Assembly (NCBI GenBank): GCA_003559215.1
Contig: PWMF01000217.1
Span: forward strand, 1-64,000
Reading direction: 5' to 3'
Length of the DNA stretch: 64,000 bases
Origin: Natrialbaceae archaeon
Lineage (GTDB): Archaea > Halobacteriota > Halobacteria > Halobacteriales > Natrialbaceae
Every line of letters starts with the position of its first letter. Positions within the stretch are counted from its first letter, which is position 1. The translations under genes and the position numbers were made by a program. The notes beneath the pieces are model-generated. The model had not been told where the DNA came from, did not search any database, and was given only the letters and a program-made list of their open reading frames with translations. Below, in pieces: positions 1-64,000 of this stretch.

Positions 1-98
1 ACCTCCCGTACCCATCCCGAACACGGAAGATAAGCTCGCCTGCGTTTCGGGGAGTACTGGAGTGCGCGAGCCTCTGGGAAATCCGATTCGCCGCCACC
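1..98 (+). rRNA. rrf: 5S ribosomal RNA, 3' portion (5' end outside window)
   Basis: Starts inside the conserved 5S sequence 'CCCGTACCCATCCCGAACACGGAAGATAAGC...CAGTACTGGAGTGCGCGAGCCTCTGGGAAATCC..TTCGCCGCC'. The 3' boundary is approximate. Confidence 0.93.
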
Positions 99-277
99 AC
101 TCATACTCAGTCTTTCAGCCCGCACAGCAGCCGCTGTGTGGGCTTTCCGTATTTTTGTAGCACGAAACCACTCCGCCGTTTCCATCAGTACAACGACACC
201 ACCAGCGCGCTCGAGCGCCCCTCGAGATCGGCCCGTACCGCTATGTTTAAACGATCGCAGTGACAACACAGAACCGC

Positions 278-353
278 GCCAAGGTGGCAGAGTCCGGCCG
301 AACGCAGCGGCCTGCAGAGCCGCCCACCGCCGGTTCAAATCCGGCCCTTGGCT
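278..353 (+). tRNA. tRNA-Cys (GCA)
   Basis: Cloverleaf readable: acceptor GCCAAGG/CCTTGGC, anticodon loop CTGCAGA (GCA), T arm CCGGTTCAAATCCGG, discriminator T. Confidence 0.93.
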
Positions 354-540
354 TGTTCTAGTCCGTGAACGAGTTCGGTTAGTCGACAAGCCGAACGGGA
401 CCACGGATCGATTCCTCGAGCGAGACGCCGTGTGGACCGTTCTCCGTGACGTGTTTCATTTGGAAAGAGAGCGACTCGGTGCGATCGAAGGACACGGCTA
501 CAGCGTGCTCTCTGATCGTATGGTCGCGTTTTCACTCCCT

Positions 541-763
541 CACGAAGTTGGTCGTCCCCAAAGCGGATCGGGCACGATTGTGATGAGCTACTTCAAATCA
601 CGTCGGGTCCGTCACCTATCGCTCACGGGTTTGTTTGCGACAGGAAAGCGAGCCGGGCGCGATCGTGAGCTACGCCCAGAAATGCTCGCTTCGCTGCGCC
701 GTTCTGGTCTACTTCAAATTGCGCTGGCCGCTTTGCTCCGCACGAAGTTGTTCGTCACAAAAG

Positions 764-781
<18 letters not shown>
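541..781. repeat. Degenerate direct repeats related to the tRNA-Lys 3' end and its flank (candidate att-site remnants)
   Basis: 'aaagcggatcgggcacgatt' (~560-579), 'aaagcgagccgggcgcgatc' (~645-664) and the tRNA copy 'aaagcgggccgggcgcgatt' (~760-779). 'cacgaagttgNtcgtc' occurs at 541 and 741; 'ctacttcaaat' at ~589 and ~709. Confidence 0.7.
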
Positions 782-837
<56 letters not shown>

Positions 838-901
838 TCTGTCTCCCACTACCGGCGAGTACCGGTTAAACGTTTCTTTCTCGGCTTGTGACCAGTGGGT
901 G

Positions 902-1600
902 TCAGTCGAAGTACTCCTCGAGTGCGTCCGTAACGAGTTCGCCGGGTGCGACGTCTTCGATCGACGCTCGGCGTCGGAGGTCCCGGTAGCTGTCCGGAGA
1001 GAGCGCAACTTCGATCCGGCCGAGTTCGACGTCGTACTCCCGAAGCGCGTGCTCGATCGGCGTCCCGTCGTTGACGGCGCTGGCAACGCTGCGGACCTCG
1101 CGGACGGTGAGATCACCGTCGAGCGTCGCCCAGGCGAGGAGGAGTCGAGCCTCGCCGCCGACGCGGGCGATATGCTTGGCGGCCGTCGGTGCGATTTGAC
1201 CGAGCGCGACCTGCTTGCGAACCGACCGCGGCAGGTCGTGAACGCGGGCCCACTTGCGGATAAACGAGACGGTCGCGTTTCCGCCGGTCCGTTCGGCAGC
1301 GGCCTTGTACGATCCCTCGCCGCGAACGAGCGCGGCACAGGCGGCGGCACCGCGAAGCATGTAGAGGTGATCGTCGTTGGTGTCGCCGCTTGCAAACTGC
1401 CGAACGGTGTCGGCAGCGTCGGCGAGCCGATCGGGATCGTCAGGATCGAACTGGACGGCCTCCCGAGCGTGGGGCCCGGTGACCGACTCGTCACCTCGGA
1501 TTACAGGTGTACCGACCGGCGACTCCCGATCTGTGGGGACGGGTTCGGTGGGCCCGTTGGCTTCATCCCCGGTGCGATTCCGAGGGCGATCGTCACTCAT
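902..1600 (-). CDS. Conserved haloarchaeal protein with a ParB-like/HTH-type helical core and a C-terminal segment resembling RHH
   Basis: 232 aa ORF; core 'SFIRKWARVHDLPRSVRKQVALGQIAPTAAKHIARV' reads like an HTH/KorB-type helix pair. Exact family not confirmed. Confidence 0.75.
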   Translation of the reverse strand: MSDDRPRNRTGDEANGPTEPVPTDRESPVGTPVIRGDESVTGPHAREAVQFDPDDPDRLADAADTVRQFASGDTNDDHLYMLRGAAACAALVRGEGSYKAAAERTGGNATVSFIRKWARVHDLPRSVRKQVALGQIAPTAAKHIARVGGEARLLLAWATLDGDLTVREVRSVASAVNDGTPIEHALREYDVELGRIEVALSPDSYRDLRRRASIEDVAPGELVTDALEEYFD

Positions 1601-1657
1601 GGGGAAATAGATGAGCCGTAAAGCTAAAAAGAACGAGGTTTTGGCGACGCTCGCCGC

Positions 1658-1795
1658 TCATTCGTTTCGCTTCTCGGCGAGATGCTCCCAGATTTCTGTG
1701 CAACCGGCTCCTTCTTCGACCCCGTCGAGGTGGGAATCGTCAGCATCGTCGTCGTCTTCGATCGGTTCCGGTTTGCAGTCCTGGGCGTGTGCCAT
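1658..1795 (-). CDS. Small acidic protein, 45 aa
   Basis: ATG..TGA ORF: MAHAQDCKPEPIEDDDDADDSHLDGVEEGAGCTEIWEHLAEKRNE; below the ORF-track size cutoff; haloarchaeal-like acidic composition. Confidence 0.6.
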   Translation of the reverse strand: MAHAQDCKPEPIEDDDDADDSHLDGVEEGAGCTEIWEHLAEKRNE

Positions 1796-2305
1796 GAACG
1801 ACAGTTGGAAGGCCGAACGAATAAGTGGCGCTTCAGACGCAAAGGATACCCGTGCTCACCCGTCTCGGACAATGGTGCCGCTATCTCGGATCGTCCGTCG
1901 ATTGGTCGTCCGGCGAGCCAGCGCCGACAGCGGGGTGTTAGCGCCGATCCGAACGAGGTCTCGAGTCGGAGTCGGCCTCCGAACGCTCGGTACTCCCGAT
2001 CGGCGTCAGTTCGAGCTTCGATGCCGCCAGCGGGGGCACGAAGGACGAGCTCTCGGTTCCTGCAGCCGGGACAGGGAGATGGCAAGTTCGGCCGGTAAGT
2101 GTGGTGTCATACGAAACGGACTGGCGCGAACCTGGATGGCTCGACTCGACGTCGGATCTCGAAAATGTCGGAAGACCGGTTTCGAGACACCGTCCGGTTC
2201 GTCGAGAGCCTCCCGTTCCGGTCGGCCGGACTGTGACTTCGGTTACCACCTGCCCTCGCAGGGAGTCGACTTTTTCTTTCAGCCGGCGGAGGCGCTGGTG
2301 GAACG

Positions 2306-2800
2306 ATGACAGTCGAAACCATTCAGGAGCTGTTCGAACACGGTCTCGAGGACATCTATCACGCCGAACACGAACTGCTCGACGCGCTCGAGGACCTCGA
2401 GCAGAACACCGACCGCGAGGAAATATCGTCGGCGTTCGCCGAACACCGCGAGGAGACCGAGGAACAGATCGACCGTCTCGAGGATGTGTTCGAAATCTTT
2501 GGCGAGCCGCCCGAGAAGGAGGAGTGTGAGGGCATTAAGGGCCTAATCCAGGAGTACGAGGAGTTCACCGCAGAGGATCCCTCCCAAGAGGTACTCGACT
2601 ACCACAGCATGGCTGCCGCGGAGAAGACCGAACACTACGAGATCGCGGCCTACGGCAACCTCATCCCGCTTGCGGATCAACTCGGGATGGACGAGGCCGC
2701 CGACCTCCTCGAGGAGAACCTCCGGGAGGAACAGGAGGCCCTCGACGAACTAACGGAACTGACCGAGTCCTTCGAGATGGACGCGATCCCCGCGGAGTAA
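2306..2800 (+). CDS. Ferritin-like YciE/YciF family protein (DUF892)
   Basis: 164 aa; pattern 'MTVETIQELFEHGLEDIYHAEHELLDALEDLEQ...EHYEIAAYGNLIPLADQLG' typical of DUF892. Confidence 0.9.
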   Translation: MTVETIQELFEHGLEDIYHAEHELLDALEDLEQNTDREEISSAFAEHREETEEQIDRLEDVFEIFGEPPEKEECEGIKGLIQEYEEFTAEDPSQEVLDYHSMAAAEKTEHYEIAAYGNLIPLADQLGMDEAADLLEENLREEQEALDELTELTESFEMDAIPAE

Positions 2801-2804
2801 CACC

Positions 2805-2909
2805 ATGGCGGACGATACCGAGGACGAATCCGACAAGAAGACTCAGTACGGCGGCACCGAGGACGAACAGCCCGAGACCTCGATCGACGAAGACGACGAC
2901 GAAGAGTAG
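2805..2909 (+). CDS. Very small acidic protein (34 aa) directly downstream of the YciE-like gene
   Basis: ATG..TAG: MADDTEDESDKKTQYGGTEDEQPETSIDEDDDEE; starts 4 nt after the upstream stop codon. Confidence 0.45.
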   Translation: MADDTEDESDKKTQYGGTEDEQPETSIDEDDDEE

Positions 2910-3149
2910 CACCCGTTCTCACAAGGCCACTGCTTTTCGAGTTCGGGGGGTATTGGAGGCGCCGTGATCTTTCTGATCCGTGACGATCCGACCGCGTTAC
3001 GAGCGAACTGTTTCGCGACGACGACGGATACCTGAGTCTCCGACAGGCGTCGGTCCGGGGCGGCTGTTCCCCGCTCCACTGTCCAGTCCCGTGCTGGCAC
3101 ATAACACATATAATACTGCCCGGGGTAGACCCCGGCGGAGGAACACAAG

Positions 3150-4604
3150 ATGGCAGACGCCAAGACGGCTCGAGCGGAGTGGGGAACGAGATTCGGGTTC
3201 CTGATGGCGATGATCGGCGCCATGGTCGGCGCCGGGAACATCTGGCGGTTCCCGTACGTGATGGGAAACAACGGCGGTGGGGCGTTCGTACTTGCCTTCC
3301 TCGTCCTGTTGTTTCTCCTCGCTGTCCCCGGGCTGATGGCGGAGGTCGCGCTCGGACGATACACGAACAAGGGGATCATCGGCGCGTTCCGCGACGTCCT
3401 CGGTCGCGGCGGACTGATCGGACTCGGGGTGATCGTCCTGCTGGTCAACATCGCGCTGATGTCGTACTACTCGCCGCTGATCGGTTGGACGCTGTACTAC
3501 GCGGTCCACTCACTGTTGTTCACGTTTACGGCGACCGGGTTCGAAGCTGAGCCGTTCATGGAGGCGTTCTTCGCGAACCCGGCGCTGATGATCGGACTCC
3601 ACACCGTCGTCATGGCTTCCGTTGCGGCGGTCCTCTTGCTGGGGATCCGGCGTGGCGTCGAACAGCTCGTCGTCTACGCCGTGCCGGCACTCGTGATCAC
3701 GCTCGTGATCATGACGGTTCGCGGACTTACCCTCCCGGGCGCGAGCGAGGGGATCGCCTTCACGTTCAGCATCCAGTGGGAGTACCTGTTCGAGGGCTCG
3801 ACGTGGATCGCCGCGCTCGGCCAGGCGCTGTTCTCGACCGGACTCGGCTGGGGGATCGCCCTGACGGTCGGCAGCTACCTGCGGGAATACGACGACGTCC
3901 CCCTCGGTGGCGGCGTCTTCACCGCGATCGGGGAGTCGAGTATTGGCATCCTCGCGGCGCTGGCAATCTTCCCCGTCGTCTTCGCAGTTGGCGTCGAACC
4001 GGACGCCGGCGCCGGACTCGCGTTCATCTCCCTCGTTCAGGTCTTCCCGGAGATCCCGCTTGGCGGGCTCGTCGCGATCCTGTTTTTCGTCGGCTTCTTC
4101 CTCGCGACCTTCACGTCGGGGGTTGTCATCACCGAGGTCAGCGTCACGACGCTCACCGAGGAAACGAAACTCAGCCGGAAGCAGACAGTACTCGGGGTCT
4201 GCGGGGTGATCTGGCTGCTCGGCATCCCGAGTGCCTACTCCGCCGACATCCTCGACTACCTCGATTTCGTCTTCGGAAACTGGGGGCTGCCGCTCGCGAC
4301 GCTGGCCATCATCGGCGTCATCGGCTGGGTCCTCGGCCCGGAGCGTCTCCGCCTGCTGGCGGTCAACCGCAACGCAGGGATCTACGTCGGCAAGTGGTGG
4401 GATCCGGTCATCAAGTACGTCATTCCGGCGGTGATGATCTTCATTATGGCCTACTTCGCCTGGGAGGACTTCGGCTCGCCGGAGATGATCGGCGGGATGC
4501 TCGTCATCGTGTTGTTCCCGATCATCGGCTACGGGATCATGTCTGTTGTCGAGGGTCGCCGCAGCGACCCGGACACCGCGGACGTGACGGGGGGTGATGA
4601 CTGA
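3150..4604 (+). CDS. Sodium-dependent transporter, NSS/SNF family
   Basis: 484 aa; N-terminal signature 'WGTRFGFLMAMIGAMVGAGNIWRFPYVMGNNGGGAFVLAFL'. Confidence 0.95.
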   Translation: MADAKTARAEWGTRFGFLMAMIGAMVGAGNIWRFPYVMGNNGGGAFVLAFLVLLFLLAVPGLMAEVALGRYTNKGIIGAFRDVLGRGGLIGLGVIVLLVNIALMSYYSPLIGWTLYYAVHSLLFTFTATGFEAEPFMEAFFANPALMIGLHTVVMASVAAVLLLGIRRGVEQLVVYAVPALVITLVIMTVRGLTLPGASEGIAFTFSIQWEYLFEGSTWIAALGQALFSTGLGWGIALTVGSYLREYDDVPLGGGVFTAIGESSIGILAALAIFPVVFAVGVEPDAGAGLAFISLVQVFPEIPLGGLVAILFFVGFFLATFTSGVVITEVSVTTLTEETKLSRKQTVLGVCGVIWLLGIPSAYSADILDYLDFVFGNWGLPLATLAIIGVIGWVLGPERLRLLAVNRNAGIYVGKWWDPVIKYVIPAVMIFIMAYFAWEDFGSPEMIGGMLVIVLFPIIGYGIMSVVEGRRSDPDTADVTGGDD

Positions 4605-4921
4605 TGGTGCTGACCGCCGAGGTCGTCGGAATGCTCGTCTTTACGTTGGCGGCGTTCTGGGGCCTGGCGACCTGGTCACTTGTGCGAACGATGCGCCAGG
4701 AGGGACGCAAGGTAGAGATCCTCGAACACCAGGATCGGATGGATACCTACTCGCCGCGGGCGCTGGCGGAACTACGGGAGTGGATCGAGTCCAACCCCGA
4801 CGACCCGCTCGTCGACGACGCCCGACGTCGGCACAACGAGTGCATCGAGGCCCTCGAGGAGACCGACAGGCGGTTCTACGACTGGTCGGACGAGGAGGTC
4901 GACCGCCTCGAGCGAGTCTGA
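4604..4921 (+). CDS. MetS-like small subunit of NSS transporter with a C-terminal cytosolic extension
   Basis: 105 aa, single N-terminal TM 'VGMLVFTLAAFWGLATWSLVRTMRQE'; start overlaps the stop of the NSS gene. Confidence 0.6.
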   Translation: MVLTAEVVGMLVFTLAAFWGLATWSLVRTMRQEGRKVEILEHQDRMDTYSPRALAELREWIESNPDDPLVDDARRRHNECIEALEETDRRFYDWSDEEVDRLERV

Positions 4922-4960
4922 GCGGGAGGGCTTTTGGTACTCGAGGGGGTTAGATCGAGT

Positions 4961-5434
4961 GTGACGACGTCGGCCCCGACCCCCGACGAGGAGTGCTCGA
5001 TTCGGCCCGCGGAGCGTGCGGATCTGCTCGCAGTCGTTCGTATCGAACGCGAGTCGTTTCCCCAGCCTTGGCCCTACGACGCCTTCGAGCGCTTTCTGGA
5101 CGAACCCGGCTTTCTAGTCGCTGTCGACTCCCTCGGTGTGGTGGCGGGGTACGTCGTCGCCGACGTAAACCGCCAGTACGGCCGCAACCGCGGCCACGTC
5201 AAGGACATCGCCGTCCGTCCCGAGCGTCGCGGAAGCGGCGTCGGCTCGGCGTTGCTGTCGCGCATCGTCGCTGTCCTCCTCTCCCACGGTGCCGACTCGA
5301 TCAAACTCGAGGTCCGCGAGTCCAACGACGAAGCCAAACGGCTCTACCGGAGGTTCGGTTTCGAACCGCTCCGGCGGGTGCCGGGCTACTACGACGACGA
5401 GGACGCGATCGTGATGGTTCGAAAGCTCGAGTGA
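4961..5434 (+). CDS. rimI: Ribosomal-protein-alanine N-acetyltransferase (GNAT)
   Basis: 'ESFPQPWPYDAFERFL...VKDIAVRPERRGSGVGSALLSRI...LEVRESNDEAKRLYRRFGFEPLRRVPGYY' RimI motifs. GTG start at 4961 proposed; the ORF track begins at 4934. Confidence 0.9.
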   Translation: MTTSAPTPDEECSIRPAERADLLAVVRIERESFPQPWPYDAFERFLDEPGFLVAVDSLGVVAGYVVADVNRQYGRNRGHVKDIAVRPERRGSGVGSALLSRIVAVLLSHGADSIKLEVRESNDEAKRLYRRFGFEPLRRVPGYYDDEDAIVMVRKLE

Positions 5435-5485
5435 GCGGCAGGCGGTAGCGGGGAGGTTTTAGGACCGACGACCCTATCGTCGAGT

Positions 5486-5899
5486 ATGGGATACCGCTGT
5501 CCGGTCTGTGAGACCGAGGAGGTCGACGCGGTCCACCTCGCGAACCACCTCGCCGTTACCGCCTCGCTGGGACGGGCCGAGCACGAGGCCTGGCTCGAGG
5601 ACCACGCCCCCAACTGGGGCGACTGTACCCCCGAGGAACTCGGCGAGATCGTCAGCGAGCACGCCGAAACCGTCGAGACGCCCGAGTTCGACGACCACGA
5701 CCATGCCGATCACGGCCGCCCGGACGGGCTCGAGGGCGATCTCGCCCGCCAGAGTCGCCAGCCCGGTCGCGGCTCGATGACGACCGAGGCCGAACAGGTA
5801 CTTCAGGAGGCGCGGGAGCTGACCGAACGGATGACCGGTAACGCGGACGGCGGGACGGACGAGGAGACGGACCTCGAGAGCGAAAACGAAAACGCGTAA
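5486..5899 (+). CDS. DUF5810-like protein with N-terminal CxxC zinc motif
   Basis: 'MGYRCPVCETEEVDAVHLANHLAVTASLGRAEHEAWLEDHAP'; haloarchaeal family by recollection. Confidence 0.7.
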   Translation: MGYRCPVCETEEVDAVHLANHLAVTASLGRAEHEAWLEDHAPNWGDCTPEELGEIVSEHAETVETPEFDDHDHADHGRPDGLEGDLARQSRQPGRGSMTTEAEQVLQEARELTERMTGNADGGTDEETDLESENENA

Positions 5900-5924
5900 C
5901 TGCCGGACCCGCGAGGAACTCCGT

Positions 5925-6341
5925 ATGGAAACGACGGGAACGTTCACGTTCGAGTCGGTCGAGGAAGCGTGCGAGCGCTATGAGTCGGTCGGTCCGGCGG
6001 CACAGACGGTCGTCCGCGAAGTCGCGAAGGCGATGGCGTTCGACCGCGAGGAGTACGACGAACGCGTCGACGGCGGCGTCGTCGAGACCGCCCGCGACGC
6101 GCTGTTTGCGAGCCTGCTCGAGGTTCGGGTCGGTTCCCGCGAGGAGTACGAGGAGTGGCGCGAGCGCTACGATGGCGAGGTGACCGAGGTCGGACACGAG
6201 CGTGTCGACCGGGTCGTCTGGCACGCCGGACCGACCGGCGAGGCCGTCGCGGCGACGTTCCAGGACGAGGAGGCAGCCGCGGTCGCGACGCTTCGCCGTC
6301 AGGCGTTCGGCCGGCTCTACCGGGATCTCCTCGAGGACTGA
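5925..6341 (+). CDS. DUF5809-like conserved haloarchaeal protein
   Basis: 138 aa ORF directly downstream of and co-oriented with the DUF5810-like gene. Confidence 0.65.
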   Translation: METTGTFTFESVEEACERYESVGPAAQTVVREVAKAMAFDREEYDERVDGGVVETARDALFASLLEVRVGSREEYEEWRERYDGEVTEVGHERVDRVVWHAGPTGEAVAATFQDEEAAAVATLRRQAFGRLYRDLLED

Positions 6342-6400
6342 CGGCGCCCTCGAGTGCGGAGACGATATCTATTCCCACCTCGAGCACGCAGCCGTTCTCG

Positions 6401-6967
6401 ATGACCGACGTCGACGACTGGGAGCTCCTGGAGGAAGTGACCGAGTACGACACCCCCTGGTACGAGGGCGGCTACGATCGGCTCCGCCAGCCCGACGGCT
6501 CCGAGAAGCGATACTACTGGGCGGATCTCCCGCCCGCCGTCGTCGTCGTCGCCCGAGTCGACGCCGACGTTCTTGAGGACGACGGCGATGGCGACCGCCT
6601 GCTGTTCGTCGAGCAGTACCGCCCGACGATCCGCGAGACCCACCTCGAGCTCCCGGCAGGGATCGTTGAGGACGGCGAATCGTACACGACCGCGGCCGCC
6701 CGGGAACTCGAGGAGGAGACCGGGTTTCGGCCCTCGAGTACCGCGCTCTTACAGGAGTATGCGGTCGCGACGGGGGTGCTCCGCCACGATCGGGCGGTCG
6801 TCTACGCCGAGGGGCTCGAGCCCGGCGAACGCGAACTCGACAACAACGAGTTCCTCGAGGTGACGACGGTGCCGATCGGCGAGGCCCTGGAGCGCGCCCG
6901 CGAACAGCCCGCGAACGACTCGACGCTGACCGCGCTGTTGCTGGCGAGAGAGGAGGGGGTGCTCTGA
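6401..6967 (+). CDS. NUDIX hydrolase (ADP-ribose pyrophosphatase-like)
   Basis: Nudix box 'GIVEDGESYTTAAARELEEETGF'; ATG at 6401 (the track ORF extends further upstream). Confidence 0.9.
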   Translation: MTDVDDWELLEEVTEYDTPWYEGGYDRLRQPDGSEKRYYWADLPPAVVVVARVDADVLEDDGDGDRLLFVEQYRPTIRETHLELPAGIVEDGESYTTAAARELEEETGFRPSSTALLQEYAVATGVLRHDRAVVYAEGLEPGERELDNNEFLEVTTVPIGEALERAREQPANDSTLTALLLAREEGVL

Positions 6968-7109
6968 TACGGGCTGCTGTACCAATGTACCGAGGCGACC
7001 GCAGGACGGCTCGTGGTCTTCGGAGCTGACGGACGGGTGCTCGTATGACCGCGGATCCGGTTTTCGGGACCCGTGGCGCTTATTCGCCCGGCGTTCCAAC
7101 GCCAGGGCG

Positions 7110-7478
7110 ATGGACGGCGAAATCTCGACGGAGGAGGTAAAGCAGCTGTTAGACGAGGACGCCGACGTCCGCGTCGTCGACATCCGCGACGAACACAGCT
7201 TCGCGCACAGTCAGATTCCGGGCAGCGAGAACCTCCCGTTTCAGGAGCTCTCGGCCCGAATCGAGGATCTCGAGGACGCGGACCACGTCGTCACGGTCTG
7301 TCCGCACGGCAAGGCGAGCGTCCAGGCGGCCCAGCTCATCGGCTCCTACGAGGGAACCGCCGACGCCCGCGTCGAGAGCATGGCTGGCGGACTCGAGGAG
7401 TACGGGATGAAGTACGGGCTCGCTCGCGGCGAGGACGACGACGCCGCGGACGCCGAGCCGCCGGAGTCGCCGTTCTGA
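7110..7478 (+). CDS. Rhodanese-like domain protein
   Basis: 'VVDIRDEHSFAHSQIPGSENLPFQEL..VVTVCPHGKASVQAAQLIGS' with active-site Cys loop. Confidence 0.88.
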   Translation: MDGEISTEEVKQLLDEDADVRVVDIRDEHSFAHSQIPGSENLPFQELSARIEDLEDADHVVTVCPHGKASVQAAQLIGSYEGTADARVESMAGGLEEYGMKYGLARGEDDDAADAEPPESPF

Positions 7479-7619
7479 GTTCGGTTCACCATCTCGTGGA
7501 GGAGAGACTCGAGCCGACGGCTCGCCGTTTTCCTCGTCGAAAAGATCGATATCGATCGCTGAGAGACGCGGTGCGCGAGTCGTGGGTTCGGAAGTCGTCT
7601 CAGAGCATCGCGGGCGGAA

Positions 7620-7913
7620 TCAGGCGACGTTGAAGCCGCGGTCCCGAAGGAAATCCTCGATTCGGCCGGTGTGGTTGCCCTGGAGTTCGATCTGGCCGTC
7701 CTCGACGGTTCCCCCGCAGGCGAACTTCGATTTGAGATCCGACGAGAGACTGTCCAGATCGACGTCCTTCGGGTCGAATCCTTCGACGATCGTTACCTCT
7801 TTACCGTATCTGCGCTCGTCAATGCGGATGTTGAGTTGCTGTTGTCCCTTGGCTACGTCCTCGCAGACGCAAAGCTCTTCAGGCAGCCCGCACGTCGAGC
7901 AGACTTCCGACAT
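7620..7913 (-). CDS. Translation initiation factor aIF1/SUI1 (YciH family)
   Basis: 97 aa; '[47 protein letters not shown]...[20 protein letters not shown]'. Confidence 0.95.
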
Positions 7914-7980
7914 TACGGTCGAAAGTACGGAATGGGCATATTAAACACTATCGGGACCTGCGCCGCGTCGGGCGATCTTT

Positions 7981-10248
7981 TTAAAATCGATCGAGGATCG
8001 GAACTCGCTCTCGAGCCAGTTCGTCGACGGCGTTGATCGCCGCGTCGGCCGTCTCGCGATCGACGCCCCCGCCGTAGGTCGCTCGTTCGTAACAGCGCGC
8101 GACCCGCTCTGCGCGCGGATCTACCGGATCTTCCGCCGACAGCGCCGAGATGTACTGTCGGCTCGACTCGCCGCGGCGTCGCGGACGGTACTCGCGGGCC
8201 AGCAACCGCTCGAGCCGGCGGTACGCTCGCCGAGCGTCCTCGTCGGGATCGCTGCGTCGGCCGTGCCAGTAGAGACGGAACTCCCGACGGGCCCGTCGGG
8301 TCGCACCGGTTCGTCGAACCCCCGCCGCCAGCCCGACCAGTGCGAGAAGGCCGATCGCGAGCTGCTCGCGGGTGATCGTCACGACCTCACGCGGATCGAA
8401 CCCGTCGTCGCCTCCGTCGTCCGCGCTCGCGCCGTCGTCGCCGGTGTCGTCGTCGACGTTGGCCCGGTCGTCCGTGCCGTCGGGTTCCGTGTCATCGGGA
8501 CCATCGTCGTCCACCTGGCCGTCGTCGTCGGACTCGTTCGGCTCCTCGTCGTCGCTCTCTGCATCCTCGTCCTCGTTGTCGGAGATCGGGACGTCCTCGC
8601 TCTCCTCGATGTCGACGCCGTCGTGGCCGTCCTCGCGGGCCTCCTCGAGGCGGTCGTTGTGCTCGTCCTCGCGGGCGTCGCCCGGCGTCGGCTCGAAGGC
8701 GACCCAGCCGTGATCGGGGAAGTAGACCTCGACCCAGGCGTGGGCATCCAGTCCGCGGACGACGTACTCGCCGTCGTCGATCTCCTGTCCGCTGGTGTAG
8801 CCCGTCGCGTACCGGGCGGGGATCTCCTCGGCCCGCAGCATCTGAACCATCGACGTCGCGAAGTAGACGCAGTAGCCCTCGTCCATCTCGAAGAGGAACT
8901 CCTCGGCGACGTTACCCGAGGGCTGGTCGACCTCGAGGGAGTACCCCTTCGACGAGCGGAGGTACTGCTCGATCGCCACGGCGGCGTCGTAGTTCGTCTC
9001 CGCGTCCGCGGTCACCTCGGCAGTGTACTCCTCGAACTCGCTCGAGGTGTCCTCGGGAAGCTGGAGGTAGTCACTGTCGTCGATCACGCGATCGGGGTAG
9101 TCGGTCCCCGTCGCCCGGAGCTCGTCGGGGTCGGGGTCGACGATGGCGCTCTTGACCACGTACTCGTCGCCCTCGACGAGCGTGTCAGCCGGCTGTGGCT
9201 GACCGTGGGCAGAGACCTCGGCGTGTCTCACCGGTGGCCCCTCGAGTTCGACCTGCTGGGCCGCGCCTGGGAGCACGCCCAGTTCGGTCTGTGCGGTGAC
9301 GTGCTGGTTGACCGTCTCGGGGTCGCCCGGCGGTCCGTCGATCGAGCCGTCGTACTCCTCGAGGGGGCCCGACCGGATCCATTCGTCGCCCGCGAAGCGG
9401 TCGTAGACGCCGGTGCGCCAGTAGGATCGCTCCGCCGATTCGACCGTGAACCGGACCTCCGGCGAGAGGTCGACCTGGCCGCTGATCCCGGACTGCTCGC
9501 CGGCGGTGTCGATCGTCCCCTCGAGGGTCCCGTCCCCGCCGCCGGAGAACGTCGCGCCCCCGTCCTCGCCGGGAAGGATCGTAACCGACAGCGAGAGAAC
9601 GATGATCGCCGCGAACACCACCGCGAGCAGATCGGCTTGGGCGATCGAGCCGCCGCGGCGCTCGAGTTCGCCCAAGCCGATGGCGCCGATCGCGCCGACG
9701 GTTCCGACCAGGGTGACGGTCGTCCCGGCGTCGCCGGTCAGGACGAGGAACAACAGCGCGGCCCCCCCGGGAATGACGGCGAGCGCGTAGCGACCGCGCA
9801 CGGCGAGATACCACGAGAGGAAGGCGGGACCGGGCGCGAACCCGAGCGTCCAGAGTCCCGCCTCGACCATCCGAAGCAAGGGGAGCCCGGTCGCGAGCGC
9901 GGCGGTGTCGGTGAGAATCGTCTCGCTCGCGGCGAGGGCGACGCCGACGCCCGCTCCGGTCGCCTCGAGGTAGTAGGCGAAGCCGACGACGACGACGACG
10001 ATCGCCGCTGCCGTCGCCGTTCGGGGACGGATCGCCCGCGCGAGGACCGTCGCCGCAAGGATCATCGTCCCGACCAGCGCGAGCAGCGATCCGGTGCCGC
10101 CGACGACCTGGGTCACCTCGCGCAACACCCAGACGTACGAGCCGATCAGCGCCGCCACACAGGCGAGTGCGAGCAGTCGGAACGGGTCGGAACCGACCGA
10201 CCGCTCGAGGTCGACGTCGACGGTCCGTCCGCCCGAGTCGGTGCTCAC
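7981..10248 (-). CDS. Membrane transglutaminase-like protein (DUF3488/DUF4129 type)
   Basis: Multi-TM N-terminus; transglutaminase core 'GYCVYFATSMVQMLRAEEIPARYATGYTSG...VRGLDAHAWVEVYFPDHGWVAFEPTPG' (C-H-D triad); acidic linker; C-terminal TM. Confidence 0.92.
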   Translation of the reverse strand: MSTDSGGRTVDVDLERSVGSDPFRLLALACVAALIGSYVWVLREVTQVVGGTGSLLALVGTMILAATVLARAIRPRTATAAAIVVVVVGFAYYLEATGAGVGVALAASETILTDTAALATGLPLLRMVEAGLWTLGFAPGPAFLSWYLAVRGRYALAVIPGGAALLFLVLTGDAGTTVTLVGTVGAIGAIGLGELERRGGSIAQADLLAVVFAAIIVLSLSVTILPGEDGGATFSGGGDGTLEGTIDTAGEQSGISGQVDLSPEVRFTVESAERSYWRTGVYDRFAGDEWIRSGPLEEYDGSIDGPPGDPETVNQHVTAQTELGVLPGAAQQVELEGPPVRHAEVSAHGQPQPADTLVEGDEYVVKSAIVDPDPDELRATGTDYPDRVIDDSDYLQLPEDTSSEFEEYTAEVTADAETNYDAAVAIEQYLRSSKGYSLEVDQPSGNVAEEFLFEMDEGYCVYFATSMVQMLRAEEIPARYATGYTSGQEIDDGEYVVRGLDAHAWVEVYFPDHGWVAFEPTPGDAREDEHNDRLEEAREDGHDGVDIEESEDVPISDNEDEDAESDDEEPNESDDDGQVDDDGPDDTEPDGTDDRANVDDDTGDDGASADDGGDDGFDPREVVTITREQLAIGLLALVGLAAGVRRTGATRRARREFRLYWHGRRSDPDEDARRAYRRLERLLAREYRPRRRGESSRQYISALSAEDPVDPRAERVARCYERATYGGGVDRETADAAINAVDELARERVPILDRF

Positions 10249-11306
10249 GCGGCCACCCCCTGCGAGCCGTCCGTGTCCCCGGTCGACGATCCGCTCCCGT
10301 CGACGTGGCCGTCAGCCGTCGTTCGACCGTCGGCACCGCGGAGCCGATCGAACGGGATCTCGTGACCGTCGACGACGATCGTGGTCCCGCTCGCGTCCGA
10401 CTGGACCAGAACGTCGGCCTCGACCCGGTCCCGCTCGTCGAGTTCCTCGGCCTCGAGGACGGAAAGCGATCGGAGCAGCGATCGGTGGTGCTGACGGCCG
10501 GTACTCGGCGGGTGTCCCTCGGCTCCGGCGGTCAGCCCGACCCGAACCTCGCACTCGAGCAGGTAGGTCGCGACGCTGGCGACGGCCGCGGCCAGCTCGT
10601 TCTCCCGACCGGGAGTACACTCGGCGGCGACCGTGGCCGCGCCGACGGTCTCGTCGGCGGCGAACTCCTTGACAACGAGTTCGCCGTCCGGTCGTTTGGC
10701 CGCAGATTTCCAGTGGACCTCCCGGAGCGGATCGCCGCGCTGGTACTCCCGGAGGTGGTCGAACTCCTCGCGGTTGGCCTCCCGCGCGACGCCGGTGAGT
10801 ACCTCGAGGTCGCGACTCGTCCCGTTCTGTAGGTCGTAGACCCGCGGGTAGGCGAGCACTGTCGCCGTCTCCTCGTACTCGAACCGTCGCTCGCAGAGTC
10901 CGAAGATGTCCCTCACCGCGATCGACAGCGGTCCGACCCGGTGTTTGCCCCGCCTCTTGAGGATGAGATCGTACTCGAACTCGGTCTCGCCCTCGAGAGT
11001 CGATTCGATGCTCGGGTTCGGTGCGGCGAGCCCGTCGCCGACGTCGTCGTGGACGGTTGCGACGACGCTGGAGTCGGTTTCGATCGCGACGGAGACGGTT
11101 CGGGTCTCGTCGAGGAACCCCTCCGGAACCGGGGCTCGCCTGACCGTGGGTCTGTCGGCACTCACCGTTGTGAGGACGGCGGCGACGACGACGACCAGCA
11201 GCGGGATGACGATGGCGTCGAGCGAGCGCGGCCCGTACTGCCAGCTCATCACGGTTCCGAACGCGGCGACCGCGACGGCTCCCCAGCCGCGACTCGTGAG
11301 TCTCAT
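10245..11306 (-). CDS. DUF58 domain protein
   Basis: 353 aa; 'DLEVLTGVAREANREEFDHLREYQRGDPLREVHWKSAAKRPDGELVVKEF' is a DUF58 signature; start overlaps next gene by 4 bp. Confidence 0.92.
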   Translation of the reverse strand: MRLTSRGWGAVAVAAFGTVMSWQYGPRSLDAIVIPLLVVVVAAVLTTVSADRPTVRRAPVPEGFLDETRTVSVAIETDSSVVATVHDDVGDGLAAPNPSIESTLEGETEFEYDLILKRRGKHRVGPLSIAVRDIFGLCERRFEYEETATVLAYPRVYDLQNGTSRDLEVLTGVAREANREEFDHLREYQRGDPLREVHWKSAAKRPDGELVVKEFAADETVGAATVAAECTPGRENELAAAVASVATYLLECEVRVGLTAGAEGHPPSTGRQHHRSLLRSLSVLEAEELDERDRVEADVLVQSDASGTTIVVDGHEIPFDRLRGADGRTTADGHVDGSGSSTGDTDGSQGVAA

Positions 11307-12280
11307 TCGACGTTCGTGTACTCGAGGGCGTCGGCGACGACCGACTCGCCGTCCCGGTCCCGGCTCTCAGTTTTGATCCGGTGGCTCAACACGACCGGGG
11401 CCTCCGTCTGGAGATCGTCCGGGATGACGTACTCGCGGCCCGCGAGGGCGGCTCGAGCCTGCGCGGCTCGCAGCAGCGAGATGGTCGCCCGCGGGCTGAC
11501 GCCGATGCGGGCGTGTTCGCGGGTGTAGCCCGCCAGCCGCGTCGCGTACGCTCGAACCGGCTCCTCGACGCGGATCCCGGCGACGGTCTCGCGGGCGCGA
11601 ACGAGCGTCTCGAGGTCGGTCACCGGGCCGAGGGAGTCGATCGGATGGTGACCGACAGCCCGGCCGAGCAGTTCGGTCTCCTCCTCGGGATCGGGATACC
11701 CCAGGCTGAGCTTCTTCATGAAGCGGTCGATCTCGGCGAACGGCAGCTCGTAGGTCTGGTTGGGTTCGACGGCGTTCTGGGTCGCGATGACGGTAAAGGG
11801 GTCCGGCAGCGCGCGGGTCTCGCCGTCGACGGTGACCTGTTCCTCGGCCATCGCTTCGAGCAGCGCCGACTGGGCCTTCGGCGGCGCGCGGTTGATCTCG
11901 TCGCCCAGGACGACGTTTGCAAAGATCGGTCCCGCGTTGAACTCGAACTCGCGGGTCTTCTGGTTGAAGACGTTGACCCCGGTGACGTCCGCGGGGAGGA
12001 GGTCAGGGGTGAACTGGATCCGCCGGAACGTACAGTCGACCGAGCGGGCGATCGAGCGGGCGAGCATCGTCTTGCCGACGCCGGGGACGTCGTCGAGCAG
12101 GACGTGCCCGCGCCCGAGAAGCGCCGTGATCACGTGTTCGATCGCGTCGTCGTGTCCGACGATGACCCGGGAGACGTTCGCCTCGACGTCCGCACAGAGA
12201 TCCGCGATCGTCGAAACGGGGAGGGGATCGGGCCCGGAGGGCTCTCGGTCGGCCGCGGACTGGGGGGTCGGCTCAGTCAT
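11303..12280 (-). CDS. MoxR-family AAA+ ATPase
   Basis: 'GHVLLDDVPGVGKTMLARSIARS' Walker A; 'VVLGDEINRAPPKAQSALLEAMAEEQVTVDG' Walker B. Confidence 0.95.
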   Translation of the reverse strand: MTEPTPQSAADREPSGPDPLPVSTIADLCADVEANVSRVIVGHDDAIEHVITALLGRGHVLLDDVPGVGKTMLARSIARSVDCTFRRIQFTPDLLPADVTGVNVFNQKTREFEFNAGPIFANVVLGDEINRAPPKAQSALLEAMAEEQVTVDGETRALPDPFTVIATQNAVEPNQTYELPFAEIDRFMKKLSLGYPDPEEETELLGRAVGHHPIDSLGPVTDLETLVRARETVAGIRVEEPVRAYATRLAGYTREHARIGVSPRATISLLRAAQARAALAGREYVIPDDLQTEAPVVLSHRIKTESRDRDGESVVADALEYTNVE

Positions 12281-12473
12281 GGCTCGAGACGGTCTCCGTC
12301 GGGAACCCGCAAGCTACTCATCAGTACGGTATCAGTGAGTTAGAACCATATGTTTTGTGTTGACGGGGGTTACGGGCGGCGGTCTGCGTTCGAACGTTGA
12401 ACCGGCCGGCCCCGATCGAGCGTGGCCACTACGGGGCGTAGCAGTCGGAAAACGATACCTCCGCCGTGACACC

Positions 12474-12668
12474 TCAGAGCCGTTCGACGTCGTTCGCCCG
12501 CGGGCCCTTATCGGCTTCCACGATCTCGAACTCGACTTCCTGGCCCTCCTCGAGGTCGGGGCCACCGACGTCTTCCATGTGGAAGAACACGTCCTCGTCT
12601 GCGTCCTCAGTTTCGATGAAGCCGTAACCGCCAGTGTCGTTGAAGAATGCGACCGTACCTTTCGCCAT
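12474..12668 (-). CDS. cspA: Cold-shock protein (CspA family)
   Basis: 64 aa MAKGTVAFFNDTGGYGFIETEDADEDVFFHMEDVGGPDLEEGQEVEFEIVEADKGPRANDVERL; RNP motifs. Confidence 0.96.
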   Translation of the reverse strand: MAKGTVAFFNDTGGYGFIETEDADEDVFFHMEDVGGPDLEEGQEVEFEIVEADKGPRANDVERL

Positions 12669-12686
12669 TGCAAGTTCATAGAACCG

Positions 12687-12712
12687 CGACAAAGATATAA
12701 ATGTTCGGGAGG
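12687..12712 (-). promoter_or_regulatory. TATA-box promoter region of cspA
   Basis: Minus strand 'ccgaacatttatatctttgtc' about 25-40 nt upstream of the ATG. Confidence 0.5.
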
Positions 12713-12738
12713 GAGTACCGCACTCGGGATCCCGGCGA

Positions 12739-12993
12739 TCACCAGGACTTACACGCCGGACAGACAAGTGCGCCCTCCTCGCGCCAGACGCGCTCGACGG
12801 CTCTCTCGCAGCGCTGGCAGGTATAGGTGCCCCAGGCGTAAGTCGACAGCGCCGTCCTGCGAGCGGTCGAGTCGCCGTCGATGGCCCGATCGGCTCCGTC
12901 CCTGTCGGACTCGTCGCGTTCTCGGCTGCCTTCGCCGTCGTCTGCTCGATCCGTCGATCCGGTGAACGACGAGAGCGTCGCGTCGTCGGTCAT
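12739..12993 (-). CDS. Small zinc-ribbon protein
   Basis: C-terminal 'YTCQRCERAVERVWREEGALVCPACKSW' (two CxxC); internal ATG at 12993 preferred over the longer track ORF. Confidence 0.7.
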   Translation of the reverse strand: MTDDATLSSFTGSTDRADDGEGSRERDESDRDGADRAIDGDSTARRTALSTYAWGTYTCQRCERAVERVWREEGALVCPACKSW

Positions 12994-13083
12994 CGCTCTC
13001 GCGTACGATCGGAGACAGGTTAAGCTCGACCGTTCGGTGCCGGGATCGGCACCCCCAAGTACCATCCCTGACAACACACAGCT

Positions 13084-13278
13084 ATGGACTCCGCCGTAGT
13101 GATGAACGTGATCGTGGACAACGTTCGGGAGATGAACGAGTACTTCACCGAGGTCGCGATGGGCGACGGGCTCGCCCCGCTGCTCGTTCTCGTCGGAACG
13201 TTGCTGATCGTCTTCTCGCTGGGCGTCTTCGGCGCCCTGACGCTCGGGGCCGTCGGTAACCTCTTTACTTCGAGCTAG
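13084..13278 (+). CDS. Small single-TM membrane protein (64 aa)
   Basis: 'GLAPLLVLVGTLLIVFSLGVFGALTLGAVGNLF' hydrophobic segment. Confidence 0.65.
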   Translation: MDSAVVMNVIVDNVREMNEYFTEVAMGDGLAPLLVLVGTLLIVFSLGVFGALTLGAVGNLFTSS

Positions 13279-14278
13279 TCGCCCGGTCGAGCGCCTCGCT
13301 CGCCCGCTCGATCGAGTCCTCGAGCTCCGGCCCCAGTGGCGAGCCGACGACGATTCCGTCGACGTGCTCGAGGGCGGCTGCGAAGCGGTCTGTAACGGTG
13401 TCGACCGTGCCGGCGATACAGAAGTGGTCGATCATTCGCGGCGTCACGCGTTCGAACGCTTCGCCCAGATCGCCGTTCTCGACGGCCTCGCTGATCTCGC
13501 TTGCCGCCTCGCGGTCGATGTCGTGACGGTCGAGCACCGGCTCGGCCGCGCCGCCGACGATGAAGGCGACCGGCGGGCGAGCCGCCTCGCGGGCCGCGTC
13601 CTCGTCGGCGGCGACGCTGGTGCTGGCGAACGCGAGCGACTCGAACTCGCCGCCGTCGTCGGAACGCTCTTCGAGCCCCTTCTCGAGCTGTCCTGCGGCC
13701 CACTCGAGGTCGTCCGGATGAGCCGCGTTGATCAGGACTCCGTCGGCGTGTTTCGCGCTCATTCGGAGCATGTGGGGCCCCTGTGCACCGACGTAGACCG
13801 GCAGCTCGCGGGGCTCGAGATTCAGTGAGGCGTCGCGGGCGGTAAAGGTTCCCTCGTGGGTGATCGTTTCGCCGGCCCAGAGATCGCGGGCCACGCCGAA
13901 CGACTCGAGGACCCGCCGCAGCGGTCGTTCGTGCTCGTAGCCCAGATTCGAGAGCGCGGACCGGTCGCCGGCGCCGATCCCGAAGACGCCGCGGCCGTCG
14001 CTGACCTCGTCGATCGTCGCCGCCTGGCTCGCGAGTTTGACGGGGTGGGTGTCGTAGGGGTTGACGATCCCCGGTCCCAGCCGCATGGAGTCGGTTGCCT
14101 CGGCCATCCGCGCGAGCGCGACGAACGGATCGCGGTTGAAGTAGTGACTGCTCGCGAACGCGACGTCGAACCCCTCGCGTTCCGCGACGCCGGCGATCTC
14201 TCCCATCCGTTCCGGCGAGTGTTCCGGCGTGAGTTCGATGCCTCGAGTCGTCTCCTCGGTTGGTGTGTCGTTTGTCAT
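13265..14278 (-). CDS. mer: F420-dependent 5,10-methylenetetrahydromethanopterin reductase-like (LLM class)
   Basis: 'GIELTPEHSPERMGEIAGVAEREGFDVAFASSHYFNRDPFVALARMAEAT..LGPGIVNPYDTHPVKLASQAATIDEVSDGRGVFGIGAGD'. Start at MTNDTPTEE. Confidence 0.92.
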   Translation of the reverse strand: MTNDTPTEETTRGIELTPEHSPERMGEIAGVAEREGFDVAFASSHYFNRDPFVALARMAEATDSMRLGPGIVNPYDTHPVKLASQAATIDEVSDGRGVFGIGAGDRSALSNLGYEHERPLRRVLESFGVARDLWAGETITHEGTFTARDASLNLEPRELPVYVGAQGPHMLRMSAKHADGVLINAAHPDDLEWAAGQLEKGLEERSDDGGEFESLAFASTSVAADEDAAREAARPPVAFIVGGAAEPVLDRHDIDREAASEISEAVENGDLGEAFERVTPRMIDHFCIAGTVDTVTDRFAAALEHVDGIVVGSPLGPELEDSIERASEALDRATSSK

Positions 14279-15045
14279 TGTTCGAATTCCCACTCCCGCA
14301 GGGCCTGGCGAACCAGGTCGTCCTCGACGTCCCTGAACAGCTCGTCGCTTCCCTCGAGGTCGCCGAACGCCCAGTCGCGGACGACGACTGCGGGGGTCCC
14401 GTCGGCACCCTCCCCGGTGACGAGGTTCGCGGCGCTGGCGAGCTCGTCGACCACCGACTGGACGGTGACGCCGAGTTCGCGGCCGTCCCGGTCGCGCTCG
14501 CCGCGCCAGTCCCGGCTCGCGGCCATCCCAGCCCAGCCGAGCGCGACGCCGCGCTGGCCGTGGCGGAACGGCCGCCCGCAGGTGTCGGTGACGATCACGG
14601 CGACGTCCTCGTGATCGCGCGCCGCCAGCCCGTCACGGATCCGCTCGGCGCTCTCGGTCGGTTTGCGCGGAAGCAAGAGGAGATCGTGATCGGGGACGTT
14701 CGAGCGATCGATCCCCGCGTTGACGCAGATGTGGCCGAACCGCGTCTCCGTGAGCATGAACGGACGCTCGATCAGAAGCTCGGTGCTCTCCTCCAAGACC
14801 GCCTGGGCGAACCGGGGATCCTTCTTCTCGCCCGTGATCGCTCCGATCCGCTCGGCGAGTTCCCGCGCGCGACCGCTGACGGGGAACTCTTCGAGATCCG
14901 CCGTCCGCCCCTCGGCCTTCGAGACGATCGTGCTCGCGACGGTGAGCACGTCGCCGGGCTCGAGGGCGGCCCGATCGGCGACGAGTTCGGCGATGTCGTC
15001 GCCGGGGCGGATCTCGGGCAGATCCGTAACCGCTGTCAGTTCCAT
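14275..15045 (-). CDS. cofE: Coenzyme F420-0:L-glutamate ligase
   Basis: 'GDDIAELVADRAALEPGDVLTVASTIVSKAEGRTADLEEF...RPFRHGQRGVALGWAGM'; 4-bp overlap with mer. Confidence 0.94.
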   Translation of the reverse strand: MELTAVTDLPEIRPGDDIAELVADRAALEPGDVLTVASTIVSKAEGRTADLEEFPVSGRARELAERIGAITGEKKDPRFAQAVLEESTELLIERPFMLTETRFGHICVNAGIDRSNVPDHDLLLLPRKPTESAERIRDGLAARDHEDVAVIVTDTCGRPFRHGQRGVALGWAGMAASRDWRGERDRDGRELGVTVQSVVDELASAANLVTGEGADGTPAVVVRDWAFGDLEGSDELFRDVEDDLVRQALREWEFEQ

Positions 15046-15140
15046 ACCGGAGCGTAGGGAAGCGCCGTCAAAAGCGCACCGTCACCGGAGCTTTCGTCCG
15101 GTCCGAAAGCGACTCCAGGGCTCCCGGCCTCGATACGAGC

Positions 15141-16463
15141 ATGATCGACACCGACGACCGCGATCGTTCCCGCGTGGTCACCGCCTTCCTCCGTCACGAC
15201 GGCGACGTGTTACTGCTGCGCCGCAGTGACGCCGTCGGAACCTACGCGGGTCGGTGGGGCGGGGTCTCCGGTTTCGCCGAGGGTGACCCCGACGACCAGG
15301 TCAGAGCGGAGATCCGCGAAGAGACCGGCCTCGAGGACGCCGTCTCGCTCGTCCGCTCGGGCCGGCCCGTCGAGTTCGCCGACGCGGACCTCGGGCGCGA
15401 GTGGGTCGTCCACCCCTACCTCTTCGACTGCGAGGACCGCGAGGTCGACCTGAGCAAGGAGCACGACACCGCCGAGTGGGCTCCACCGACCGAAATCGCG
15501 GATCCCGACTCGGATCGCGAGACGGTGCCGGAGCTGTGGACGGCCTACGAGCGAGTCGCGCCGACGGTTCGCTCGATCGCCGCCGACGGCGAGCACGGCG
15601 CTGCCTACCTGTCGATCCGCGCGCTCGAGATCCTTCGTGATCGTGCGGGCCTGCTCGTCGCCGAGCGCGACGCCGGCGAGTCCGCAACCGATCCCGACGA
15701 GGAGTGGGACGAACTCGCCGAACTCGCCCGTCGGCTGCTCGAGGCCCGGCCCTCGATGGCGGTTCTGCGAAACCGGGTGAACCGAACGATGGCCGACGCC
15801 GAGGCCGCGGTCGACGGGGGGTCAGCGAGCGCGACCGAGGTGCTTGACGCGGCGCTTGCGGGCATCGACCGCGCCCTCGAGGCCGACACGGAGGCGGCGG
15901 CGACCGCGGCCGACTCCCTCGAGGGGAGCGTCATGACGCTGTCGCGCTCCGGAACCGTCCTCGAGGCGCTCCGCGAGGGCGGGCCATCGCGGGCCTTCGT
16001 CGCCGAATCCCGACCCGCCCGGGAGGGCGTCGGCGTCGCCGAGGCGCTGGCCGAGGACTGCGCCGTCACGCTGCACACCGACGCGGCCGCGGCCCACCTG
16101 CTCGCGGCCGAGGACGTCGACCGGGTGCTCGTCGGCGCGGACACGATCCGGGCCGACGGCGCCGTCGTCAACAAGACGGGTACCCGAGCGCTGGCGGTCG
16201 CCGCCACACGGGAGGACGTCCCGGTGACCGTCGTCGCCGCCACGGACAAGCTCTCGACCCGCGAGGAGCTGAACCTCGAGTCCGGCGACCGCTCGGCCGT
16301 GTACGACGGCGAGGCCGGTATCGACGTGGCGAACCCGACGTTCGACGTCACGCCCGCCGACTGCGTGAACGAGGTCGCGACCGAGCGCGATCGGCTCGAT
16401 CCGGAATCGCTCGAGGACGTCGTCGAGGAGCTTCGCGAGCTCGAGGACTGGCGGAGCTCGTAG
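15141..16463 (+). CDS. NUDIX domain fused to eIF-2B/ribose-1,5-bisphosphate isomerase-like domain
   Basis: N-terminus 'VVTAFLRHDGDVLLLRRSDAVGTYAGRWGGVSGFAEGDPDDQVRAEIREETGLE'; C-terminus 'VGADTIRADGAVVNKTGTRALAVAATREDVPVTVVAATDKL' eIF2B signature. Confidence 0.93.
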   Translation: MIDTDDRDRSRVVTAFLRHDGDVLLLRRSDAVGTYAGRWGGVSGFAEGDPDDQVRAEIREETGLEDAVSLVRSGRPVEFADADLGREWVVHPYLFDCEDREVDLSKEHDTAEWAPPTEIADPDSDRETVPELWTAYERVAPTVRSIAADGEHGAAYLSIRALEILRDRAGLLVAERDAGESATDPDEEWDELAELARRLLEARPSMAVLRNRVNRTMADAEAAVDGGSASATEVLDAALAGIDRALEADTEAAATAADSLEGSVMTLSRSGTVLEALREGGPSRAFVAESRPAREGVGVAEALAEDCAVTLHTDAAAAHLLAAEDVDRVLVGADTIRADGAVVNKTGTRALAVAATREDVPVTVVAATDKLSTREELNLESGDRSAVYDGEAGIDVANPTFDVTPADCVNEVATERDRLDPESLEDVVEELRELEDWRSS

Positions 16464-16519
16464 CGCGTAGCGCCGGCCGACGCACAACGCTTTTCCTGAC
16501 TGTCAGTATCGACAACTGT

Positions 16520-17077
16520 ATGCCCGGAGCACGGATCCGACGCGGCGAGCGGGTGACGCTACGGACGCTCGAGGACGAAGATCGACCGTTCATCCAGCGA
16601 GCGTACGCGAACCCAGAGATCCGATACCCGCTCGGGACGCCGCTGAAGCGCCGCGACAACCTCGAGAGCTGGCTCGACGACGACGCCGATCGACTCTTGG
16701 TCTGTCTCGATGAGGCCGAAACCGGTCCGGGAACACCAGGTACGGGCGCGACGGAACCGATCGGTCTCGTCACCGTCGAGGACGCCGACTGGCGTCGTCC
16801 GGACCTCGTCTACTGGCTCGTTCCCGAGTATCACGGCGAGGGGTACAGTCGGGAAGCGGTCTCGCTGGTCGTCGACTACGTTTTCCGGACCCACAACGCG
16901 CCCGGCGTGGGTGCGACGGCGTACGACTTCAACGACGCGTCGCGGGGTCTGCTCGAGTCGCTGGGATTCGTCGAGGAGGGCCGGATTCGCAAGGATCGGT
17001 TCGTCGACGGTGCGTACCGAGACACGATCCAGTACGGGTTGCTTCGCGAGGAGTGGGACGGAAGCCGAAAGCAGTAG
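16520..17077 (+). CDS. GNAT family N-acetyltransferase (RimJ/RimL type)
   Basis: 'GERVTLRTLEDEDRPFIQRAYANPEIR...YWLVPEYHGEGYSREAVSLVVDYVF..NDASRGLLESLGFVEEGRIRKDRFVDGAYRDTIQYGLLREEW'. Confidence 0.93.
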   Translation: MPGARIRRGERVTLRTLEDEDRPFIQRAYANPEIRYPLGTPLKRRDNLESWLDDDADRLLVCLDEAETGPGTPGTGATEPIGLVTVEDADWRRPDLVYWLVPEYHGEGYSREAVSLVVDYVFRTHNAPGVGATAYDFNDASRGLLESLGFVEEGRIRKDRFVDGAYRDTIQYGLLREEWDGSRKQ

Positions 17078-17139
17078 CTTCGGAACGGTCCCGTCAGACG
17101 AACGACGCGGGACCCATCGGTTCGTGAGGCTTTTGCGTG

Positions 17140-17160
17140 CGACCGGCGTAGCGTCGGTCG
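17140..17160. other. Hairpin (9-bp stem with one mismatch/G-U, 3-nt loop) 3' of the GNAT gene
   Basis: CGACCGGCG-TAG-CGTCGGTCG, visible by self-complementarity. Confidence 0.4.
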
Positions 17161-17458
17161 TGGCGGCCGTGACGAAGAGTTACCCCCTCCGAGCCCCTTG
17201 TGACGAGGGACTTTCCCCGAGCCGCCATCGCTTTCGAACTCCCGTAGTACCGACTGAAACGGTTTACGACCGGTCGTGCGATCAGGTTTGTACTGGCTTT
17301 CGGTGCCGACCAGAGCCACAAGGTCCCAGTACTGCCAGTTGCGGGACGGTGTAGGATCAAAACGAGCGAACTCTCATCGCGATCGGGTTCCGGCGTACTC
17401 GCTTCGAACCCCCTCGAGCGGATCGATTCGAACGACGAGTGGTGGCGGAAATCGCCAT

Positions 17459-17500
17459 TATATTCGTATAGATAATATAATAAACCTAGTTAAACCGGAC
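17459..17500 (+). promoter_or_regulatory. AT-rich promoter region upstream of the M14 carboxypeptidase gene
   Basis: 'tatattcgtatagataatataataaacctagttaaacc', a sharp AT-rich island in high-GC surroundings. Confidence 0.4.
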
Positions 17501-17553
17501 ATTGTACTAGGTTCACTCTCACTTAAGTAACAGAAAGCTTATGGTAGTACGAT

Positions 17554-20466
17554 ATGGGAGTGGAACACTCACACGATCTCGGCGGGCGGACACAGGACCA
17601 CGACGATCGAGCCAACGAGGACGACGACCCCGAGCGCTACACGGCCGCGGCGGCGGCCGAATTGGACGAGACGGCGTTCGAGGGCGGACCGATCGGTCGG
17701 CGGACGTTCCTGCAGGTGGCTGCGGCAGCGGGCGCGGCGTTTACGCTTCCGGGAACGGCGACGGCCGACGACGTCACCGACGACGCGATGACGGATGTCT
17801 ACGAGTTCGCCGTCAACTACTCACGGGACGACTACGCCGCGCCGACGGTGCTCGAGTTCGAGGACCACGACGCGCTGACGGCGTTCGCCGACGCCTACGA
17901 GGAGCCGATCGCCGAAGACCTCGACCGCCCGCCGAAGGCGGTCACGCGAACGGAGCCGACGCCCGCCGCCCACGCGCACCTCACCGCCGACGAGGTCGGG
18001 GACGTCCTCGAGGAGATCGAGGGCGTCACCTCGCTCGATTTCTCGCCCGGCTCGAACCCGTTCTGGAAGCTCGAGGGCGGATACGACGACGGCGTCTTCC
18101 CGGCGGTCGAGGAAGCTCGGAACTATGCCTCCCACAAGGAAACGGAGGCGGCGATGCGCCACCTCGAGCGGGAGTACGACGACCGCGTCAACTTCGAACG
18201 GATCGGCCACGGCCCCGGACACGAGAACCTCTACACCGAAGCCGAACAGGATCCGCGCGACGTCTTCGTCGTCGAGGTGACGAACGATATCCAGGACGAG
18301 CGGGCGTTCGAGGAGAAGGAGAAGTCGGTGAACCTGGTCGGGATCCACGGCGACGAGCGCCAGGGCGTCGAGGCGGGGATCCGCGTCATCGAGGAGGTCG
18401 CGAAGGGCGAGGCCGAGGACTTCATGCACCTGCTCGACGACGTCGTCCTCGTTTTCATGTTCGTCAACCCGGACGGCTGGGTCGTCCGCAAACCTCACTA
18501 CGAGTTTACCGACGACGACGGCGAACAGGTGTACAACTTCCAGCGGGGCAACGCGACGGGGCTCGACACCAACCGGCAGTATCCGACGATCGGCTGGGCC
18601 AATCCCGAGTTCTGGCCGGCGGAACCCGAGGACACCCCGGAGGTCAGACCGGACGACGAGGAGGGTCGGGGCTACCACGACATGGTTCCCGACGCGCTGG
18701 CGAACGTCGAGCACCTCCGCGGCTACGAGAACGTCACGTTCCTCGTCGACTTCCACGGGATGCACGCCTCCGACTGGTTCATGCTGAACCTGGAAACCAA
18801 CGCGCCGTTCGACCACGACGGGCAACACGAACTCGACCAGGTCAACGTCCAGATCAGCGAGGACATGGAGTCCTCGCTCGGCGGGATCGAGGGGATTCAG
18901 GAGGACGTCGATCGCGTCGCGGTCGATCGTTTCGACCTCCCGGAGGATGAGGCGCCGTACAACCCGAACGGACTGTTCGACTACGGGACGATCTACGACT
19001 GCATCGGCTACCAGATCACCGGCGGGTTCCTCGGTTGGGCCGGCCAACCCGAGGAGTGGGGCGGACTCGGCGCCCGAACGGTCGCCCCGGAGATGGCCTG
19101 GGCGAACAACGGCACCCACGACGAGAAGGAGTGGAAGCCCTACATCGTTCGCCACCAGACCGAGGCCTACCGCATCGAGATGCGCCAGTACGCCGAGATC
19201 GCCGCGGCCGAAACCGAGGCGACCGTCGCTACCGGCGACGCCGATACCGCCTACGTCGGCTCCGACATCCTCACCCGCAGTTCGAACGACCTCTCCCACA
19301 CGGACAGTTCGGAGACGGGACGTGGACGGGGACCGCCGGCTCACGCGAGGGGAACCGGCGTCGAAAAGTACCACGACCTCGTCGAGTCGGGTCTGGAGGG
19401 CAGGACGACCGCTACCGCAATCGAGGAGACGTCGACGCTCGCGGTGCGGTTTCACGCCCACGACCTCGAGGAGGGGACGATCCGCGTGCGGAATCCGGAG
19501 GGCGAGGTCGCCTACGAGATCGACCTGGGGGCGGATACCGAGGGCGCCTGCTGTCTGAGCGGGCGGGAGCACTTCTACGTCTCCGATCCGGAACCCGGCG
19601 ACTGGTCGATCGAGTGCGAGGGTCCAGCCGTCGAGGTCGATATCGTCGCCATCGAGACCGATGAGGAACACGAGGATCCGGAGGCCGTCTTCGGCTACCC
19701 CCAGCGGGAGTACGAGGTCAACCCGATGCAGTTCTTCGAGGATCTCGAGCCGTTCCTCGAGGACGGCTCGATCGACGAGCTGAGCGTTCACCACGTTCGG
19801 ATCGGGCGTCTGCTCCGCGGGCAGTCGGGCAAGCGCCAGTACGACAATCTGGTCGTCTCTCACGCCGAAGGGTTCGACGACGAGGAGTACGTGGCCGCGC
19901 TCGAGGCGTTCTTGGAGGCGGGCGGCAATCTCGTGTTGACCGACACCGGCGTCGCCCTCCTCGGCGCGCTCGAGGTCGGAGACGCCGCCGAGATCGACGA
20001 CGAGGACCTGCGGTCGCTCGAGGTACAGATCGCGAACCTCCGGGATCGGGAGTTCGACCACCACCTGCTGACCGACATCCGAGAGATGCAACAGGAGATG
20101 TGGAAACCCTCCCAGATCGGCTACACCGACGGCAACGACTCGCCGGCGACGGTCATCGACGAAGCTGCGTTCGAAGCCGCCGGCGGCTCGGTCGCCGGGC
20201 GGATGGAACAGTGGGAAGGTCCGTGGGATGAGGAGGAGCTCGTCGACGAAGGCGTCGCCGCGGGCTCGATCGAGGCCGGCGACGGCGAGATAACCGTCCT
20301 CGGATCGCTGCTGCCGCCCGCCCAGCAAACCGAACTCCACCCGTTCGGGATGGCCAACTACGCGCTGTCGTTCATGGGGCACACGCTGCTGTGTAACGCG
20401 CTCGGGTTCGAGCAGCGCCGGTACTACGACGGCGAACTGATCGGAACGTGGGGAACAGTGCGGTAG
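17554..20466 (+). CDS. Secreted zinc carboxypeptidase, M14 family, with Tat-type signal
   Basis: 970 aa; 'GRRTFLQVAAAAGAAFTLPGTATA' Tat-like; 'VNLVGIHGDERQGVEAGIRVIEEVAKG' (HGDE) and 'FLVDFHGMH' M14 zinc-site context. Confidence 0.9.
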   Translation: MGVEHSHDLGGRTQDHDDRANEDDDPERYTAAAAAELDETAFEGGPIGRRTFLQVAAAAGAAFTLPGTATADDVTDDAMTDVYEFAVNYSRDDYAAPTVLEFEDHDALTAFADAYEEPIAEDLDRPPKAVTRTEPTPAAHAHLTADEVGDVLEEIEGVTSLDFSPGSNPFWKLEGGYDDGVFPAVEEARNYASHKETEAAMRHLEREYDDRVNFERIGHGPGHENLYTEAEQDPRDVFVVEVTNDIQDERAFEEKEKSVNLVGIHGDERQGVEAGIRVIEEVAKGEAEDFMHLLDDVVLVFMFVNPDGWVVRKPHYEFTDDDGEQVYNFQRGNATGLDTNRQYPTIGWANPEFWPAEPEDTPEVRPDDEEGRGYHDMVPDALANVEHLRGYENVTFLVDFHGMHASDWFMLNLETNAPFDHDGQHELDQVNVQISEDMESSLGGIEGIQEDVDRVAVDRFDLPEDEAPYNPNGLFDYGTIYDCIGYQITGGFLGWAGQPEEWGGLGARTVAPEMAWANNGTHDEKEWKPYIVRHQTEAYRIEMRQYAEIAAAETEATVATGDADTAYVGSDILTRSSNDLSHTDSSETGRGRGPPAHARGTGVEKYHDLVESGLEGRTTATAIEETSTLAVRFHAHDLEEGTIRVRNPEGEVAYEIDLGADTEGACCLSGREHFYVSDPEPGDWSIECEGPAVEVDIVAIETDEEHEDPEAVFGYPQREYEVNPMQFFEDLEPFLEDGSIDELSVHHVRIGRLLRGQSGKRQYDNLVVSHAEGFDDEEYVAALEAFLEAGGNLVLTDTGVALLGALEVGDAAEIDDEDLRSLEVQIANLRDREFDHHLLTDIREMQQEMWKPSQIGYTDGNDSPATVIDEAAFEAAGGSVAGRMEQWEGPWDEEELVDEGVAAGSIEAGDGEITVLGSLLPPAQQTELHPFGMANYALSFMGHTLLCNALGFEQRRYYDGELIGTWGTVR

Positions 20467-20518
20467 CGCCGTTCCCGGGGTAAAGCTTCAACAGCCGGTC
20501 GCACCTATCGGCGGCCGT

Positions 20519-21448
20519 ATGATTTCCGAACCCGATCGGATCGGCGTCCACGAATCGGTCGAATCGGTGTTTCCGCCGTCGGAGCTCGCGGAGTACCTCT
20601 CGGAGCTTCCCGTCGACGTCGCCGTTATCGGTGACGACGAGATCGGGTCCTGCGACGCCGTCGTCACCCTCGAGCACCGCGACGCCTTCCTCGAGTGCGA
20701 GTGGATCCACTCGATCCAGGCCGGCGTCGACCGGTTCCCGTTCGACGAGTTCGAGGAACGGGGCGTGATCCTGACCAACAGCACGGGGATCCACGACCGC
20801 TGGGTCGGCGAGACCGTCGCGGGCTACCTGCTCGCGTTTGCCCGCCGACTCCACGAGCACGTCGCGAACCAGCAGGAGCGACGCTGGGAGCGCCCCGAGT
20901 GGGATGCCGGCTTCACCCTTCCCGGGACGACCGCTTGCGTCGTCGGCACCGGGACGCTGGGCAGTGGCGTCGCCGAGGTGCTGGGTTCGCTGGGCGTTCG
21001 GATCACTGGCGTTCGCCGCTCGGGCGAGCCCGTCGAAGGGTTCGAGGAGGTCTACGCGAGCGAGGGCCTCCTCGAGGCCGTCGCCGACGCCGACTTCGTG
21101 ATCGTGACGCTCCCGGTAACCGAAGAGACCCACCACATGTTCGACGCCGACGTCCTCGCGGCGATGGCCGACGACGCCTACCTCGTCAACGTCGGCCGCG
21201 GCCCGGTCGTCGACGAACCGGCGCTGATCGAGGCCCTCGAGGACGACGCGCTCGCGGGCGCGGCGCTGGACGTCTTCGAGACCGAACCACTGCCCGAGGA
21301 GTCGCCGCTGTGGGAGTTCGACGAGGTGATCGTCACGCCCCACTGTGCGGCCTTCACCGAGGACTACTACCGGGCCATCGGTGACCTCGTTCGGGAGAAC
21401 GTCGACCGGGCGGAGCGCGGTGAGTCGTTCCACAACCGGGTCGCCTGA
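20519..21448 (+). CDS. D-2-hydroxyacid dehydrogenase
   Basis: 'TACVVGTGTLGSGVAEVLGSLGVRITGVRRSG...DAYLVNVGRGPVVDEPALIEALEDDALAGAALDVFETEPLPEESPLWEFDEVIVTPH'. Confidence 0.95.
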   Translation: MISEPDRIGVHESVESVFPPSELAEYLSELPVDVAVIGDDEIGSCDAVVTLEHRDAFLECEWIHSIQAGVDRFPFDEFEERGVILTNSTGIHDRWVGETVAGYLLAFARRLHEHVANQQERRWERPEWDAGFTLPGTTACVVGTGTLGSGVAEVLGSLGVRITGVRRSGEPVEGFEEVYASEGLLEAVADADFVIVTLPVTEETHHMFDADVLAAMADDAYLVNVGRGPVVDEPALIEALEDDALAGAALDVFETEPLPEESPLWEFDEVIVTPHCAAFTEDYYRAIGDLVRENVDRAERGESFHNRVA

Positions 21449-21450
21449 CC

Positions 21451-21951
21451 GTGTCGAGCGTCGGAGTTCGACGCGCGAAACCGGGCGACGCCGACTCGAT
21501 CGCGGACGTCCACGCCGCGGCGATCCGCGAGCGCGGCGCGGGCTACGACGAGCAGGAGCTGCGGGCCTGGCTCGCGAACGTTCACCCTGGACGGTATCCG
21601 ATCGGCGAGCGCGAGGCGGGAATCGACGTGCTCGTCGCCGAGCGGGACGATCGACTCGTCGGGTTCGGCTGGCTCGACCGCGACTCCGCCGAGCGCGACG
21701 AATCCACCGCCGAGATCGTGGCCGTCTACGTCCGCCCGGACGCCGTCCGCGAGGGAATCGGGACGGCGATCCTCGAGCGACTCGAGGAGCTCGCCCGCGA
21801 GGCGGGACTCGCGGAGCTCGTTCTCGTCGCCTCGAAGAACGCGATCGACTTCTACCGTAGTCGGGGATACGACCCCGACGAGACGGTCGCACTCGAGATG
21901 ACCGCAAACGTCTCGCTCGCGGGCCTTCGGATGCGAAAGCGACTCTCCTGA
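21451..21951 (+). CDS. GNAT family N-acetyltransferase
   Basis: 166 aa, GTG start; 'TAEIVAVYVRPDAVREGIGTAILERLEELAREAGLAELVLVASKNAIDFYRSRGY'. Confidence 0.9.
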   Translation: MSSVGVRRAKPGDADSIADVHAAAIRERGAGYDEQELRAWLANVHPGRYPIGEREAGIDVLVAERDDRLVGFGWLDRDSAERDESTAEIVAVYVRPDAVREGIGTAILERLEELAREAGLAELVLVASKNAIDFYRSRGYDPDETVALEMTANVSLAGLRMRKRLS

Positions 21952-22116
21952 CGCGGGATCGACGACGACCGAGGGCGATCGGCTCCCGCGAAACGAGGAC
22001 GGTCACTGCACCGTCCCCACGGCGTGACCGTGACTATCGTCGACGACTGGTGATACTCGGGCTCTCGAACCGGATATTCGGTCGAAAGCAGCTCGGTGCT
22101 GCGGGTCCGGGGACTC

Positions 22117-22443
22117 TCAGGCGGTCCGGGTCCCGAACTGCCTGTCGAACCACGGGACGAACCCCATTCGGTCGTGCATACGCCACTGGACGAGCGAACC
22201 CGGGAGCAAACACAGCGGTAGTATCGGATACAGCCAGACCGTCGGGACCCCTCCCGTTGCGATCCAAAGGAGCACGATCAGTCCGACGACGCTCTCGGCG
22301 ACCGAGCGCGCGACGGACGCCGTCCAGAGTCGTCCCGCCCTCGAGCGCTGCTCCGGCGAGTGAATCCGGTACCCGTTGAGGACGCTCCCGACCCCTCCCG
22401 CGACGAGGACGGCCGCGATGACCAGGGCGCCCGTTTCGATCAT
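22117..22443 (-). CDS. Small membrane protein of unknown function
   Basis: 108 aa with several hydrophobic stretches 'VIAAVLVAGGVGSVL', 'VVGLIVLLWIATGGVPTVWLYPILPLCLLPG'. Confidence 0.65.
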   Translation of the reverse strand: MIETGALVIAAVLVAGGVGSVLNGYRIHSPEQRSRAGRLWTASVARSVAESVVGLIVLLWIATGGVPTVWLYPILPLCLLPGSLVQWRMHDRMGFVPWFDRQFGTRTA

Positions 22444-22514
22444 CGGTTCTACATCTCACCGAGTAAACGATAAGCGTTCGGAGCGTTGACCTTTCCGGGC
22501 GGCTGACGGCGACT

Positions 22515-23024
22515 TTACGTCTCGCTCGTCCGCTCCTCGCGCACTTCGAGCACCTCGAGTTCGATCTCTACCGGAATTCCTGCGAGTTCGTGGTTGAAGT
22601 CGACGGTGGCGGTATCGTCGTCGACGGCCGTGATCCAGCCGGTCTTCCCGTCGTCGGTGTGGACCTGCGTCTCGGTCTCGAGCGCGCCCTCGGCCGGCGA
22701 GTCGTCGATCTCCTCGAGCGGGAACTGGACGACCCACTCCTCGTCGTGCTCGCCGAACGCCTCCTCGGGCTCGAGGCGGAACGCCGTCTCGACGGGCAGC
22801 TCCTCGGGGTCGGCCTCGAGCTCCCGCAGCGCCCGCTCGACGCCCGGCACGACCGCGCCCTCACCGATGCGGATCTCGAGGGGCTCGTAGTCGCGGTCGT
22901 CGTGGTGGATCCCCGTCTCCCTCGCGAGATTCGCGTCGGTGGTGTCGAACGGCTTTCCCGCCTCTCCGTCGTCGACGATGCGTCCCGTGTAGTGACAGAT
23001 CGCGACCTGTCCGAGTTCGACCAT
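22515..23024 (-). CDS. FKBP-type (SlyD-like) peptidyl-prolyl cis-trans isomerase
   Basis: 'GQVAICHYTGRIVDDGEAGKPFDTTD...IRIGEGAVVPGVERALRELEADPEELPVETAFRLEPEEAFGEHDEEWV'. Confidence 0.94.
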   Translation of the reverse strand: MVELGQVAICHYTGRIVDDGEAGKPFDTTDANLARETGIHHDDRDYEPLEIRIGEGAVVPGVERALRELEADPEELPVETAFRLEPEEAFGEHDEEWVVQFPLEEIDDSPAEGALETETQVHTDDGKTGWITAVDDDTATVDFNHELAGIPVEIELEVLEVREERTSET

Positions 23025-23129
23025 CGTCCGTACCGACCACGGTCGGACGCAAGAAGCCGTCGCCGGCTGTCGTCTGCCGAGGGTCGGCGAGGACGCACCT
23101 GAGGGTGGTCTCCCTACTCGGCTCTGCGA

Positions 23130-24359
23130 TCAGTCCACGAGCCGCTGGTAGGCCGCCCGCCCCGCGACCGCAACGGTCGCGAGCAGTCCCGTTCCGGCGG
23201 CGATCGCGGGGCCGTTCTCTCGAACGCTCGAGCCGACGCCGTCCTCGCTCGAGTCGCTCGCGCTCTCGTTCGTCGGTGCCTCGTCGTCGCTTGGCCCGTT
23301 CTCGTCGCTGTCCCCTTCTACCGACTCGTCATCGTCTTCCTCGGTACCCAGCATCTCGTCGGGACCGACATCGAGATCCGAGAGCGCCTCGCGGAGCGTG
23401 ACGATCTCGAGGTCCCGCTCCTTTGCCTCCTGGATGGCGAACCGGACGCGTTCCTCGGTCGTCTCGTCGAACTGGCTGTGACCGACGACGATCCCGAGGT
23501 AGTCGCCTGCAGCGACCTGATCGTAGAACGCCTCGATCTCGGTTTCGGTCGAGGACTGGCCGTCGATACTCGTCCGTCCGAGATCGTACGGGTCGATATC
23601 GGTGATTCCGTTCAGCCCGTCCCCCTCGCGGTTCGCGAACCCCGCGTAGTGTTCTTCGACCAGCTCCTCGACCAGCCCTTCGCTGCGGCCGAAGGGGGAG
23701 ACGAAGTAGTCGACATCGACGCCCATCTCCTCGAGTTCCTCCTTCGAGCCGACGACCTCCTCGCGGATCCGCTCGTCGCCGAAGCGAACGAACGTCTCCT
23801 CGGCCGCGAACGACTCGCCGACGGGCTCCTCGAGCTCGAGGTAGAATCCCCCGTCGTCCTCGCCGCCGCCGGCGACGACGTTCTCGATTGTTTCGTCCTC
23901 GTCCCCGATGACGATCGGTTCGCCCTCGTGATCTCCGAGGAAGCTGCCGTCGACCGAGAGCCGTTCGTCGTCCGATTCGGTCGGGGCGGTCAGGTAGAGG
24001 TTCCCGACGACGTCGTGTTCTGCGGTGTGGGACATGATCTCCCACCCCTCCGCCTCCATCTCGCGGAGGTGCTCCGGAAGCAGGCCCCAGCCGGTGTCGA
24101 CGTACTCCGTGACGGCCGCACAGCAGGCCGGGACGTCCTCTTCCTGGTGAACCGGAAAGGTCTGGGTCCAGTCCTCGCGCCAGCTGTCGTCGTAGACGAA
24201 CACTAGTTGTCCGTTCGACTCCTCGTCCGACCCGTCGTCGGCTGCGCTCGTTCCGGCGCCGACCAGCGCGAACAGGCTCGCCGCCCCGAGCCGGAAGAGC
24301 CCGCGCCGGCTGGTTCGTACCTCGAGGGCCGAAATGCCGGCCCCTCGATCGTCGTCCAT
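23130..24359 (-). CDS. Polysaccharide-deacetylase-like protein, Tat-exported, with C-terminal TM anchor
   Basis: 'TSRRGLFRLGAASLFALVGAGTSA' Tat motif; 'QLVFVYDDSWREDWTQTFPVHQEEDVPACCAAVTEYVDTGWGLLPEHLREMEAEGWEIMSHTAEHD'; acidic stalk + TM at the C-terminus. Confidence 0.82.
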   Translation of the reverse strand: MDDDRGAGISALEVRTSRRGLFRLGAASLFALVGAGTSAADDGSDEESNGQLVFVYDDSWREDWTQTFPVHQEEDVPACCAAVTEYVDTGWGLLPEHLREMEAEGWEIMSHTAEHDVVGNLYLTAPTESDDERLSVDGSFLGDHEGEPIVIGDEDETIENVVAGGGEDDGGFYLELEEPVGESFAAEETFVRFGDERIREEVVGSKEELEEMGVDVDYFVSPFGRSEGLVEELVEEHYAGFANREGDGLNGITDIDPYDLGRTSIDGQSSTETEIEAFYDQVAAGDYLGIVVGHSQFDETTEERVRFAIQEAKERDLEIVTLREALSDLDVGPDEMLGTEEDDDESVEGDSDENGPSDDEAPTNESASDSSEDGVGSSVRENGPAIAAGTGLLATVAVAGRAAYQRLVD

Positions 24360-24512
24360 ACTCGAGGACGTCCCGTCCGGGCTATTATTATCGTTCGGTT
24401 AAGCGCCGAGACAGCCGCAAACGCGGCAGAACCGCGCAAACAGCCAGCACGCATCACGGAGCCGAATTGGCAGCCGGGAGCGTGGCATCGCCGCGTTGCA
24501 GAGCGAAAGCCG

Positions 24513-25130
24513 TCAGAAGAATTTGAACAGGTCGTCCCGGCTCTGCTCGTGGAGGTGTTCGCGAACGGCCTCGTTCAGGGGATCGATCCGCCCCTTCTTG
24601 GCGGTGATCGGCGCGATCGTCTCCTGCCACTGCTTCCAGGGCGGGAGCAGCCCCAGTCGGTCACAGAGTTCGTTCAGGCGCTCGTCACGGTTGTCGACCT
24701 TGTCCATCTTGTTGACCGCGACTACCGTCGGGATGTCGAGTTCGCGCAGGAAGTGAAACATCTCGACGTCGTAGGGGATCTCGTCGGGGCCGGAGTGGCG
24801 GTCGATGATGTCGATGACGCTCTTGCCGTCGACGACGAGGACGGCCACGAGCACGTTGTCGGCGTACTCCTCGAGGTAGTGAACGATATCGGTCTTGATC
24901 TGCTCGCGGCGATCCTCGTCGACGCCGCTCATGAAGCCGAAGCCGGGCAGGTCGGTGACGACGAAGTCCTCGGCGGTCCAGTCGAAGTGGTTCGGCTCGC
25001 GGGTGACGCCGGGTTTGCCGCCGGTGTCGAACGTGTGACCGGTGATCTCGCGCATGAGCGTCGACTTGCCCACGTTCGAGCGGCCGACGAGGGCCACCTC
25101 GGCCTCGCGGTCGGGACGGGTGTCGAACAT
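24513..25130 (-). CDS. engB: GTP-binding protein EngB
   Basis: '[41 protein letters not shown]...[13 protein letters not shown]...[12 protein letters not shown]'. Confidence 0.95.
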
Positions 25131-25154
25131 ACTCGATGGACGTCGCGCCGCGGT

Positions 25155-25925
25155 TTATACGTGGCGCGACGGCTCCGCGAACAGCGCTCCCGGCGCGTCT
25201 ACCGTGGTGTCGAGGTGCCCACAGAGATCCCACAGCGTCGCGCCGTTGCTCGTGACCACCGGGACGCCGAGTTCGGCCTCGAGTTCCGCAACCGCGTCGA
25301 GCGACCGGTAGTTCGTACAGGAGACGAAGACGGCGTCGACCGAGGTATCGAGCGCTCCGTCGACGGCCCCCTCGAGATCGGCTGCGACGGCCAGCACCTG
25401 CTCACGGGCGTCAGACGGGTCGAGCGCGCCTATCTCGGTGTTGGCCTCGATCCCCCGGCCCTCGATCGCGACGACCTCGAAGCCCGCCGCCTCGAGGAAC
25501 TCGCGCTCCTTTGCGTCGAGGTCGGCGGTGTAGGGCGTGACGACGGCGATCCGCTCGGCGCCGAGGGCCTCGAGGGCCCGACACACCGACCGAGCCGTCG
25601 CGATGGCCGGAACGCCCGCCGCCTCGCCGATTTCGGCCTCGAGTTCGGCGTCGAAGCCGGGTCCGTGGAGCAGGCTGCCGGTCGTACAGGCGTAGGCGAC
25701 GGCGTCGACGTCGGCGTGGCCGAGCAACTCGCCCCCTCGAACCGCGTCGTGGCTCATCTCGTCGAGTTCGTCGACGGTGACCGACTCGAGCGCCATCCGC
25801 GCCGCGTGGACGGTCGTCCCTTCGGGGGCGAACTCACGGAACTCCGGTTCGGCCGTCGTGTTCGAGGAGGGGACGATCAGCCCGAGTCGGATGGGTCGTT
25901 CGGCGCCGGAGTCGTAGTCGTTCAC
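25155..25925 (-). CDS. Asp/Glu racemase superfamily protein (maleate isomerase/arylmalonate decarboxylase-like)
   Basis: 'IRLGLIVPSSNTTAEPEFREFAPEGTTVHAARMAL...YACTTGSLLHGPGFDAEL...DAVFVSCTNYRSLDAVAELEAELGVPVVTSNGATLWDLC' two-Cys pattern. Confidence 0.9.
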   Translation of the reverse strand: MNDYDSGAERPIRLGLIVPSSNTTAEPEFREFAPEGTTVHAARMALESVTVDELDEMSHDAVRGGELLGHADVDAVAYACTTGSLLHGPGFDAELEAEIGEAAGVPAIATARSVCRALEALGAERIAVVTPYTADLDAKEREFLEAAGFEVVAIEGRGIEANTEIGALDPSDAREQVLAVAADLEGAVDGALDTSVDAVFVSCTNYRSLDAVAELEAELGVPVVTSNGATLWDLCGHLDTTVDAPGALFAEPSRHV

Positions 25926-27535
25926 GGCTCCTCACCGTCCGTGACCGTGCCGTCGGCCCGGTCGTCCTCGAGCGCAGCCGGATCGCGCTCGTCGGGGTCG
26001 CCATGGCCGCCGCCGCCCGGTGTTCGAACCGTGATCGTCGTTCCGGACTCGACGTCGACGGTCGTCTTCGCGGCGACGGGTTCGCCGTCGATCAGATTCT
26101 CGCCGACGGTGCCGTCCTCGCCGCCCGCGACGCCGCTCGGCGCGTGCCGTCGTCGTTCGGTCAGCAGCGACACCGTCGCGTCGGTCTCGACGGTGAGGCT
26201 GCGCTCGAGGCCGAGTCCGCCCCGGAACCGGCCGCGACCGCCGCTGTCGGGACGCAAGGCGTAGCGGTCGACCCGAAACGGGTACTCCGTCTCGATCGAT
26301 TCGACGGGCGTGTTGAGCGTGTTCGTCATCCCGACCTGAACGCCGTCCATGCCGTCGCTGTCGGCGCGGGCGCCGAAGCCGCCGCCGATGGTCTCGTAGT
26401 AGGTAAAGGAGCCGTCGCGGGCGCCGACAGTCAGATTGTTCATCGTCCCCTGGCTCTGGGCGGGGACGCGCTCGGGTGCGGCTTCCGCGAGCGCGGCGAA
26501 GACGACATCGGTCGCCCGCTGGCTGGTTTCGACGTTGCCGCCGACGACCGCAGCAGGTGGTGCCGGATTCAACAGCGACCCCTCCGGCGCGTCGACGGCG
26601 ACGGGCTCGTAGCAGCCGTCGTTCGGCGGGATCTCAGGGTCGGTCACACAGCGGACGACGAAGTAGACCGCGCTCTTCGCCACGGCCAGCGGCGCGTTGA
26701 GGTTCCCTTTTACCTGACTCGCCGTCCCCGCGAAGTCGACCTCGACCGACGCGCCGTCGATCGTCACCGACGCCCGGAGCTCGATATCCTCGTCGGTGAT
26801 ACCGTCGCCCTCGAGGACGTCCGTCGCCTCGTAGGTGCCGTCCGGAAGCTCGCGAAGCTTGGCGCGCATCCGGTCGCCGGAGTAGTCGATCACGGCGTCG
26901 AAACCCGCGAGGACGGTCTCGCGACCGTGCTCGTCGAACAGTGCTTCGAGGCGCTCGGCGGCCCGGTCGTTCGCCGCCAGCTGCGCGCGGAGGTCGGCCC
27001 GCCGTTCGCGCGGGTTGCGGACGTTCGCGAGTATCAGCGAGTGGACGTCCTCACGGACGTCGCCGCCCTCGACGAGTTTCGTGGGCGGGAGTCGCAGCCC
27101 CTCCTGGTAGATCTCGCGGGCGCCCGCCGGCATGCTACCGGGGGTCATTCCGCCAACGTCGGCGTGGTGGGCCCGCGAGACGGCGTAGCCGACGATCTCT
27201 TCGGCGACCGTGATCGGCGACACCATCGTCACGTCCGGCAGGTGGGTGCCGCCGGCGAAGGGATCGTTGAGGACGAACACGTCGCCGGGTTCGGGATCGT
27301 ACTCGCGGACCGCGTCGACGGCTTCGGGCATCGCACCCAGGTGGACGGGGATGTGTTCGGCCTGGGCGACCATCCGGCCCGTGGCGTCGAACAACGCCGT
27401 CGAGCAGTCCCGACGCTCCTTGATGTTCGGTGAGTAGGCACCCCGAATGAGCGTCTGTCCCATCTCCTCGGCGACGCCTTCGAGCTGGTTGCGCAGTACC
27501 TCCAGGGTAATCGGGTCGATTTCGGTCTCGCTCAT
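25922..27535 (-). CDS. hyuB: Hydantoinase B/oxoprolinase family protein
   Basis: '[90 protein letters not shown]'. Confidence 0.96.
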
Positions 27536-29592
27536 CGTGTCTCATCCTCCGTCATGACGACCGTTCCGTCCTCGAGCACGTCGCCCGTCCAGCCCGGTGG
27601 AACGACGGTCGTGCTCTCGGCCTGTTCGAGCACTGCAGGGCCGTCGACGGTCGTCCGGGAGTGGAGTCGGTCGCGCCCGTAGACCGTCGTCGTCCGGACT
27701 CCCTCGGTGTCGGGGAAATACGCCTCGCGCGTACCGAGACGGGCGTCGCCCCTTCCTTCGTGACGAACGACCGGCGAAGCACCCCCGACGGTCGCCGACG
27801 CCCGAAGGGTGACGATCTCGACCCCTTCGTCCATCCGGTAGCCGTAGGCGCGCTCGTGGGCGGCGTGGAACCGCTCTTCGACGGCGTCGAGATCGACGGA
27901 CTCGTCAACCGGAACGGTCAGTTCGAAGCTCTGTCCGGCGTACCGACAGTCGGCGGCGCGTTCGATCCGCGCGGCGCCGGGGTCGGTGGCGTCCGCGAGC
28001 ACGCGCTCGACGAGGTCGTCGTAGACCGCGTCGACACGGTCCGGCTCCGCGTCCGCGCGGGCGAGCTGGACGGTCCGGGCGGCGTCGTAGCTCTCGTCGG
28101 CCGCGAGCAGCCCGAACGCCGAGAGCACCCCGCCGGGCCGGGGGACGACGACGCGGTCGACGCCCAGCGAGTCGGCCAGCGCCGCGGCGTGCATCGGGCC
28201 CGCACCACCGAAGGCAACCAGCGCGAACTCGCGAGGGTCGTGGCCCCGCTCGACGGTAACCGACCGAATGGTGCGGGTCATCGTCGCGTTCGCGACCCGG
28301 TAGATCCCCTGTGCGGCCTCCAGTGCACCCTCGAGGCCGGCCTCGTCGGCCAGGTCGGCGAGCGCGTCGCGGGCGGCCTCGACGTCTAAGGTCATCTCGC
28401 CACCGAGCGCGGTGTCGGGGCCGATGTAGCCCAGCACCACGTTGGCGTCGGTGACGGTCGGCTCGGTGCCGCCCTTGCCGTAGCAGACCGGACCGGGCTC
28501 GGCGCCCGCGGATCGAGGGCCGACGCGGAGTGCGCCGCCGTCGTCGACCCAGGCGACCGAGCCGCCGCCGGCGCCGACCGTGTTGACGTCGACCATCGGC
28601 GTGCGGATCGGGAGGCCGTCGATCTCGGCGTCGGTCGTCCGCTCGGCCTCTCCCTCGCGGACGAGACTCACGTCGCTCGAGGTACCACCCATGTCGAACG
28701 TGACGAGCCCCTCGACGTCGGCGTCGTCGACGGTCGCCGCGGCGCCGACGACGCCCGCCGCCGGCCCCGACAGCGTCGTCGTCACGGCGTGGTCGCGAAC
28801 CGTCTCCGGGTCGGCGATCCCGCCGTTTGCCTGCATGATCTGTGGTGCCGGGATCCCGGACGTTTCGGCCTCGTCGACCAGTCGGCCGACGTAGCGGTCG
28901 ATCGCGGGACGGACGTAGGCGTCGACCGCGGTGGTCGAGGTGCGCTCGAACTCGCGGAACTCCGCGAGCACCTCGTGAGAGGCCGAAACCGGCACCTCGA
29001 GCTCCTCGCGCAGAATTTCGGCGACTCGCCGCTCGTTGTCGGCGTCGGCGTAGGCGTGGAGCAGACAGATCGCGACGCTCTCGACGTCGTGTTCGCGCAG
29101 GGTACTCGCGAGGTCCCGAACTTCCTCGGGGTCGACCGTGCGTTCGACGCCCTCGGCCGTCGTGCGCTCGTCGACTTCGAAGCGCCGCCGTCGGGGAACC
29201 AGCGGCTCGGGTTTCTCGGCCTCGAGATCGTACAGATCGGGCCGATCCTGTCGACCGATCTCGAGGACGTCCCGGAACCCCTCGGTGGTGACGAGGGCGG
29301 TCTTCGCGCCGCCGCGCTCGAGCAGGGCGTTGACCGAGACGGTCATTGCGTGGGCGAAGGCGTCGATCTCACCCGGGTCGATCCCCGCGTCGTCGCATGC
29401 CTTCGCGATTCCCTCGAGGACGCCGACGTGCTGTCTGTCGGTCGTCGTCGGCACCTTGGCCGTGACGAGGTGGTCGTCGACGGAGAGCGCGACGTCGGTG
29501 AAGGTGCCGCCGACGTCGACGCCGATTCGAGTCTCGTCCGTGTCTGTGGGTTGCGTGTCCGTGCCTTCGTCGGATCTCGGTGTGTCGTTCAT
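27532..29592 (-). CDS. hyuA: Hydantoinase A/oxoprolinase family protein
   Basis: 'RIGVDVGGTFTDVAL..LVTAKVPTTT...ALVTTEGFRDVLEIGRQDRPDLYDL...VTFDMGGTSSDVSLVREG...LVAFGGAGPMHAAALADSLGV'. Confidence 0.96.
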   Translation of the reverse strand: MNDTPRSDEGTDTQPTDTDETRIGVDVGGTFTDVALSVDDHLVTAKVPTTTDRQHVGVLEGIAKACDDAGIDPGEIDAFAHAMTVSVNALLERGGAKTALVTTEGFRDVLEIGRQDRPDLYDLEAEKPEPLVPRRRRFEVDERTTAEGVERTVDPEEVRDLASTLREHDVESVAICLLHAYADADNERRVAEILREELEVPVSASHEVLAEFREFERTSTTAVDAYVRPAIDRYVGRLVDEAETSGIPAPQIMQANGGIADPETVRDHAVTTTLSGPAAGVVGAAATVDDADVEGLVTFDMGGTSSDVSLVREGEAERTTDAEIDGLPIRTPMVDVNTVGAGGGSVAWVDDGGALRVGPRSAGAEPGPVCYGKGGTEPTVTDANVVLGYIGPDTALGGEMTLDVEAARDALADLADEAGLEGALEAAQGIYRVANATMTRTIRSVTVERGHDPREFALVAFGGAGPMHAAALADSLGVDRVVVPRPGGVLSAFGLLAADESYDAARTVQLARADAEPDRVDAVYDDLVERVLADATDPGAARIERAADCRYAGQSFELTVPVDESVDLDAVEERFHAAHERAYGYRMDEGVEIVTLRASATVGGASPVVRHEGRGDARLGTREAYFPDTEGVRTTTVYGRDRLHSRTTVDGPAVLEQAESTTVVPPGWTGDVLEDGTVVMTEDETR

Positions 29593-29616
29593 CGTGTTTG
29601 TGAGGTCACGTGGTCG

Positions 29617-30870
29617 TTAGAGAAATCCGAAGATGAGTTCGAGTCCGTCCTGGACGATCAGGACGTCGTAGAGTGTCTGAACGCCGATAGCGATTACGAC
29701 GAGCGTGACGAGCCCGCCGAGGACGTTCTGGAGTGTGCTGTTCGTGTACTCGCCGAGCAGCCCTTCGTTGTTCATCGCGTAGATGAGGAATAGGGCGATG
29801 ACCGGCAGCAGGAGGCCGTTAGCGACCTGTGCGAAGACGATCACCTGCACCGGATCGAAACCGATCGCCGAGAAGACGACGCCGACGGAGAGGATCGTTA
29901 CCCAGATCGCCCGAAACCGGGTCGATTTGAGGTCGCGTTCCCAGCCGAGCGCGCCGGCGGTCGCGTAGGCCCCTGCGAGGGGTGCGCTCATCGCGCTCGT
30001 GAAGCCGGCCGCGAAGAGTCCGATCGCGAAGAAGGTCAGCGCGTAGCCGCCGAAGACGGGCTCGAGCTGGTCGGCCATCTCGCCGACGTCGGCGATCGTG
30101 GTCCCCTCGGGGAACACTGCAGCTGCGGTCACGACGATCGACGTCGTGATGAGTCCGCCGACGACGATCATCCCGATCGTGTCGGTGCGACACTCCGCGA
30201 GGTCGTCGGGGCCGCCCCAGCGTTCCTGGACGGTGCTGGCGTGCAAGAAGAGGTTGTAGCCGACGACGGTGGTGCCGACGAGGCCCGCGATCAAGTACGC
30301 CGATCCCTCGGGCACCGTCGGAACGAGTCCGCCACCGAGCGCGCCGAGGTCGGGCCGAACCATCACTGCGTTGAGCAGGAACGCCCCGCCCATAACGGCG
30401 ACCAGGCCGACGAAGACGCGCTCGATCAGTTTGTAGCTTCCCGACCAGAGCAGGGCGCCCGCGACGATCCCGATCAGCGGCCCCCAGACGTTCTCGCTGA
30501 CGCCGGTAATCGTCGCGAGGCCGGCCGCGCCGCCGACGATGTTGCCGGTCTGGAACGCCGCCGTCCCGATCCCGATCGCGCTGACGACGAGCAGGACTGA
30601 CGCCCACTTGGCAGCCGGATTCGAGAACTCGTCCCTGAGCGCCTCGCCGAGTCCTTCACGCGAGATCAGTCCGAGGCGCGCGCTCATTTCCTGGAGAACC
30701 ATCGTCGCCAGAATCGAGAAGGCGATCGTCCAGACGAGCACGTAGGCGTACTCCGCCCCGATGACGCTCGCGGTCGTGACGGTTCCCGGACCGACGAACG
30801 CCGCCGCGACGAGCGCGCCCGGTCCGATCGCTTTCAACCTGTCTACAATACCCATGGTGAGTGTACACAC
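29617..30870 (-). CDS. Nramp-family (SLC11-like) membrane transporter
   Basis: 'KAIGPGALVAAAFVGPGTVTTASVIGAEYAYVLVWTIAFSILATMVLQEMSARLGLISREGLGEALR'; Nramp-like fold pattern. The usual DPGN motif is replaced by GPGT. Confidence 0.9.
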   Translation of the reverse strand: MCTLTMGIVDRLKAIGPGALVAAAFVGPGTVTTASVIGAEYAYVLVWTIAFSILATMVLQEMSARLGLISREGLGEALRDEFSNPAAKWASVLLVVSAIGIGTAAFQTGNIVGGAAGLATITGVSENVWGPLIGIVAGALLWSGSYKLIERVFVGLVAVMGGAFLLNAVMVRPDLGALGGGLVPTVPEGSAYLIAGLVGTTVVGYNLFLHASTVQERWGGPDDLAECRTDTIGMIVVGGLITTSIVVTAAAVFPEGTTIADVGEMADQLEPVFGGYALTFFAIGLFAAGFTSAMSAPLAGAYATAGALGWERDLKSTRFRAIWVTILSVGVVFSAIGFDPVQVIVFAQVANGLLLPVIALFLIYAMNNEGLLGEYTNSTLQNVLGGLVTLVVIAIGVQTLYDVLIVQDGLELIFGFL

Positions 30871-30989
30871 TATCCGCTCTCCGAGAGCAGCATAAGGGTT
30901 GTTGAGCGCGAATCATACGGCTTCGACGCCGCGACCGCTCGAGTAGTCCGTCGTATGACCGAGTATGAACTCGTATGAGAAGCGCCCGG

Positions 30990-31538
30990 CTACTCGTCGC
31001 TCGAGCGCTCGGCGACGATCGTCTTCGAGACGCCGCGTTCGATCTCGAGTTCGATCGGCATCGAGGCGGTGCTGCGCTCGATGAAGCGAGTCATGAACCA
31101 CTGGATCGCCTCCGAGGGGAAGACGACGTGGTAGACCCCTCCGGTCTCGTCACGGACCTCGAGAAAGCCACAGAACGAGAGCCACTCGAGGAGTTCGTCG
31201 ATACCCTCGAACCGCGCTTCGTACTCCCTGGCGTGATAGTCCGAGACCCGGTCGGCCGCCTCGACGAACGCCGGATCGGGATCGCCACCCGCGTAGAGGT
31301 GCTCGAGAAAGGCGTGTAGGAAGTCGACGTCGAGCAGGACGTGCTCGCCCGAGGAGAGCATCCGGTAGTACTGTTCTAAGTTGTCACTCGGTCGTTCGCT
31401 CGCGGCCTCGAAATTAGCGGCGTAAAACGACAGCGCGCGGCGGACGAGTTCGCTCTGTCCCCTTCCCGTCTCGCTGGCGAGGGTCTCGAGGGCCGCCTTC
31501 GTCTCGTCGTCGAGCGAGACCGTGACGCGGTGTGTCAT
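30990..31538 (-). CDS. Ribbon-helix-helix DNA-binding protein with C-terminal sensor-like domain
   Basis: 'MTHRVTVSLDDETKAALETLASETGRGQSELVRRALSFYAAN' RHH; internal ATG at 31538. Confidence 0.85.
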   Translation of the reverse strand: MTHRVTVSLDDETKAALETLASETGRGQSELVRRALSFYAANFEAASERPSDNLEQYYRMLSSGEHVLLDVDFLHAFLEHLYAGGDPDPAFVEAADRVSDYHAREYEARFEGIDELLEWLSFCGFLEVRDETGGVYHVVFPSEAIQWFMTRFIERSTASMPIELEIERGVSKTIVAERSSDE

Positions 31539-31673
31539 GGCGTCCGAGACGAACGCGAGACGGGTATAGTTCACGAACCGCCGAGTACCGACGGCCGGTT
31601 TCCGTCTCGGGGTGATTCAGGATTCGCCGGCGCGGCGAAACCGACCGACTGCACACCGAAAGCGCCCGAAGTT

Positions 31674-32993
31674 ATGACCCCGGGGGTCCACCTACCTGAC
31701 GTGCGGCTCGTACAGTTGACGGTTCCGACGGGAAAGCGACAGACGATCCTCGAGACGCTCGACGATCGGGGGATCGACTACGTCGTCACCGACGAGGAGA
31801 GCGACCGGGACTATACGGCGGTCGTCTACTTTCCGCTGCCGGCGGCGGCGGTCGAGCCGGTGCTCGACGAACTGCAGGAAGCGGGGGTCGGGGAGGACGC
31901 CTACACGGTCGTCGTCGACGCGGAGACGGTCGTCTCTCGTCGGTTCGAGGCGTTGCGCGAGGAGTACGAGGAGGGCGACGTCGAGTCGGATCGAATCTCG
32001 AGACAGGAGCTCCAGACCGAGGCGGAGTCGCTGACGCCGACGTTCGGCGTCTACTCGACGATGACGATCATCAGTGCGATCGTCGCGACCGCCGGACTGC
32101 TGCTGGATTCGCCGGCAGTCGTCGTCGGCTCGATGGTGATCGCGCCGCTGATCGGGCCGGCGCTGGGCGCCAGCGTCGGCTCGGTGATCGACGACGAGGA
32201 TCTGTTCGTCGAGAGCCTGACCTACCAGATCATCGGGGTCGTCTTCGCGATCGGTGCGGCGGCCGTCTTCGCCTGGTCGGTACAGGTCACGAACATCGTC
32301 CCGCCCGGGCTCGAACTCGCGGAGGTCGACGAGATCTCCGAACGTCTCGCGCCCGACCTGCTCTCGCTGGCGGTCGCGCTCGGGGCCGGCGTCGCGGGGA
32401 TCGTCAGCATCGCGACGGGGATCTCCGTCGCGCTCGTCGGCGTCATGATCGCCGCGGCGCTGATCCCACCCGCCGCGGCCGCGGGAATCGCGATCGCCTG
32501 GGGCCAGCCCTCGGCGGCGATCGGGTCGACGGCGCTGGTGTTCGTCAACGTCCTCTCGGTGAACCTCGCCGGCCTGTTGACGCTATGGTATCTCGGCTAC
32601 CGTCCCGAGAACCTGTTCGCGCTCGGGGAGACCGAACAGCGGGTTCGAAAACGGGTCGTCGGACTCGTCGTGATCGTACTCGTCTTCTCGGTGTTTCTCG
32701 GGGCGATCACCTACTCCTCGTACCAGGCGGGGAGCTTCGAGGAGAACACCCGCGAGGAGATCGCACTCGCGCTCGACGAGGAGGAGTTAGAGCAGTACCG
32801 CCTGCTCGATATCGAGGTGATCATGGACGAGGACTACCCGATCCAGAGTCCCGAACGCGTGATCGTCACGATCGGGGGGCCGCCCGGCGAGACCGCGCCC
32901 GGACTGGCATCGGAACTCAATCAACGAGTCGAGCAACACGCCGACGGCGACGTCGATATCGAGATCCGGTACGTCAGTATCGTCGAGGAGTGA
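31674..32993 (+). CDS. DUF389/TIGR00341 family membrane protein
   Basis: 'VRLVQLTVPTGKRQTILETLDDRGIDYVVTDEES..TPTFGVYSTMTIISAIVATAGLLLDSPAVVVGSMVIAPLIGPALGASVG'. Start chosen at the ATG at 31674. Confidence 0.92.
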   Translation: MTPGVHLPDVRLVQLTVPTGKRQTILETLDDRGIDYVVTDEESDRDYTAVVYFPLPAAAVEPVLDELQEAGVGEDAYTVVVDAETVVSRRFEALREEYEEGDVESDRISRQELQTEAESLTPTFGVYSTMTIISAIVATAGLLLDSPAVVVGSMVIAPLIGPALGASVGSVIDDEDLFVESLTYQIIGVVFAIGAAAVFAWSVQVTNIVPPGLELAEVDEISERLAPDLLSLAVALGAGVAGIVSIATGISVALVGVMIAAALIPPAAAAGIAIAWGQPSAAIGSTALVFVNVLSVNLAGLLTLWYLGYRPENLFALGETEQRVRKRVVGLVVIVLVFSVFLGAITYSSYQAGSFEENTREEIALALDEEELEQYRLLDIEVIMDEDYPIQSPERVIVTIGGPPGETAPGLASELNQRVEQHADGDVDIEIRYVSIVEE

Positions 32994-33045
32994 GCGCTGT
33001 CCACCCCGCTGTTGGGCGTCCGCTTCTCGGACAGCTTTTCGGTTC

Positions 33046-33372
33046 TCAACGGCTCCGGAGCCGCTCGAGCGTCGATCGGGGATCGAGGCCGGACGATCGG
33101 TCGGCGTCGGTACCGTCGTCCGTCGCGTCGTCGCGTTCCGTCTCGGTCCCGTCGTCCCGTCCGAGTCGACGCCGAGCCCACGCCCGCGGCCCGCCGATAC
33201 GGTTGACGAGGTAGGTCGGGAAGTAGAGCACGAGCAGCCCGAAAAAGAGGAAGCTCGCACCCCAGGCGTAGCGCCCCGCGAAGAGGTAGTTCGCGGCGAG
33301 GAAAAACAGCGGTCCGGCGAGCGAGAAGCCGGCCGCGGTCTGTAACATCCAGAGGATTCCTGGTCCCTTCAT
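33046..33372 (-). CDS. Small membrane protein with acidic C-terminus
   Basis: MKGPGILWMLQTAAGFSLAGPLFFLAANYLFAGRYAWGASFLFFGLLVLYFPTYLVNRIGGP... Confidence 0.7.
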   Translation of the reverse strand: MKGPGILWMLQTAAGFSLAGPLFFLAANYLFAGRYAWGASFLFFGLLVLYFPTYLVNRIGGPRAWARRRLGRDDGTETERDDATDDGTDADRSSGLDPRSTLERLRSR

Positions 33373-33385
33373 CGTCCTGTGGTGT

Positions 33386-34369
33386 TCACTCCTCGAACGG
33401 CAGTTCCGGTTCGTAGCCGATCGCCTCGACGGCCGCATCGAGGACGGTCTCGACGTTCTCGCCGGTCTCGACGCTCATCTCGTAGTCGGCGGCGACGTCG
33501 GCCGTCCAATGCTCGGCGCGGTCGACCTTGTTCGCGACTGTGAACACGGGAACGTCCTCGAACTGCGCGGCGATGGCGTCCCGAAGCTCGAGTTGGGACT
33601 CGATCGGATACCCGCACTCGCCGCTGGGGTCGAGCACGACGAGCATGCAGTCGGCGAGGTGTTCGATCGCGCTCACCGCCTGCGATTCGATCTCGTTTCG
33701 ATCCTGCGGCGGGCGGTCGAGCAGGCCGGGCGTGTCAACGATCTGGTAGCGAATGTGGTCTCGTTCGAAGTGACCCAGCCCGATCCCCTTCGTCGTGAAC
33801 GGATAGGAGGCGGTCTCGCCGCGGGCGTTCGTGACGTCGTTGACGAACGACGACTTCCCGACGTTGGGATAGCCCGCGACGACGATCGTCGGCTCGTCGG
33901 GGTTGATCTCGGGGAGGTCCCGCAGGTCGTTGCGCGACTCGTTGATGTACAGCAGTTCGTCGTCGATCTGTTCGACGATGTCCGCGAGCCGAGCGAACGC
34001 CTGCTTGCGGTGCTTGCGCGCGGTGTCGATGTCGGTCTTTCGTAGCTTCGGCTGGTACTCCTGGTGGATCTCGCGGGCCTTGCGGCTGGCCCACATCGTC
34101 TCCGAGAGGCTCTGGCGCAGGCGGTCCACGTCGACGATCGCGTCCGCGATCTCGTAGTAGAACGGGTGGACGTCGTCCTCGTAGGCGAAGTCGGGCCAGG
34201 CCGTGACGACGTTCTCCAGGTTGTCGGAGATGATGTTCGCCGCGGTCTGCAGCATCGACTGCTGGGCCTCGAGGCCGCCCTTGGCCTTGCCGGCCCGCGC
34301 CGCCCGCGAGAACGCCTTGTCGATCAGCTCTTCCGACGTGGGCGTGGTCGGAAGGTCTTCGAAAATCAT
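33386..34369 (-). CDS. Nog1-type (OBG/HflX superfamily) GTPase
   Basis: Start at MIFEDLPTTPTSEELIDKAF; 'TIVVAGYPNVGKSSFVNDVTNARGETASYPFTTKGIGLGHF...IVDTPGLLDRPPQDRNEIE..VANKVDRAEHW'. The track ORF's longer N-terminus is rejected. Confidence 0.94.
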   Translation of the reverse strand: MIFEDLPTTPTSEELIDKAFSRAARAGKAKGGLEAQQSMLQTAANIISDNLENVVTAWPDFAYEDDVHPFYYEIADAIVDVDRLRQSLSETMWASRKAREIHQEYQPKLRKTDIDTARKHRKQAFARLADIVEQIDDELLYINESRNDLRDLPEINPDEPTIVVAGYPNVGKSSFVNDVTNARGETASYPFTTKGIGLGHFERDHIRYQIVDTPGLLDRPPQDRNEIESQAVSAIEHLADCMLVVLDPSGECGYPIESQLELRDAIAAQFEDVPVFTVANKVDRAEHWTADVAADYEMSVETGENVETVLDAAVEAIGYEPELPFEE

Positions 34370-34510
34370 GCCTCCAGCTAGAACCTGCGGTCGTAAAAGG
34401 TCGTTCGTTATGGCGCGGCCCTCGCGAGAGCTCCGTCCGACGACCCGACGGGTTGTATCCCGCAATATCCACGCCGAGGGCTTATGTCCGCTCGCGTCCG
34501 ACGGATCGGT

Positions 34511-34912
34511 ATGACAGACTGGCGTTCCGTCATCATCGGTTTTCTCGTCATCACCGTTCTCGGGATCGTCGGGCTCACGCTGCCGGGCGTCGGCCAGCTC
34601 GCTGCAGGACTGATCGGCGGGTTCGTCGCCGGCTACCTCGCCGGCGGGGGGCTCGGACGCGGGTTCTGGCACGGGCTGCTCGCCGGCGCCCTCGGTGGAA
34701 TCGTCGCCGGCGTGATCGTCGCGCTCGTCGTCGGCGTCGCCGGCTGGGCCGGCGGGCCGATCGGCGGCGCCATCAGCGGTCTCGCCGGGGTCGGGATCTT
34801 CCTGTTCGCGCTGGCGCTGTCGTTTATTATGGCCCTCGAGAGTGCGATCGCGGGCGCGATCGGCGGCCTGTTCAACTCGGGCGGATCCGAACCCGCCGGC
34901 CGACGGTACTAG
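34511..34912 (+). CDS. DUF5518-like small Gly-rich membrane protein
   Basis: MTDWRSVIIGFLVITVLGIVGLTLPGVGQLAAGLIGGFVAGYLAGGGLGRGFWHGLLAGALGGIVAG; ATG at 34511. Confidence 0.8.
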   Translation: MTDWRSVIIGFLVITVLGIVGLTLPGVGQLAAGLIGGFVAGYLAGGGLGRGFWHGLLAGALGGIVAGVIVALVVGVAGWAGGPIGGAISGLAGVGIFLFALALSFIMALESAIAGAIGGLFNSGGSEPAGRRY

Positions 34913-35171
34913 CGCCGTCACTGCCCGTCCTGAAGCGACTCGAACGCGGCCCGCTCGCCCGATCCCTCGCTGCATGTGGACGCCGAACCGACACTACACC
35001 GGCACCGGCGGACATTAGCCCAAGCGCGTGTGGAACAGGAACGCTACGATGACCGCCGGCATCGCAACGAACCGCCAGTCGACCGTCGCATCCAGCCCCA
35101 GAAAAGCAAGCTCAGCACCGAGGTGTTCGCCTCGAGGGCGCGTTCGATATCCCACTCCCGATCGAGTTCGG

Positions 35172-35519
35172 TCAGGCAGACGCCATCTCGCGGCAGCTCT
35201 CGACGCACTGGGGCAGGATCTCCGCGCAGGCCTGACAGTGGTCGTGGTCGTGCCCTTCGCACTCCTCGGCGCACTCCTCGCAGAGATCCGCACAGAGCTC
35301 GCCTAACTCCTCGTGGTAACTCGAGTTGCGAGCCATGAACCGGGCGTGTAGCGAGGCGATGTCGGCCACGTCCCGGCAGAGCCGGATACAGCGGGCCATC
35401 TCCTCGCCCTCGTCGACGCAGGCGTCGGCACACCACTCACAGACCTGTGCGGCCTCGAGGCAGTTGTCGATACACTCCTGCATGTGGTCGTCGGCGTGTT
35501 CGATCTGTTCGACTGTCAT
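35172..35519 (-). CDS. Cys-rich four-helix-bundle copper-binding (DUF326/Csp-like) protein
   Basis: 115 aa with about 15 Cys in spaced CxxxC/CxxC patterns: 'MQECIDNCLEAAQVCEWCADACVDEGEEMARCIRLCRDVADI..LCADLCEECAEECEGHDHDHCQACAEILPQCVESC'. Confidence 0.9.
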   Translation of the reverse strand: MTVEQIEHADDHMQECIDNCLEAAQVCEWCADACVDEGEEMARCIRLCRDVADIASLHARFMARNSSYHEELGELCADLCEECAEECEGHDHDHCQACAEILPQCVESCREMASA

Positions 35520-35599
35520 GCAGACACCCCCACACCGATCAGCGCTATCAATCTGGGCCGGGCGGCTGCAAGCGTCCGGCCCGTCGACGCTGGGACCGT

Positions 35600-35884
35600 C
35601 TAGCGCCGCGCCTCGAGTTCGGCCTCGAGCTCCTCGAGATCCATATCCTTCATCGACAGCAACACGAGCAGGTGGTAGACGATGTCGGCGGCTTCGTAGG
35701 CAATCTCGTCGCGGTCATCGTCCTTGGCCGCGAGGACGAGTTCGGTGCTCTCCTCGCCGAGTTTCTCGAGCACCGCGTTCTCCCCTTTTTCGTGGGTGAA
35801 CAGCGACGCGGTGTAGGAGTCCTCGGGTAGCGTTTCCTTGCGATCCTCGATAACGGCGAACAGGGCTTCGAGCGTGTCGTCCAT
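35600..35884 (-). CDS. hisE: Phosphoribosyl-ATP diphosphatase
   Basis: 'LEALFAVIEDRKETLPEDSYTASLFTHEKGENAVLEKLGEESTELVLAAKDDDRDEIAYEAADIVYHLLVLL'. Confidence 0.95.
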   Translation of the reverse strand: MDDTLEALFAVIEDRKETLPEDSYTASLFTHEKGENAVLEKLGEESTELVLAAKDDDRDEIAYEAADIVYHLLVLLSMKDMDLEELEAELEARR

Positions 35885-36352
35885 TCAGAACTCACCGGAG
35901 ACGTCACGGATCGATTCGAGGTGCTCGAACTTTTCCCTGTCGTCTCGGCCGTCTTCGAAGACGTCCTCGGTGACCTCGATGGGAGCGTTCGTCCGGGCGG
36001 CGAGCGCGAGCGAGTCGCTCGGGCGCGCGTCGATCACTGTCTCACCGCGGGGCGTCTGGAGGTGGAGGTCGGCGATGTAGGTGCCACCCCGGTCGTCGGC
36101 CGCAGACTCGATCTCGCTGACGACGACGCGCTCGATCCGGCTGCCGAGTTCCTCCATGACGTCGAGCAACAGGTCGTGGGTCAACGGCCGCCCGATGTCC
36201 TCGGCCTCGAGGCCGCGATCGATACTGACGGCCTCGTTGAACCCGATGAAGATCGGGACGACGTCGTCCTCGTCCTCGACCTCGAGGACGACGACGGGCA
36301 CCGGCCCTTGCGGCGTTCCCGCGACGCGGACGGCGTCGATAGCTGCATCCAT
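35885..36352 (-). CDS. Bifunctional nuclease (DUF151) family protein
   Basis: Start at MDAAIDAVRVAGTPQGPVPVVVLEVEDEDDVVPIFIGFNEAVSIDRGLEAEDIGRPLTHDLLLDVMEELG; 'IDARPSDSLALAARTNAPIEV'. Confidence 0.92.
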   Translation of the reverse strand: MDAAIDAVRVAGTPQGPVPVVVLEVEDEDDVVPIFIGFNEAVSIDRGLEAEDIGRPLTHDLLLDVMEELGSRIERVVVSEIESAADDRGGTYIADLHLQTPRGETVIDARPSDSLALAARTNAPIEVTEDVFEDGRDDREKFEHLESIRDVSGEF

Positions 36353-36450
36353 AGACGGACCGACGTGTGGCAGCGGAAAAACGTGTTCGGTCGCATGTGC
36401 TTGCACGAGCGGCGACGGCCCGCCGCGAGATTCGAGATCGGTCGGGCGAA

Positions 36451-37068
36451 CTACGCGGAACCCTCGAGTTCCGGTCCGATCGACTCTTCGTTCTCGAAGA
36501 AGGCCAGGCCGTGGAGCCGGCTGTCGGGGGTCAACTCGGGGTGGAAGGCGGTGGCAACGACGGGGCCGTCCCGCACCGCGACCGGACGGCCGTCCCAGCG
36601 TGCGAGCACGTCGGCGTCGCCGACGTCGTCGACGGCGGGCGCGCGGATGAACACCGCCGGGAACGGTTCGGCGAGCCCGTCGATCTCGAGGGGCGCCTCG
36701 AAGCTGTCCTTCTGTCGCCCGAAGGCGTTGCGCTCGACCGACGCGTCGATCAGGCCGAGCTCGTCGACGCGGTCGTCGTTCGCGTCGCTCGAGGCGACGA
36801 TCAGGCCGGCACAAGTCGCAAGCAGGGGCTTCTCGGCCGCGACGTGGCCGCGGATTTCACCGGCGATCCCCTCGCCGTGGACGAGCCGCGAGATCGTCGT
36901 CGACTCGCCGCCGGGCATCGCGAGCAGGTCGCAGTCAGGGACGATCCCCGACTCGCGGATCTCGCGGACGGTAACCTCCCGCCCGTGGGCTCGCGCGGCG
37001 CGCTCGATCGCGTCGGCGTGTGCGTCGACGTTGCCCTGAACGGCGACGACGCCGGCGGTCAGTGACAT
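36451..37068 (-). CDS. pdxT: Pyridoxal 5'-phosphate synthase glutaminase subunit
   Basis: 'AGVVAVQGNVDAHADAIERA...LLAMPGGESTTISRLV...LLATCAGLIVAS...PVVATAFHPELTPD'. Confidence 0.95.
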   Translation of the reverse strand: MSLTAGVVAVQGNVDAHADAIERAARAHGREVTVREIRESGIVPDCDLLAMPGGESTTISRLVHGEGIAGEIRGHVAAEKPLLATCAGLIVASSDANDDRVDELGLIDASVERNAFGRQKDSFEAPLEIDGLAEPFPAVFIRAPAVDDVGDADVLARWDGRPVAVRDGPVVATAFHPELTPDSRLHGLAFFENEESIGPELEGSA

Positions 37069-37177
37069 GGCTGTCGGGTACGGAGCGGACGGTCAAAAAC
37101 GCCGCGTCACGGATGCGGCTCGAGCGCTCCGGCGGCGTGGCTATCGAAACGCTCGTCGATAACGGCGGGGGCGAGGA

Positions 37178-37339
37178 CTAGGAGACGAAGATCAGCAACT
37201 GGACGAGCACGCCCAGCATGATCCCCGTTGCGATGACCGTCTTCGGGTCGACACGGATCGCGTTCGAGTCCTCTGCGTCGAAGTACCGGACGAGTCCGGC
37301 ACTGGACATCAGCCCACCGGAGTTCTGTCCTCTGTCCAT
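37178..37339 (-). CDS. secG: Preprotein translocase subunit Sec61-beta (SecG)
   Basis: 53 aa [53 protein letters not shown]; archaeal Sec61-beta pattern. Absent from the ORF track because of its length. Confidence 0.93.
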
Positions 37340-37393
37340 ACGTACACCATCGGGTCGGGCTGAACTAAAGCTTTCGACGGTCGAACTGGTTCG

Positions 37394-37582
37394 GTGGGGG
37401 TGGCGCTAGCGTTCACGAGTTCCCCGTCGAACGGACGCTCGCGGCCGCCGCGGACGGCCTCGAGACCGACCCGGTCTGGATTGACGCCGATGGCGACCGC
37501 CATCACCGACGCCGAGCGGACCTGCGTCGACCGTCGACGCGAGACGCTGCTCGAGGGCTCGTTCGCCGACTGGCTCGCGTGA
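37394..37582 (+). pseudogene. Possible frameshifted gene remnant
   Basis: 'VHEFPVERTLAAAADGLETDPVWIDADGDR' in one frame appears to continue as 'ITDAERTCVDRRRETLLEGSFADWLA' in another; no valid single ORF joins them. Confidence 0.35.
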
Positions 37583-37678
37583 CGACGGCGGGGATCAGCC
37601 CGCGGCGTCCGCGAAGCCGGCGCGAACCCCCGAGTGGGAAACCCTTATGCGCGGCGCGTGGCAAGTACCCCTGATCAC

Positions 37679-37948
37679 ATGTCCGTCACGCTCAAGGACT
37701 TCTACGCCGACTGGTGTGGCCCCTGCAAGACCCAGGACCCGATCCTCGAGGAGCTCGAGGACGACTGGGAGGGGCGCTTCGATGTCGAGAAGGTAAACGT
37801 CGACGAACAGCAGGACGTCGCCAACGAGTATCAGGTCCGGTCGCTGCCGACCCTGATCATCGAGAACGACGACGGCGTCGTCGAGCGCTTCGTCGGCGTC
37901 ACCCAGCGCGAGGACCTCGAGGACGCCCTCGAAGACGCCGGCGCGTAG
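37679..37948 (+). CDS. Thioredoxin
   Basis: 'MSVTLKDFYADWCGPCKTQDPILEELEDDW...VRSLPTLIIENDDGVVERFVG'; ATG at 37679. Confidence 0.95.
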   Translation: MSVTLKDFYADWCGPCKTQDPILEELEDDWEGRFDVEKVNVDEQQDVANEYQVRSLPTLIIENDDGVVERFVGVTQREDLEDALEDAGA

Positions 37949-38118
37949 CCCGCCGATCAGTAGACGTTTCTTTCGCCGTTTTACCGCCGATAGCGTGTCG
38001 TGGGCTTCGACTCCCTCCTGGTGGAGAGACGGCGAACGGTCGTCAGATTGCCGAGGGTATTTCAATGCCTGAAATAACAGGCCGTGACTGGATGGGGCCA
38101 GCGTTCACAGCTACGTAT

Positions 38119-38601
38119 ATGTCGGATGGTGCCGGTGGACTGCCAGCTACGCTGGAGATCTTACTCGTCGAGGACAACCCGGGGGACGTGCGGTTGACGA
38201 AAGAAGCGTTGCGAACGACGTCGATCGACCACACGTTCCACGTCGTCAACGACGGGAGCGACGCGCTCGACTTTCTTTACCGCCGCGGGGAGTTCGCCGA
38301 CGCACCCCGCCCCGATCTCGTCCTGCTCGATTTCAAGCTGCCGCGGCTGAACGGCGACGAGGTCGCGACCGAAATCGAGGGAACGCCCTCGATCGAGGAA
38401 ATCCCGCTGGTCGTGCTCACGGGCCACCCCGCACAGGATCGAGTGCTCGGGCTCGACGAACTTCCCGTCGACGACGCGATCACGAAACCCGTCGACGCCG
38501 ACGGGTTCCTCGAGACGCTGCGTTCGCTGGAGGCGTCGTGGTCCAGCGCCGAACTCGAGACCGAATCCGTGACGACGTCCGAATCCGAGCCCGCCCGTTA
38601 G
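38119..38601 (+). CDS. Response regulator receiver protein (Rcp1-like)
   Basis: 'LEILLVEDNPGDVRLTKEALRTTSIDHTFHVVNDGSDALDFLYRRGEF..PDLVLLDFKLPRLNGDEV...VVLTGH'. An alternative ATG lies at 38065. Confidence 0.92.
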   Translation: MSDGAGGLPATLEILLVEDNPGDVRLTKEALRTTSIDHTFHVVNDGSDALDFLYRRGEFADAPRPDLVLLDFKLPRLNGDEVATEIEGTPSIEEIPLVVLTGHPAQDRVLGLDELPVDDAITKPVDADGFLETLRSLEASWSSAELETESVTTSESEPAR

Positions 38602-39266
38602 TGAAACGTCACGCCGACGTCGTGGAGGTCGTCGTTGTACCGGGCGATGTTGATTACGAGCGGCGTGACGCTCTCGACCTCGGCCGCGTTCGCCAGCGGA
38701 CCGACGTCGAGCGCCCGGAGTCCCTCGATCTCCTCGGTCAGCGCGATCACTCGTTCTTTCGCGTCGGAATCGTCGCCGACGACGAGCGTGTCCAGATCGA
38801 GTTCGAGCTCGAGTTCCGAGAGCGCGCCGGCCGCGAGGTTGTGAAAGGCGCCGACGACCGGCACCTCGTCGGGCGCACGCTTCGCGACGAGTTCGGTGAC
38901 GCTGCCGGCGCTCGGGGGGTGGTAGTGGAGCCCGTCGTCGTCGCCCTGCATGCCAACAGCCGGTGTGACCAGCGTGGTGTCCTCGTCGAGGACGTCCGCG
39001 ACGGACTCGACCGTATCACCGACGTAGTACGGCGGGACCGAGAGCACGACGACGTCGGCGCGGTCCGCGGCCATCTCGTTGACGAAGCCCTTCAGGTTCG
39101 AGTCCGCACCGATCGCCTCGAGGACGTCCTCGTACTCCGCAACCGCGTCGCGGGCCTTCTCGGGATCTCGAGAGCCGATGAGGATCTCGTGGTCAGTATC
39201 TCGCGCGAATCGAAGCGCGAGCCCCTCGCCGATGTCGCCGGTACCGCCCAGTAGTGCGATTCGCAT
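38598..39266 (-). CDS. npdG: NADPH-dependent F420 reductase
   Basis: 'MRIALLGGTGDIGEGLALRFARDTDHEILIGSRDPEKARDAVAEY...SVPPYYVGDTVESVADVLDEDTTLVTPAVGMQGDDDGLHYHPP'. Confidence 0.95.
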   Translation of the reverse strand: MRIALLGGTGDIGEGLALRFARDTDHEILIGSRDPEKARDAVAEYEDVLEAIGADSNLKGFVNEMAADRADVVVLSVPPYYVGDTVESVADVLDEDTTLVTPAVGMQGDDDGLHYHPPSAGSVTELVAKRAPDEVPVVGAFHNLAAGALSELELELDLDTLVVGDDSDAKERVIALTEEIEGLRALDVGPLANAAEVESVTPLVINIARYNDDLHDVGVTFH

Positions 39267-39333
39267 ACGCCTCTCTCGGGACGGCAGCCGAATAAAACGG
39301 TGGGGGTCGGCCGATCTCGCCGGGTTCTCGACG

Positions 39334-39822
39334 TCAGTAGTCGCTCTGATTGCTGTAGATGCGTTCGTGGCTGTGGGTGTAGATCTCGACGATATTCCCC
39401 CAAGGGTCCTTACAGTAGGTCATTCGGTAGGGCTGGTCGGGAAACAGCTCCCAGATCTCAGTGTGGTGTTCGCCGCCGCTGTCTGCGATCTCGGCCGCGA
39501 GCGATTCGATCTCCGGGTCGATGACACAAATGTGGAAGTAGCCGGCGTCGGACGGCTCCGGATCGGGGCCCGACTCGGTATCGTCGAACTCGAACAGCTC
39601 GATCGCGACCTGGTTGCCCGTCGCAACGTGGGCGATCGAGACGGTCTCGAACTCGCCCAGTACGTCCGCACAGAGCCTTCCGATGTGGTCCTCGCCGTGG
39701 TCGACCTCGACGGGGCCCATGATCGTCTCGAAGCCGAGGACGTCCTCGTACCACTCGATCGCCGCCTCGATGTCCGGAACGGTGACGCCGACGTGTGCCA
39801 CTCCACGGGGGTAACGAGCCAT
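39334..39822 (-). CDS. VOC family protein (glyoxalase/lactoylglutathione lyase-like)
   Basis: 'RYPRGVAHVGVTVPDIEAAIEWYEDVLGFETI...GYFHICVIDPEIESLAAEIADSGG...YCKDPWGNIVEIYTHSHE'. Confidence 0.92.
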   Translation of the reverse strand: MARYPRGVAHVGVTVPDIEAAIEWYEDVLGFETIMGPVEVDHGEDHIGRLCADVLGEFETVSIAHVATGNQVAIELFEFDDTESGPDPEPSDAGYFHICVIDPEIESLAAEIADSGGEHHTEIWELFPDQPYRMTYCKDPWGNIVEIYTHSHERIYSNQSDY

Positions 39823-39880
39823 ATCAAATACTGCGGTTGCTCGCGGCAAGTGCTCTCGCCCGGCAGCTGACGTCCCAGTA

Positions 39881-40138
39881 TTAGGGCGCGTCGTGGTCCT
39901 CGGGGTTCATCGCCTCGCCGACGTTACCGTCGTAGGCGTCGCGCTCCTCGATCTCCCGAATCCGCTGATCGAGGCGGTCCTCGAGGGCCTGTCGGCGCTC
40001 CTCGTCGACGTCGGCGTCGGTGCTCATCGCCTCGAGGTCGCGCTTTGCCGTCTGGAGCACCGAGATCGCCTCCTCCTGCTCGAGGTCCTCGACGCGGCCC
40101 AGGTTCCGTTCGACGTCGTCGAGTGTCGTGTCTGTCAT
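39881..40138 (-). CDS. Small coiled-coil protein of unknown function
   Basis: 85 aa MTDTTLDDVERNLGRVEDLEQEEAISVLQTAKRDLEAMSTDADVDEERRQALEDRLDQRIREIEERDAYDGNVGEAMNPEDHDAP. Confidence 0.75.
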   Translation of the reverse strand: MTDTTLDDVERNLGRVEDLEQEEAISVLQTAKRDLEAMSTDADVDEERRQALEDRLDQRIREIEERDAYDGNVGEAMNPEDHDAP

Positions 40139-40237
40139 ACGCACTCCGTTCGGCCGGTAGCGTATTGAAAGGCGGCCCGGCAGGCGAACACCCGGCCGAG
40201 CGGAGCCACCATGAGGCTCGCGGTCGTGGGGTGGAGT

Positions 40238-41077
40238 ATGACCGACCCTGCCGTGATCGCCCACCGCGGCTACGCCGGTATCGAGCCCGAGAACACCGTC
40301 GCCGCGGCGGTCGCCGCCGCCGACCACAAGGGAACCGCGATGATCGAGATCGACGTCCAGCCCGCCGCCTGCGGGACTCCGGTCGTCTTCCACGACGAGC
40401 GCCTCGAGGGAACGCGGGACGGCCGACCCGTAACCGACGCTTCGGGGTTTGTTCGGGAGACATCCCTCGAGACGCTCGAATCGCTGTCGGTGCTGGGAAC
40501 CGACGAATCGATCCCGACGCTTTCGGCGCTGCTCGAGGCCGTTCCGGAGACGGTCGGGATCAACGTCGAACTGAAGAACCCCGGGACGACCGAGCTGCGG
40601 GTCGGCGAGTCCCTTCCCGAGGACGACCGCGAGCGACGACGCGAGGTGTGGCAACCGTTCGTCGCGCACGTCCTGGAGGACTGCGAGACCTTCGACGGCG
40701 AACTCCTCTTCTCCTCGTTCTGCGAGGGCGCCCTCGCCGCCCTTCGAGATGCCGCCGACTACGCGGCCGCGCCGCTCGTCTGGGACGATCTCGAGGCCGG
40801 CGTCGAGATCGCGCGCCGGTACGACTGCGAGGCGATCCACCCGCCACGGAACGCGATCGCGGGGACCGCGCTCGCGAGCGAACCCTACTACGGGCTCTCG
40901 ACGAGCGAGCCCGAGATCGACGTCGTCGAGGTGGCCCACGAGGAGGGACGGGCGGTCAACGTCTGGACCGTCGATAGCTGGCTCCAGTTCGACGAACTCG
41001 CCGCGGCGAGCGTCGACGGGATCGTCGCTGACTACCCCGGCCTCGAGGCGAGGACAGGGGCGGGGCTCGCCCGGTAG
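40238..41077 (+). CDS. Glycerophosphodiester phosphodiesterase
   Basis: 'VIAHRGYAGIEPENTVAAAVAAADHKGTAMIEIDVQPAACGTPVVFHDERLEGTRDG...INVELKNPG...AVNVWTVDSWLQFDELAAASVDGIVADYP'. Confidence 0.94.
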   Translation: MTDPAVIAHRGYAGIEPENTVAAAVAAADHKGTAMIEIDVQPAACGTPVVFHDERLEGTRDGRPVTDASGFVRETSLETLESLSVLGTDESIPTLSALLEAVPETVGINVELKNPGTTELRVGESLPEDDRERRREVWQPFVAHVLEDCETFDGELLFSSFCEGALAALRDAADYAAAPLVWDDLEAGVEIARRYDCEAIHPPRNAIAGTALASEPYYGLSTSEPEIDVVEVAHEEGRAVNVWTVDSWLQFDELAAASVDGIVADYPGLEARTGAGLAR

Positions 41078-41078
41078 C

Positions 41079-42608
41079 TCACCCCTCCCGAGCCGGCAAG
41101 TCTTCGTTCGCCGGCCCCTCGAGGATCTCGCCGTCGGGGTCGAACCGCGAGCCGTGGCAGGGACAGTCCCAGCTCTCCTCGGCGTCGTTCCACTCGACGA
41201 GACAGTACATGTGGGTACAGACCGCCGAGACGGCGTGAAGCTCGCCGTTGGCGTCGCGGGCGCAGGCGATGGGCTTCCCGCCCTTGCGGACGATCTTGGC
41301 CTCGCCGGGCTCGAGCGCCGTGAGATCCGGCGTCACGAGCGTCCGGAACCAGTCGGTGACGAACTCGCTCGCGGTGTCGGCGTTCTCGGTGAGGGTCTTG
41401 CCCAGCGAGGCCTTCGGCGTCAGCCGGAGCGGATCGAACAGGTCCAGTTCGGCCACCGGTTCGCCGTCGATCTCGGCCGCCAGCAGCCGCCCCGCGGCGG
41501 TGCCGTTGGTCATCCCCCAGCCGCGGAACCCGGTCGCGACGGAGACGTTCTCGGTTCCGGCGCCGGCCCGGCCGATGAAGGGGACCTTGTCGACCGGTTT
41601 GTAGTCCTGGGTCGACCACCGGTAGGCGACCTCGTCGACGGGGAACCGCTCGCGGGCCCACGACTCGAGCCGCCGGTAGCGGTCGGCGGTCGAGCCGCCC
41701 TGGCCCGTCTTGTGGTTCTCGCCGCCGACCAGCAGCAGCTCCTCCCCGTCGTCGCGGTAGGTGCGAACGGAGCGGTAGGGGTCGCCGCTGCGGTAGTACA
41801 TCCCCCCGGGCGGGTCGCCGTCGAGGCGGATTCCGAGGACGTAGGAGCGTTTCGGGTGCATCCGTGCGAAGTAGCCCGCCCGATCGCGGATCGGGAACCC
41901 CGTCGCGAGGACGACGTGTTTCGCTCGGACGGTCCCCCGCTCGGTTCGGACGAAACAGGGTGTCCCGTCCTCGAGATCCGTTACACGAGTCTCCTCGTGG
42001 AGGTGGGCGCCGTCGTCGGCCCGGAGCTCGTCGGCGATCGCGAGCAGGTATTTCCGGGGATGGAACCAGGCCTGGTCGTCGAACCGGACCGCGGCCTGGG
42101 CGCGTTCGAACGGCGGGACGGAGGTAACGTAGCTCGCCTCGAGCCCCGCCGCGCGGGCGGCGTCGCCCTCCCGTTCGATCTCGTCGGGCTCGTCGCTGTA
42201 GAGGTAGGAAGGGTGGCGCTCGAACCCGCAGTCGACACCCAGCTCCTCGATCCGACGCTCGACCCGATCGATCGCCTCCTCCTGGACCGTGGCGTACCGA
42301 CTCGCCTGCGCCGGACCGAACTCCCGGCGAAGGTGGTCGTAGATCGTCCCGTGCTGGCTGGTCAGCTTCGCGGTCGTCTTCCCCGTGATCCCCGTCGCGA
42401 CGCGATCCCGCTCGAGGACGGCGACGGTCAGGTCCCGCTCGCGCAGCTCGATCGCCGTCGAGAGCCCGGCGATCCCGGCGCCGACGACGGCGACGTCGAC
42501 GCTGCGGTCGCCCTCGAGCGGGTCGGGATCGGGGTCGTCCTCGCGGGTGCTCGCGAGCCAGACGGAGGTCGCCTCGCCGGGGAGGTCGTCGCGTGCGAAG
42601 TCGGACAT
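41079..42608 (-). CDS. FAD-dependent oxidoreductase with C-terminal Rieske [2Fe-2S] domain
   Basis: 'VDVAVVGAGIAGLSTAIELRERDLTVAVLERDRVATGITGKTTAKLTSQHGTIYDHL'; Rieske 'CTHMYCLVEWNDAEESWDCPCHGSRFDPDGEILEGPA'. Start at MSDFARDDLPG. Confidence 0.94.
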   Translation of the reverse strand: MSDFARDDLPGEATSVWLASTREDDPDPDPLEGDRSVDVAVVGAGIAGLSTAIELRERDLTVAVLERDRVATGITGKTTAKLTSQHGTIYDHLRREFGPAQASRYATVQEEAIDRVERRIEELGVDCGFERHPSYLYSDEPDEIEREGDAARAAGLEASYVTSVPPFERAQAAVRFDDQAWFHPRKYLLAIADELRADDGAHLHEETRVTDLEDGTPCFVRTERGTVRAKHVVLATGFPIRDRAGYFARMHPKRSYVLGIRLDGDPPGGMYYRSGDPYRSVRTYRDDGEELLLVGGENHKTGQGGSTADRYRRLESWARERFPVDEVAYRWSTQDYKPVDKVPFIGRAGAGTENVSVATGFRGWGMTNGTAAGRLLAAEIDGEPVAELDLFDPLRLTPKASLGKTLTENADTASEFVTDWFRTLVTPDLTALEPGEAKIVRKGGKPIACARDANGELHAVSAVCTHMYCLVEWNDAEESWDCPCHGSRFDPDGEILEGPANEDLPAREG

Positions 42609-42721
42609 GGGAATCTGGCGGTAGTACGGCGAAGACGGGCAAAAAACGGATGGGGGGAGCTGCAGGCCGCGCGGCAGTATGCTCCGACTCAGACCGACCG
42701 ACGCTACCCAACCGCGGCGAT

Positions 42722-43594
42722 CTACTCGAGCAGGTCGGGCAGCTCGTTGACCGACTCGAGGACGGCCGCCGCATCCTCGGCCTCGTAGGCTCGACGGCCG
42801 TCCTCGCCGGTGAGCCCGCCCGTCAGCACGCCGACGCCGCGGTAGGTTCGGTCGGGGTCGACCTCGTCGGCGTTGGTCGCCGTCCGCACGTCGTCTAACG
42901 TGTCGCCGACGAAGACGACCGAGTCGGCGTCGAACCGCTCGCCGAGCGTCGTCAACGCCCGCGGATGGGGTTTCCCCTCCTCCCAGTCGTCCATCGTAAA
43001 GCGGTGCGCGAGGGGAATCGCCTCGTCGAGACCGACCCGCTCGAGGGCGATCTCGGCTTCCGCGGCGGGACGTCCGGTCAGGACGCCGACGTCGTAGTTC
43101 TCGAGGAGTTCGTCTCGGGTGTCGGGCTCGAGGACGACGGGCTCGTCGTGGATGAACCCCCGCGTCTCGAGATCGGGTTCGCCGCCCTCGAGGCCCCGGT
43201 AGAGCTCGCCGCCGAGGTACAGCTGCTGGAAGACGTCCCGGAGCGCCTCGCGGTCCCACCGATCCGTCACGCGCTGGGTCGCCCGGGCGCCGATCGCCTC
43301 GCGGACGACGGTCTCGGCGGCCTCGAGGCCGCCGCCGCGCTCTGCGATCCCGTCGGTAAACTCGTCGATCGATGCGCGGTACCCCTCCCCGGTCGCCAGA
43401 ACGTAGAGGGCGGCCGCGTAGGTCAGCTCCCAGTCGTTGTTGAACCCGCCGGCGTTCTTGAACGCCTGGATGTCTTCCTTGCGGATCGTGCGGTCGTGGA
43501 CGTGCTCGATCGACTCGAGGATCGCCCGGCGGTAGGAGTCGGCGACGTCGACGAGGACGCCGTCGATGTCGAGGACGACTGCATCTGCGTTCAT
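42722..43594 (-). CDS. HAD-superfamily phosphatase (TIGR01548-like)
   Basis: '[62 protein letters not shown]...[17 protein letters not shown]'. Confidence 0.93.
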
Positions 43595-43633
43595 ACGGGG
43601 ACGAACGCGCCCCCGGGAATAAAGACGGATGGT

Positions 43634-44272
43634 TCAGATCGCGAGCGCGTCGACGGCCGCGAGCGCGAGGACGAACAGGCCAACGGCGTAGAGGACGTGT
43701 GCCCAGAGCCACGAGAGCACGTTGACGACGTACAGCAGCGCGACGACCGGGAGGCCGAGCAACACGGCCGGCGATCGACGCCACTCCCGCCGGGAGCGAG
43801 TCCACAGCGTCCGCGCGTCGGTCGTACTCGGGAAGGCGGCCATCCCGACCGAGAGCCCGATCCAGCCGAGGATGCCGGCAACGACCGCGTACTCGAGCGG
43901 GGCCGTCCGAATCCCGCCCGCCGTCGAGACGAGGACGACGGCGCCGACGAACGCGGCGAACGCGACGAGCGTGTTCAGCAAGAACGGGGCGACGCTGATA
44001 ACGACCGACTGACGGTACCGCGCGGGGGTGGCGTGGCGAACGTATCCCGGTGGATTTCCGAGCCGGAAGTAGACGGCCTCGATTACCCTGACGCCGACGA
44101 GCCGACAGGCGCTGGCGTGGGCGAACTCGTGGACGACGACGCCGGGAAGGACGAACAGGTAGCTCGCGATCCGCAGGAGGAACCCCAGCCCTCGCAGGAC
44201 GACCGCGAGCGCGACGAGGAGCGCGAGGACGGCGAGGATGGTGGTGGCGGGTGGCAGCGATTCGACGGCCAT
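43634..44272 (-). CDS. Membrane metalloprotease-like protein (HExxH)
   Basis: 'LLRIASYLFVLPGVVVHEFAHASACRLVGVRVIEAVYFRLGNPPGYVRHATPARYRQSVVISVAPFLLN'. Confidence 0.8.
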   Translation of the reverse strand: MAVESLPPATTILAVLALLVALAVVLRGLGFLLRIASYLFVLPGVVVHEFAHASACRLVGVRVIEAVYFRLGNPPGYVRHATPARYRQSVVISVAPFLLNTLVAFAAFVGAVVLVSTAGGIRTAPLEYAVVAGILGWIGLSVGMAAFPSTTDARTLWTRSRREWRRSPAVLLGLPVVALLYVVNVLSWLWAHVLYAVGLFVLALAAVDALAI

Positions 44273-44314
44273 CGTTCCCGCTACTCTCGCGGACCCGTGT
44301 AACTCCTTCGCGTT

Positions 44315-44725
44315 CTAGCGGGGTGCATCGTCACCGCCGGCGACGTAGAGCGTCCCTTCGCGAACCGTCCGTCGTTCGACCGGTACCGCGGGCTGGTCGC
44401 CTCCCAGCGTCGTAAACAGGAAGTCGGCGCCGACGCGCTCGGCGACCTCGAGCGTCGGCCGGTGGAGTTCGGGCGGCAGGTTCCGGGCGTAGATCGCCTC
44501 CGCGTCCTCGTAGACTGCGAGGTCGGGATCGACGACATCGTCCCGGACGAACCGGACGCCGTCGGGTACCTCTCGCCGCGTCACGTCGGTCGCCGTCACC
44601 GAGACACCGGCGTCGGTCAGGGTCGCCGCCAGGTCGGTTCGGCGACCGACGCCGACCTCGACGACCCGGTCGTAGGCGGCGAGGTGATCTTCGAGCGTCC
44701 CGAGATCTCCACGAGAAGCGGTCAT
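44315..44725 (-). CDS. UPF0146 family protein
   Basis: 'YDRVVEVGVGRRTDLAATLTDAGVSVTATDVTRREVPDGVRFVRDDVVDPDLAVYEDAEAIYARNLPPELHRPTLEVAERVGADFLFTTLGGD'. Confidence 0.9.
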   Translation of the reverse strand: MTASRGDLGTLEDHLAAYDRVVEVGVGRRTDLAATLTDAGVSVTATDVTRREVPDGVRFVRDDVVDPDLAVYEDAEAIYARNLPPELHRPTLEVAERVGADFLFTTLGGDQPAVPVERRTVREGTLYVAGGDDAPR

Positions 44726-44764
44726 GGCGGGACGTTTATGCTACCCGCGATCATAGCAGTTGCC

Positions 44765-45286
44765 ATGCTCGTCGATATCGTGCCGGTCGGCAGCGTCTCT
44801 GCGGAGGTCAAGCGGGCGGCCTCCTCTGCGTTGCGATCGGTTTACGACTGCGACGTCACGGTCAACGATTCGCAGTCGGTTCCGACCGGCGCGTACGACT
44901 CCGGCCGGAATCAGTACTGCGCGGAGACGTTCATCCAGCTCGCCGAACGGGTCGGTCGCGGCGAGAAGAACATCGCTATCACTCCCCACGACCTGTTCTA
45001 CCGGCGTCGGAACTACGTTTTCGGCCTGGCTTACCTCGACGGCAGCGGCAGCGTCGTCTCCACGTACCGCCTGCAGACCTCGAGCGACGGCGGCTTTTCG
45101 AACAAGAGCGCGAGCGAGATCTTCGAGAACCGCGTCCGCAAGGAGATCGTCCACGAGATCGGCCACACCTACGGGCTCGAGCACTGCGACAACAACCGCT
45201 GCGTAATGAACTTCTCGCCGACCGTCCGGGAGGTCGACATCAAGGAGGAGAACCTCTGCGGGAGCTGCCAACGACACGTTCACTGA
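44765..45286 (+). CDS. amzA: Archaemetzincin family Zn-dependent metalloprotease
   Basis: 'KEIVHEIGHTYGLEHCDNNRCVMNFSPTVREVDIKEENLCGSC' (HExxHxxGxxHC-x4-CxM); ATG at 44765. Confidence 0.96.
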   Translation: MLVDIVPVGSVSAEVKRAASSALRSVYDCDVTVNDSQSVPTGAYDSGRNQYCAETFIQLAERVGRGEKNIAITPHDLFYRRRNYVFGLAYLDGSGSVVSTYRLQTSSDGGFSNKSASEIFENRVRKEIVHEIGHTYGLEHCDNNRCVMNFSPTVREVDIKEENLCGSCQRHVH

Positions 45287-45486
45287 CGACTCGGGCTCGG
45301 AAGACGGGTTCGCTCTCGACCGGACCGTACTACCAGTTTCTGAGCCGCTGTTCCGAAACGACTGGCGGTGACGGCTCTCGGTCGGGACACCGGAAGCCGC
45401 TGAACGTCCGTTCGGGACACCGTACGCGCCCGAGGTTGCGACTCTCCGGGAACACGTTTATTTCGGTTCCGCATAGAGTCATCCGT

Positions 45487-45732
45487 ATGGTAAAACAGCA
45501 ACTAGAAGTCGCACTCAGTCGCGCACGGTACGCAGCCATCGGTGCTGGCATCGGCGCCGGCGTCGGCGGCCTGTTCAACAAAAACGCCGCGAGCTCCGGT
45601 GCGGCGATCGGCGCCCTCGTCGGTGCGACGGTCGGCGAGAGTCGGCTCTCCGCCCAGTCGCGGCTCGACGAGCTGCGAACGCGCAAGGACGAACAGTTCG
45701 GTGACGTGCTTTCGAAGTCGGACAGCGAGTAA
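45487..45732 (+). CDS. Small Gly-zipper protein of unknown function
   Basis: MVKQQLEVALSRARYAAIGAGIGAGVGGLFNKNAASSGAAIGALVGATVGESRLSAQSRLDELRTRKDEQFGDVLSKSDSE. Confidence 0.75.
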   Translation: MVKQQLEVALSRARYAAIGAGIGAGVGGLFNKNAASSGAAIGALVGATVGESRLSAQSRLDELRTRKDEQFGDVLSKSDSE

Positions 45733-45746
45733 GTTCTCGAGTCGAT

Positions 45747-47558
45747 CTACGGCGAGTAGTAGTACTCTCCTTCCCGCTTTTGCTCGCGATCGAGCTGTGA
45801 CTCCGGCTTGTTGATCCGCGGGCGCGAGGTCCGTTCGTCCCGACGGAACGTGATCTCGAGGTTCGAGAGGAACTCGTTCATCCCCTCCCGCATCGGCTGG
45901 GGTTCGCTGGCGCGACCGTGGACCGCGGGCTCGCCCTCGAAGACCATCAGCCGGTCGGCCAGCAGGTCGATCGTGTAGATGTCGTGGTCGATGACCATCA
46001 CGGTGGCGTCCTGCTGTTCGGCGTAGCGCCGGATCGCGCTGGTGGCCTGGACCCGCTGTTCGACGTCGAGGTGGGCGGAGGGTTCGTCGAGCAGGTACAG
46101 ATCCGCCGAGTCGGAGAGACAGGCCGCGATGGCGACCCGCTGGCGCTCCCCGCCGGAGAGATCCGAGAGGTTCTGTTCCATGATGCGCTCGAGCTGGAGG
46201 GGCTGTGCGATCTCGGTGTTCCAGTACGAGGAGCCGAACTGGTCCGTAATAGAGGAGAGGAAGGCGTCGACCCGCATGTGCTGGTCGATAGTGACGTACT
46301 GGGGTTTGTAGGAGATATCGAGATCCAGATCGGCATCACCCTCCGTCGGCTCGAGGTTGCCCGTCAGCAGCTTCGCGAACGTCGACTTCCCGATCCCGTT
46401 GGGACCGACGATGCCCAGAACCTCGTTGCGGTGGATCTCCCCGCCCTGGATCTCGAGGGAGAACTCGCCGTCGCCGTAGCTCTTCGTGAGGTCGGGGTAG
46501 TCGACCAGCACGTCGCCGTGGGTCGCGGTCCGGGGGGCGTGTTCCTCGAACTCGATGGGATCCTGCCGGATCCGCATGTTCTCGTTGTCGAGGTAGCCCG
46601 AGAGGTACTCGTTGATCCCGTTACGGACGGATTTCGGCGAGGTGATGACACCGTAGGCGCCGGGCTCACCGTAGGCGACGTGGAGGGTGTCGGCGAGCAG
46701 ATCCAGGATCGCGAGGTCGTGTTCGACGACCAGCATCGACCGGTTCTCCTCTTCGGCGAGCTCGCGGATCAGCCGCGCCGCGGTGACGCGTTGTCCGATG
46801 TCGAGATAGGGCGTCACTTCGTCGAGGAAGTAGAAATCAGTGTCTCGGGCCAGGGTTGCTGCGATGGCGACCCGCTGGAGCTCCCCGCCCGAGAGGTCCT
46901 CGATCGCCTGGTCCATCACGGGAGCGATCTCGAGGCGTTCGACCAGAGAGTCCAGCGCCCCGCGTTCGTCGGTTCGCTCGAGCAGCTCGCGGGTGTTCCC
47001 GTCGAAGTTCTCGGGGATCTGGTCGACGTACTGTGGCTTTCGGGCGACGGTGACCTCGCCGTCGCGGACGTCGGCGATGTAGTCCTGCAGTTCGGTCCCG
47101 CGATAGGCCTCGAGGACGTCGTCCCAGCCGACATCACCCTCGCGGCCGAGGTTGGGCTCGAGTTCGCCCTCGAGGATGCGGACGGCGGTGGTCTTCCCGA
47201 TCCCGTTCGGGCCCAGAATCCCCGTTACCTTCCCCTCCTGGGGCGCCGGCAGGCCGTACAGCGAGAAGGCGTTCTCGCCGTAGCGGTGAACGGGGTCGTC
47301 CTGGAGCTCCTGGGGCAGGTTGATGATCTCGATGGCGTCGAACGGACACTTCTCGACGCAGATCCCGCAGGTCTCGCCCAGACAGATCTCCTCGGAGATG
47401 TGGATCTGGTCGGGCTGGCCCTGGTCTGCCTCTTCGCCCCGGAGGGTGATACACTCCTTTCCCGTGCGGTTGGGCGGGCAGTAGTTCTTGCACTCGTAGC
47501 TACACCGGTCGGGCTGACACCGATCCAAGTCTACGACGGCGATGCTGTCGTCGGCCAT
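45747..47558 (-). CDS. Ribosome recycling/biogenesis ATPase Rli1 (ABCE1)
   Basis: FeS domains 'DRCQPDRCSYECKNYCPPNRTGKECITL' and 'EEICLGETCGICVEKCPFDAIEIINLP'; twin ABC domains with 'GPNGIGKTT' and 'LSGGE(L/R)QRVAIAA'. Confidence 0.98.
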   Translation of the reverse strand: MADDSIAVVDLDRCQPDRCSYECKNYCPPNRTGKECITLRGEEADQGQPDQIHISEEICLGETCGICVEKCPFDAIEIINLPQELQDDPVHRYGENAFSLYGLPAPQEGKVTGILGPNGIGKTTAVRILEGELEPNLGREGDVGWDDVLEAYRGTELQDYIADVRDGEVTVARKPQYVDQIPENFDGNTRELLERTDERGALDSLVERLEIAPVMDQAIEDLSGGELQRVAIAATLARDTDFYFLDEVTPYLDIGQRVTAARLIRELAEEENRSMLVVEHDLAILDLLADTLHVAYGEPGAYGVITSPKSVRNGINEYLSGYLDNENMRIRQDPIEFEEHAPRTATHGDVLVDYPDLTKSYGDGEFSLEIQGGEIHRNEVLGIVGPNGIGKSTFAKLLTGNLEPTEGDADLDLDISYKPQYVTIDQHMRVDAFLSSITDQFGSSYWNTEIAQPLQLERIMEQNLSDLSGGERQRVAIAACLSDSADLYLLDEPSAHLDVEQRVQATSAIRRYAEQQDATVMVIDHDIYTIDLLADRLMVFEGEPAVHGRASEPQPMREGMNEFLSNLEITFRRDERTSRPRINKPESQLDREQKREGEYYYSP

Positions 47559-47559
47559 C

Positions 47560-47895
47560 TCAGGACATCGCCTCCGTCGTCAGCAGGATTCCCAGGACGA
47601 CGAACCAGAACGAGAACGTCATGAACGTGATGAACAGGTAGTGTTTCACGCCGAACTCGTCCTCGCCGTAGATGTCCGTGAAGTCGTAGAGGACGAACTG
47701 GACGAGAATCGCCCCCAAAACGAGCAACAGCCCCCGCATGTCGGTCGCGGCAGCGCTGGCCGCCTCGACGGACGAGACATCACCCGCCATCGCCAGCGAG
47801 GCGAACGCTGCTCCGACGCCGAGCAGCGCCGACAGCGCCGTTACGCTGATCGAGCGGACGTGCTCACGTCGGTCGCTAATCGATTCGGTCGACAT
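47560..47895 (-). CDS. EMC6-like membrane protein
   Basis: 111 aa; TM-rich 'SVTALSALLGVGAAFASLAMAGDVSSVEAASAAATDMRGLLLVLGAILVQFVLYDFTDIYGEDEFGVKHYLFITFMTFSFWFVVLGILL'. Confidence 0.75.
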   Translation of the reverse strand: MSTESISDRREHVRSISVTALSALLGVGAAFASLAMAGDVSSVEAASAAATDMRGLLLVLGAILVQFVLYDFTDIYGEDEFGVKHYLFITFMTFSFWFVVLGILLTTEAMS

Positions 47896-47950
47896 GGCTC
47901 GAATTCTGTCGTCGGTGGTGAAAAGGGGTTCGCATTGCGGAGCGAGCGCG

Positions 47951-48814
47951 CTACTCGATCTCGAACGACTCTATCGCCGTCTCGTCCGTGTCGGATCGCG
48001 TGAACGTCACCTCGTAGGGACCGCCGTCGCCATCGGTCGCGTATCCGCCAACTTCGAGGACTATCTCGTCGTCGTGACCGTCCTGGGGGGCGACCTGGTA
48101 GACGAGCGTCCCGTCGCTCTCCTGGACGGCACCAGCGCCTTCGACGACCTCGAGGTCGTCGTCCCGGAACGTCTCGGTGTAGTCGACACCACTCCCCTCT
48201 GGATCACTCAGGCCAATTTCGATCTCCTCGTGGGCCTTCCGGTTCTCTGCGAGTCTGAACCGGAACTGCTGGCGCTCCTCGCTCGGGCTCACGGATCTGG
48301 AGACGTCGTCGACGGCGACCGAGTCGAACCCGGTTCCGTCGGGCGGACCCGGGTCGGAGCGACCGGGACAGTCGCGTACGATCGCGAACGACCGCTCTAG
48401 TTCCTCGACCGAGATCCCGTCCCCGGTGGCGGAGTCGACCGTGACCTCGAGTTCCGTTTCTCCGGCGCCAGTTCCGGGTTCGCAGGTCACCGCGTACGTC
48501 GTCTCCTCGCCCGGCGAGAGCGTGTCGTCGAAGCCGCTCTCCTCCTCGAGGCCCGGTTCGTGGATCGTCACGTCGGCGTCGATCGACAGCTCCTCGTCGG
48601 CGTTGTTCGTCATCACGAGTACCGTCTCGGCGCCGTTCGGACCGCTGACGACGGTATCGACTGTTTCAACGCCGAGATACGCCTCCTCGTCGTCGGCCGT
48701 CCCGACCGAGACGCCACGATCGGCGGAGATCGAAATAAAACCGAACGTCGGTGCCGCGAGCAAGACGACACCGAGAACGACAAAGAGTATCGCCAGGGAT
48801 TTTGTCGTTCGCAT
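47951..48814 (-). CDS. Secreted beta-rich protein with DUF1102-like N-terminus
   Basis: 'MRTTKSLAILFVVLGVVLLAAPTFGFISISADRGVSVGTADDEEAYLGVETVD': signal peptide followed by the 'ADRGVSVxxADDExAYLG' motif typical of haloarchaeal DUF1102-type proteins. Confidence 0.75.
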   Translation of the reverse strand: MRTTKSLAILFVVLGVVLLAAPTFGFISISADRGVSVGTADDEEAYLGVETVDTVVSGPNGAETVLVMTNNADEELSIDADVTIHEPGLEEESGFDDTLSPGEETTYAVTCEPGTGAGETELEVTVDSATGDGISVEELERSFAIVRDCPGRSDPGPPDGTGFDSVAVDDVSRSVSPSEERQQFRFRLAENRKAHEEIEIGLSDPEGSGVDYTETFRDDDLEVVEGAGAVQESDGTLVYQVAPQDGHDDEIVLEVGGYATDGDGGPYEVTFTRSDTDETAIESFEIE

Positions 48815-48815
48815 A

Positions 48816-49382
48816 CTATGGTGGCCGTTCCATCTCTCCCAGCCGCATCCGTCGGCTCTGAACGACGTGGGCGATCGACGACGCCGCGAACAGCCCGACC
48901 ACGAGAGTCGTCCAACCGAGCGCCGGAATCGTCTCGGTCGGAACGACCTCGAGCCACAGCCCGACCATCACGACCGACGAGATTACGGAGAGTCCGAGGT
49001 AGTAGACCCCCCACGGAACGCTGTCGCCGGGAACGATGTCGAGGTAGACATCGAGCTCGGACGCCTCCTCGGTGAGTTCGATCGTCCGATCGTCGAAGAC
49101 GACCATTCCGGCCTGCTCGAGGGTCGGCAGGTGGCTCTGCTGAAGGGAGGTGTAGACGCGCTTTCGCTCCGTGGCGGTCAACTCCGGGATCTCCTTCTCG
49201 AGCTCCCAGGCGGCGACGTGCTCGGCGAGGTCGCCGAGTTCGACCGGCCCGTCCTCGCGCTTGCAGTAGTGAATCGCGTACCGCCGCCGCTGGTTGGAGA
49301 GCAGGCCGAATATCTCGCCGCGGTCGGGCGTCGACTCGTCGATATCCGTCTGCGTCTCGCCGGCGGCCCTGTTCGTCGCCAT
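48816..49382 (-). CDS. Winged-helix regulator (DUF7344-like) with two C-terminal TM segments
   Basis: 'RGEIFGLLSNQRRRYAIHYCKREDGPVELGDLAEHVAAWELEKEIPELTATERKRVYTSLQQSHLPTLEQAGMVVFDDRT' then two TM helices. ATG at 49382. Confidence 0.85.
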   Translation of the reverse strand: MATNRAAGETQTDIDESTPDRGEIFGLLSNQRRRYAIHYCKREDGPVELGDLAEHVAAWELEKEIPELTATERKRVYTSLQQSHLPTLEQAGMVVFDDRTIELTEEASELDVYLDIVPGDSVPWGVYYLGLSVISSVVMVGLWLEVVPTETIPALGWTTLVVGLFAASSIAHVVQSRRMRLGEMERPP

Positions 49383-49644
49383 TAGAACGTCAGTACAGCG
49401 CACAGTACCGACCGCCGATAAATAAGCCTACTGGCCAACGCGTTCGTTTCACCGTTCGTTTCGGAACTGAAACGGTACGAAGTCGGACGAGAACCGGTTC
49501 TGGGGCGGCCTGAATCTGTAATGGCCTACTAAGAAGACTTTCAGCATCATAAATACAAAGTACATGGGATGCCATAGATCGAGATAGGAACCGCCCGCGA
49601 CCACGCTCGAGATACCGGTCGCCGGCCGGACCAGAGAATCTATC

Positions 49645-50166
49645 ATGAAACTCAACCGACGAAACACGCTCATCGGACTCGGAACGATCGTTGCCGGCGG
49701 CGGTGCGGCGCTAGGTACGGGTGCGTTCAGTAGCGTCGAAGCGGCCAGATCGGTCGACGTCAGTACCGAGGGTGACGGCAGTGCGCTCCTCGAGCTAGAA
49801 ATCGTCAACGAGACGCTGGCAGGCGAGGGGGGAGAGGATAGTGATCTCATCGAGTTCGACGTCGACGATCTCAATCAAGATGCTCTCACGAGGTTCGAGG
49901 ACGCGTTCGAAATCGGATACGGCGGCGACGAGGATCACAGCTACTCACTCGAGATACGTGTCGACAATGAAAACGGGGATAGCGGGACGAACCTTTTCGG
50001 TGGAGACGGAGAGCCGATGTATTTCGAGGGAAGTGATCAGCTGGGTGCGGGGGAAGGGAACGACGAAGTAACACTCGACGTCGTCTTCGATCTTCAGGGA
50101 GAGAACGACGAAGACGATATTCCCGATGAGATTACTATCGTCGCTGAACGAACTACCGGCAGTTGA
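49645..50166 (+). CDS. Secreted DUF1102/TasA-like protein with SipW-cognate-type signal peptide
   Basis: 'MKLNRRNTLIGLGTIVAGGGAALGTGAFSSVEAARSVDVSTEGDGSALLELEIVNE'; the 'GxGAFSSVEAxRxVxV' junction resembles TasA/camelysin-type precursors. Confidence 0.8.
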   Translation: MKLNRRNTLIGLGTIVAGGGAALGTGAFSSVEAARSVDVSTEGDGSALLELEIVNETLAGEGGEDSDLIEFDVDDLNQDALTRFEDAFEIGYGGDEDHSYSLEIRVDNENGDSGTNLFGGDGEPMYFEGSDQLGAGEGNDEVTLDVVFDLQGENDEDDIPDEITIVAERTTGS

Positions 50167-50280
50167 TCGGTGGCCGGTTTCGAATATCTGTCGAGGTGTG
50201 GACGATGCTCTTTCTACCGATGTGTCACCTCGAATGGTCCCTTAGTACACGACTTCGCTCGAATCCCGACCGGCGGACAC

Positions 50281-50310
50281 ATTTATAAGCTAGATAGTAT
50301 TTATCAAAAA
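50281..50310 (+). promoter_or_regulatory. TATA-box promoter upstream of the signal peptidase gene
   Basis: 'atttataagctagatagtatttatcaaaaacg', AT-rich with 'TTTATAAG', about 60 nt upstream of the ATG. Confidence 0.5.
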
Positions 50311-50342
50311 CGAACAACTCTACTGTGGCCCATGGAGGGTAA

Positions 50343-51506
50343 ATGAGAACACGGACGCTCGTCGTTCGAGGCGTGGCCGGGCTCGTCGTCCTCGCCGTTG
50401 CACTGCTCGTCGTCGGGCAGGTGTTCGGCCAGCCGATCCTGCTGAGCTACGTCGCGACAGGGAGCATGGAGCCGACGATGGACGCCGGCGACGGGTTCGT
50501 CGCCGTACCGAACGCCGTCGCCGGCTCGCCCAGCGAGGGCGACGTCGTCGTCTTCGACGCCCAGGAGCTCCACGGCGGCGAACTGACGACCCACCGGATC
50601 GTCGAGGTAACGCCGGATGGGTACGTGACGGCGGGCGACGCGAACCCCTTCACCGACCAGGGTGGCGACGAGCCGCCGGTAACCGACGAACAGATCGTCG
50701 CCGTCGCCTGGCAGCCGGGCGGCGAGGTCGTGACGATTCCCCACCTCGGAACTGCTGTAATGGGCGTCCAGGGTGCACTCGAGTCGGCGTACGGAACGGC
50801 CGCGTCGGTCCTCGGGGTCTCGACGGCGGACAGCCACGGCGTGGGTTCGGTGTTGGTCGGACTCGGCGTGGCGCTGTTCGGCGTGGGAATCCTCCTCGAT
50901 CACGCGGGCGTTACACGACGTGAAACGGCGCGATCGACCTCTCGAGAGAACGTCTACGCGTTCTGGGGGACCGTCGCGCTCGTGGTGTTCGTGATCGTCG
51001 CGCTGGCGACCGCGGCGATGGTGGTTCCCGCCGGCACCTACGAGTACGAGGTCGCCGTCACGGAGTCGCCGACCGACGATCCCCAGATACTGGCTCCGGG
51101 CGAGACGAGTGAACTGACTCGAGCGGTAGAGAACGCGGGCTACGCCCCTGTGGTTGTCGTCCACGAGACCGGTAGCGGACTCGAGGCCGAGCCTGAATCG
51201 CAGACGCTCGGTCCCCGCTCCGAGGACGCGACGACGCTGTCGGTATCGGCCCCCCAGGAGACCGGCGAGTACACCAGCCACGTCGGGGAGTACCGCTATC
51301 TGGCCGTTCTCCCCCCTTCGCTACTCGTCTGGCTACACGGGATCCACCCGCTCGCCGCGATCGCCGCCGTCGATCTCGTCCTCGTCGGCGTCGTCGTCGG
51401 GGCCGTCGCGCTCCTGTTCGGGCGAGGTGACTTCCGGATCCGAAGTCCGGGCGATCACGTTGCACTCTCGACTCGCCTCCGGCGTCGACTCCGTCGGTGG
51501 CGGTAG
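50343..51506 (+). CDS. Archaeal signal peptidase I (SipW/ER-type Ser-His) with extended multi-TM C-terminus
   Basis: 'LLSYVATGSMEPTMDAGDGFVAVPNAVAGSPSEGDVVVFDAQ...LTTHRIVEVTPDGYVTAGDAN' boxes; C-terminal extension with three or more TMs. Confidence 0.93.
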   Translation: MRTRTLVVRGVAGLVVLAVALLVVGQVFGQPILLSYVATGSMEPTMDAGDGFVAVPNAVAGSPSEGDVVVFDAQELHGGELTTHRIVEVTPDGYVTAGDANPFTDQGGDEPPVTDEQIVAVAWQPGGEVVTIPHLGTAVMGVQGALESAYGTAASVLGVSTADSHGVGSVLVGLGVALFGVGILLDHAGVTRRETARSTSRENVYAFWGTVALVVFVIVALATAAMVVPAGTYEYEVAVTESPTDDPQILAPGETSELTRAVENAGYAPVVVVHETGSGLEAEPESQTLGPRSEDATTLSVSAPQETGEYTSHVGEYRYLAVLPPSLLVWLHGIHPLAAIAAVDLVLVGVVVGAVALLFGRGDFRIRSPGDHVALSTRLRRRLRRWR

Positions 51507-51637
51507 GCATCCGTGGGCCACTACGGTTATGACGATCGGGATTCTTTCCGCACATATGAACAGTTCTCCCGAACGACCTGTTCGCTCGAGGGATACCCTG
51601 GGTCGAGCACGGGAGAGTCGGACGATGGGAGGGGACA

Positions 51638-52762
51638 GTGATCGATAACCCGCGGCTGGATCTGGTGATCGCGGACCGCGGTCGAATCCTCGCGATCACC
51701 CTCGCGCTCGTGGGGGTGTTCGCACTCGTTGGCGCCGGCTGGGTCGCGGCGACGCCGGGGACGTCAACGACGACTGAGGAGGTCGACCGGGAGACCGTCG
51801 CGACCGAGGTGACGACGAGCGCGACGGTCGTCGAGGACGGTCCCTGGGAGGCCGGTACCGAACTCGAGGACAATCCAGTCTACACCCTCTCTGAGACACC
51901 AGAGCTGACCCTCACCGCGGAGACGACGGTTCCGAGCGACGACGCCGATGTCATCCACGAGGTACGTGTCCGCCACGAGGCCGAACACGAGGACGCGGTC
52001 TTCTGGGAGGAGACGGTCCGGGAAGAGCGGACCGCTGCGACTATCGAGGGCGACGTCGCACGCTCGGAGACGACGATCGACGTCAACTCGCTTGCAGCCG
52101 AACGCGCCGACGTCGAGGCGGAGTTCGACGTCGGAGCCGTCCGAACGCTACTCGAGGTCGTCGCTATCTACGAGACCGGAACCCACGCCGACGAGCAGAC
52201 GCTGTCGAGTACGCTCGAGCTGACCGAAAACGCCTATTGGCTCGAGGAAGCGGAGCTAGAGGCGTCGACCGACCACAGCGAGACGGCGCAGATCGAGGTC
52301 CAAGAATCGCCGAACGCGGTGGCCGTCGCCGGACTGGCGGCGGTCGGACTGCTCGCACTCGTCGGGGCTGCAGCCGTCCACACGCGGCGCCCGGTCGACG
52401 CCGAGTCGGCCCGCCGGTCCGTACACGAACGCCGCTACGCGGAGTGGATCTCGGAGGGATCGATCCCCATGTGGGTTGGCGACTACCACGTCGAACTCGA
52501 TAGCCTCGAGGACGTCGTCGACGTGGCCATCGATACGAGCGCACGCGTCGTCCACGATCGACAACGGGGACTGTTCGCCGTCGTCAACGACAACGTCGTC
52601 TACTACTACTCCGAGCGTGGTCAGTGGGAGAAGACCGCCTGGCCGGAACTCGAGCTCGGGAACTCGACTACAGAAGCGACCGAGGAGACGGTGATCCCCA
52701 CAGAGGAGTCGTTCGGCGAACTCCCGGACCCGGACGACGACGATGCCTGGGAACGGATCTGA
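51638..52762 (+). CDS. DUF5305-like protein: N-terminal TM, large extracytosolic beta domain, second TM, cytosolic tail
   Basis: 'LDLVIADRGRILAITLALVGVFALVGAGWVAATP...VAVAGLAAVGLLALVGAAAVHTRR...YAEWISEGSIP' topology typical of DUF5305. Confidence 0.85.
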   Translation: MIDNPRLDLVIADRGRILAITLALVGVFALVGAGWVAATPGTSTTTEEVDRETVATEVTTSATVVEDGPWEAGTELEDNPVYTLSETPELTLTAETTVPSDDADVIHEVRVRHEAEHEDAVFWEETVREERTAATIEGDVARSETTIDVNSLAAERADVEAEFDVGAVRTLLEVVAIYETGTHADEQTLSSTLELTENAYWLEEAELEASTDHSETAQIEVQESPNAVAVAGLAAVGLLALVGAAAVHTRRPVDAESARRSVHERRYAEWISEGSIPMWVGDYHVELDSLEDVVDVAIDTSARVVHDRQRGLFAVVNDNVVYYYSERGQWEKTAWPELELGNSTTEATEETVIPTEESFGELPDPDDDDAWERI

Positions 52763-52927
52763 TCTGCTTGATGCCAGGAACTGTCACGCTCGGCCACCGT
52801 TTTTACGCTTTTCTATCTGGACTGACTGATCGGTCAAATAGTCGAAATTTCGCGGGATAGAGCCCATAAACCCATTTTACTCGACTCGCATAGTCGATAT
52901 ATTATGTCGAAATCCGTCCCTGTAAGG

Positions 52928-52945
52928 CTCAACTTTTATACTACT
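52928..52945 (+). promoter_or_regulatory. TATA-box promoter of the HTH gene
   Basis: 'gctcaacttttatactac', about 25-35 nt upstream of the ATG at 52966. Confidence 0.5.
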
Positions 52946-52965
52946 GGGTGCTTTCGAATCGTAAT

Positions 52966-53259
52966 ATGACCGCGACTTACGGCGAGGACCTCGAGGATCT
53001 GCCACCGAGCGCGAAACTCGTTTTCAAGGTTCTCGAGTACGACGGTCCGCTCACGCAAAAACAGATCGTCGAGGAGTCGATGCTCTCGGCACGAACCGTC
53101 CGCTACGCCCTCGAGCGTCTCGAGGAGATCGGCATCGTCGACGAGGATATCTACTTCGCAGACGCCAGACAGAGCCTCTACCGTCTCGAAGAACCCGTCG
53201 CGGCCGACGGCAGCGGCGTCGAGGAATCTCCGAAGAAAGACGCCTGCTGCGCAGAGTAG
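52966..53259 (+). CDS. Winged-HTH transcriptional regulator (MarR/ArsR-like) with C-terminal CC motif
   Basis: 'LPPSAKLVFKVLEYDGPLTQKQIVEESMLSARTVRYALERLEEIGIVDEDIYFADARQSLYRL...DACCAE'. Confidence 0.9.
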   Translation: MTATYGEDLEDLPPSAKLVFKVLEYDGPLTQKQIVEESMLSARTVRYALERLEEIGIVDEDIYFADARQSLYRLEEPVAADGSGVEESPKKDACCAE

Positions 53260-53304
53260 CCCGGAAACGGCAGGATTATTTTTCAGTGGTGATCCCCTCC
53301 GTGT

Positions 53305-53706
53305 ATGGATAAGGAGCGATTGCCGCGGTGGGGGTGGCTGCTGGCCGGACTGTTCGTCATGTCGATCCTCGCACAGATACTCAATCAGCTCGTGCTGTTT
53401 CCGGCCGGACTACCGGAGGCATACCAGTCGATCACGGTCATTACACTCATGTCTCCGGTGTTGATCTACGTCGGCGTCTGGTACGACGAGGAGCGCCAGC
53501 ACTACTGGGAGCGATCACAGGAGCGGATCGTCGGCGACCTCGCGTTCGTCGTCGCCGGCGCGGCGCTGGGTTCGGCGATCGTACTGGTCGCAATCGTCGA
53601 TCTCGGGCTGCCCCAGATCGTCCAGGACATCGTCGCGATGGCTGTCGGCTTCATGCTCTCGTGGGGGCTGTTCTGGTGGCGGAACCCGGACGTCTACCTC
53701 GGGTAG
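53305..53706 (+). CDS. Membrane protein of unknown function
   Basis: 133 aa with several hydrophobic segments. Confidence 0.75.
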   Translation: MDKERLPRWGWLLAGLFVMSILAQILNQLVLFPAGLPEAYQSITVITLMSPVLIYVGVWYDEERQHYWERSQERIVGDLAFVVAGAALGSAIVLVAIVDLGLPQIVQDIVAMAVGFMLSWGLFWWRNPDVYLG

Positions 53707-53709
53707 GGG

Positions 53710-54606
53710 TCAGGGATCGACCGACGCGAACCCGTCGCGGTACTCGATCCCCGGTGTGTGCGGCGTCGTCCGCTTGTGTGCCGTTTCGGCGACCAGCGAG
53801 ACGATCTCGTGGGCGAGGGCAGGATCGATCTCGAGAGCGGCGATCGCCTCCTCGAGGGACTCGCCCTCATCGACGAGCCGACGGAGCAGAGGGTCGATGA
53901 CGTCGTACGGGGCGCCGAGTTCGCCGGCGTCGGTCTGGGTGGCCCAGAAGCCCGCGGTCGGCGTCTTGCTGATGATGCGCCGTGGAACGCCAAGCCGTTT
54001 AGCGAGCTCCCAGACCTCGGTCTTGTAGAGGTCGCCGATCGGATACGTATCCGCGGCACCGTCGCCGTACTTCGTAAAGTAGCCCAGCAGGAGCTCCGAG
54101 CGATTCGCAGTCCCGACGACGATCCGCGAGCCGCGGTTCGCGGCGTAGTACGCACAGCACATCCGCAGTCGCGCGATTACGTTCCCGATCGCGTGGTTGC
54201 GCTCGTTGGGCCGTTCGACGGACTCGGGCTCGAACTCGGCGGCAACCGTCTCCTCGAAGGCAGCCAGGAGCGGCTGGAGCTGAATCTCGCGGAACTCCAT
54301 ACCGAGCCCGTCGGCGATCGTCCGGGCCTCGTTGACCTGCGTCCGATCGCTCTTGTGACAGGGGAGGCCGAGCCCGAGCACCCGATCGCTGCCCAGTGCT
54401 TCGACCGCCAGTGCGGCAGTCACTGTCGAGTCGATTCCACCGCTCATCGCGACGACGATGCCGTCCGCGCCGGCGTCGGCGACGGTCCGACGGAGGTCGT
54501 CGGTGATCCGGGATCGGACCGTCTCGAGGGCATCCCGATCCGTAATGAACGGTCCGCGACCGTTTTCGAGCTCCGAATAGACGTACGTTTTTCTTTCAGC
54601 ACCCAT
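53710..54606 (-). CDS. nadE: NAD+ synthase
   Basis: 'GIVVAMSGGIDSTVTAALAVEALGSDRVLGLGLPCHKSD...IVVGTANRSELLLGYFTKYGDGAADTYPIGDLYKTEVWELAKRLGVP'. Confidence 0.96.
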   Translation of the reverse strand: MGAERKTYVYSELENGRGPFITDRDALETVRSRITDDLRRTVADAGADGIVVAMSGGIDSTVTAALAVEALGSDRVLGLGLPCHKSDRTQVNEARTIADGLGMEFREIQLQPLLAAFEETVAAEFEPESVERPNERNHAIGNVIARLRMCCAYYAANRGSRIVVGTANRSELLLGYFTKYGDGAADTYPIGDLYKTEVWELAKRLGVPRRIISKTPTAGFWATQTDAGELGAPYDVIDPLLRRLVDEGESLEEAIAALEIDPALAHEIVSLVAETAHKRTTPHTPGIEYRDGFASVDP

Positions 54607-54884
54607 AGTTGAATCACGTGGTGTCGATCTACGACTAGCCAGACATTTGTCTCCGTTAAGTGTTTTGCGATTATACAGCTAGTAGTCTCAGTGTGAGTGG
54701 GCGTATCACGGGCAACTATCGCACTCTCTGGTTAAACGTTTCTATACAGTCCAGATAAGTGGAGGATTTAAACATCTACTGTGGTGGGTAGGATCTACAC
54801 TCTGCAAAAAGGGGGTGCCGAAAGAGTCCGACGTTCGTCTCGCTGCAGTTGCACCGCTCTCTTTGTTCGCTTGCGGTCGAAGCC

Positions 54885-56768
54885 TCAGGAGGGGACGACC
54901 GTGATCGGGTCCTTGCGGTCGATCGCCTGCTCGAGATCGTCCGCGATCGCACTGCCTCGCGAGACCTGAATCTCGCCGCCGCGGCTCACCGTCGCAGTGA
55001 AGAGGTAGTCGCCGCCGGCCTGGACCTCGACGGTCTCGCCGTGGCTGCCGTCGACGGGGATAACGATGTGTCTCGAGGTGATCTCTGGCGTGACCATCTC
55101 GCCGGGCTGGGAGCCGGCGGCGTTTCCGCCGGCCCCGCCACCGCTACCGCCGCTACCGCCGCTTCCGGCCCCGTAGTTCGGGTTCTCGTCGTGGGTGCGG
55201 ACGTCGATGTCGATCCCGAGGCGGTTCTCGATGTCGGTGATGCGGCCACCGCCCTTGCCGATCACGCTCGAGATGTCGTCCTCCTCGACGTAGGTGACCG
55301 CCTTGTCCTGGCTCTTGAGATCGACGTCGACGTACCCTCTCGCTACCGAGCGAATCTCGCGTTCGATCTCCTGTTTGGCGATTCGGTCGACGCCCGACTC
55401 GCTTCCGGGTCCGTCCTCGTCGTCGTTGAGCGGGACGGTGACGACCTGGCGGTTGAACGTGTAGATCTCGTAGTCAGGTTCGCCCGTCTCGAAGTCGGTG
55501 ACCTGGATGACGGGTCGGGCGAGATCCTCCTCGGTGAGCCCTGCAGGGACCTTGACCTCCGTCCTGACGTCGTAGACGGTGTCGACCTCCCCGGCCTCGA
55601 TGTAGACGACGGTGTCGACGACCTGGGGGATCATGCCGAGTTCGACGCGGCCGACGAGCCGCTGGAGCGCGTCGATCGGTCGGGTCGCGTGGACGACCCC
55701 GATCATGCCGACGCCGGCCAGGCGCATGTCCGCGAAGACCTCGAAGTCGTCGGTCTTGCGGACCTCGTCGTAGATGGTGTAGTCGGGCCGGACCATCAGC
55801 AGGGCGTCCGCGGTCTTCTCCATCTGGCCGGCGAGTTCGGTGTACTGGGTAATCTCGGGACCGACCTGTAGGTCCCGCGGCTTTTCCATCGTCTTGACCG
55901 CGTAGTCGTTGTTCGAGATGAAGCGGGCGACCGCCTGGGCGAACGTCGACTTCCCGGCACCGGGCGCACCCGAGATGAGGACGCCCCGCTGGCGCTCGAG
56001 CAGCCGCTCTTTGAGTTCGTCGGCGTTCTCGTAGTCCTCGATGTCGGTCTGGGCGATGGGTCGAACGGCGGTGATCTCGATCCCGTCCGAGAACGGCGGG
56101 CGACCGATGGCGATCCGGTAGTCCCGGAACTGGACGATCTTCATCCCCGGCTCCGAGAGCTCGATGAAGCCGTCGTGGGACTCCTTGGCGCCGTCGACGA
56201 TCTCGCGGGCGTACTCGTCGATCGTCTCCTCGTCGAGCGGTTCGTCGGCGATCTCCTCGTAGCGCATCTCGCCGAGTTCGCCCCGTTTGGCCTTCGGGAC
56301 GGCGCCGGCCCGCAGGTGAAGGCTCATCGTCTGGTCGTCGAAGAACTCCTCGACGGTCAGGGTCCCGACCTCCCGGACCTCCGGCGAGACGTGCTCGACC
56401 TCGAGGCCCTTCGCCTGGGCGACCTCGGCCTGGACGATGTCGCTCGTCAGGAACGTGGCACCGAGTTCCTCCGCGAGGTCGCGGATCAGCGCGTCGATCT
56501 CGCCCTCGGAGGCGTGGCCGCGCTCGATGGCGTTCGGTCGGTCGCCGACGTACTCGAGGGTAATCCGACCCTCGTCGGCGAGTGCCGCGAGCCGCTGGAG
56601 CTCCGAGAGCCCGTCCCAGCCGCTGTCGAGGCCGTCGTTTGCCTGCGCCTCGAGTTCCGCGACGACGGCTTCCGGCACCGAAATCGTCGCTCCCTCGAAC
56701 TGCCCGTCTTCGATCGTCGCCGAGACGCGGCCGTCGATAACCACGCTCGTATCCGGCACGACATTCAT
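54885..56768 (-). CDS. PIN domain-VirB11-like ATPase-KH domain protein
   Basis: N-terminus 'MNVVPDTSVVIDGRVSATIEDGQFEGATISVPEAVVAELEAQAN' (PIN); 'RGVLISGAPGAGKSTFAQAVARFI' (Walker A); 'DDISSVIGKGGGRITDIENRLGIDIDV' (KH); Gly/Ser linker. ATG at 56768. Confidence 0.95.
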   Translation of the reverse strand: MNVVPDTSVVIDGRVSATIEDGQFEGATISVPEAVVAELEAQANDGLDSGWDGLSELQRLAALADEGRITLEYVGDRPNAIERGHASEGEIDALIRDLAEELGATFLTSDIVQAEVAQAKGLEVEHVSPEVREVGTLTVEEFFDDQTMSLHLRAGAVPKAKRGELGEMRYEEIADEPLDEETIDEYAREIVDGAKESHDGFIELSEPGMKIVQFRDYRIAIGRPPFSDGIEITAVRPIAQTDIEDYENADELKERLLERQRGVLISGAPGAGKSTFAQAVARFISNNDYAVKTMEKPRDLQVGPEITQYTELAGQMEKTADALLMVRPDYTIYDEVRKTDDFEVFADMRLAGVGMIGVVHATRPIDALQRLVGRVELGMIPQVVDTVVYIEAGEVDTVYDVRTEVKVPAGLTEEDLARPVIQVTDFETGEPDYEIYTFNRQVVTVPLNDDEDGPGSESGVDRIAKQEIEREIRSVARGYVDVDLKSQDKAVTYVEEDDISSVIGKGGGRITDIENRLGIDIDVRTHDENPNYGAGSGGSGGSGGGAGGNAAGSQPGEMVTPEITSRHIVIPVDGSHGETVEVQAGGDYLFTATVSRGGEIQVSRGSAIADDLEQAIDRKDPITVVPS

Positions 56769-56879
56769 ACCGTCTACTGGGTCCCGAACGCCAATAAGGG
56801 TGTTCAAGCACACGAAAGGAGCGTCAGTCGGTCCCACGACTGCGGTGCAATCAACTACTCCGAAAAGAAAGGGGTGCCC

Positions 56880-57956
56880 ATGTCGGTCATCGATCTGACC
56901 CGGGAGCTCGTACGGACGCCGAGTCACGAGGACGAGACGGCTGCAGGGGAGCTGCTCGAGGAGTGGCTCCGCCGCGAGACCGCAGCCGAGGTAACGCGGG
57001 ACGAGGTCGGCAACGTACTCGCCAGGAAAGGTGCGGGCGAGGAGACCCTTGCGCTCGTCGGCCACCACGATGTCGTCGAGCCCGCCGACTCGCAGGTCGG
57101 CCCCGGCGGGGAGTACGTCGTCGAGGAGCGGGACGGCCGACTGTACGGTCGGGGAACGGCGGATATGAAGGGAGCGGTCGCCGCGGCGGCGATCGCGTTC
57201 CGAAACGCCGAACCGGCCGGCGAACTCGTCTTCGCGAGCTTCGTGGGCGAGGAGGTCGGCGGCGTCGGCGCGCGCCACGCCATCGAGAACGGATTCGCGC
57301 CCGAGTACGCCGTCGTCGGCGAGGGGTCGACGGGGTACTCCGCATCCGGCGTCACCGACGTCGCCGTTGCCCACAAGGGCCGCCGCGGGAGCACGATTAC
57401 CGCTCGAGGCGAGCGAGCCCACGCGAGCGAACAGGAGGCCGGCGAGAACGCCATCTACCGGGCGAGCGACGCTGTCGACGTCGTTCGAGATCTCGAGGCC
57501 CCGACGGTCGAGGTGGCCGGCGAACGGCTCACCGGTAGCGTCGTCGTCACCGAAATCGAGGGTGGAACCGCGATGAACGTCGTTCCCGACCGCTGCGAGC
57601 TGACGGTCGACGAACGGACCGTTCCGGGGGAACGGGCCGCCCTCGAGCGGGTCGGGGAACTCGAGGGCATCGAGTGGACGATCGACCAGGATCTACCGCC
57701 GATGGAGTGTGGCGACGAGGCGTTCGCCGAGACGGTCCTCGAAGCGGCAGACGGCGCTCAGTCCGGCGCGCCGGGACTCGTGACGAAGCCGCATGCGACC
57801 GACGCCGGTTGGCTCTCCCGGGCCGGAACGGAGTGTGTGATTTGTGGCGCCTCAGAACCCGGCGAGGCTCACACCGATACAGAGAGCGTCTCGATCGCGG
57901 TGCTCGAGCGCTGTGCCGACCTCTACCGGCGCTCGGCCGAGACGTGGCCGCGGTAA
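56880..57956 (+). CDS. M20-family metallopeptidase (ArgE/DapE/LysK-like)
   Basis: 'LVRTPSHEDETAAGELLEEWL...ALVGHHDVV..GRLYGRGTADMKGAVAAAAIAF...FVGEEVGGVGARH'. ATG at 56880. Confidence 0.93.
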   Translation: MSVIDLTRELVRTPSHEDETAAGELLEEWLRRETAAEVTRDEVGNVLARKGAGEETLALVGHHDVVEPADSQVGPGGEYVVEERDGRLYGRGTADMKGAVAAAAIAFRNAEPAGELVFASFVGEEVGGVGARHAIENGFAPEYAVVGEGSTGYSASGVTDVAVAHKGRRGSTITARGERAHASEQEAGENAIYRASDAVDVVRDLEAPTVEVAGERLTGSVVVTEIEGGTAMNVVPDRCELTVDERTVPGERAALERVGELEGIEWTIDQDLPPMECGDEAFAETVLEAADGAQSGAPGLVTKPHATDAGWLSRAGTECVICGASEPGEAHTDTESVSIAVLERCADLYRRSAETWPR

Positions 57957-57960
57957 CAGC

Positions 57961-58266
57961 TCACTCGCGGTTCGCTGAGTCGTCGGTCCCGTCGGTCGGC
58001 GAGGGGGTGTCGTCGGGATCGGTCGACGGTTCGGATTCCTCGTCGGTTGCCGGTTCCGTTGTGTCACGTTCGTCCGGGGCGCGGTCGTCGTCAGCGTTCG
58101 CGTCGCGTTCGGTGATGTTCTCGCTGCCACACTCCGGGCACGCCTGCTCGGTGTAGAACGTGTTTCCACACTCCTCGCAGCGGTACCCCGCCTCGTCGGC
58201 GGCCGCCTCCTTCGCCTCGTGCGTGAACTCGCCGACCTTCCGGCCGAGCTTCTCGAACAGTCCCAT
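57961..58266 (-). CDS. Zinc-ribbon protein with acidic disordered tail
   Basis: 'YRCEECGNTFYTEQACPECGSENI' four-Cys ribbon. Confidence 0.8.
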   Translation of the reverse strand: MGLFEKLGRKVGEFTHEAKEAAADEAGYRCEECGNTFYTEQACPECGSENITERDANADDDRAPDERDTTEPATDEESEPSTDPDDTPSPTDGTDDSANRE

Positions 58267-58496
58267 TGGTCACGAATTGGCGATCGATCCGGATAACTCT
58301 TCACCGTCGAGGGGAGCGACACCGGACGAGCCATCGGGGATCGCGAGGTCCGGACTAACGCTCGCACGACCGGTCGGTCGATGCCGCGGTCGAGCACCGC
58401 GACCGGGCGGCGAACTAACGGGTCGCTGCCGTACTCGGGTCGTCCCGTCCGCCGGCAAAAAAACGAGGGCGTGCGTAACGCGATACGGTTGGACGG

Positions 58497-58853
58497 TCAG
58501 GCGCCGGGGACGCCGGCCGCCTCGAATCCGGTGAGCCCGACGAACGCCAGCACGTACAGCACGACGAGCACCGACAGCCAGGCGATGACGGTGATCGTCA
58601 GCGCCTCGATCCAGCCGCCCGGATACCGAGAGTTGATTACGGCGAGGTACGCGAGGAACACCAGTATCGGGCCTAACAGCGGGATCCACCCGAGAAAGAA
58701 CCCAACGACCGCCCAGACGACCGCCCCGACGAGGGCGGTGATGAACGCGTAGGTGTAGTCCTCGACGTCCACGACGAACTTCGCCCCGAGGAAGATCCCG
58801 AGGGCGCCGATGAGCAAACTGACGATGAACACGACGAGTGATGCGACGACCAT
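58497..58853 (-). CDS. Small multi-TM membrane protein
   Basis: 118 aa hydrophobic protein 'MVVASLVVFIVSLLIGALGIFLGAKFVVDVEDYTYAFITALVGAVVWAVVGFFLGWIPLLGPILVFLAYLAVI'. Confidence 0.8.
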   Translation of the reverse strand: MVVASLVVFIVSLLIGALGIFLGAKFVVDVEDYTYAFITALVGAVVWAVVGFFLGWIPLLGPILVFLAYLAVINSRYPGGWIEALTITVIAWLSVLVVLYVLAFVGLTGFEAAGVPGA

Positions 58854-59014
58854 TGCATCACGTTACTCACCAGTCTCGACAAACAGTCCGTGGCTTGCAG
58901 TTCCCACAGGTGTATCATTCTCGAGTGTTTTCCGGAGAACTGAACCGAAATCGCTGCGGCGAGTCCGTTCCGGAACCACGACGTTGATGACGCCCCCGTA
59001 AGTATTGCCAGCCA

Positions 59015-60544
59015 ATGGCAACCGACCAGGCCCAGAGCGAGCAGCACGAGGAGACCTACGAGCAGTTCGAAGAGCGAATTACGCGGATCTCGAACGTCGG
59101 GAACGCGGCCGGCATCCTCCGGTGGGATCAGGAGGTCGTTATGCCCGAGGAGGGAACACCCGCCCGCGCACAGCAGCTCTCGGCGCTGTCCTCGATCAGC
59201 CACGAGCTGTTGACCGCCGACGAGACCGGCGACCTGCTCGAGGAGCTGGAGTCGAGCGACCTCGAGGACGAACAGCAGGCCGCCGTCCGCGAGGTCCGCC
59301 GGCAGTACGACCGCGAGACCAGCGTCCCTCAGGAGCTCGTCGAGGAGATCTCCGAGACGACCGCCAACGCCCACCCGACCTGGAAGCAAGCGAAGGAAGA
59401 AGACGACTTCGAGCAGTTCGCGCCGACCCTCGAGAAGCTGGTCGAACTCAAGCGGGAGTACGCCGAGCACATCGACCCCGACGCCGACCCCTACGCCGTG
59501 CTCTTCGCGGACTACGAGCCGTATCTGGACCTCGAGACCGCCGAGCGCGTCCTCGAGCGCCTGCGCGAGGAGCTCGTTCCGCTGATCGACGCGATCCAGG
59601 ACAGCGACGTCGACCTCGCCACCGATACCTTTGCGGGAGAGTTCGACGACGCCGATCAGGAGGCGCTGGCTCGCGACGTCCTCGACGCGCTGGGCTACGA
59701 CTGGGGTCGCGGTCGCCTCGACACCGCCCCACACCCGTTCTCCTCGGGGACGCAGTTCGACGCCCGTGTCACGACCCGCTTCGAGGAGGACGACCTGCTG
59801 GGCTCGCTGACCTCGACGATCCACGAGTTCGGCCACGCTAACTACACGCTCGGGCTTCCCGACGAGGCCTACGGCACCCCCCTCGGGGACTCCCGCGATC
59901 TGACGGTTCACGAGTCTCAGTCCCGTCTCTGGGAGAATCACGTCGGCCGGTCGCAGCCGTTCTGGGGGCAGTTCCTCCCGACCGTCGCCGACCGGTTCCC
60001 GGAGCTCGAGGATGCAACGCCCGAAGAGGCCTACGAGGCCGCCAACCAGGTGTACGACGACAACCTCATTCGGGTCGAGGCCGACGAACTCACCTACCAC
60101 CTCCACATCGTGATCCGCTTCGAGATCGAGCGCGACCTGATCTCGGGGGATCTCGACGTCGAGGACGTCCCCGAAGCCTGGAACGACAAGTACGAGGAGT
60201 ACCTCGGCGTGCGTCCCGAGACCGACGCGGAGGGCTGTCTGCAGGACATCCACTGGTCCCACGGCTCCTTCGGTTACTTCCCGACGTACTCGCTGGGATC
60301 CGTGCTTGCGGCGCAGCTGTACGACGCCGCCGAGGACGAACTGGGCGAGCTCGACGACGACATTCGTGCGGGCGAGTTCGGCGACCTCAACGGCTGGCTA
60401 CGCGAGAACATCCACCAGCACGGTGCGCGCTACACGACCCCCGATCTGGTCGAGGAGGCCACCGGCGAGGCGTACACGGCCGACTACTTCCTCGAGTACG
60501 TGAAATCGAAGTACGGCGAGCTGTACGAGCTCGACGACTACTGA
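59015..60544 (+). CDS. Thermostable carboxypeptidase, M32 family (copy 1)
   Basis: 'TSTIHEFGHANYTLGLPDEAYGTPLGDSRDLTVHESQSRLWENHVGRSQPFWGQF' (HEFGH + HESQSR). Confidence 0.96.
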   Translation: MATDQAQSEQHEETYEQFEERITRISNVGNAAGILRWDQEVVMPEEGTPARAQQLSALSSISHELLTADETGDLLEELESSDLEDEQQAAVREVRRQYDRETSVPQELVEEISETTANAHPTWKQAKEEDDFEQFAPTLEKLVELKREYAEHIDPDADPYAVLFADYEPYLDLETAERVLERLREELVPLIDAIQDSDVDLATDTFAGEFDDADQEALARDVLDALGYDWGRGRLDTAPHPFSSGTQFDARVTTRFEEDDLLGSLTSTIHEFGHANYTLGLPDEAYGTPLGDSRDLTVHESQSRLWENHVGRSQPFWGQFLPTVADRFPELEDATPEEAYEAANQVYDDNLIRVEADELTYHLHIVIRFEIERDLISGDLDVEDVPEAWNDKYEEYLGVRPETDAEGCLQDIHWSHGSFGYFPTYSLGSVLAAQLYDAAEDELGELDDDIRAGEFGDLNGWLRENIHQHGARYTTPDLVEEATGEAYTADYFLEYVKSKYGELYELDDY

Positions 60545-60665
60545 GACCGGTTGTCGGGATCGTTTCTCCGTTCTTTTGTGCGAAACGAGTGTTCCATATT
60601 CCAGGTGTCAATCGTTAGCTCGCGCGGCCGAGAACACGACAGTGCAGTTCCGCGTTCCGAAGCAG

Positions 60666-61592
60666 TTACTCGGTCGTCTGCTCGGCTCTCAGCGTCGAAA
60701 GTTCCCGTGCGATAAAACGCCGCTTCGTGAGGACGAACCCGATGGTGATGAGGACGAACCCGAATACAGTTGAGAGGTAGATCTCGTCGCCGAGATAAAG
60801 CCACCCGACGACAGCGGCGATGGCAGGTGCGACGTACGAAACCATGTTGAGCTCGACCGGACCGAGATTTTCGAGCAGAGTAAAGTACAGGAAGAAGCCG
60901 AGTACACTCGAGACGATCACGAGAAACGCCAGTGAACCGATCGCTTCCAGGTGTGTCCACGCACCGACGTCGATCGGTTCACCTATCGACGCGCTCACTG
61001 CGTGCATGAGAATCGCGCCGCCGAGCATCGCCCACGCCTGCATCGTAAGCGTGGGCAGCGACGACTCGATTCGGCGTGAGAGGACGCTTCCGAGCGCCAT
61101 CGCCGAAGCGGCACAGAAAATGAGGCCAGTGGCGACTACGTCCGAGGACAGCAAATCCGCCGGGTCGGGACGTGCGATGACGATCACGCCGGCGACACCG
61201 AAAAGAAGACCACCGATGCTGATTGGGGTTAGCGAATACTCCGGAACCAACACTTGCGAGAAACCGGCCGCGAGAATCGGGGTAAGACTCACGATGATTG
61301 CGGCCGTTGCGGCGGTCGTATACTGTTGGCCGGTAAAGAGGAACGCGTGATACGCGGCGATGAGAAACACCGCACCGACGGCGACTTCTGTCCACTCGTT
61401 TCGCCCCCGTGGACGCCACACGGTCTCCGTGTGATAGACGTATGCAAGGAGCAGTACCGCGGCGAGATCGTATCGAAACGCAGCGAGCAACACTGGCGGA
61501 AAGTGCAACAGACCAGCGCTGATCGCGACAAACGTCGTCCCCCAAATGAGACAAAGGGTGAGAAACAAACCGCCGTTCCGGTATCGGTTCAC
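60666..61592 (-). CDS. DMT-superfamily (EamA) transporter
   Basis: 'LTLCLIWGTTFVAISAGLLHFPPVLLAAFRYDLAAVLLLAYVY...' ten-TM pattern with internal repeat. Confidence 0.92.
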   Translation of the reverse strand: MNRYRNGGLFLTLCLIWGTTFVAISAGLLHFPPVLLAAFRYDLAAVLLLAYVYHTETVWRPRGRNEWTEVAVGAVFLIAAYHAFLFTGQQYTTAATAAIIVSLTPILAAGFSQVLVPEYSLTPISIGGLLFGVAGVIVIARPDPADLLSSDVVATGLIFCAASAMALGSVLSRRIESSLPTLTMQAWAMLGGAILMHAVSASIGEPIDVGAWTHLEAIGSLAFLVIVSSVLGFFLYFTLLENLGPVELNMVSYVAPAIAAVVGWLYLGDEIYLSTVFGFVLITIGFVLTKRRFIARELSTLRAEQTTE

Positions 61593-61752
61593 GGATCGGG
61601 TGTTCTCTGTACCCTTGCTTGAGCGTACCGAACTGCTCCTGCAGGTCCGTTCTCGAGTCCGCTGAACGAACTCGACTCCCGGGCATCACTGCGCCAGCCG
61701 CCGCCTCGACCCGAGCGTTTAGTACCGCCTACGATATACTTCGAACCGAAAC

Positions 61753-63291
61753 ATGGCAACAGCTGACAAAGCCCACGACGCGATCGACGCACCCGACGCC
61801 TACCGCGCCCTCCTCGAGCGATCCGAGAAGCTCACGAACGTCCGAACGGCCTCGATGGCGCTGGGCTGGGATCAGCGCGTGATGATGCCCGAGGGCGGCA
61901 CACCCGCGCGGGCCGGCCAGCTCTCGACGCTGTCGGGGCTGGGCCACGAGCTGCTGGTCGACGACGAGATCGGCGAGTGGCTCGAGGAGCTCGAGTCGGC
62001 GGACCTAACCGACGAGCAGGCCGCCGTCGTCCGCGAGCTTCGTCGGGAGTACGATCGGTCGGCGGAGGTGCCCAGCGACCTCGTCGAACGCGTCGCGGCT
62101 CACCAAGCCGAAACCCAGCAGGTCTGGCAGGAGGCCAAGGCCGAGGACGACTTCGCACACTTCGTCCCGAACCTCGAGGAGCTGGTCGCCCTCCACCGCG
62201 AGCGGGCGGCGGCCATCGAGCCCGACGCGAACCCCTACCGGGTGCTGTACGAGGACAGTCTTCCGTACCTTCCGCTCGAGACCGTCGAGGGGATCTTCGA
62301 CGAGCTTCGCGAGGGGCTCGTCCCGCTGATCGAGACGATCGAAGCCGAGGGTCGGGAGCTACCGTCGCCGTTCCGTGATCCGGACTACACCTACGACGAA
62401 GCCGACCAGATGGCGCTCTCCCGGGAGGCCGTCGACCTGCTCGGCTATCCCGAGGAACACGGCCGCCTCGATACCGCACCCCACCCGTTCATGTCGGGCA
62501 CCCAGTTCGACGCCCGGATCACTACTCGCTTCCGGGAGCACGACCCGATCGACGCCCTGATGGCGACGATCCACGAGTTCGGCCACGCGAGCTACCAGCT
62601 CGGACTGCCGAAGGAGGAGTACGGCAACCCGCTCGGCGCCTCGCTGTCCTCGGGGGTCCACGAGTCCCAATCGCGGTTCTGGGAGAATCACGTCGGCCGG
62701 ACGCGGGCGTTCTGGGAGTTCTTCCTTCCCACGATGAAAGCGCAGTTCCCGCACCTCGAGGACGTCACCGTCGACGAGGCTTACGCCGCCGTCAACCGGA
62801 TCTACCCGGAGAATCTCATTCGGGTGGAGGCCGACGAACTCACCTACCACCTCCACATCATCCTCCGCTGTGAGATCGACCGGGCGTTCGTCGAGGGCGA
62901 CCTCGACGTCTCGGAGATTCCCGAGACCTGGAACGCGAAGATGGACGACTACCTCGGCGTCGTTCCCGACACCGACACCGACGGCTGTCTGCAGGACACC
63001 CACTGGTCGTACAACTTCGCCGCGTTCCAGGGCTACACCGTCGGCAGCGTGCTGGCCGCCCAGCTCGATGCCGCGATCCGCGAGGATCTGGACGTCGACG
63101 GGCTGATCCGCGACGGCGAGTTCGAGCCCCTCTGGGAGTGGATGACCGAGCACGTCCACCGCCACGGCCAGCGCTACCCGACCGAGGAGCTGATCGAGGT
63201 CGCGACGGGCGAACCGCTCACGGCGGAGTACTTCCTCGAGTACGTCGAGTCGAAGTACGGCGAGCTGTACCACCTCGAGGGCTACTGCTGA
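61753..63291 (+). CDS. Thermostable carboxypeptidase, M32 family (copy 2)
   Basis: 'MATIHEFGHASYQLGLPKEEYGNPLGASLSSGVHESQSRFWENHVGRTRAFWEFF'; strongly similar to 59015-60544. Confidence 0.96.
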   Translation: MATADKAHDAIDAPDAYRALLERSEKLTNVRTASMALGWDQRVMMPEGGTPARAGQLSTLSGLGHELLVDDEIGEWLEELESADLTDEQAAVVRELRREYDRSAEVPSDLVERVAAHQAETQQVWQEAKAEDDFAHFVPNLEELVALHRERAAAIEPDANPYRVLYEDSLPYLPLETVEGIFDELREGLVPLIETIEAEGRELPSPFRDPDYTYDEADQMALSREAVDLLGYPEEHGRLDTAPHPFMSGTQFDARITTRFREHDPIDALMATIHEFGHASYQLGLPKEEYGNPLGASLSSGVHESQSRFWENHVGRTRAFWEFFLPTMKAQFPHLEDVTVDEAYAAVNRIYPENLIRVEADELTYHLHIILRCEIDRAFVEGDLDVSEIPETWNAKMDDYLGVVPDTDTDGCLQDTHWSYNFAAFQGYTVGSVLAAQLDAAIREDLDVDGLIRDGEFEPLWEWMTEHVHRHGQRYPTEELIEVATGEPLTAEYFLEYVESKYGELYHLEGYC

Positions 63292-63357
63292 TCCGAACCG
63301 GTCACATTCGGGCCCTCCGGAAACGCTTAGGGGCCCACGGCCGTCCCACCGGGTACC

Positions 63358-64000
63358 ATGACTGACACGCTCGAGCAGCAGACGGCGATCGTTACCGGAG
63401 CGAGCGCGGGGATCGGCGCGGCGACCTGCCGAGAGCTCGCGGACGCGGGGGCGAACGTCGTCCTTGCGGCCAGAAGCGAGGGCGACCTCGAGGAACTGGC
63501 GGACGAACTCGAGAGCGACCATGGCGTCGAGACGCTCGTCGTTCCGACGAACGTCCGCGAGGAGGACGACGTCAACGCGCTGATCGACGAGGCCGTCGAG
63601 GAGTTCGGCGGGTTCGATATCCTGGTGAACAACGCCGGCCTCTCACGGGGGAGCGAGATCGCCGAGATGAGCACCGAGGAGTACGAGACGATGCAGGAGA
63701 CCAACGTCGACGGCGTCTTCTACGCGACCCGCGCGGCGATTCCCTACGTCCGCGAGCGGGAGGGCCACCTGATCTTCCTGGGGAGCTTTGCCGGGCAGTA
63801 TCCCCGCTCGTTCAACCCGATCTACGCCGCCTCGAAGTGGTGGGTCCGAGGGTTCGCCAAGAGCGTCGCGGCTCAGGTCGGCGACGACGGCGTCGGCGTC
63901 AGCGTGATCAATCCCGCGGAGGTCCGCTCGGAGTTCGAGACCACCAGCGGCGAGACGTTCGCCGAGGCGTTCGACGAGAGCGAGGCCAGCGAGCCCGAGG
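63358..64000 (+). CDS. Short-chain dehydrogenase/reductase (3' truncated by window end)
   Basis: 'MTDTLEQQTAIVTGASAGIGAATCRELADAGANVVLAARSEGDLEEL...ILVNNAGLSRG...YAASKWWVRGFAKS' (TGxxxGIG, NNAG, YxxxK). Confidence 0.95.
   Translation, partial: MTDTLEQQTAIVTGASAGIGAATCRELADAGANVVLAARSEGDLEELADELESDHGVETLVVPTNVREEDDVNALIDEAVEEFGGFDILVNNAGLSRGSEIAEMSTEEYETMQETNVDGVFYATRAAIPYVREREGHLIFLGSFAGQYPRSFNPIYAASKWWVRGFAKSVAAQVGDDGVGVSVINPAEVRSEFETTSGETFAEAFDESEASEPE

Follow-up and report, generated by a model that had tools for sequence, protein, structure and literature searches.

What kind of surface structure do the five genes between positions 47,951 and 52,762 encode, and does the signal peptidase among them work for the secreted proteins encoded beside it? 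All five were confirmed as open reading frames in the window, i.e., the whole stretch of 64,000 nucleotides analysed here (Table 1), and their arrangement is not due to chance, because members of these families are found side by side throughout Halobacteria. The first-pass annotation had seen in them a haloarchaeal fibre module that is self-contained and brings along an ER/SipW-type peptidase of its own. The core of this idea stands, supported by a solved fibre subunit encoded at the syntenic position in a relative and by the conserved co-location of the peptidase; what changes is that the fibre is of a known kind, the Tat-fimbria (tafi), reportedly published by Galeva et al. 2025 (iScience 28:111793). 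Judged from its sequence, the window encodes a thin surface fibre of the tafi type, and we regard the region, together with the working proposed below, as the tafi locus of Natronococcus with a probability of roughly 0.85. The locus is a slimmed-down form of a known system, not a new one.

Table 1. Positions of the genes and sequence elements of the locus in the window
Feature	Positions	Strand	Evidence
TafC-like secreted protein, 287 aa, with ADRGVSVGTADDEEAYLG	47951-48814	-	NCBIfam TafC, alignment, AF2 model
TafC copy of the motif, F-I-S-I-S-A-D-R; proposed cleavage/donor-strand element	48716-48739	-	G25, F26, A31, R33 invariant in 17 TafC-like proteins
DUF7344 winged-helix protein, 188 aa, separated from the downstream TafC-like gene by one base	48816-49382	-	Pfam DUF7344, E 2e-28
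Candidate operator: inverted repeat CGTTTCA-N16-TGAAACG between the divergent genes	49445-49474		Conserved block
TafE-like pilin, 173 aa	49645-50166	+	NCBIfam TafE, synteny with the 9P0A pilin gene, all-beta AF2 model
Twin arginine R5 R6 of the signal sequence MKLNRRNTLIGLG	49657-49662	+	Invariant in 33 TafE homologues
F28-S-S-V-E-A-A-R35, immediately following G26 A27; putative site of cleavage (GA/F) and donor strand	49726-49749	+	Conservation in 33 homologues
Peptidase S26, ER/SipW-type, 387 aa, extended C-terminus	50343-51506	+	Pfam, sigpep_I_arch and SipW models, alignment
Catalytic Ser41 (TGSM), 50463-50465, and His84 (TTHR), 50592-50594	within 50463-50594	+	Invariant in the peptidase alignment
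DUF5305 membrane protein, 374 aa: TM, exterior domain, TM, cytoplasmic tail	51638-52762	+	Pfam DUF5305, E 1.5e-43

The two secreted proteins had been taken for DUF1102-type; neither matches Pfam DUF1102 (PF06510) even at E<=1, and they proved to be TafE-like and TafC-like instead (the Taf families TafA, TafC, TafE, and TafF are NCBIfam NF052520-NF052523). The TafE match of the protein at 49645 reaches E 3.7e-29 over residues 3-166, scoring 101.7 bits where the curated equivalog cut-off is 155, and this protein is probably the major and only pilin of the locus. Its secretion signal had been recognized, but not the twin-arginine nature of that signal (NRRNTLIGLG), of which both arginines are invariant in the alignment of homologues and from which Tat-type export of the pilin is predicted.

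The identity of the fibre is tied to a solved structure, PDB 9P0A, titled 'Structure of Natrinema sp. J7-2 Tafi pilus' in the fold library. Its pilin is 100% identical to a gene product of Natrinema gari (locus L109), where the order runs RLI-EMC6-TafC-DUF7344 and, divergently, pilin-TafF-S26-DUF5305-HTH-TM-NAD synthase; the pilin gene of the window occupies the same chromosomal slot, with the same neighbours on both sides. The first 35 residues of the two pilins are nearly identical, whereas overall identity is 31%, and the two are not sisters in a weakly resolved tree, in which the pilin diverges quickly. The loci also differ in that Natrinema retains TafF, and N. gari has an ORF of about 900 aa between its pilin and regulator. 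The AF2 model of the pilin is all-beta (pLDDT 72), and its best fold matches are the archaeal bundling pilin AbpA (PDB 7UEG) and FimA (E 0.04-0.1, TM 0.30-0.36), followed by 9P0A (E 0.24, TM 0.35), all of them below significance.

Kinship of the cargo with TasA or camelysin, which had also been suggested, found no backing: neither Pfam, NCBIfam nor PDB gave a sequence match to them, and TasA lies outside the top 50 fold matches. What the locus does share with Bacillus TasA/TapA-SipW is an analogous layout, with an ER-type signal peptidase adjoining secreted beta-rich fibre subunits and possible strand exchange, as well as the Ser-His dyad of the SipW type (S41 and H84). The peptidase matches the S26 Pfam family (E 1e-4), sigpep_I_arch (E 2.7e-13), and the Bacillus SipW model itself (E 2e-9). 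That a genuine TasA/TapA-SipW system was taken up from Bacillota is nevertheless highly improbable, given that the SipW match amounts to 37.3 bits against an equivalog cut-off of 190, that the TasA match is missing, that the signal is of the Tat type rather than Sec, and that relatives of the locus are haloarchaeal, with the single exception named below.

The tafi reading, on the other hand, agrees with the distribution of the genes. Among 146 Halobacteria genomes, DUF5305 and TafE occur together in 111, DUF5305 alone in 7, TafE alone in 1, and neither in 27. The Haloarcula-type locus carries TafA, C, E, and F above cut-off in addition to DUF7344, the S26 peptidase, and DUF5305, and the window resembles such tafi loci in uniting a TafE-like pilin with twin-arginine signal, a TafC-like protein, DUF7344, S26 peptidase, and DUF5305; it differs in lacking TafA and TafF and in Taf scores that stay below the equivalog cut-offs. 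Relatives were found only in haloarchaea, except for one contig of a metagenome-assembled genome (MAG) labelled Mollicutes.

The signal peptidase probably belongs to the fibre system. Its extended C-terminus, as first described, is borne out by TM segments near residues 6-24, 167-185, 210-228, and 340-358, the stretch separating the third from the fourth being a presumed exterior domain; S41, H84, and D99 are invariant in 15 aligned sequences, and the protein is 40% identical to the peptidase of a locus with TafA, C, E, and F (L046). On the other hand, in its catalytic domain it is an ordinary archaeal ER-type S26 enzyme and its link to the cargo is one of co-location, which would also suit a general, Sec11-like second signal peptidase that merely adjoins the fimbrial genes while the housekeeping Sec11 matures the pilins. 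We consider this unlikely: the extra membrane and exterior region is conserved, and among 60 peptidase-seeded, well-flanked loci the pilin, DUF7344, and DUF5305 all lie beside the peptidase in 54, which agrees with the co-occurrence of peptidase and cargo expected at the outset. Furthermore, the genome holds a second locus, paralogous to this one, whose own pilin set is accompanied by a second such peptidase; it is the cargo of that second locus that matches DUF1102, two proteins above the Pfam cut-off and one below.

DUF5305 is present in 57 of the 60 peptidase-seeded loci, mostly less than 300 bp downstream of the peptidase, and DUF7344 in 56. The predicted topology of the DUF5305 protein agrees with the TM, exterior domain, TM, and tail originally described, and we propose that it acts as an assembly or anchoring partner; a common origin of its sequence and the C-terminal domain of the peptidase was rejected (hhalign probability 2.7%). 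The winged-helix/TM regulator seen earlier was confirmed as a DUF7344 protein with two hydrophobic segments (129-147 and 159-177 in the numbering of the 195-aa form) and is probably the regulator of the locus. The inverted repeat, a candidate operator, falls within a stretch whose conservation extends to the closest Natronococcus sequences but not to the locus L045 or beyond.

Is the fibre still built? According to PMC12687288, which cites Galeva et al. 2025, tafi is an appendage that depends on Tat and has TafA as its core. Full-length TafA was not found in the assembly, and TafF is absent from the locus, its best matches elsewhere in the genome (E 1.5e-5 and 6.5e-4) being unconvincing; on the peptidase tree, the loss of TafF in the Natronococcus subclade is a single event. 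Together with the quick divergence of the pilin, these absences would fit a TafE-like protein that no longer forms a fibre and instead stays, after maturation by the peptidase, as a secreted or S-layer-bound surface protein. Against this quite unlikely outcome, the remaining parts persist, with catalytic residues and motif intact, in five or more of the subclade's genomes, and Natrinema, with its solved Tafi pilus, also has no TafA above cut-off. TafA being absent above cut-off in N. gari too, it does not define the Natrialbaceae form.

The TafC-like protein of the window is shorter than its tafi counterpart and recognisable in its N-terminal half only (E 5.6e-15 over residues 4-150, 55 bits, cut-off 410), with a signal that is Sec-like rather than Tat. 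C111 and C149 are invariant among TafC-like relatives, and the AF2 model (pLDDT 75, pTM 0.42) has two predicted beta-sandwich domains with Ig-like fold matches. Searching the PDB with the TafC profile returned only GFP-like matches, attributed to chance, and a sub-threshold match to the 9P0A N-terminus. For this two-domain protein, a place as minor or tip component is more likely than that of a pilin.

The two secreted proteins have in common the strand motif F-x2-[VI]-x-A-x-R; in the pilins the shared element reads GA-F-x2-[VI]-x-A-x-R, which we infer to be a cleavage site followed by a donor strand. G26, A27, F28, V31, A33, and R35 of the pilin are invariant across its homologues, and of 7388 other ORFs, 37 contain the motif in their first 60 aa. 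As stored in the fold library, the 9P0A chain is 188 residues long, 27 fewer than the 215 of the gene product. Scanning the genome with the motif as a DNA pattern gave three matches, which are the cargo of the second locus, and misses the window's own pilin gene because its Arg codon is AGA; two further matches (contigs C128 and C148) are due to chance, with no pilin-like ORF in their regions.

We propose the following working, in which each step is predicted. The TafE-like pilin would fold in the cytoplasm and be exported by the Tat pathway, whereupon the dedicated Ser-His signal peptidase would cut it at the conserved GA/F and free the N-terminal strand F-x2-[VI]-x-A-x-R. Entering the groove of a neighbouring beta-sandwich subunit, this strand would chain the subunits of Natronococcus into a thin fibre, with neither ATPase nor usher needed. 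Having the same strand motif but a non-Tat signal, the TafC-like protein would be built in as a minor subunit or at the tip. The membrane-bound DUF5305 protein would hold the fibre, or organise it, as it grows, and expression would be controlled by the DUF7344 protein.

New here, as far as the sequences indicate, are the single loss of TafF in a Natronococcus subclade, the genome assembly in which no full-length TafA was found, the TafC with a predicted non-Tat signal in Natrialbaceae, and the shared pilin motif. Pilin, Ser-His signal peptidase, DUF5305, and DUF7344 regulator may form the core of the haloarchaeal Tat-fimbria module, and TafA and TafF may be dispensable in some lineages; the Natronococcus form without TafF offers a natural test of TafF function. 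We put forward, tentatively and with the odds against it, a minimal Tat-fimbria in which a single pilin, exported folded by Tat and independent of TafA and TafF, polymerises only once the dedicated peptidase has removed the signal and freed the donor strand, with DUF5305 as membrane assembly platform. If so, assembly would be switched on by the signal peptidase's maturation step itself, and GA/F with the strand that follows gives a concrete site at which signal removal and strand-exchange assembly may coincide.

The five genes that the first-pass annotation had assigned to a TasA/SipW-like surface fibre locus are all present where it placed them, with one base separating the TafC-like and DUF7344 genes. 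The DUF1102 type which it gave to both secreted proteins was found on neither by the family scans. In NCBIfam release 20, the pilin matches TafE over its full length (E 3.7e-29) and the leftward secreted protein matches TafC over its N-terminal half (E 5.6e-15), the Taf families being those of the Tat-fimbriae (tafi; Galeva et al. 2025, iScience 28:111793, as cited in PMC12687288). The locus is a Tat-fimbria locus, of a kind already known, in reduced form.

Features of the Tat-fimbria locus in the window
Feature	Position	Strand	Basis
TafC-like secreted protein	47951-48814	-	NCBIfam TafC match
DUF7344 winged-helix protein	48816-49382	-	DUF7344, E 2e-28
Divergent intergenic region	49383-49644		contains a block kept in closest Natronococcus sequences
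Pilin	49645-50166	+	NCBIfam TafE match
S26 peptidase	50343-51506	+	Peptidase_S26, E 1e-4
DUF5305 protein	51638-52762	+	DUF5305, E 1.5e-43

In the PDB search, the sole chain matched by the pilin, over the signal region, was 9P0A 'Pilin' (titled in the fold library 'Structure of Natrinema sp. J7-2 Tafi pilus', with a release date of 2025-07-23), which is 100% identical to a Natrinema gari gene product across 215 aa. That gene is flanked by a DUF7344/TafC pair on one side and TafF-S26-DUF5305 on the other, and the outer neighbours are also common to N. gari and the window: RLI and EMC6 at one end, and at the other NAD synthase together with an HTH and a TM protein. Because inner and outer neighbours match, the window's pilin gene stands at the position that a proven Tafi pilin gene has in N. 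gari, although N. gari retains TafF, which the window lacks. The two pilins need not be strict orthologues, since they share 31% overall identity and the tree of pilins has weak resolution; it groups the window protein with the TafE proteins of Haloarcula-type genomes in a 12-row clade (SH-aLRT 97), and the 9P0A pilin lies outside, on a long branch. Haloarcula-type is a label used here for genomes whose loci have TafA, TafC, TafE and TafF above curated cut-offs (shown for locus L046); these loci also hold DUF7344, S26 and DUF5305, as the window does. A small HTH and a small membrane protein (52948-53706) lie 3' of the locus in nearly all examined Natrialbaceae; though strikingly conserved, they are probably independent neighbours.

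TafF, which in most Natrialbaceae sits between pilin and peptidase, is missing from the window locus and from four other Natronococcus genomes, a single loss in the peptidase tree (clade of five, SH-aLRT 99) that is separate from that in locus L056. Neither a good TafF elsewhere nor a full-length TafA was found in the window's genome; true absence is likely, not certain, in an assembly of 222 contigs with an estimated completeness of 96.7% and contamination of 6.25%. The same genome carries a second, paralogous module (L003, G000:C1:24000-40826, positions 4956-11127) in which DUF7344, a short TafC-like protein, an S26 peptidase and DUF5305 are joined by a tandem of three DUF1102/TafE-like pilins with twin arginines; contamination is unlikely here because a similar module occurs in Natronococcus sp. 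A-GB1 (L166). Between pilin and regulator, many Natrialbaceae relatives encode an ORF of 870-1060 aa (L067:9978-12686; similar in loci L068-L072, L081 and L082), absent from the window, whose N-terminus resembles an archaeal type IV pilin (SPLIGIVLLFA). The conserved intergenic block contains the inverted repeat CGTTTCA-N16-TGAAACG, and AATACAAAG at 49552-49560 is identical in 7/7 aligned genomes.

Among 146 Halobacteria genomes, 111 have DUF5305 with TafE, 7 DUF5305 alone, 1 TafE alone and 27 neither. The co-occurrence that the first-pass annotation proposed to check is seen for the peptidase, though without DUF1102 on the window's secreted proteins: in 60 loci with at least 7 kb on each side, a pilin-like gene accompanies it in 59, DUF5305 in 57, DUF7344 in 56 and all three in 54, figures that describe this peptidase clade rather than all S26 enzymes, since loci were picked by similarity to the window peptidase. 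The case for a signal peptidase dedicated to the locus is strong, and the fibre mechanism set out below is a proposal. With S41 (in TGSM), H84 (in TTHR) and D99 invariant among 15 homologues, the peptidase is of the Ser-His type, like ER and SipW enzymes. Four TM segments are predicted in it, and its C-terminal region, presumed to be exterior, gave no relation to DUF5305 in profile comparison. A tafi-type locus of haloarchaeal appearance also occurs on a contig labelled Mollicutes MAG (L150), probably misbinned.

G26, A27, F28, V31, A33 and R35 are invariant across 33 pilins, and G25, F26, A31 and R33 of TafC-like proteins have matching spacing. The motif F..h.A.R occurs in 76/86 TafE, 54/79 second-type pilin and 12/14 TafA matches (searched in pilins over the first 150 aa, since ORF starts can be called too early), and in only 37/7388 other ORFs within the first 60 aa. 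The 9P0A chain has 188 residues in the fold library against 215 encoded, and this gap of 27, a comparison of chain lengths rather than of 9P0A residue numbering, equals the distance to F28. Motif conservation and length difference together suggest that the pilin is cut at GA|F, although cleavage may instead fall behind A33, at V-x-A; after a cut at GA|F, the residues that follow would serve as donor strand. The predicted pilin (AF2, pLDDT 71.6, pTM 0.63) is all-beta, and its best fold-library matches were AbpA bundling pili, self-complemented FimA and 9P0A, none of them significant; a modelled monomer lacking its donor strand makes a poor fold query.

The TafC-like model (pLDDT 75, pTM 0.42) resembles two-domain Ig-like proteins, among them PapD-type chaperones and staphylococcal adhesins, so the predicted fold fits a tip adhesin or a chaperone alike. 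The C-terminal domains of TafC-like proteins (loci L100, L108, L109) are highly variable, and some consist of glycine/aspartate-rich repeats with the look of a beta-solenoid; they may form a variable adhesin module. By direct reading, TafC of Haloarcula-type loci has the twin-arginine start KKWTRRGALAF, whereas Natrialbaceae TafC mostly start with signals like MRTTKSLAILFVV, lacking twin arginine, from which it appears that TafC switched its export route while the pilin stayed with Tat.
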